Below, piece by piece: positions 1 through 24,606 of a stretch of DNA of 24,606 nucleotides (its first letter is position 1; each line of letters opens with the position of its first letter). The position numbers were made by a program, and so were the translations under genes. Source of the stretch: a virus; IMG/VR virus record IMGVR_UViG_3300031841_002509, positions 1-24,606 of that record, one strand, 5' to 3'. A model generated the notes under the pieces. That model was not told the origin of the DNA. It was given only the letters and a program-made list of their open reading frames with translations, and did no database searches.

Positions 1-55
1 GTATTGGACTTTATATGTAAATATAAAAAATTCCAAATTGAAATTGTAGTGCAAT

Positions 56-81
56 AAAAAAGGGACCCTTGGGATCCCTTT
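56..81 (-). terminator. Intrinsic terminator after the capsid/tail-tube unit
   Basis: Read on the minus strand, an 8-bp stem (AAAGGGAT pairing with GTCCCTTT, one G-U wobble) closes a 7-base loop and runs straight into six Ts at 61-56. It lies 27 bases past the stop of the probable tail tube gene, so it should end the minus-strand transcript that starts at about 2377. The loop-side 13-mer acccttgggatcc (65-77) recurs inside the terminator at 3550-3562. Confidence 0.75.
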
Positions 82-107
82 AATATTTCTGTAAGAATTA
101 ACTTATA

Positions 108-641
108 TTACGTTGATACTGTAATTCCACTTACTACGTTTGCCAATGTATCAGATAGTGTGTCTGCTAAATTTGGTTCCTGTCCTGTTAGGGTGATTGA
201 GAAACCATTTTTATCACCAACGGCAAGTCCTGTTTCCGCAGATCCTGCAGATAAGTACATACCATTGACTTCACCAAGATAGTAAGATGTATCATTTTGG
301 TCAACAACAACAACCTTAAGATTGTCATCTTGTGCCATCAACTTCACTAAGTTTCTCTTGTCTTGATCGTACTTGTAGAACGATAATACAAGATCTTGTT
401 GATAGAATACAGTTCCATTCTCGAATGATTTGTTAGCAGTTTGTGTTAAAGATGTTGTGTTTCTTTTCACAGCGAACTTGTAAAAGTTACCTGATCCTGT
501 TATCCCACTAATTGCACCATCAGTAGTTTTTGCAACTGAAGATACTGTGTGACCACTATCACCTAAAATATAAACTTCTTTCAAAGACCCGAGACTGTCA
601 GCACATCCTAAGCTAATTCCGCTTTCAATATAACAACTCAT
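108..641 (-). CDS. Probable major tail tube protein
   Basis: A 177-aa protein with an ATG start. From memory of Bacteroidetes phages it resembles the tail tube protein found next to capsid genes: an N-terminal CADSLGSLKEVYI stretch, a central NGTVFYQQDLVLSFYKYDQDKRNLVKLMAQ block followed by a short beta hairpin VVVVDQNDTSYYLGEVNG, and a C-terminal GDKNGFSITLTGQEPN motif. The protein is beta-rich, has no signal peptide and no membrane segment, and its length suits a tube subunit. It is the last gene before the terminator at 56-81 and is separated from the capsid gene by a hairpin, which could set its expression apart from the capsid. A head decoration or head-completion protein is the alternative. 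The family call rests on remembered pattern, not on a search. Confidence 0.65.
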   Translation of the reverse strand: MSCYIESGISLGCADSLGSLKEVYILGDSGHTVSSVAKTTDGAISGITGSGNFYKFAVKRNTTSLTQTANKSFENGTVFYQQDLVLSFYKYDQDKRNLVKLMAQDDNLKVVVVDQNDTSYYLGEVNGMYLSAGSAETGLAVGDKNGFSITLTGQEPNLADTLSDTLANVVSGITVST

Positions 642-671
642 ATTTTTATAATTTTAATTTTAAGTTTATTA

Positions 672-692
672 AAAGGGGCCTTTCACCCCTTT
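672..692 (-). terminator. Intergenic hairpin between capsid and tail tube genes
   Basis: A perfect 7-bp stem (AAAGGGG with CCCCTTT) closes a 7-base loop in the gap between the capsid stop (709) and the tube start (641). On the minus strand it is followed by only TTTTAATAAA, a weak U tract. It may be a leaky terminator or a 3' end stabiliser that makes capsid mRNA more abundant than downstream mRNA. Confidence 0.5.
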
Positions 693-708
693 AGGTTTTT
701 ACTATAAC

Positions 709-1659
709 TTATAAGTTATTTGTAGCGAAATAGTTGGTAGAGAAATTAGGAATTGCAGCTCCATAGTTGAAGTTTGCTCTAAATCTAATTTCGTCATTGT
801 CTCTTGACCACCAAATATCAAATTGCTCATGATCAGACACTAAGTCAAATCCGATTACAAAGTACTCTTTTGGTCCGATAACTACTTGATCAGATCCGTT
901 AAGTCCTTGTGTAGGTACGATCTCTACGTTAGAGTTAGGGTGTACAGCTACCATGTTTCCTGTGATAGATGACTCCTTGATATAATCTTGGTAGAAGTTC
1001 GCTTTAGTTAACGCTTGTACGTATAATCTGAAGTTAGCGTAAGACATGAAAACAACTAAGTCTTCTCTTGCCATTGCGTCATCAGCTAATGCGTTGATCA
1101 ATTTGTCAACCTCAGTGATTGGGTTACCTGCTGTACCATACGCTGCAGAACTACTGAAAGTAGTACCTGAAGAGTTAGCAACACCTGTAGCACCTGTTAC
1201 AATCAATGATGCGAAACCATCGAAACAGTCACCACCTGCAATAGTAGCACCCCATAATTTAGATTCAATGTGTGATTGAATTTGTTTTACTTTCAAGTCA
1301 GCAATTGCTTGTTCGAAAGGAACACTTTCTTCAGTTTGGCCAGGAGCCAATAATTTAGACTGATAAGTGTCATATAGAGTAGAAGGACATAAAGACTCAT
1401 TTACTCTTTTAGCACAAGTAGCTAAGTTAACTTGTGTATATGTAGTAGTACCTGATTGAGACCATCCACAGTCACCATCTTGTACAGCTAATGTAGAATC
1501 TAAAAGGTTGATAGCTTGTGTACCTTTGATTCCCAATCTCACGTTACCATACTGTGGAGTAACAGCACCTACAAGAGATCTACTAAGTAACATTCCACCT
1601 TCTTGGTCAGTAAAACCTGTAATGGCAGATACGTCATAACTAAAATTTTGCTTTTTCAT
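709..1659 (-). CDS. Major capsid protein, probable HK97 fold
   Basis: A 316-aa protein starting at ATG 1659. It follows the scaffold-like gene by 23 bases and precedes the probable tail tube gene, the standard place for a major capsid protein. Visible features fit: a polar N-terminal arm with TPQYGNVRLGIKG, a helix with FEQAIADLKVKQIQSHIESKLW (the spine-helix region), a Ser/Gly/Thr-rich loop near residues 160-180, a stretch LVVFMSYANFRLYVQALTKANFYQDYI typical of A-domain strand and helix, and a C-terminal half that reads VVIGPKEYFVIGFDLVSDHEQFDIWWSRDNDEIRFRANFNYG in consecutive strands. Such a VIGPKEYFVIG then DEIRFRANFNYGA ending is common in Flavobacteria phage capsids. Length is normal for HK97-fold capsids that use a separate scaffold. 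The fold is inferred, not computed. Confidence 0.8.
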   Translation of the reverse strand: MKKQNFSYDVSAITGFTDQEGGMLLSRSLVGAVTPQYGNVRLGIKGTQAINLLDSTLAVQDGDCGWSQSGTTTYTQVNLATCAKRVNESLCPSTLYDTYQSKLLAPGQTEESVPFEQAIADLKVKQIQSHIESKLWGATIAGGDCFDGFASLIVTGATGVANSSGTTFSSSAAYGTAGNPITEVDKLINALADDAMAREDLVVFMSYANFRLYVQALTKANFYQDYIKESSITGNMVAVHPNSNVEIVPTQGLNGSDQVVIGPKEYFVIGFDLVSDHEQFDIWWSRDNDEIRFRANFNYGAAIPNFSTNYFATNNL

Positions 1660-1682
1660 TTTAATTGTAAATTTAATTTAGA

Positions 1683-2330
1683 TTATTTAGAATTTCTAAG
1701 TTGTAGAATACGCTCTACCATATGGTCGGTACGAGAAAATTCTTTCTTAGTTTTATTGATTGGCTTTGCAGCCGGCTCATTTCTGAACGCTTCAAAAGAC
1801 GCTTGAACTTTTTTCAATTCTTCTTCAAGATCTTTTACTTTTTCAAGGATTGGAACAATAACCTCAACGATTTTGTCAGCAGCTTCTTCTTTGATATCCT
1901 CTTCCATTTCGACTTCTTCTTTTTCGTCTTCAACTTCTTCGAGTTTCTCAATGATTTCTTCTTTGACTTCCTCTTTGATTTCTTCCTCCATGTCCTCTTT
2001 TTCCTTGTCTTCGTGTTCGCCAGCTTCAACTTCGACTTCTTCTTCTACTTCTTCAGCCTCTTCTTTGATTTTGATTTCAGCAATAGATCCGCCTTCAGTT
2101 CTAACCTCGGAACCGTCTTCAAGGACGTGTACACCATCAGGAGCTGGAATGTCCCCTTCTTCAGATACAACGTAAACCATTGCACCTTCTTTAAGTTCGT
2201 CTCCTTCAATGCGAATTTCGGTTCCATCAGCTAACTTAGCGAACTCTTCTTTTACGTCTTCTTTTGACATAAATCCGAATTTCACCATTAAGTTTTTGAT
2301 TTCACCAACTACATTTCTTTCGTTTGACAT
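1683..2330 (-). CDS. Acidic scaffold-like capsid assembly protein
   Basis: Start chosen at ATG 2330 (215 aa, MSNERNVVGEIKNL). An in-frame ATG exists at 2387, but it falls inside the TAnnTTTG promoter box at 2385-2392, so it would not be in the mRNA. Residues about 30-100 form a beta-rich repeat domain (LADGTEIRIEGDELKEGAMVYVV, then PDGVHVLEDGSEVRTEGG). Residues about 103-165 are extremely rich in Glu and Lys, and the C-terminal part is a predicted coiled coil (VEVIVPILEKVKDLEEELKKVQASFEAF) ending in a basic tail. Its position directly upstream of the capsid gene, the acidic coiled coil and the short basic end are what is expected of a head scaffolding protein. Long opposite-strand open frames here are by-products of the GAA/GAG codon run. 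A minor head protein is the alternative. Confidence 0.65.
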   Translation of the reverse strand: MSNERNVVGEIKNLMVKFGFMSKEDVKEEFAKLADGTEIRIEGDELKEGAMVYVVSEEGDIPAPDGVHVLEDGSEVRTEGGSIAEIKIKEEAEEVEEEVEVEAGEHEDKEKEDMEEEIKEEVKEEIIEKLEEVEDEKEEVEMEEDIKEEAADKIVEVIVPILEKVKDLEEELKKVQASFEAFRNEPAAKPINKTKKEFSRTDHMVERILQLRNSK

Positions 2331-2384
2331 AGTGTAAAATTTAACTTTATGATTATCAGGCACGATCAGTCGTACCTTTATATA

Positions 2385-2413
2385 CAAATATAAAATAGGG
2401 TTTTATTTATCAA
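2385..2413 (-). promoter_or_regulatory. Bacteroidetes-type promoter for scaffold/capsid/tube unit
   Basis: On the minus strand TTG (2413-2411), an 18-base spacer and TATATTTG (2392-2385) match the Bacteroidetes consensus TTG-N(17-23)-TAnnTTTG with no mismatch. Transcription should begin near 2377, giving a 5' leader of about 47 bases before ATG 2330. Confidence 0.75.
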
Positions 2414-2438
2414 TTTTAAATATATCTGTATATATTTT

Positions 2439-2468
2439 TTGGTATTTCAAAATATTGTTGTATATTTG
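2439..2468 (+). promoter_or_regulatory. Bacteroidetes-type promoter for the plus-strand cassette
   Basis: TTG (2439-2441), a 19-base spacer and TATATTTG (2461-2468) match TTG-N(17-23)-TAnnTTTG exactly. The predicted start near 2475 leaves a leader of about 27 bases of AT-rich sequence before ATG 2502. It is back to back with the minus-strand promoter at 2385-2413, only 25 bases apart, so the two may compete. Confidence 0.8.
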
Positions 2469-2474
2469 TCCTGT
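2458..2474 (+). repeat. 17-bp direct repeat, copy 1 (promoter core)
   Basis: TTGTATATTTGTCCTGT occurs here and again at 3496-3512, with identical sequence and orientation and 1038 bases between equivalent positions. The two copies bracket the two-gene plus-strand cassette and its terminator. Confidence 0.9.
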
Positions 2475-2501
2475 TAAACATTAAATAAAAATTATATTAC
2501 A

Positions 2502-2912
2502 ATGGCAAAAGGTTATAGCAAAGAAGGTTTCGATGTCCTATTTTGGGAGGTCTTCCGAGGAACAGGTCGACAGACAGGTAGAAAGATTAGTAACTCTGTT
2601 GGACGACAATTAGAAAAACGAATTTTAGATGGTAACAGTCCATTTAGAAAATACGTGAATCGTTTTACATTACCTGGCACATTTAATGGTGCAAAGAATA
2701 AGATGTATTCATTAATTGATTCATTCTATAATGAGTACGTATCTACTAAGGCAATGTTTCAAAAAACGATGTATCTTAATGATGATATTGATTTTATTGA
2801 ACGTAAACTCCAAATGGTTGAACGTTTGATTGATACAGAAGTACATGAACGTTCTTATGGTCGTTTAATTCGTGATTGGGAAGATTATAAACAACAATCA
2901 TTGAATTCATAA
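2502..2912 (+). CDS. Unknown 136-aa protein, first gene of plus-strand cassette
   Basis: I do not recognise this protein. It starts at ATG 2502 after an A/T-rich leader with no Shine-Dalgarno sequence, downstream of a perfect Bacteroidetes promoter. The first 50 residues are basic (FRGTGRQTGRKISNSVGRQLEKR), the middle reads as helices with many aromatic residues (YSLIDSFYNEYVSTKAMFQKTMYL), and residues 95-130 form an amphipathic charged helix (DDIDFIERKLQMVERLIDTEVHERSYGRLIRDW). There is no signal peptide or membrane segment, so it should be cytoplasmic, possibly nucleic-acid binding from its basic N-terminus. Its stop overlaps the start of the next gene (TAATG), so the two are translationally coupled. 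It is on the opposite strand to all structural genes, which argues against a virion role. Confidence 0.75.
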   Translation: MAKGYSKEGFDVLFWEVFRGTGRQTGRKISNSVGRQLEKRILDGNSPFRKYVNRFTLPGTFNGAKNKMYSLIDSFYNEYVSTKAMFQKTMYLNDDIDFIERKLQMVERLIDTEVHERSYGRLIRDWEDYKQQSLNS

Positions 2913-3424
2913 TGAATAGACGTGACTTCTTAAAAGTTTCCCTCCTTGGTGGTACTGCATTAGTACTACCATCGGGGGTTATTCATGCAGTTGAGTCATT
3001 ATCACCAAAACAACCTATTGATTATCTTAAAGGTGATGCAATTTATGCGGGTGATAGATATGTTAGATATGTTGGTAAACATAGTGAATTAAATAGACAC
3101 ACTTTATATTCGGGAAGAGGTAAGGAATATACAGAATCAGGATTATTCGATTATAAAGGTATTATATGGGAGACAATGGGTATTGAACATCCATATTGGG
3201 GAATGTCACTATATAATAACGAATATTCTAATTGGAATGTTAGAATTGAAGACAAGACAATTTATCTAAATCATAAATGGATCACATATAGTCCGTATAA
3301 TCCCCCATATTCACTACAAACATTCAAGACAAGAAAAACCCATACTGAACCATTCAAATATATTATGGAAGTTAAAGGTAAGATATCAATATATGATGTT
3401 ATTTTTGAAAATGCAGTGTCATAA
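2912..3424 (+). CDS. Exported protein with twin-arginine (Tat) signal peptide
   Basis: A 170-aa protein coupled to the upstream gene by a TAATG overlap. Its N-terminus MNRRDFLKVSLLGG is a textbook Tat signal: twin arginines in NRRDFLK, then a hydrophobic stretch (about residues 9-22) and a likely cleavage after VIHA at residue 26. The mature domain of about 144 residues is rich in Tyr, Trp and His, has few cysteines or none, and reads as beta strands (AIYAGDRYVRYVGK, KTIYLNHKWITYSPY, FKYIMEVKGKISIYDVIF). Tat signals mark folded, often cofactor-bearing proteins moved across the inner membrane by TatC. No catalytic motif was recognised. In a phage, an exported protein expressed from its own promoter suggests a change to the host envelope, such as superinfection exclusion or surface alteration; that is inference. 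It could also be a host gene captured by the phage. Confidence 0.8.
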   Translation: MNRRDFLKVSLLGGTALVLPSGVIHAVESLSPKQPIDYLKGDAIYAGDRYVRYVGKHSELNRHTLYSGRGKEYTESGLFDYKGIIWETMGIEHPYWGMSLYNNEYSNWNVRIEDKTIYLNHKWITYSPYNPPYSLQTFKTRKTHTEPFKYIMEVKGKISIYDVIFENAVS

Positions 3425-3450
3425 TATAATTTGATGTTTAACAACTGCAT

Positions 3451-3481
3451 AAACCCTCACTTTTTTTAGTGGGGGTTTTTT
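3451..3481 (+). terminator. Intrinsic terminator of the plus-strand cassette
   Basis: AAACCCTCACT (3451-3461) pairs with AGTGGGGGTTT (3468-3478) over 11 bp with one G-U wobble, closes a loop of six Ts and ends in TTTTTT (3476-3481). It lies 27 bases after the stop of the Tat-signal gene and should end the two-gene transcript. Confidence 0.85.
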
Positions 3482-3495
3482 ATTTAGAAAACTTT

Positions 3496-3512
3496 TTGTA
3501 TATTTGTCCTGT
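3496..3512 (+). repeat. 17-bp direct repeat, copy 2 (promoter core)
   Basis: Exact second copy of TTGTATATTTGTCCTGT, first seen at 2458-2474, placed 15 bases after the cassette terminator. Confidence 0.9.
3499..3506 (+). promoter_or_regulatory. Second TATATTTG promoter box, upstream of small-RNA candidate
   Basis: TATATTTG matches the Bacteroidetes -7 box and lies in the exact repeat of the 2461 promoter core. No TTG sits at the usual 17-23 base distance, because that space holds the T-rich tail of the preceding terminator; activity may therefore be weaker or depend on the conserved flanks. The predicted start is near 3512-3514. Confidence 0.5.
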
Positions 3513-3583
3513 GATGCTCTTCATATTGTTACATCACGTTTACGTTAAAACCCTTGGGATCCGAAACCCCCGAGGGTTTTTTT
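3513..3583 (+). ncRNA. Candidate small RNA of about 70 nt
   Basis: Between the second TATATTTG box and a strong terminator there are about 70 bases with no convincing gene. The 5' part can fold as a stem of TGTGATG (3511-3517) with CATCACG (3533-3539; six Watson-Crick pairs plus a U-G pair) around a 15-base AT-rich loop. A short linker follows, then the terminator stem at 3547-3580. An ATG at 3514 opens a frame, but it runs through the terminator and antisense to the protease gene, so it is unlikely to be a protein. If transcribed, the RNA ends about where the minus-strand protease gene ends, so it overlaps that mRNA's 3' end. No known RNA family was recognised; the leftover of a lost cassette is an equal alternative. 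Confidence 0.4.
3547..3583. terminator. Strong bidirectional terminator
   Basis: AAAACCCTTGGG (3547-3558) pairs with the facing 12 bases at 3569-3580 over 12 bp with one G-U wobble and a 10-base loop. The plus strand runs into seven Ts (3577-3583). On the minus strand the stem is followed by TTTTAA, so it can also end the 21-kb late transcript, whose last gene stops at 3582, before transcription reaches the cassette. Confidence 0.8.
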
Positions 3584-5336
3584 ATTTCTTAAGGATTTCC
3601 GCTAACTCTCTTAGGAATTGTAATTCGTTAGCGTTTCTCTCATACTCTTCGAAGAAACCTGATACTGAGAAACCTCTGAGTTCTCCACTCTTAACTTTTT
3701 CCCATATATCTTTGTTGTTGATCTTCATCTTAGTCATCCAAGTTCCTTTTGGTAGATCGTCAAAACCGTACATTCTACTCTTATCGTTTTCAGGATCTTC
3801 TATAATCCAAGACTCCGCAACATATACATCTTTTTCTCCTGGCCCCGAATGCATTATATCGTGTTGAGTATCTCTTGTATAACCTCTCTTCATAAACTTA
3901 TCTGAAATCTGTTTGATAGTTTCTTCTGAGAAGTATACATAGTATTTGTTACCAAAGTAATCTGATCTTACAATCTTTTTGTTTGGAATCATCGCAGGAC
4001 CCACAACAGTCATTTGTTCGTCATCATCTTGGAATGAGAATATAGTCTTAGAGTTTTCTACAGGTACGCAATTAGGGACTGTTCTCCCATCCTTACGTTT
4101 AGTCCCAATTGGTTCGTACCCTGGCCAACATGCCTCTTCTAAATCCATATCTTCTTTGATTTGGTCTAATTTTCTTTGTGCCCATTCGATTCCTTCGTCA
4201 CCTCCCCACGCTAACCACATAAGTCTACCACATCCATCACCTAACTCTCTATCAGAGTGTTGTCTGTGTCTTTCAAATGCTGCCATGCGCGAAATCGTGT
4301 CCTTCGAAATATTTTCACCGTTGGCGAGTTGGTTTGCACGCTTTTTCCCCACGGGGGTTCCACAAGATCCCCAACCATGTTCGTCAGCCCATCTTAGAGC
4401 TATCTTTGCGTTTTCTGATGCCGCTTTTGGATAGTCATTATATGTTTCAAATTCTTCGTATATATCTTCTTTCTTTCTTTTCTTTTTACAGTCGTCACAT
4501 TCAGGTATTTCATCAACATAAGGAGGTAAGCCACTCACATCTATGTCCATATCTTCGGGATGACTTGCGCACGGCATCCACATTGTAACACCGCCTACCA
4601 TGTGTGAGTGGGCACCTTCCTCACACCCAATCAATTTTGAGTAATCTATTGCATCGGCCTCACGTTCGAAAAGAGGGAGAGTGTAATTATCTTTTGAGAA
4701 ACCACCGACTAAAGTACTCGGTAAATCCATCTCTCTTCCATACTCAGTTGGGTCTTCTTTTGATTTATTTACAGACGCTTTGTTGATAATACGACCTTCT
4801 TTCTTATATATTACTTGGTACCAATTGTGACGACAGTTATATGATCCTCTCCAAGTATAGGCATTACTACCCATATCATTATTTTCATTTTCAATGTCTT
4901 CTAATCTGTATACTCTGTTCGCGGCAACCATTTCTCTACAGAATCTACGTGATGTTGGGATTATATTTGGTTCTCCTCTATAGATACCTGCAAGACCATA
5001 TCTATATCTTACTCTTGTATCTTCATTAATTTTTTTGTTTGATTCTTCGTTTGGTTTGGAAATTAACGCTGCAAAGTCATCTTTAGACATTTGTACTTCT
5101 TCTTGTACAACCCATCCATCTTTTTCTAAATCATCCATAGATTCACCCACAGAATAGAGATATTCTAAATACTTGTCCTCTTCTCCTTCAGGAATACAGA
5201 AGTTCTCACCTTCTTTCTTAAATGCAATCCAATCGTACTCGATTGCAGGTTCATCAACAAGTGAGATCTGATCAACTCCTGAGATTAAATCATCATCTTC
5301 TATCTTGAGTTCTATAATACGTTCTTTACCTTCCAT
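3582..5336 (-). CDS. Composite XkdF-type prohead protease with MuF-like insert
   Basis: A 584-aa protein, well above the size of a simple prohead protease. Residues 8-40 (ELKIEDDDLISGVDQISLVDEPA) match the XkdF-like start. Residues 128-172 carry TSRRFCREMVAANRVYR and a WRGSYNCRHNW motif, the SRxFC...CRHxW signature of the MuF/SPP1 gp7 head-morphogenesis C-terminus. Residues 237-262 hold a Cys/His cluster (GCEEGAHSHM, MPCASHPE). Residues 299-393 are a helical domain with GTPVGKKRANQLANGE and GRLMWLAWGGDEGIEWA. Residues 402-425 hold GYEPIGTKRKDGRTVPNCVP. Residues 440-562 are the XkdF protease core (VVGPAMIPNKKIVR, QHDIMH, GELRGFSVSGFF); H492 or H496 and S557 are candidate catalytic residues by analogy with HK97-type proteases. 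It should cut scaffold and capsid during head maturation. Gene spacing to the tape measure is 20 bases. Family assignments are by motif memory. Confidence 0.75.
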   Translation of the reverse strand: MEGKERIIELKIEDDDLISGVDQISLVDEPAIEYDWIAFKKEGENFCIPEGEEDKYLEYLYSVGESMDDLEKDGWVVQEEVQMSKDDFAALISKPNEESNKKINEDTRVRYRYGLAGIYRGEPNIIPTSRRFCREMVAANRVYRLEDIENENNDMGSNAYTWRGSYNCRHNWYQVIYKKEGRIINKASVNKSKEDPTEYGREMDLPSTLVGGFSKDNYTLPLFEREADAIDYSKLIGCEEGAHSHMVGGVTMWMPCASHPEDMDIDVSGLPPYVDEIPECDDCKKKRKKEDIYEEFETYNDYPKAASENAKIALRWADEHGWGSCGTPVGKKRANQLANGENISKDTISRMAAFERHRQHSDRELGDGCGRLMWLAWGGDEGIEWAQRKLDQIKEDMDLEEACWPGYEPIGTKRKDGRTVPNCVPVENSKTIFSFQDDDEQMTVVGPAMIPNKKIVRSDYFGNKYYVYFSEETIKQISDKFMKRGYTRDTQHDIMHSGPGEKDVYVAESWIIEDPENDKSRMYGFDDLPKGTWMTKMKINNKDIWEKVKSGELRGFSVSGFFEEYERNANELQFLRELAEILKK

Positions 5337-5356
5337 ACTACTAAATATAAATAATT

Positions 5357-7675
5357 TTAAAGTGTACTTAAATCTTTAAGTCTTGACGCTTGTTCTTGAG
5401 AAGTTGTAAGTTCGTTCTCAACCACATAGGTCTTCATTATGACAGTATCTTTGTCTTTCTGAGGGTTACGTACCACAGGATTGTCAAACGACGTTACAGA
5501 GGTCTCAGAATTGAATGAGACACCTCCACCCATTTGATTCATCATTGATAACATAGGTCCAAATCTTGCTACAGCTCCTCTTGTCATTACAGCTTCACCT
5601 CGTTCTGCCTCTATAAGTGTACCACCTTGTGCGTGTCTACGTCCACCAATCATACCACCTTTAGCATAACCTCTTTGTGATGTGATACCACCACCTGCGG
5701 CTCCTGCTGCTTCATCACCCTCAAACTTAGTTTTGTTTATGTTTTTAATTTGTACAGCTGTTGCTACCGCTAACGCCGCTGCGTTTGCAACCTTAACAAT
5801 CCAATCAAATGGTGATGGTAGTGTTGATGGTTGTGTTAATATCTGTATGATACCACTCGCTGCAGACATAATTGCCGTTGCCTTCTGTAGTTTCTTTCTT
5901 TTCTCAAATGCCGCCTTAGATGTCTTAGCTTCCTCATCGTAAGACGCTGCAATTGCGTTACCTACCGCTACAACAGAGTTAAGAGTTGCTGCTGCAACTT
6001 CTCCATACGCTTGTACCTCTTGTTGTTTGATGTTTCTAAGGTTTTCTTGGTGTTCTTTTTCTAATGCTTCTCTTAGTTCTGCATTTTCACCCGCATCAAA
6101 CAATCTTTGTTCATACGCTTTCTGTTCTATTGCACGTAAGTTGTCAAAGTACGCAGTAGTACCTTGAAGTAATGTTAGGTTCCTAAGTTCGAGTAATCTT
6201 AATTCCTTATCTAACTCAGCTCTTTGATCAGATAGTTTCTTTTCTGCCGCCTCTTTACGTTTTGCTTCAGCTTCTTTTTCTGCGGCTTCTCTCTCTTCTC
6301 TTTCTTTCTTATCTTGTTCTTTTCTTTTTAGACGGAACTTCTCTTGTATCTCAGCTAATATTTGTTGAAGTCTTTCTTCATCCTCATATTTTCTTTTCGC
6401 AGCTTTGATTGCTTCTTGTTCCTCAAACTCTATTTGTTGTCTAATCCTTGCATTTTCACTTTCTATCCTTGCAAGTGCATTAGCGTTCTCAAGTGCTGTT
6501 AACTCATCTTGGAAACTTTGTTCATCTGCAAGTGCTTGTTTCTCTTCCGCAAGTCTTTGTTGTCTTCTTTTCTCAGCTTCAGCGTTTCTCTTTTCTTGTT
6601 CTTTCTTTCTAATCTCCGCTCTCTTGTCCGCCTCTTCTTGATTGATCTTTGTAATATCTCTTTGTAGTCTTTCGTTGACAAGTCTAATGTAGTATGCCTT
6701 TTCAGTCTCAGATAATTCTTCGTCTTGTCTGATCTCTTCTCTTTTTGCTGCAGCATCCAATCTCGCTTGAGTAATCTTTTGTTCTTGTTCTGTTAACAAG
6801 TCACCCGTTAACTCAAACTCTCTTCTTAGTTTGTCTTGTGCTGCAAGTTGTTGTTCTAACGCTTCTTTCTCCGCAAGTTTCTTGTTAAACTCATCAAGAT
6901 TACCTGTAACGAATGCAATCGCCTTAGATAATGCGTTTAGTGCTGCTGTTAACGCTTTACCAATTAGATCTATAACAGGTTGTATTGCTTCACCTAATAC
7001 TTCGAATAAAGTACCAAATCTACCTACCGCATCTTGTAGTGGTTTGAATGAATTGAACGCTTTGACTACCGCTGCAACCAATAAACCAAATAAGACTACA
7101 AGTGCACCAATACCTGTTGATGCTATTGCCTTATCTAATGTCTTAAAAGAAAATCCTAAGTTTCTTAGTCCTAATCTTGCTGACTTTGCTGCGACTCTTA
7201 TTGATTCAAAACCACCCGCAATGAATCCGATTGGGCCAGGTATCTGTGAGAAGGTTGTAAGTGTTCTCTGTGTAGATATATCTAATTCTTCTTGTACATC
7301 TCTTAACCTTCTAATTTCTTTTGCAGTCTTCTTATATTCTTCTGTACCCGCTTGGTTTTCTAATCTAAGTGTTGCAAGTTTATCTTCCAACTTACCGATT
7401 CTCTCACCCATTGAGGTATACTCTCTTTCTGCTTCGTCAACCGCTTGTGTATTCTTTTCTGTACTCTTGGTAGTTTGTTTCAGTGCATCATCTAAATCAT
7501 CAAGGTCTTTGGTGGTTTCTTTGGTAGCATCACCTGTACCTTTCATAGCCATCTCAAGTTGTTCTAACTCTTCTGCTGATATCTCTGCACTATTAGACAG
7601 AAGATCCAATAACTCTTTGGTTACTTGTATCTCCTTACCATCTACTTTAATTTTTACTGCAACTTCCTTTGCCAT
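5357..7675 (-). CDS. Tail tape measure protein
   Basis: A 772-aa protein that sets tail length and is threaded through the tail tube. The order of parts is typical: charged N-terminal helices (residues 20-135), a hydrophobic segment at 187-206 (GIGALVVLFGLLVAAVVKAF) that could insert in the host membrane during DNA ejection, a long Glu/Lys/Arg coiled coil (about 265-540), an Ala-rich hydrophobic region near 590-650, and a Gly-rich tail GYAKGGMIGGRRHAQGGT followed by AERGEAVMTRGAVARFGP, which is diagnostic of many tape measures. At roughly 1.5 angstrom per residue (known rule) the tail would be about 115 nm. It overlaps the nucleotidyltransferase gene by 22 bases. No lytic transglycosylase or peptidase motif was seen. 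Confidence 0.92.
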   Translation of the reverse strand: MAKEVAVKIKVDGKEIQVTKELLDLLSNSAEISAEELEQLEMAMKGTGDATKETTKDLDDLDDALKQTTKSTEKNTQAVDEAEREYTSMGERIGKLEDKLATLRLENQAGTEEYKKTAKEIRRLRDVQEELDISTQRTLTTFSQIPGPIGFIAGGFESIRVAAKSARLGLRNLGFSFKTLDKAIASTGIGALVVLFGLLVAAVVKAFNSFKPLQDAVGRFGTLFEVLGEAIQPVIDLIGKALTAALNALSKAIAFVTGNLDEFNKKLAEKEALEQQLAAQDKLRREFELTGDLLTEQEQKITQARLDAAAKREEIRQDEELSETEKAYYIRLVNERLQRDITKINQEEADKRAEIRKKEQEKRNAEAEKRRQQRLAEEKQALADEQSFQDELTALENANALARIESENARIRQQIEFEEQEAIKAAKRKYEDEERLQQILAEIQEKFRLKRKEQDKKEREEREAAEKEAEAKRKEAAEKKLSDQRAELDKELRLLELRNLTLLQGTTAYFDNLRAIEQKAYEQRLFDAGENAELREALEKEHQENLRNIKQQEVQAYGEVAAATLNSVVAVGNAIAASYDEEAKTSKAAFEKRKKLQKATAIMSAASGIIQILTQPSTLPSPFDWIVKVANAAALAVATAVQIKNINKTKFEGDEAAGAAGGGITSQRGYAKGGMIGGRRHAQGGTLIEAERGEAVMTRGAVARFGPMLSMMNQMGGGVSFNSETSVTSFDNPVVRNPQKDKDTVIMKTYVVENELTTSQEQASRLKDLSTL

Positions 7676-8031
7676 TCTTGTATGTAGTCTATTATAAATT
7701 GTTTATCAGTAGAATCGAGTACATCTTGATAGTATTCTTTTTGAGAATCTATTGTTTGATATTTTATACCATCGATAACTTCATATTCAGGTAGTTCATC
7801 TTTCAACCATATATCTATAAGGTCATTACCTTTGATTTTACAACGTTTTGCGTCTTTTGCGAACACAGAGTTCGATTCATGACATTCACACTCTCCTATC
7901 GTCTCTAATCCATCCGTAGAGGTAATTACAATATCTATATCGTTTACATCTTCAGGATTGTTACCTACTAAACTTCCAACGAATACTACATCGTCTTTAC
8001 ATTGTGATATTTGTTCTACCAATTCTTTCAT
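7654..8031 (-). CDS. Minimal nucleotidyltransferase-like protein
   Basis: Start taken at ATG 8031, which overlaps the previous stop as TAATG (125 aa); an in-frame ATG at 8040 would add three residues. The sequence shows the pol-beta nucleotidyltransferase signature: G19-S20, ten residues, then D31-I-D33 (VFVGSLVGNNPEDVNDIDIVIT), and a third acidic residue at D73 in NDLIDIWL. These three acidic residues would bind two metal ions and transfer a nucleotide to a hydroxyl acceptor. C48, C50, H51 and C64 could add a metal site. The C-terminal helix (YYQDVLDSTDKQFIIDYIQEWQRKL) resembles the end of small MNT-like proteins. There is no HEPN partner nearby, so it is not an obvious toxin-antitoxin half. 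It overlaps the tape measure start by 22 bases, so it is expressed late with the tail genes. Substrate unknown. Confidence 0.65.
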   Translation of the reverse strand: MKELVEQISQCKDDVVFVGSLVGNNPEDVNDIDIVITSTDGLETIGECECHESNSVFAKDAKRCKIKGNDLIDIWLKDELPEYEVIDGIKYQTIDSQKEYYQDVLDSTDKQFIIDYIQEWQRKLQ

Positions 8032-8831
8032 TATGTACATGAATTAAATGTGTCAGTCGCATTACCATCAATACCGTAATCATATATAACCATAGATCCT
8101 ACTTGTACACATAGGTAGTAAGTACCTGAATTCCAATAGTATTCGAATGATTGTACAGTTCCATCACAGTCTATATATTCTCCAACAATAGATTCACCTG
8201 AGTAACTTGGTGTTGATATTCTCCAAGTTGTACACGTGTTAGCCGTTGGTGTTGGTGTCGGTGTTGGTATTACACCTGTTGCTGTAGGTGTAGGAGTTGG
8301 TGTAGGTGTAGGATAACCAAATGTCGGTGAAGGTGTAGGTGTTGGATTTACAGGATTATAAGTTGCGGTTGCACAAATAACAGTAACACATTCTTCACCA
8401 ATTAGTCTAAACTCGAATGTATATTCACCTTGAGGAAAATAAGTTACACCAAAATCAGCGGGTGAAATGTCTAACGCATTTCTTGTACCGTATTGTTCTG
8501 TTGTTGTTGGTGTTGAATTAGAAATACTATCTACCATTCTCCAAGGTTTGAAATAGTCTTGGTTTGGTAACATCATATGAACTGATAATATGGATATATT
8601 ACCTGATTGTCTTTTGAATGGTGTTGCACCATTTAGATTCCAATTGTAATAATAGGATAAGTCGATATTCTCAGTTGTACCTGTATTACTTGTTATAGTT
8701 AACCCACTGATTGAACCTGTAGGACAATTATCATTAATATCGTGTACAATGGTAACATCATATTCTACTCTATCATTGTTTGGATAGACAAAATCGTTGT
8801 TCGGTATTTGTGGAATGTATTTCTTACTCAT
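8031..8831 (-). CDS. Tail/adhesin protein with proline-threonine linker
   Basis: A 266-aa protein in three parts. Residues 1-160 are beta-rich (DVTIVHDINDNCPTGSISGL, YTFEFRLIGEECVTVICATATY) and look like an Ig-like or receptor-facing fold. Residues 162-196 are a low-complexity linker of Pro-Thr repeats broken by ATGVI. Residues 197-266 form a small C-terminal domain (CTTWRISTPSYSGESIVGEYIDCDG, then YYLCVQVG) with paired cysteines; the pattern YxDCDG...CVxxG is one I associate with repeated domains in Bacteroidetes phage tail proteins. The gene lies 28 bases after the 1851-aa baseplate gene, which uses the same kind of linker, and before the tape measure. A role at the tail tip or as an accessory fibre is inferred. 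No signal peptide is present. Confidence 0.6.
   Translation of the reverse strand: MSKKYIPQIPNNDFVYPNNDRVEYDVTIVHDINDNCPTGSISGLTITSNTGTTENIDLSYYYNWNLNGATPFKRQSGNISILSVHMMLPNQDYFKPWRMVDSISNSTPTTTEQYGTRNALDISPADFGVTYFPQGEYTFEFRLIGEECVTVICATATYNPVNPTPTPSPTFGYPTPTPTPTPTATGVIPTPTPTPTANTCTTWRISTPSYSGESIVGEYIDCDGTVQSFEYYWNSGTYYLCVQVGSMVIYDYGIDGNATDTFNSCT
8245..8345. repeat. Low-complexity GGTGTN tracts coding for Pro-Thr linker
   Basis: Tandem degenerate hexamers of the form gttggt/gtaggt at 8245-8269, 8284-8312 and 8325-8345 code on the minus strand for PTPTPT. Closely similar tracts lie at 8891-8936, 9548-9617 and 11581-11630 in the neighbouring 1851-aa gene, providing short homologies for recombination or slippage. 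Confidence 0.8.
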
Positions 8832-8859
8832 CTTATCTTAAAATATAATCTTTATTAAA

Positions 8860-11800
8860 TTAGATTTCGACATCACCAGGCGGCATCGCTGTTGGTGTAG
8901 GTGTCGGAGTTGGTGTTGCCGTTGGTATAGGAGTAGTTTGTGGTATACTGAAGTTGTATTGTAAATCAGTATTAATTTTAATCTCAACATTAGCACCATC
9001 ATGTAACTCAAAATATGTAGAATCACCAAACTCTGTATTTCTAACATCTACTAAACTCCATGAACTTTTACTCCAATAATAATCTGTAGGTCTTAGTTCA
9101 TATTGACTACCATTCTGTTCATAAGTTGGTGCAAGATTACTAAACCTACTCATCGTTAATCCTGTGAGTACAGGTGAACCATCAACATATACATCTACAC
9201 TTGTGTTAGTTGCTGCAAAGTTTGAGTACGTTCCATCGTTAACCCAACCCACATTATATAATAATTGTAATTTATACTTACCTGTAAAGTTTTCTCCTTC
9301 CGCTGTTGGATATACATAACTCATTGACTCATCATTCAATTGATTACCAACAAGACTTACGTTTGGATCAAATGCATTGTCTTTTACGAATGCACTACCA
9401 AATGGTGTAAGGTTACCTGTAAATTCAGGGTATACATAATGTGGTTCAAAGTATAGACCCAAGTATCTCCAATCTAATTCGTAATCTCTATCAATTGGTA
9501 CCTGTGGTACATTGTAACTTACTGTAACATTGATAGATTCTGTAACAGGTGGTGGTGTTGATGTAGGACCTGGCGTTGGTAACGGTGTTTGTGTTGGGCC
9601 AGGTGTTGGAGTTGGGAATGTTTGTAGTGGCCATTGTAACACACCTGTACTGTCTAACTTGACAATACCATTTGCGTCTAAGTTGTTAAATCTTGTAAAC
9701 GCACCTACACAAACTATATCTCCTGTACTATCAACTTTGATATCGTTAACTCTATCGTCAAACGCAGTATTGATTTCTAACATAAATGTTGTATCAATTG
9801 TGAAATCACTATTAAGTCTAACTAAATGATTGAATGGTATTCCATTGTATTCTGTAAAGTCACCCCCAAGTAATATCTTACCATCAGATTGTACTTCTAT
9901 AGCTCTTACAATACCGTTAAATCCTGATCCGTTAAACTCATCAGAAACTATGTTACCTGTACTGTCAATAAGTGCTATATAAGGTCTACTATAATCATCT
10001 ACTTGTTGGAAATCACCCACAACTAAGAATCCTTGACCTGTTATAAACCTCATATCATGTACTTCTCCATACACTGTTGGTTCTGCCCAACTAAAACTAT
10101 ATCCAAAGTAATCACCCGCATAACCTCTTGGGTTTCTCTTAATTAACCCATACTCACCATAGTACCATTGGTTCTCACTACTGTCAATGTACATACCATG
10201 AGTACGAGGATGTGATGATGATGTTGCTGTTGTTGGTACTGATGCAAAGAATCCTGTACCACTTTGTAGATCAGATTCTATTCTTGCAATTCTTGTACCA
10301 TCTTGTACATAGAACTTACCTGTATTGTCATCTCTACCAATTAGAGTACCATATAACGCAAATGAATCAAACGTATCAGGTTGTTGTTCTACAAGTCCAC
10401 CATTTCTATCGTACTTAGCAATGATTTGGAATAGTGATCCCGCTCTTTCATATAATCTGTTTGCAAAGTATGTTCCATCTGATTGTGGGAATATGATACT
10501 TGGTCTTGGATCGATAAGTGGACCCGCTGATCCAACATTCTTCATTACACTACCATATCCTGATTGAGGATCGAAGTCATCAAATACACAACCATCCTCA
10601 TCCAATGATCCCATTAAGAATACTGTTCTATCGTAAGAATCTTGTACTGATGTTCTACCTGATATGGCATCACAACTACTATCTGTTAGATAATATGGAG
10701 ATTGTTTGTTGATATTATAATCCCACGGATTAGCCCACCATAACATAGTGTCATCACTAAACATATATAGATAGTTAACCTCATTTTGGAAACCGTATAA
10801 CGGTGTTGGACATGGTCCTATTTCTGTAATCACTACTTCTTCTTTGAATGATACAGGTGATCCTGATACTGCGTTGAAACATACAGTAGTACCTGAAGGT
10901 AGACATTGAATCTCACCAAAGTTTGTAAATCCACTTTCTCGTTGTGTCTCAACAGGACCTACAATTAGATTTCTCCACCAAGAGTTCTCAAAATCATTTG
11001 ATGACCAACCATATAAGAAACACTTACCTTCTGTTTCTACAATGACATCACCATATCTTGCTTCTCCTGTATAGAAATCTATATATGCGAACTCAGGTCC
11101 ATCAGGAACTGTATCTCTTGTTATATCCTCTGCAGTTACACAGTAATTCATACATGTAGTACCTGTTACTGCTACTTCATCTACATCAAATCTATATTCG
11201 TAGTTACAATTTTCTATTGGTAGAGTAATTGTAAATTCAAAGTCCTCATAATCCCCATAATCGGTCTGTGTGAGACTTATAGATGTTTCCTTGATACCCG
11301 CATCACCGTTTTCATTATCGTTCGTGAAATCTCTTCTAATTAACGATGCGACAAGTGTTGTTGCAGGTACTGTTTTGTATACTCTAATAATAACATCTTG
11401 TGCTTCTTGTATTGCAGTAGAATAGAAGTCATCTACATTGGTATGGTGTCTTTGTGCAAGTACTCCATCCAAGTATACCTCATATCTGATAAGTGGGTTC
11501 GCGTTACTTAGTAGATAGTAATAACTGTCAATGATTGGTTCATATGTTACAATGAGTGCACCATCTGTATTGTAATATGGTGTTGGAGTTGGTGCAGGTA
11601 CTGTAGGTACAGGAGTAGGTGTTGGTGTTGTGATTGTACCGTGTGTTGTACTACTACCTGTTGTAAATCCAAATGATGATGATTTAGAGTTGAAGTCAGC
11701 ATTATCTGTATATACGTTTAACCAATCGTATTGTGTACCACCTGATGAATAACCCATAACAAGTGGATAGAATGTATTATTTAGATCACCACCTTCACTA

Positions 11801-14415
11801 AAGTGTGCTCCTGATATAGAGTAAACATATAGTGAATCGTATTCTCTATCAATACCACCATTTGTTTCGTAATCTTCTTCTGTTACTTCAATCCAATTCT
11901 GTCCTACAAGTACATTACTACCTTGTGAGAAATCACGTACACCTGTAACTACTGCTACATTACTTGTACCGTTAGCACCTTGTAGATAATCATATCTAAC
12001 AGATCTACCCCAATTGGTGTAGTTTAACTCTTCGTTAGTCATCTCAGTTTTAAACCTATAAACTGCAGAAGGATTATCTAAGTAATAATAATTAAAATAT
12101 CTTGTTGGATATGTTTGTAATACGTTGTTATATTGTATTAATTCAACATCTGTAAGTTGGTCTTCAGTTAGATTATATTCTTTAATTTTATTCCATTGGA
12201 AATATTGTTCTTTTAACTTAATTAAATCATTAGGTTTTATATTAAGAATATCATCAAGGTTTAGATTGAATTTACCTTTTACAAATCTTGTATTTTTGTT
12301 AAATAAATTGTTGATAGGATTCTCATAGAATCTTGTATATAGGTCAAACTTAGAATATGCGTCAAACGCTTGTACACCTACGTTCAATGATCTTTCTGAT
12401 TCAAACAGAATACTTAAACTATCGTTGTTTATCTTGTCGTCATCATCAGCACCAATTGGTGAGGTATGTGAGATGATTGGAATCTTCTCATATCTTGCAG
12501 CAAACTGATTGGATGTGCCAGGTTCTGATATCTTTATTTGGAATGTTTCTACTCCACCCGCAGGATCTGTGAATAACTCTCCTGTATTGTTAATAAATGG
12601 ATTTGCGTTGTCTACATAGTAGAATAACTTAGGTTTAGACTTTAGTCCTTCGTAAGTCCAAGTAACTGCACCGTCATCACCATCAGAAGAAGATTCTGAA
12701 TAGTTGATACCAAGTGGTAAGTCAATGTTACCTGAATTAGATACAACATCCCATTTTCTAATTACTTCAGGTGAGAATATAGTTTCTATCTTTTTAGATT
12801 TAGATCTAAACTCTGTTTGAGAATATACTTTCTTCTCACCATACACTCTATTGTGTATTCTCTCAAATTCTGAGTTACCACCGTCCTTATCTGATTTGTC
12901 AGATAGGATAATCTCACTCTCTATATAATTTTGTGCAGGTTCTACCGTAAATCCTTGATCGTAGGATAATTTACCTGACCAATCCAATACATCCCCTGAT
13001 CCCATGTAGAATGGTATAGGTTCCATAATGATTGTGTTAGGTTCTTCAAGATCAGGTGTGAATATTAGGTTAAATTTCTTTGCAACTGATGCAATAAAAT
13101 CTATCTGTTTGATTTCCTCATCAATTACAAGGTTCATGTTTAGTGTGTTACCTGATGTGTAGGTAATCTTTGTACCTGACGCTGCAGGATAGTAAGATGG
13201 ACCTTCACTAAAGTCATCAGCACTGTATTGACTGATTGCAACATTACTATTAACAATTTCAGGTTCAAATGGTGTACAACCTTGTACAACTGAGCCAGGA
13301 TTGTTGAATGGTTCTATTGTAATTGTTTTATCTGTAACAACACTCGCACATAAATCACGTATTGTTAGTTCTACTGTCTCATCACAATAACAAGGTACTC
13401 TTGTATTCTTCTTAACTATAGTTGCATAGTAAGAACTTGACAATGAAATGTATTCTACAATGACTTCAACATCTGATAGTGGGAATGATTGGTACTTAGG
13501 ATATTTGTAACCCATTAGTACATCTTCATTCGCAAAGTATCCATACATATACAACTGTTTGAACCATGGTGTTTCTTTAAAATCAGATTTTAGAGTATAA
13601 CCATAGAAGTCAAATATGAAATCAAATAAGTGATATACAGATAATGCAGGTTTTAGTTGGTTGATAAACAATCCATTTGTAGGACTGTTGAGGTTATAGT
13701 TTGTTGCTCCCGCAGATGCCGCAGCGGACGGGGAGGACCATGCACCCACAATTGTAGATGAATACAATCGTGTAGTACCTGTTGCGACATTACCGTCATC
13801 ATCGTACACATAACCATTGTGTACAATTGGGAACATATATTTTTCAGGTCTTCTGTTGTTTAGATCTTCCTCTCTATATGGACTTTCCTCCCACGGATTA
13901 GATACATCCTCAAGAGTTAAGTCAGGATTCCAACCATTGGTAACACTATAAGGTAAATCAGACAATAGTCCGTTACCCATTTGTCCAAACAATTCACCAA
14001 GTTGAGAATATAGAGTTACGTTGTACTCTGTTTTGTTTTCCTTGATTGATACCTTGTTAAGTTTCAGATAACCCTTAAAATAGACCACGTCGTCAATTAA
14101 AACTTGACAAGCGACCCTTTTTGTCGGATCAAAATATAAAGTGTCAGAATCAACGTTATAGAAGGTTTCAAAGAACCTATTATTTTTTTTTGAGCCAGGT
14201 ACTGCTATGGGTATTGAGTAGTCAGAGTTCTTCTTTGCGATGTTTTGTATTTCCGCGTAAGATTTGTTTATCTTAATTGGTGCACTTTTATACAAATCCA
14301 ATGTTTCATAAACAGGTACATTGTTTGTTGTAACTACAGGAGGATATGCCCCATCTGTTGATAAAACAGGATTACTATTCCCTGTTTCTACTCTTAATAT
14401 TGTTTGTTGACCCAT
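8860..14415 (-). CDS. Giant baseplate/adhesin protein with delta-60 repeats
   Basis: An 1851-aa protein, the largest in the window, starting 3 bases after the previous stop. Residues about 35-150 (LDLYKSAPIKINKSYAEIQNI, IPIAVPGSKKNNRFF, FKGYLKLNKVSIKENKTEYNVTLYSQLGELF) match a start I associate with Bacteroidetes phage baseplate/tail-tip proteins; residues up to about 900 continue as beta-rich structural sequence. A Pro-Thr linker at about 928-946 leads to Ig-like, cysteine-containing segments (950-1240). Residues about 1450-1597 contain three delta-60 (DUF5122-type) repeats, the clearest being ILLGGDFTEYNGIPFNHLVR, which form propeller-like folds. A second Pro-Thr linker (about 1600-1622) leads to a final beta domain (about 1625-1825), and a third Pro-Thr tract (1827-1841) sits almost at the very end. 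Likely function: tail-tip hub fused to receptor-binding modules. No enzyme motif seen. Confidence 0.75.
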   Translation of the reverse strand: MGQQTILRVETGNSNPVLSTDGAYPPVVTTNNVPVYETLDLYKSAPIKINKSYAEIQNIAKKNSDYSIPIAVPGSKKNNRFFETFYNVDSDTLYFDPTKRVACQVLIDDVVYFKGYLKLNKVSIKENKTEYNVTLYSQLGELFGQMGNGLLSDLPYSVTNGWNPDLTLEDVSNPWEESPYREEDLNNRRPEKYMFPIVHNGYVYDDDGNVATGTTRLYSSTIVGAWSSPSAAASAGATNYNLNSPTNGLFINQLKPALSVYHLFDFIFDFYGYTLKSDFKETPWFKQLYMYGYFANEDVLMGYKYPKYQSFPLSDVEVIVEYISLSSSYYATIVKKNTRVPCYCDETVELTIRDLCASVVTDKTITIEPFNNPGSVVQGCTPFEPEIVNSNVAISQYSADDFSEGPSYYPAASGTKITYTSGNTLNMNLVIDEEIKQIDFIASVAKKFNLIFTPDLEEPNTIIMEPIPFYMGSGDVLDWSGKLSYDQGFTVEPAQNYIESEIILSDKSDKDGGNSEFERIHNRVYGEKKVYSQTEFRSKSKKIETIFSPEVIRKWDVVSNSGNIDLPLGINYSESSSDGDDGAVTWTYEGLKSKPKLFYYVDNANPFINNTGELFTDPAGGVETFQIKISEPGTSNQFAARYEKIPIISHTSPIGADDDDKINNDSLSILFESERSLNVGVQAFDAYSKFDLYTRFYENPINNLFNKNTRFVKGKFNLNLDDILNIKPNDLIKLKEQYFQWNKIKEYNLTEDQLTDVELIQYNNVLQTYPTRYFNYYYLDNPSAVYRFKTEMTNEELNYTNWGRSVRYDYLQGANGTSNVAVVTGVRDFSQGSNVLVGQNWIEVTEEDYETNGGIDREYDSLYVYSISGAHFSEGGDLNNTFYPLVMGYSSGGTQYDWLNVYTDNADFNSKSSSFGFTTGSSTTHGTITTPTPTPVPTVPAPTPTPYYNTDGALIVTYEPIIDSYYYLLSNANPLIRYEVYLDGVLAQRHHTNVDDFYSTAIQEAQDVIIRVYKTVPATTLVASLIRRDFTNDNENGDAGIKETSISLTQTDYGDYEDFEFTITLPIENCNYEYRFDVDEVAVTGTTCMNYCVTAEDITRDTVPDGPEFAYIDFYTGEARYGDVIVETEGKCFLYGWSSNDFENSWWRNLIVGPVETQRESGFTNFGEIQCLPSGTTVCFNAVSGSPVSFKEEVVITEIGPCPTPLYGFQNEVNYLYMFSDDTMLWWANPWDYNINKQSPYYLTDSSCDAISGRTSVQDSYDRTVFLMGSLDEDGCVFDDFDPQSGYGSVMKNVGSAGPLIDPRPSIIFPQSDGTYFANRLYERAGSLFQIIAKYDRNGGLVEQQPDTFDSFALYGTLIGRDDNTGKFYVQDGTRIARIESDLQSGTGFFASVPTTATSSSHPRTHGMYIDSSENQWYYGEYGLIKRNPRGYAGDYFGYSFSWAEPTVYGEVHDMRFITGQGFLVVGDFQQVDDYSRPYIALIDSTGNIVSDEFNGSGFNGIVRAIEVQSDGKILLGGDFTEYNGIPFNHLVRLNSDFTIDTTFMLEINTAFDDRVNDIKVDSTGDIVCVGAFTRFNNLDANGIVKLDSTGVLQWPLQTFPTPTPGPTQTPLPTPGPTSTPPPVTESINVTVSYNVPQVPIDRDYELDWRYLGLYFEPHYVYPEFTGNLTPFGSAFVKDNAFDPNVSLVGNQLNDESMSYVYPTAEGENFTGKYKLQLLYNVGWVNDGTYSNFAATNTSVDVYVDGSPVLTGLTMSRFSNLAPTYEQNGSQYELRPTDYYWSKSSWSLVDVRNTEFGDSTYFELHDGANVEIKINTDLQYNFSIPQTTPIPTATPTPTPTPTAMPPGDVEI
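8891..8936. repeat. Pro-Thr coding tract at the 3' end of the 1851-aa gene
   Basis: Same degenerate GGTGTN repeat type as at 8245-8345. It codes for TPIPTATPTPTPTPTA and is followed by only eight or nine residues before the stop. Confidence 0.8.
9548..9617. repeat. Pro-Thr coding tract between delta-60 repeats and C-terminal domain
   Basis: G-rich degenerate repeats code for TPTPGPTQTPLPTPGPTSTP, a flexible linker inside the 1851-aa protein. It is the most Gly-containing of the four tracts. Confidence 0.75.
11581..11630. repeat. Pro-Thr coding tract in mid 1851-aa gene
   Basis: Degenerate GGTGTN-type repeats code for TTPTPTPVPTVPAPTPTP, which separates the baseplate-like N-terminal half from the adhesin-like half of the 1851-aa protein. 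Confidence 0.75.
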
Positions 14416-14418
14416 ACA

Positions 14419-16032
14419 TTAAAATCCTTTATTAGAGAACCACGAATCAGCGTACTTCAATGTGATTCTGTACTTATTTAGTTTCTTATGCTTCTTTGTT
14501 ATTGTTTCAACCTCAGTTGAGAGAATCTGAACGGGTCTTAAGTCCATGTAATACGTATCTTGACATCCCATTGGTGAGATGAAAGATGGTTTTTGTTCAT
14601 ATACTTGTGGTGATAAGAATAAATCTTCTAACCAATTTCCTTCTTCTACTGATAGGAAGTCACTTTCTAATACTACTTCTCTATCAACATCTTGTGCAAA
14701 CTGTTTTGTACTTCTTCCAAAAGAATGATCAGGTTGACTATAATTTGGTGCATAATACTTACTGTCAAATGTTTCCCTTGAAATCTTTTTAACGTCGTTT
14801 CTGTACGCTTTAAATGTGTAATAGTCAAACCCCCCTCTTGAGTTCAAGAAACTCAGTCTCGTGGACTCAGGTGAACAACTCGGACGTATTGAGGATACAT
14901 CACCTGAAGTATAGAAGTAAAATTTCTCTGATATTGGTGAATGTGATCCTACTTGACCTTTTCTTGTATCAAATGTATCAGCGTATGACGAACATAACTG
15001 TACTGTATAGTAGACAACATTTGTACTACCCGTACTACCAAAGTAATCCTCAAAATATAATGTGTTAATATCTCTTGGACCTACAGGTAATTTTCTCATC
15101 TCCATACTTGTTCTATAATTTGTTGGATAGTCGTTGTATAAGTCTACGGTAAAATCTTGAATTAGTGTATTGTCTATGTCATACATTTTGAATATTGCAA
15201 AGTCTGCTTCAATTTGTTGTCTATCCCCCGATAACCCCCACATGTAGTATAGTGAGTAGTGATCGTTGATGTCAACTGTTTGAATACGAGGTGATTCTGT
15301 AAGGAATCTTGCAGTCTCTGATTTTTCGGGTACTGATGGATAGTCCATAAGGAACTGTGACATTGGTGATAACCTTCTGTTGGTATCCAATGTGTTTATC
15401 GTTAGTCCTGTTCCTATAACACTACCAATCTCTTGATCTTCGTTAGGGAAATAGAATTTCTCATACATTTGGAACTGACCACCAACAAGTGTGAAGTCAC
15501 CACCTGTATTTGTAAAATCACTTGGTGTATATCCTGTAGAGCCAGGACAGTTAGGTATATCAGTAAAGTGATCAAATGTATTTGTAGGTGTACCATTGTA
15601 TTCTGTTACGATTGTTGTACCACTTGTATATCTATAACCGTATAAACATCTAAAGTTAATTGAGTTCTTATATGGTGCATCAACGTTGATGTCAGAGTTA
15701 GTCTGAGACCAATTCATTGATGTATATGTTTTATAATGTTCTGACTCTAAGAAGTTTTGTAGATACTCGTAAGGTCTTATGTTAAACTTATACTCCCAAA
15801 CATTACTGTAATCTTCTGAATAGATACTATAAGGTACAATACTCATTCTACCTTTCTTTACTGTATCTACATATTGATCCACCACCAATTCCATTGATGG
15901 TACATAAGTGTCTCCTGTTAGTATTACTTCATAGGTCGCACCTCTTTGGTAACCCATGTCAACCGCCCTTCTTATCTGACTGTTTGAGTTTATACCATTT
16001 GTATAAAGTTGGGTGTAATTAAATTCGGCCAT
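14419..16032 (-). CDS. Distal tail/baseplate-like structural protein
   Basis: A 537-aa protein between the neck-like gene and the giant baseplate gene. The N-terminal 100 residues (GATYEVILTGDTYVPSMELVVDQYV, EYKFNIRPYEYLQNFL) are beta strands. The C-terminal third carries a pattern I recognise from Bacteroidetes phages as a distal-tail-type protein: RLSFLNSRGGFDYYTFKAYR, a lysine/arginine-rich turn, then VVLESDFLSVEEGNWLEDLFLSPQVYEQ and a final strand set (KKHKKLNKYRITLKYADSW). The last part resembles the C-terminal region of Dit-like proteins that cap the tube. No catalytic residues, membrane segments or signal were seen. The stop is 3 bases before the 1851-aa start, so the two are probably made together and assemble together at the tail tip. 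Confidence 0.6.
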   Translation of the reverse strand: MAEFNYTQLYTNGINSNSQIRRAVDMGYQRGATYEVILTGDTYVPSMELVVDQYVDTVKKGRMSIVPYSIYSEDYSNVWEYKFNIRPYEYLQNFLESEHYKTYTSMNWSQTNSDINVDAPYKNSINFRCLYGYRYTSGTTIVTEYNGTPTNTFDHFTDIPNCPGSTGYTPSDFTNTGGDFTLVGGQFQMYEKFYFPNEDQEIGSVIGTGLTINTLDTNRRLSPMSQFLMDYPSVPEKSETARFLTESPRIQTVDINDHYSLYYMWGLSGDRQQIEADFAIFKMYDIDNTLIQDFTVDLYNDYPTNYRTSMEMRKLPVGPRDINTLYFEDYFGSTGSTNVVYYTVQLCSSYADTFDTRKGQVGSHSPISEKFYFYTSGDVSSIRPSCSPESTRLSFLNSRGGFDYYTFKAYRNDVKKISRETFDSKYYAPNYSQPDHSFGRSTKQFAQDVDREVVLESDFLSVEEGNWLEDLFLSPQVYEQKPSFISPMGCQDTYYMDLRPVQILSTEVETITKKHKKLNKYRITLKYADSWFSNKGF

Positions 16033-16033
16033 A

Positions 16034-16516
16034 TTATATTCCTTCTAATTTATCGATAATCTCAACGATTCTATCTTCTATATCTTGAGCTACCTCAGTC
16101 TCGAATATATCAGAGAATCTTGCGTCTTCGAACATGTTATCTATTGCAACATCAAACCAATTGGATGGTCTGATACCGAACTTCTTTATGTTTGATTGGA
16201 TTGCAAATGCAAGTTGACGGTCTGTGAGGTCATTACTTCTAATTCCTCTTTGTTTCATCCATTCTAACAGTGCACTAATGGGTACACCTTTGTCACCTCT
16301 TCTTCTACCTCCTTGAACGAAGATACCGTAGTCTTCCATTTTAATTGTGATAGCATCCTTACTTGGTGTTGCCTCAATACTGTTGTATAAAGTCTTTGAC
16401 GCAATCTTGTTACCAAGACGTACCTTGTTTGGAGGATTCCCAAACTTGTACTTCTTTTCTTCAAGTGCTTCTTTGAAGTTGTCAACGATAATTGGTGCTA
16501 TCTTACTTAAATCCAT
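16034..16516 (-). CDS. HK97 gp10-like head-tail/tail completion protein
   Basis: Start taken at ATG 16516, two bases after the upstream stop (160 aa, MDLSKIAPIIVDNF). An upstream in-frame start at 16558 would add 14 residues but overlap the previous gene by 40 bases. The core DYGIFVQGGRRRGDKGVPIS followed by ALLEWMKQRGIRSNDLTDRQLAFAI is the usual signature of gp10/neck-type proteins: a small beta sheet, a glycine/arginine-rich loop, then helices ending in a GIRPSNWFDVAID motif. The C-terminus is an acidic helix (FETEVAQDIEDRIVEIIDKLEGI). Such proteins join head to tail or complete the tail. It lies in the tail-tip half of the operon and not next to the portal, which is unusual. Confidence 0.65.
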   Translation of the reverse strand: MDLSKIAPIIVDNFKEALEEKKYKFGNPPNKVRLGNKIASKTLYNSIEATPSKDAITIKMEDYGIFVQGGRRRGDKGVPISALLEWMKQRGIRSNDLTDRQLAFAIQSNIKKFGIRPSNWFDVAIDNMFEDARFSDIFETEVAQDIEDRIVEIIDKLEGI

Positions 16517-16518
16517 TA

Positions 16519-16776
16519 TTATTCTGTTGATCCACTTGTAGGATCGTAAACTCTCCACTCATCAGTGTCCATTATGACCAATATTTGATCGATTGTATAT
16601 TCCTCACTCTTTGACGTAACAGTAGACAACGATGAAGGGGTGTTTCCTGTCCATTTAAGAACGATCTTCGTTCCATCTACAGAAAACCTCAATGAACTCT
16701 CATTCGTCTCTTTAAACTCACTTAAATCGATTTTAGAAAATTCAGAATAATCAATTATAATATATTTAAATTCCAT
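16519..16776 (-). CDS. Small unknown tail-region protein
   Basis: An 85-aa acidic protein that I do not recognise. It begins MEFKYIIIDYSEFSKIDLSEF, a run of strand-forming residues, has a beta hairpin SLRFSVDGTKIVLKWTG, and ends with ILVIMDTDEWRVYDPTSG. There is no signal, membrane segment or cysteine. It overlaps the LamG-like gene by 11 bases and is followed by the gp10-like gene after two bases, so it is translated within the same coupled set. A small accessory or chaperone for the neighbouring tail proteins is possible but unsupported. Confidence 0.7.
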   Translation of the reverse strand: MEFKYIIIDYSEFSKIDLSEFKETNESSLRFSVDGTKIVLKWTGNTPSSLSTVTSKSEEYTIDQILVIMDTDEWRVYDPTSGSTE

Positions 16777-17503
16777 ACCTACCTCTTAATGCTTCAAAAT
16801 TATCATTCACATCTGTTGCACTTAGACATGCGTCATAAACAAAGAATATTCCTATGTCACCTTGGTAATATGGATCAGGGAACTGTGCTTTACCCATGTA
16901 GTTGTTTGAGGTTGTACCTAAGTTTGGTAGAGTATTTCCGTTAGTAACACTACCAATTGAACTACCGTTGTGATACATGGTCATTGTTGTTCCACTAAAT
17001 GTAACCGTAACCTCATTCCAACTATTGTTAGTAAGTGATGTCGGCATATTCACAAGTGTCTCACCACCACCACCTACTCTGTATGCAACTCTTAATGTAT
17101 CGATTGCATATGTTCCACCGTAGGATTGTCCATTTCTTGGTGTTAAGAATACATAGTTATTTGTGTTTGCACCAAAATCCCATACCCTTGTCCAACGTCC
17201 ATTATCTTCATAAAAGAACCATGTAGTAAATGTTGCGTTGGTAAGACCTGTCATAAATCCACTTGCAATGTTACCATAGTCATCAACACCGTCAAATACT
17301 AATTCACCACCATAACTTGTAGAGTATCCTACACCGTTATTTAAGGTCATATCGAAGTTACCTTGTAAATCAGTTACTGTTGTACCTGAGCCAGGATAAC
17401 TATTACTGTTGTTGATGTCATATAACATGAAGAGATTTTGTGTAATGATACCAATCCCCTCATCACTTGGATTCATCAAACCTATTGGAAAAGGTTGTAA
17501 CAT
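16766..17503 (-). CDS. LamG/concanavalin-like lectin-fold tail protein
   Basis: A 245-aa protein whose ATG overlaps the fibre gene stop (TAATG). The body reads as a laminin-G/concanavalin A-like jelly roll of the LamG_3 type: LFMLYDINNSNSYPGSGTTV, then GGELVFDGVDDYGNIASG, ATFTTWFFYED, SWNEVTVTFSGTTMTMYHNG and a closing YQGDIGIFFVYDACLSATDV. The FDGVDDY strand and the WNxVTVTF...YxNG pair are the familiar family marks. Such domains often bind glycans. Because it is coupled to the long fibre and short for a stand-alone fibre, it may be the tip or decoration that contacts host polysaccharide. Catalytic residues of glycoside hydrolases are not evident, so binding is more likely than cutting. Confidence 0.8.
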   Translation of the reverse strand: MLQPFPIGLMNPSDEGIGIITQNLFMLYDINNSNSYPGSGTTVTDLQGNFDMTLNNGVGYSTSYGGELVFDGVDDYGNIASGFMTGLTNATFTTWFFYEDNGRWTRVWDFGANTNNYVFLTPRNGQSYGGTYAIDTLRVAYRVGGGGETLVNMPTSLTNNSWNEVTVTFSGTTMTMYHNGSSIGSVTNGNTLPNLGTTSNNYMGKAQFPDPYYQGDIGIFFVYDACLSATDVNDNFEALRGRYGI

Positions 17504-20241
17504 TATGAGAAATCATTTTGTCCTGCAGCTCTTGCAGTTGTTCCATCGAACGATACAAGAGTTAATACGTCTTTACCACCTAATGTTGTGGTCGGAGAGT
17601 AATCCGTTCCGCCAGGGAATGTGATTGAACCGTCAATAGTTACAGTCCCCGCAGATGTTCCATCTTGTGTAATCTCAACCAATACTGATTGACCCGCTTT
17701 CATGTTTGTAGCTTCCAAATGTGTAGCCGTACCACTTGCTAATGTCAATGTCTGTATATTACTTTGAGAGAAGTCAATAGACGCTGTTGCTGATGCAATT
17801 GTTATTGATGTTGGTTCTTGTGCTATTGAACCTGTTACTTCTAAACCATTTGTAAATTTAGATTGTCCTGAAGCTTCAAATAAACCATTAGAATATAATT
17901 GACCTGCACCACCTACAGTTAAATTGTCTTGTACTGCTACAGAACCTGTTAGGTTGATTGCCGCACTATCAAGATCAATTCGAGTGATTGAGTCAATATC
18001 TATCACATCTGTAAATCCAAATGGAGAACCAACATTAACATTAAGACCATTTAGAGAAGTAGTACCACTTGAAGGACCTGCCCAACCTACATTGACTGAT
18101 GTGTTCTGAGCACTATTACCAAGACTGACTGATGGTGCATCTAAGTTCATACTTACACTACCATTTGAAGCTGCATTACATCTAATCTCACCTGTTTGTG
18201 CACTACCTGATCCAATAACTTGGAATCTATATCCATTTGCGGAGTGGTCAATTTGTGATCCCCAATTGTAACCTGTACTATCCCATAACTCTGTTACAAA
18301 ACCGTTTTCATAGATGTTATATACTTGTACTGATTTTCTTGCAACACCCACACTTGGAAAACCACTATAGAAACCTACAACACCTGATAAATCAAATATT
18401 GGGAACTCACCAAATCCTGGCGCTGTCATTCTAAATGTTGAACTTGTTCCGTTGATGTCTATGTTAGAACCTGTAATAGATGTTGTACCACTTGCGATGA
18501 TGTTAACATCGTTATTGTTAGATTGAACAGTTGCGTTACCACCGTTAGCTCTAAGATCTACACCATTATCACCACTCATTACTAAACTACCAAATGATGC
18601 AAAGAATGCGTTGTCACCGTTGAAGATTAACTCAGGTTGTGTACTTCCACCTGATTCACCCAATACGAATGAGATACTTTGAGATCCTGACGATATTGTC
18701 ATTGGTGAACTATCAATTGCGTTGATGTTTAGATCATTGTTAACTGTTAAACTACCGTTGATAGTTTGATTTTGAGAGAAGGTATTTTCTTCATCTCTTC
18801 TTGCAAAAGATCCTGTAGATGTTGCTGTTGCAACTTGATCTGAGTTACCTACCCAAAAGTATCCTTCTTGAATATTAGGTACGTCGTTAGATCGGCCAGG
18901 TCCTGTAACAACTACAGATCCATTTGTTCCGTCTACCTTTTCAACATTACCTATTTTTTGTATTAAGTTAGAACCTGTTGGTTTCACGTTTGTATATCCT
19001 CCACCAACTGCGGTATAGAGACTATCACCTGAACTGAATCCAGCTGTGTTAATTCCATTTATGAAACCTACAACAACTGCATCACCCTCAGAACCTGCGG
19101 TCAAATCTTGTGCAAGAACAACTCCCGCTGGCATCAGTGATGGGTTTGATGCGTCTGCTGGAATTACTCCTACCAAGTTTCCACCTGTTCCTGATCCTGT
19201 GATGTAACATGGTGTTCCTTTGCCAATTGTACCTGCAGTAACGTTCTTAGCTGTAATGGTCGTTCTAATTGCGCTTAGTACTTGTAAGGAACTTGAATCT
19301 AATGAAGTTAATATTCTTTCTTCAGAACCGTATTGTCCTGCCATCCAATAGTCATTGGTAGCGTCCCATTGTAACGAACCTGTTCCTTCAGGTGCAATAA
19401 CATCATAAACGATGATACCTGCGTTACCTACTGTTCTGTTTGCGTTTAATTCTATTTCTCTATCTCCAACGATTAATGTTGAAGAAGATACGATTACTTC
19501 CGCACCACTTACATAGAGGTTACCTGATACGATAAGGTCAGCATCAATAGTTTGTCGACCTGTAAATGTATTTGACCCTGTAGTTGCGAAAGATCCTGTG
19601 ACTTGTTCTAATGAATCTAATCTACTGTTTTGACCACTGTCAACACTTGATTGAGAAGATGTAAAAGAGTTAAAATCGTTTCTTATATCACCGTTAGATG
19701 CGGTATATGAGTTTAAAGATGCGGTTGCAACTTCTAATGATGCAGTTGCTAATTCTATGAAACCTAATCTTAAGTTCTCATTTTGTGCTGCCGCTAATGT
19801 TTGATATCTACCGTCAAGATCTACAGTGATGTCAGGTTGACCTTGTGTTTGACTTATTGTTAATTCACCACCGTTTGGATCTGTACTCTCAGTAACGAAA
19901 GTAAGACCTGTTACATAGATATCATCGTAGTTTTCGGCGTGTGATGCTGTCAGTGCAAAACTTGCTGTAGTAGCCGTATCCGCTTGACCCGCATTACTTG
20001 CGTATGATGCTGATACTACACTGTCCGCTACGAGTGCGTGTGATGCAGAAGTTGCTGTATCTGCATTACCCACAAGCGAACCCGTTATGTTGAATTCTGT
20101 AGAACTTACCTCTGCGGGTAAGTCGTTTCCTAAACCATCCTGTAGTTTTTGGAGGGTAGGTTGGACTCCTTGTGATTCGTCTGCTAATTTAATCAGACCA
20201 TCATAGGTGTCCTTAATGTACTTGTTTGTTAAATTGCCCAT
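17503..20241 (-). CDS. Long tail fibre protein
   Basis: A 912-aa protein. The N-terminus MGNLTNKYIKDTYDGLIKLADE resembles the attachment end of marine phage fibres. Residues 54-103 contain repeats of the SASHALVADSVVSASYA type (ADTATSASHAL, NAGQADTATTASFAL, TASHAE), a hallmark of fibre shafts. Residues about 160-225 are Ala/Ser/Asn-rich helix-forming sequence (ELATASLEVATASLNSYTAS). The middle holds a fibre motif LIVSGNLYVSGAEVIV and a conserved head-fibre-like block GTPCYITGSGTGGNLVGVIPA with VVVGFINGIN. A long Ser/Gly/Asn beta-repeat region follows, and the end is a trimerisation-like VTIDGSITFPGG with LTLVSFDGTTARAAGQNDFS. No intramolecular chaperone (peptidase S74) motif was seen. It is followed directly by the LamG-like gene through TAATG. 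Confidence 0.88.
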   Translation of the reverse strand: MGNLTNKYIKDTYDGLIKLADESQGVQPTLQKLQDGLGNDLPAEVSSTEFNITGSLVGNADTATSASHALVADSVVSASYASNAGQADTATTASFALTASHAENYDDIYVTGLTFVTESTDPNGGELTISQTQGQPDITVDLDGRYQTLAAAQNENLRLGFIELATASLEVATASLNSYTASNGDIRNDFNSFTSSQSSVDSGQNSRLDSLEQVTGSFATTGSNTFTGRQTIDADLIVSGNLYVSGAEVIVSSSTLIVGDREIELNANRTVGNAGIIVYDVIAPEGTGSLQWDATNDYWMAGQYGSEERILTSLDSSSLQVLSAIRTTITAKNVTAGTIGKGTPCYITGSGTGGNLVGVIPADASNPSLMPAGVVLAQDLTAGSEGDAVVVGFINGINTAGFSSGDSLYTAVGGGYTNVKPTGSNLIQKIGNVEKVDGTNGSVVVTGPGRSNDVPNIQEGYFWVGNSDQVATATSTGSFARRDEENTFSQNQTINGSLTVNNDLNINAIDSSPMTISSGSQSISFVLGESGGSTQPELIFNGDNAFFASFGSLVMSGDNGVDLRANGGNATVQSNNNDVNIIASGTTSITGSNIDINGTSSTFRMTAPGFGEFPIFDLSGVVGFYSGFPSVGVARKSVQVYNIYENGFVTELWDSTGYNWGSQIDHSANGYRFQVIGSGSAQTGEIRCNAASNGSVSMNLDAPSVSLGNSAQNTSVNVGWAGPSSGTTSLNGLNVNVGSPFGFTDVIDIDSITRIDLDSAAINLTGSVAVQDNLTVGGAGQLYSNGLFEASGQSKFTNGLEVTGSIAQEPTSITIASATASIDFSQSNIQTLTLASGTATHLEATNMKAGQSVLVEITQDGTSAGTVTIDGSITFPGGTDYSPTTTLGGKDVLTLVSFDGTTARAAGQNDFS

Positions 20242-20262
20242 CTCAATTTATTATTACTGTTA

Positions 20263-20802
20263 TTATATTTTATCCCAATCCTCACCGACTTTAGACCATA
20301 ATTCTGCCAATTCAGACCAAGTTTTATGTGTAAATGGTTGTTCGGGTAGATCACATCTGTTGTAATCAAATGGTTGATCTACTGTTAGGTTAAGTGTCCA
20401 TCCACCTAATATTGTTTCAAATCTTTCCAAGAACGGTGATACATTAGGTCCCCATTGTGGTTCGTAGTCTAATGTGAATGCTCCTTCCGCCGCTGTGTAC
20501 GATCTATAGAATATTGTAAACAAATCCTTCGCTATCTCAAGAGTATCAGACATTACATCTCTTTGATTACCGTAATCGTCTTCAATTCTATCCGCTATAA
20601 CAATTGATAGATTATATGTTAGAATATTCTGATTTAATTGTACATCGCCAGGAATACAATACACTCTTGTATACTTGGGTTCTTGTTTGGTATCAATATC
20701 CATTGTTAATTGATCCAACGTCCCAAAACCAAAAGATTGAACTTGAGGGTGGTAATAACACATACCACTTAAATCCGTTATTATTTGTTTAAAGTTAACC
20801 AT
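20263..20802 (-). CDS. Tail terminator/completion-like protein
   Basis: A 179-aa protein. Its sequence has a pattern I associate with Bacteroidetes phage tail completion proteins: YHPQVQSFGFGTLDQLTMD near the N-terminus, a strand LTYNLSIVIADRIEDDYGNQRDVMSDTLEIAKDLFTIF, then FLERFETILGGWTLNLTV and a closing YNRCDLPEQPF. This order (HPQV..FG, ADR..D, SDTLEI..DL, FxERFxxxxxGW, C-D-L-P) gives good recognition at the family level although no named gene is assigned. It sits between the tail chaperone gene and the fibre, and would cap the tail tube at the head side. The final 20 residues are an acidic helix with tryptophans (TWSELAELWSKVGEDWDKI). Confidence 0.65.
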   Translation of the reverse strand: MVNFKQIITDLSGMCYYHPQVQSFGFGTLDQLTMDIDTKQEPKYTRVYCIPGDVQLNQNILTYNLSIVIADRIEDDYGNQRDVMSDTLEIAKDLFTIFYRSYTAAEGAFTLDYEPQWGPNVSPFLERFETILGGWTLNLTVDQPFDYNRCDLPEQPFTHKTWSELAELWSKVGEDWDKI

Positions 20803-20836
20803 TTGTAATTAAATATAAATTTCTTGATTATGTATC

Positions 20837-21136
20837 TTAAATCGCCATCCCTCCATTGGTCTGAGCTTCTTTTGTTCTCTTTATGATTTCTTTTTCTTTC
20901 GCCAAAATGAAAGTGAGTTGATTGAGCGCTGCCACCAAGGACTTCTCTGTGACTGTACGATGTTTCGTAATATCGTCGTCTGCGATTCTATTAAGGATTG
21001 CATACCATCCGAATCGTTGCTCAAAACTAATAGAGGTAGGAGTCTTCTGTTCTTCCACACCATCTTCATCTGTTGCCACGTCGTCATCCTCGAAAATATT
21101 CGGGTAGGATCTTGTAACTTCTTTGCGAATCGTGTA
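20837..21136 (-). CDS. -1 frame extension of the tail chaperone (GT-like product)
   Basis: These bases are read in the -1 frame after the T9 run and would add 99 residues, giving a fusion of about 278 aa. The frame opens only some 30 bases before the run (stops TGA and TAA just upstream) and stays open to TAA at 20837. After an acidic linker (NIFEDDDVATDEDGVEE) it makes a compact helical domain, FEQRFGWYAILNRIADDDIT and VTEKSLVAALNQLTFILAKE, which looks like real protein and uses codons like its neighbours. It lacks an ATG; the first in-frame start-like codon is GTG 21079. In siphophages the G-GT fusion binds the tape measure during tail assembly. Confidence 0.65.
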   Translation of the reverse strand, partial: YTIRKEVTRSYPNIFEDDDVATDEDGVEEQKTPTSISFEQRFGWYAILNRIADDDITKHRTVTEKSLVAALNQLTFILAKEKEIIKRTKEAQTNGGMAI

Positions 21137-21672
21137 AAAAAAAACTGAGCTCCCATTACGATCTTACTGTCAAGTTTCTGTTTGAAGAGTTCGGCCCGTT
21201 CATCGACCTTGTCTCCATCATACTTCTCAATGTCAAAGTCGTGTTGACTTCTTTCCTTTGTAATTGGTCTGTAATAGATTGCTGCAAGGATGTGTAGGTA
21301 ATCTATCATCTCCTCAGGTTTCTTTGAACCAAGGGTATCTAAATCTGCAAACTCACCAAAGGACATCTTCTTCCAACTTGGTAAGAATCCATATTGTTTA
21401 CCATCAAGTTCAAACCTATCTATAAACTCCTCGTTCTCTCTTGGAAACAATGTCATCAGGTAAGATGAGATAAACTGTATCTGTTGGAAGTTTGCGTCCA
21501 ATAGGTCTTTCATCGGTGCTCCTGTAATCTCTGAGATCACTCTTGCGTTTCCATATTCCTCATCGTCATTGAGTATGTCTTTGATCTTAAAGATTTTCAC
21601 ATAGTTATCAACATTCATAAACTCGGGAAGTTGATATTCTTTATTGTTAATTTCAAATGTTAAGTTTTTCAT
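20881..21672 (-). CDS. Tail assembly chaperone-like protein (G-like product)
   Basis: A 263-aa protein when read in frame 0. The first 179 residues (EINNKEYQLPEFMNVDNYVKI, APMKDLLDANFQQIQFISSYL, ELDGKQYGFLPSWKKMSFGEF, YLHILAAIYYRP) look like a phage tail assembly chaperone: a small beta hairpin that names its own target followed by helices. At residues 177-179 (FFF) the gene crosses nine consecutive Ts. From there the frame 0 tail of 84 residues is Arg/Trp/Lys-rich (TTWQQMKMVWKNRRLLPLL ... SFWRKKKK) with many ACG, TCG and TGG codons, unlike the neighbours, so it may be mostly a by-product of the other frame. The gene directly follows the terminase, with a gap of 3 bases. Confidence 0.6.
   Translation of the reverse strand: MKNLTFEINNKEYQLPEFMNVDNYVKIFKIKDILNDDEEYGNARVISEITGAPMKDLLDANFQQIQFISSYLMTLFPRENEEFIDRFELDGKQYGFLPSWKKMSFGEFADLDTLGSKKPEEMIDYLHILAAIYYRPITKERSQHDFDIEKYDGDKVDERAELFKQKLDSKIVMGAQFFFTRFAKKLQDPTRIFSRMTTWQQMKMVWKNRRLLPLLVLSNDSDGMQSLIESQTTILRNIVQSQRSPWWQRSINSLSFWRKKKKS
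21136..21144 (-). promoter_or_regulatory. T9 slippery run, candidate -1 frameshift site
   Basis: The minus strand reads CAG TTT TTT TTT ACA in frame 0, which contains a perfect T TTT TTT heptamer for -1 slippage. An imperfect hairpin (ATCCT, 3-base bulge, CGAA, TATT loop, TTCG, AGGAT; 21110-21086) starts 25 bases downstream, further than usual for a stimulator. An error of one base in this homopolymer would give the same picture. Confidence 0.65.
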
Positions 21673-21675
21673 AAT

Positions 21676-23052
21676 TTATCTTAATACTGCAATTCCATAT
21701 CTCCCTGTTGCTTTCAGAGATTTTATATGTGGTAACATTCCCATCATTACTGCATCAGCAATATCGGGGGACTTACCAATCATTTTCTTTATTTGATCTT
21801 TACCCATCACAGATACCTTAGTATCCTTATCTACGTCTTTTAACTTGATCGCCAATAGTTCTTGTGTTAAATCATCCATCATCATTGGGTCCATAATGTT
21901 TATTGAGATTTCACCTGTACTAAACAACTCACTTAACTTCACATAACATTGAGATTTTAGATTACTAAAGTTTTGATTGTGTAATGCTTTAGAGTTATTA
22001 ACAAAGTTGGTTCCTCTTAACATATCTGCAACAGGACCACCCACACCATCACTATCCACAATCACATTGTTGTTATGTATACCATATGACCTCATCAATT
22101 CTTTTATGTGACTTACTAATTGTGTCGCATCTAACTTTGTATATGTATATATTTCTGTTATACATTTTCCCACCCAAATTACGGCAACGGATCTATCGTC
22201 ACCAAACCTTGCAACATCCAATGTCAAATACTTCTTATCATTGTCATCAGGGTTCAACTTAAATACAGACGCTGTAATGTCGTCAAAATTAAATAAGGTA
22301 TCAGAACTATCTAAGAAGTCCCAATCACCCTCTAAGAGTCTCCTACGTTGTAATTCAGGTAAACCTTGTAACGTTTCTATATATGACTTTGGTAAATGTG
22401 GATTATCAAGTGGTAATGATGCAATAAATTTCTTGTTGTCTTCTAATGTTCCTTGAGTATGTGGAATATAGAAATCTTTCTTACTCCAAGTATTAGATGG
22501 ATTACATGTCATCAATAATTTTGGAACTAAGTTATATTCTGTTAATTTGTAACGTATACGTGACTTTACAATTGTGTACGCCATCTGAGTCATCTGTGAC
22601 ACCTCGTCTAAGAACCCTCCCGTGATTTCTAACGAACCCAAACTGTCGAAGTGAGGGTCAGATGGTTTTAACTCGAGATCTTTTAATATAACCTCTGATT
22701 TGTTGTAGAAGGTTATAATGTTGGATTGTGCGTTGTAGTTATAATGTTTTTCATTTGTGAGTCCCATCATAGTAAACACGTCGAACATTGTACGAAGAGT
22801 TGTGAGTCTAAGTTGTGTTAATACTGTTCGACCAATCAACCATCTTGTTGCAGGATATTGAATACACATGGTTGTAATCCAAATACAACCTAACATTGAC
22901 TTACCTCCACCCGCAGATCCTCCAAATAACAATTCGTTGGTCTTGTTATCTGTTAGAAGTTCCCATGCTACTGATTGTTTCTTTGTAAGATTTACATTGA
23001 TTTCCTTAGTAGGGGTTTCCGATTTACGCAATTTCTCCGAGGTCTTTTTCAA
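21676..23052 (-). CDS. terL: Terminase large subunit (packaging ATPase and nuclease)
   Basis: A 458-aa protein. Walker A is GGSAGGGKS (residues 44-52), Walker B FLDEV (147-151, D149 and E150), and a coupling motif TCNPS follows at 182-186. The C-terminal RNase H-like nuclease has D279 in LTLDVARFGDD, D333/D335 in VIVDSDGVGG and D430/D433 in SPDIADAVMM. It drives DNA into the procapsid and cuts the concatemer. The only start before Walker A is non-ATG: TTG at 23052, 7 bases after the TerS stop; the first internal ATG (residue 53) would delete Walker A. Length is normal. A portal gene would be expected next, but the tail chaperone-like gene follows. Confidence 0.95.
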   Translation of the reverse strand: MKKTSEKLRKSETPTKEINVNLTKKQSVAWELLTDNKTNELLFGGSAGGGKSMLGCIWITTMCIQYPATRWLIGRTVLTQLRLTTLRTMFDVFTMMGLTNEKHYNYNAQSNIITFYNKSEVILKDLELKPSDPHFDSLGSLEITGGFLDEVSQMTQMAYTIVKSRIRYKLTEYNLVPKLLMTCNPSNTWSKKDFYIPHTQGTLEDNKKFIASLPLDNPHLPKSYIETLQGLPELQRRRLLEGDWDFLDSSDTLFNFDDITASVFKLNPDDNDKKYLTLDVARFGDDRSVAVIWVGKCITEIYTYTKLDATQLVSHIKELMRSYGIHNNNVIVDSDGVGGPVADMLRGTNFVNNSKALHNQNFSNLKSQCYVKLSELFSTGEISINIMDPMMMDDLTQELLAIKLKDVDKDTKVSVMGKDQIKKMIGKSPDIADAVMMGMLPHIKSLKATGRYGIAVLR

Positions 23053-23059
23053 AATTTTT

Positions 23060-23449
23060 TTACTTAGTTAAGTTGATATTAAGTGATATGGGTTCTCCAC
23101 CACTACTAATATCTACCTTAGTTTGTTCTAATCCCCATAATTTATTTAGATCGTTAAGGACCTCTCTTTCGATACGTCTGTTACCCGCTTCTCTACTTCT
23201 TTTAAGTAAATCCATATATCTTTCGACTTGTGACTCGATTAGTTCTCCTTTCTCATCTTCAAATCGTTCTTTAAGGGTGTCTTTGACCTTCTTATAGATG
23301 ATCTCCGATTGTCTGAGGGATATACCCTCTTGTTTGGAGAAACTCTCTCTAAACTCATTATATGAGAAACGTTTGTATAGAACCATTTCGAATGCTCGTT
23401 GGAATCTTTCTGCTATTTCTATATCATTTAGTTTTCTACCTCTTTTCAT
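23060..23449 (-). CDS. terS: Terminase small subunit-like protein
   Basis: Start taken at ATG 23449, 16 bases after the upstream stop and behind a TATATATAATAG stretch (129 aa, MKRGRKLNDIEIAERF). A longer start at 23521 would overlap the previous gene by 56 bases. The protein has an N-terminal helix-turn-helix-like region (IAERFQRAFEMVLY, FSKQEGISLRQSEIIYKKV), a charged coiled-coil oligomerisation region (RYMDLLKRSREAGNRRIEREVLNDLNKLWG) and a C-terminal QTKVDISSGGEPISLNI, which is a common ending of small terminases that docks on TerL. It would recognise the packaging site and regulate TerL. It lies directly upstream of terL. Confidence 0.8.
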   Translation of the reverse strand: MKRGRKLNDIEIAERFQRAFEMVLYKRFSYNEFRESFSKQEGISLRQSEIIYKKVKDTLKERFEDEKGELIESQVERYMDLLKRSREAGNRRIEREVLNDLNKLWGLEQTKVDISSGGEPISLNINLTK

Positions 23450-23465
23450 ACTATTATATATAAAC

Positions 23466-23786
23466 TTATCTAAAGTTGGTGTTATAGTCTTGGTTGGAGT
23501 AATTCTTAAATCTTCTAACAATTGATGACATATGACAACTTATACATTTCTTTTCATCTAATGCATAACCTGTTACTTCTTTATATATTTTCTTTAGGAA
23601 AACCATTTTAGTTTCATCTTCTCTTACTACTTTCATTTCATTTAGGTATCCCCACGCTTTTTGAATATCCTCTAAAGACACCGTATAGTCGTCCTGAGGG
23701 ACATCTACCCCTAAATCAAGTTTCTTGTTCTTCTTGCAATTCTTACAAGGTTTCTTCTTAGTCGTCTTTGATCCTTTTGTTGACAT
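23466..23786 (-). CDS. Four-cysteine putative zinc-binding protein
   Basis: A 106-aa basic protein. Cysteines sit as C14-x2-C17 (PCKNCKK) and C81-x2-C84-H85 (KKCISCH), which could form one zinc site made from both ends of the chain. Between them is a helical section (SLEDIQKAWGYLNEMKVV, MVFLKKIYKEVTGYALD). The end is basic (SSIVRRFKNYSNQ), so nucleic-acid binding is plausible. It starts 29 bases inside the sigma-like gene and ends 16 bases before terS, so it belongs to the packaging/regulation cluster. I do not recognise a named family; a role with the terminase or as a regulator is inference from position. Confidence 0.7.
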   Translation of the reverse strand: MSTKGSKTTKKKPCKNCKKNKKLDLGVDVPQDDYTVSLEDIQKAWGYLNEMKVVREDETKMVFLKKIYKEVTGYALDEKKCISCHMSSIVRRFKNYSNQDYNTNFR

Positions 23787-24288
23787 TTTGTTTTATTTCA
23801 AATTTTATTTCTCTTATGTATCTACCAACACTTGCTATGGGTATTTGTGTTTGGTTTGCTACCTTCTTTAGTGACCCAAGTGTTAGATACAATTCCATTA
23901 GTCTTTTTGAAAACCATGTTAGTTCTGTAAACTCTTCCTCAACAATCTTTACTAATTCCTCGTAAGTTTGGAATTCATCTTCCTCCTCCGTTGATCTATA
24001 ATTTACAAAAGATGGATGTAATTGTGTATAATTTCTTGATTCTTTACGAATCTTGTAATAGAAAGGACTTGTTTTTGAATTCCAATTAAGTTTCATCACC
24101 GCAATGATGTAGTACTTGATGTTATCATCATCGTATTGTCTTAATTTTAATTCTTTCTTGGAATATATTTGTAGAATGACCTCTTGTAGTAGATCATCTG
24201 ATAATTGATGTCCTTGTGTGATTCTCCTCGCGATCTGTTGTAGCTCCTTAAAGTTGTTGTTGATATAATTAGTAATTTCTATGGTCAT
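23758..24288 (-). CDS. Sigma-70-like transcription factor
   Basis: A 176-aa protein. Residues about 10-45 look like sigma region 2 (IARRITQGHQLSDDLLQEVILQIYSKKEL), the D-x-x-Q-E-x-x-x-x-x-Y pattern of ECF-type factors. Residues about 125-165 look like region 4 with a helix-turn-helix (SKRLMELYLTLGSLKKVANQ, IPIASVGRYIREIKFEIKQNV). The middle is polar and variable. It would recruit host RNA polymerase to phage promoters, probably for late genes; the repeated promoter core TTGTATATTTGTCCTGT is a candidate target, although that box also fits the host primary sigma factor. The start overlaps the previous gene by 20 bases (ATGACC inside GATGACC). It could instead be a small terminase-type HTH protein. 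Confidence 0.7.
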   Translation of the reverse strand: MTIEITNYINNNFKELQQIARRITQGHQLSDDLLQEVILQIYSKKELKLRQYDDDNIKYYIIAVMKLNWNSKTSPFYYKIRKESRNYTQLHPSFVNYRSTEEEDEFQTYEELVKIVEEEFTELTWFSKRLMELYLTLGSLKKVANQTQIPIASVGRYIREIKFEIKQNVNKRIKDD

Positions 24289-24520
24289 CCAACAGATCTT
24301 TAGTGTCTTTTAACACCGCACAGACTTCGTATTCTTCGAGATTCTCATTGAACTCGAGTGTGGTTTCTATAATCTTTTCCATTACCTCCACATTTGAAAA
24401 CTTGGAATTCTTAGACATTCGTAGTACCATTTCATACATTGTTTCGAGTATCCCTACGCATATTTCTAACTTTTGATCCTGTTCCAATTCAAAGTAGTTA
24501 TGTGGTGTTTTTAATTCCAT
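24269..24520 (-). CDS. Small acidic protein of unknown function
   Basis: An 83-aa protein from ATG 24520 (MELKTPHNYFELEQDQKLE); a GTG at 24535 in frame is less likely. It is acidic and mostly helical (EICVGILETMYEMVLRMSKN, VEVMEKIIETTLEFNENLEE), with two cysteines and no recognised motif. Its end overlaps the sigma-like gene by 20 bases, so the two are coupled, and an anti-sigma or partner role would be a guess. It is the first gene of the block visible in this window, and the operon may begin further right. Confidence 0.65.
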   Translation of the reverse strand: MELKTPHNYFELEQDQKLEICVGILETMYEMVLRMSKNSKFSNVEVMEKIIETTLEFNENLEEYEVCAVLKDTKDLLDDHRNY

Positions 24521-24606
24521 TGGTTTTAGTCTCACGTCCTAACAATGTTTTGATTAGTTTATAAGTGCGGTGGATTACAAAATTTATTTCTTTTTCAGGA
24601 CAATCA
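24521..24606. other. Leader region at the right edge
   Basis: This AT-rich stretch has no gene. On the minus strand it opens with TGATTGTCCTGAAAAAG, which shares TTGTCCTG with the two plus-strand promoter copies, but the window edge cuts off anything further upstream. A promoter for the late operon could sit just outside. The nearest TAnnTTTG-like box (AAATTTTG) is imperfect. Confidence 0.3.

Follow-up and report, generated by a model that had tools for sequence, protein, structure and literature searches.

A predicted Tat-tagged gene pair at a recurrent insertion site between the protease and scaffold genes of an uncultured phage group

The window, meaning the whole stretch of DNA that we analysed, is an IMG/VR virus contig of 24,606 bases that is probably a fragment. 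Its minus strand carries predicted structural genes in the order terminase, tail genes, protease, scaffold-position gene and capsid-like gene. The sole convincing plus-strand genes are two neighbours, here termed P1 (positions 2502–2912, 136 amino acids) and P2 (2912–3424, 170 amino acids). They are flanked by a gene for a prohead protease of the Peptidase_S78_2/XkdF type (3582–5336, minus strand; Pfam E = 2.8e-22) and by the scaffold-position gene (1683–2387, minus strand; likely start 2330), beyond which lies the capsid-like gene. The scaffold-position gene encodes an acidic, Glu-rich protein and has an orthologue at L004:12024 in the related contig L004; it and the protease gene are the two edges of the insertion hot spot described below. 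Scanning the window for Rfam families and tRNA genes gave no matches. Our searches found no close cultured relative of this phage group, and its host, judged from promoter type only, is probably a member of the Bacteroidota.

The reading frames of P1 and P2 overlap by one base (TAATG), a configuration of translational coupling. Codon log-odds in frame are 0.23 for P1 and 0.27 for P2, against at most 0.07 in the other five frames and 0.13–0.50 for the flanking genes; both genes look coding. The positions of the open reading frames (ORFs) and the codon log-odds thus confirm the two coupled plus-strand genes that the preliminary description had placed between the protease and scaffold genes. P1 is basic (pI 9.4) and soluble by composition, with neither a membrane segment nor a cysteine, and P2 is an orphan protein with a Tat-type signal. 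The cassette has a G+C content of 0.32–0.33, a value as low as that of some other genes in the window but below the 0.38–0.39 of the genes for protease, scaffold and capsid.

A predicted promoter of the Bacteroidota type precedes the pair (2439–2468, plus strand), with TTGG at 2439 and a −7 box, TATATTTG, at 2461–2468. The box matches TAnnTTTG exactly, with TTG about 20 bp upstream; TAnnTTTG is the flavobacterial sigma A consensus (PMC9723704). A second −7 box TATATTTG on the minus strand (2385–2392) serves the scaffold/capsid unit and diverges from the cassette promoter; similar boxes occur in L004 and at empty junctions. Downstream of P2, an intrinsic terminator (3451–3482, plus strand) comprises an 11-bp stem (3451–3478) followed by T residues (−16.9 kcal/mol, z = −3.5), as had been described previously.

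The cassette promoter contains the left copy of a 17-bp direct repeat, TTGTATATTTGTCCTGT (2458–2474, plus strand), and an exact right copy lies behind the terminator (3496–3512, plus strand), where it forms a second TATATTTG promoter. This is the longest repeat in the region. Among 300 Markov-shuffled versions of the region, a single one had a repeat of this length, and the window contains two occurrences of its 15-base core where 0.15 would be expected. The right copy leads into a candidate short transcript of about 75 nt (3505–3582, plus strand) with two hairpins, the second of which is a terminator; the transcript has no Rfam match. The layout is similar in L004, and the hairpin loops GAYCCGAAACCC are common to the window and L004, which is suggestive for a comparison of two sequences only. 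The whole promoter–hairpin–terminator unit (3496–3582) is convergent on the protease gene, with similar layouts in L004 and in a further contig, L101.

Of the relatives whose contigs cover the junction, L004 is the closest, its protease being 75% identical to that of the window. In L004 the protease gene is followed by 244 bp without a gene and then by the scaffold-position gene; the cassette is absent. The cassette promoter, including the left copy of the repeat, is nevertheless conserved there as part of a divergent promoter that leads just to a short hairpin transcript and a terminator. Joining the flanks of the window at the repeat yields a 156-bp junction that aligns with the L004 junction with a score of 110.9, whereas shuffles scored 72.1 (s.d. 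6.4) and none of 500 reached 110.9. Read most simply, these features point to insertion of the cassette through recombination at a promoter sequence, although from this pair alone, with a single close spanning relative, gain in the window is indistinguishable from loss in L004. The upstream promoter is older than the cassette and was not brought by it. Of the perfect promoter reported in the preliminary description, the exact match to TAnnTTTG therefore stands, while its status as the cassette's own acquisition does not, given its conservation in a relative that lacks the genes. No relatives of P1 or P2 were found in the other related contigs.

To follow the junction across the wider group, distant relatives were recruited by profile search and clustered at 97% protease identity, giving 78 clusters; the resulting counts come from the best 80 loci per query and are not population frequencies. 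Among the matches listed, the junction does not exceed 75 bp in 62 of the 78 clusters and measures 220–921 bp in 13. Aligned examples of the short junctions contain the scaffold promoter region and nothing else. In the remaining three clusters (L077, L055 and L004) the contig ends or a scaffold match is not detectable; L077, a truncated contig, has a gene of 96 amino acids, and L055 has a terminator module alone. Ten occupants, L077 included, encode genes of at least 70 amino acids, all on the strand of P1–P2, with an additional short ORF on the head-gene strand in L052, L078 and L159. L101 appears to carry hairpin transcripts only.

The protease tree requires 12 changes of occupancy state, and at least 11 of these changes, which count gain and loss together, are forced by well-supported branches. 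As judged by genome comparison, insertions recur at this junction, a hot spot that has repeatedly gained small genes of unrelated kinds, all with the same orientation. The reading of the cassette as a moron, made in the preliminary description, is thus well supported, both by its absence from the nearest spanning relative and by the recurrent filling of the junction in the wider group. Separately, the contigs L028 and L159 are close relatives whose DNA next to the junction is about 91% identical; one site is empty and the other occupied, which marks a recent gain or loss. Short repeats at the insert edges in this pair were too AT-rich for interpretation.

The location of P1–P2 inside a head gene cluster would also fit minor virion proteins. 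We regard this as very improbable: the pair is on the opposite strand, is missing from relatives that have these head genes and has a low G+C content, and a virion protein would have no need of an export signal. Far from being conserved as virion genes in all relatives, the pair is absent from every relative examined.

The cargo of the site is diverse. Two occupants encode HNH endonucleases, distant phages share an occupant pair of 72 and 90 amino acids related at 44% identity, the cargo of L036 and L078 forms a weakly related pair, and several other occupants are orphans. At the junctions of L039 and L159, related Trp-rich ORFs of 23–24 residues (MRQKEKTFGDYWIWSKEFNCWVVR and MKKEKTMGDIWIWDRRIGMWIVK) stand behind a shared promoter. 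Around the cargo we found common modules. CCCCTCAATTACGAGGGG is common to five clusters with different cargo and GGGTCCC..GGGACCC to six, and all 11 occurrences of these elements fall in the junction, with none elsewhere in about 700 kb. Most of the cassettes with either element have an upstream module comprising TGTGGATAA, TTTGG and TATCTTTG or TAATTTTG, to which five cassettes add a GGGGACAG..ATCTGAACA leader. The upstream module is present at the junctions of L036, L039, L042, L059, L061, L067, L070, L077, L078 and L159. Its TGTGGATAA element matches the DnaA-box consensus; any role for DnaA would be putative, and this 9-mer is also found inside genes. Common modules around unrelated genes in distant occupants suggest cassette swapping; the window cassette has neither the shared upstream module nor the shared terminator module. 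Parts of the upstream module were also seen outside the junction, in L102 near 12683 and in L142 near 13636.

These observations bear on the possibility that P1–P2 has no effect on the envelope and is cargo of a selfish or neutral kind, or else a local regulator, comparable to the HNH genes at the site. The two HNH occupants, the two junctions that encode just a 23–24-residue convergent ORF, and the fast turnover of cargo are all consistent with such a role. P1 and P2, however, match no endonuclease or DNA-binding family, and a selfish nuclease would not be expected to carry an export signal; we consider this explanation rather doubtful for the present pair.

The export signal of P2 occupies about 26 residues (2912–2989, plus strand; N-terminal residues MNRRDFLKVSLLGGTALVLPSGVIHA) and is recognisable from its composition and from the TAT_signal and TIGR01409 profiles. 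In its n-region, RRDFLK is intact at residues 3–8 and preceded by N, where the (S/T)RRxFLK motif has S or T. An h-region of 18 uncharged residues follows (GRAVY 1.53), and cleavage is likely to occur after IHA. P2 scores 20.1 bits against Pfam TAT_signal (E = 6.1e-4; curated cut-off 22.7) and 15.9 bits against NCBIfam TIGR01409 (E = 0.012; curated cut-off 16.7). By comparison, two cellular proteins that match the P2 N-terminus reach 21.0 and 22.1 bits on Pfam TAT_signal, and behind their Tat-type N-termini lie xylose-isomerase-like and asparaginase domains. Residues 1–34 of P2 are 50% identical to the Tat-type N-terminus of a Bacteroidales protein, and the similarity stops at the signal in the one cellular protein compared directly. 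The Tat-type signal of about 26 residues proposed earlier is supported by motif, layout and profiles, with both profile scores just below the curated cut-offs and the Pfam score in the same range as those of the two cellular proteins.

Many phage envelope proteins use Sec or membrane anchors. P1–P2 could accordingly be a moron whose P2 N-terminus is a Sec signal or an anchor, with RRDFLK incidental. The sub-threshold Pfam and NCBIfam scores favour this interpretation, as does the h-region, whose GRAVY value could serve Sec too. Against it, a complete RRxFLK stands straight before a Gly-containing, moderately hydrophobic stretch, which is the Tat layout, and the proteins that P2 matches in the species-genome collection are of the Tat type and align with it at their N-termini, over the signal region only. 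We therefore view a Sec signal or anchor as somewhat unlikely and export of P2 by the host Tat system as probable.

Related phages yielded no convincing further case of such a signal. When the N-terminal 40 residues of their 2594 ORFs were scanned for the pattern RRxF[LVIM], a regular-expression motif search and no Tat predictor, there were three matches, which we rejected as Tat signals; all are antisense-type ORFs without the Tat layout. Across IMG/VR, the strict pattern MNRRDFLK occurred in two contigs only, L011 and L012. Neither was accepted as a source of P2 relatives, since the motif is internal to an ORF of 931–933 residues (L011:2327–5122 and L012:2475–5276; Tat-like motif QRGMNRRDFLKVTGAGATVILAKLLGF). 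This ORF sits between terminase-like and portal-like genes.

The mature part of P2 (2990–3421, plus strand) comprises 144 amino acids, with 16 tyrosines, 4 tryptophans and no cysteine. Searches with P1 and P2 in PHROGs, Pfam, NCBIfam, PADLOC, PDB sequences, phage records, IMG/VR and 395 Bacteroidota genomes returned only matches to the Tat N-terminus or at chance level, and searches with P2 in plasmids and 84,980 species genomes returned nothing beyond these. In all collections searched, neither P1 nor mature P2 had a relative; the 'MGP protein' of S-SCSM2R, with a search E-value of 0.8 and no RR motif, was discarded as one. Neither protein matched a PADLOC defence model up to an E-value of 5. 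Single-sequence AlphaFold2 predictions, made without relatives, gave mean pLDDT values of 30 and 43 for the two proteins. Among ten other occupant proteins there was no credible PADLOC match, none is a recognised exclusion or defence protein, and the other occupants have no recognised signal. The envelope-modifying or superinfection-exclusion system proposed in the preliminary description found no direct support: P1 and P2 have neither a relative nor a usable model, the ten occupant proteins include no recognised exclusion protein, and no lysogeny gene was identified among the proteins scanned in the fragment.

We lean towards P1–P2 being an accessory moron operon at a recurrent hot spot bounded by the protease gene and the scaffold promoter, with P2 exported through Tat and acting at the envelope. 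The operon would have been acquired at this position in a large uncultured phage group, and host sigma-A RNA polymerase would likely transcribe it from the pre-existing divergent promoter. Such transcription would be independent of the head operon, so expression could occur early or in a lysogen. P2 would likely fold in the cytoplasm before export by the host Tat system, which would set free its 144-residue mature domain in the periplasm. P1, as the coupling of the genes suggests with about even chances, may be a cytoplasmic partner that assists P2 or leaves the cell bound to it; it could also be functionally unrelated to P2. At the envelope, P2 might act, for example, against the entry of competing phages, but superinfection exclusion or a similar action is a tentative guess from its location. 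A still more specific model, in which P1 and P2 fold as a complex in the cytoplasm and are carried by Tat as a Tat-dependent exclusion or envelope system, with the promoter sequences of the hot spot serving as recombination joints for cargo, appears quite improbable.

The time of action could also differ. In a strictly virulent phage, P1 and P2 might be proteins for host takeover or lysis timing in the lytic cycle, acting in the periplasm of infected cells rather than in a lysogen. The selected proteins scanned in the 24.6-kb fragment included no identifiable integrase or repressor, and a host-type promoter would allow early transcription. The contig being a fragment, missing lysogeny genes mean little, and neither P1 nor P2 matched a lysis family; we judge a purely lytic role to be unlikely.

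The favoured moron operon is of a known kind. Its closest parallel in layout, by analogy, is the 'ant moron' of P22-like phages, a site in their late operon next to the tailspike gene, where the cargo includes sieA and antirepressor genes (PMC2629481). Both sites occupy one position in a syntenic morphogenetic cluster, empty in some relatives and filled with different small genes in others, and both combine high turnover with independent expression, here predicted from sequence. In contrast to the P22 site, the present one lies between protease and scaffold genes of an uncultured group, upstream and terminator modules recur in several distant occupants, cargo resembling sieA or antirepressor genes was not recognised, and the window cargo is a Tat-tagged orphan. 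Hotspots of P2-like phages likewise exchange cargo rapidly between conserved neighbours but carry recognisable anti-phage systems (PMC9122126), whereas the ten site proteins, and likewise P1 and P2, are without a credible PADLOC match.

For P2 itself, a comparison is offered by Ltp of Streptococcus thermophilus phages, described as a superinfection-exclusion lipoprotein (PMC3952083). Compared by description, both are phage-encoded, P2 is predicted to be exported, and the same site of action is proposed. Unlike Ltp as described there, P2 has a Tat-type signal and no cysteine, and thus cannot be a lipoprotein. P2 resembles cellular Bacteroidota Tat substrates in its N-terminal signal and differs from them in a mature domain unrelated to any protein found. 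The open-licence papers searched described no Tat-exported phage moron; while the hot spot is of a familiar type, its orphan Tat-tagged cargo is unusual. If P2 is Tat-exported, it would represent an uncommon phage use of this route and would indicate that P2 has to fold, or to bind a partner or cofactor, while still in the cytoplasm, in which case a Tat signal is sensible. More broadly, our analysis delimits a specific and testable site of accessory genes in a large environmental phage group, and new genes for phage–host interaction can be searched for at the protease/scaffold site by position alone.

A minor observation concerns the protease gene at the edge of the site (3582–5336). Residues about 298–396 of its product share 48–58% identity with proteins from certain haloarchaeal tailed viruses and from Salicola phage SCTP-2, which far exceeds that of the protease domain to its phage relatives.
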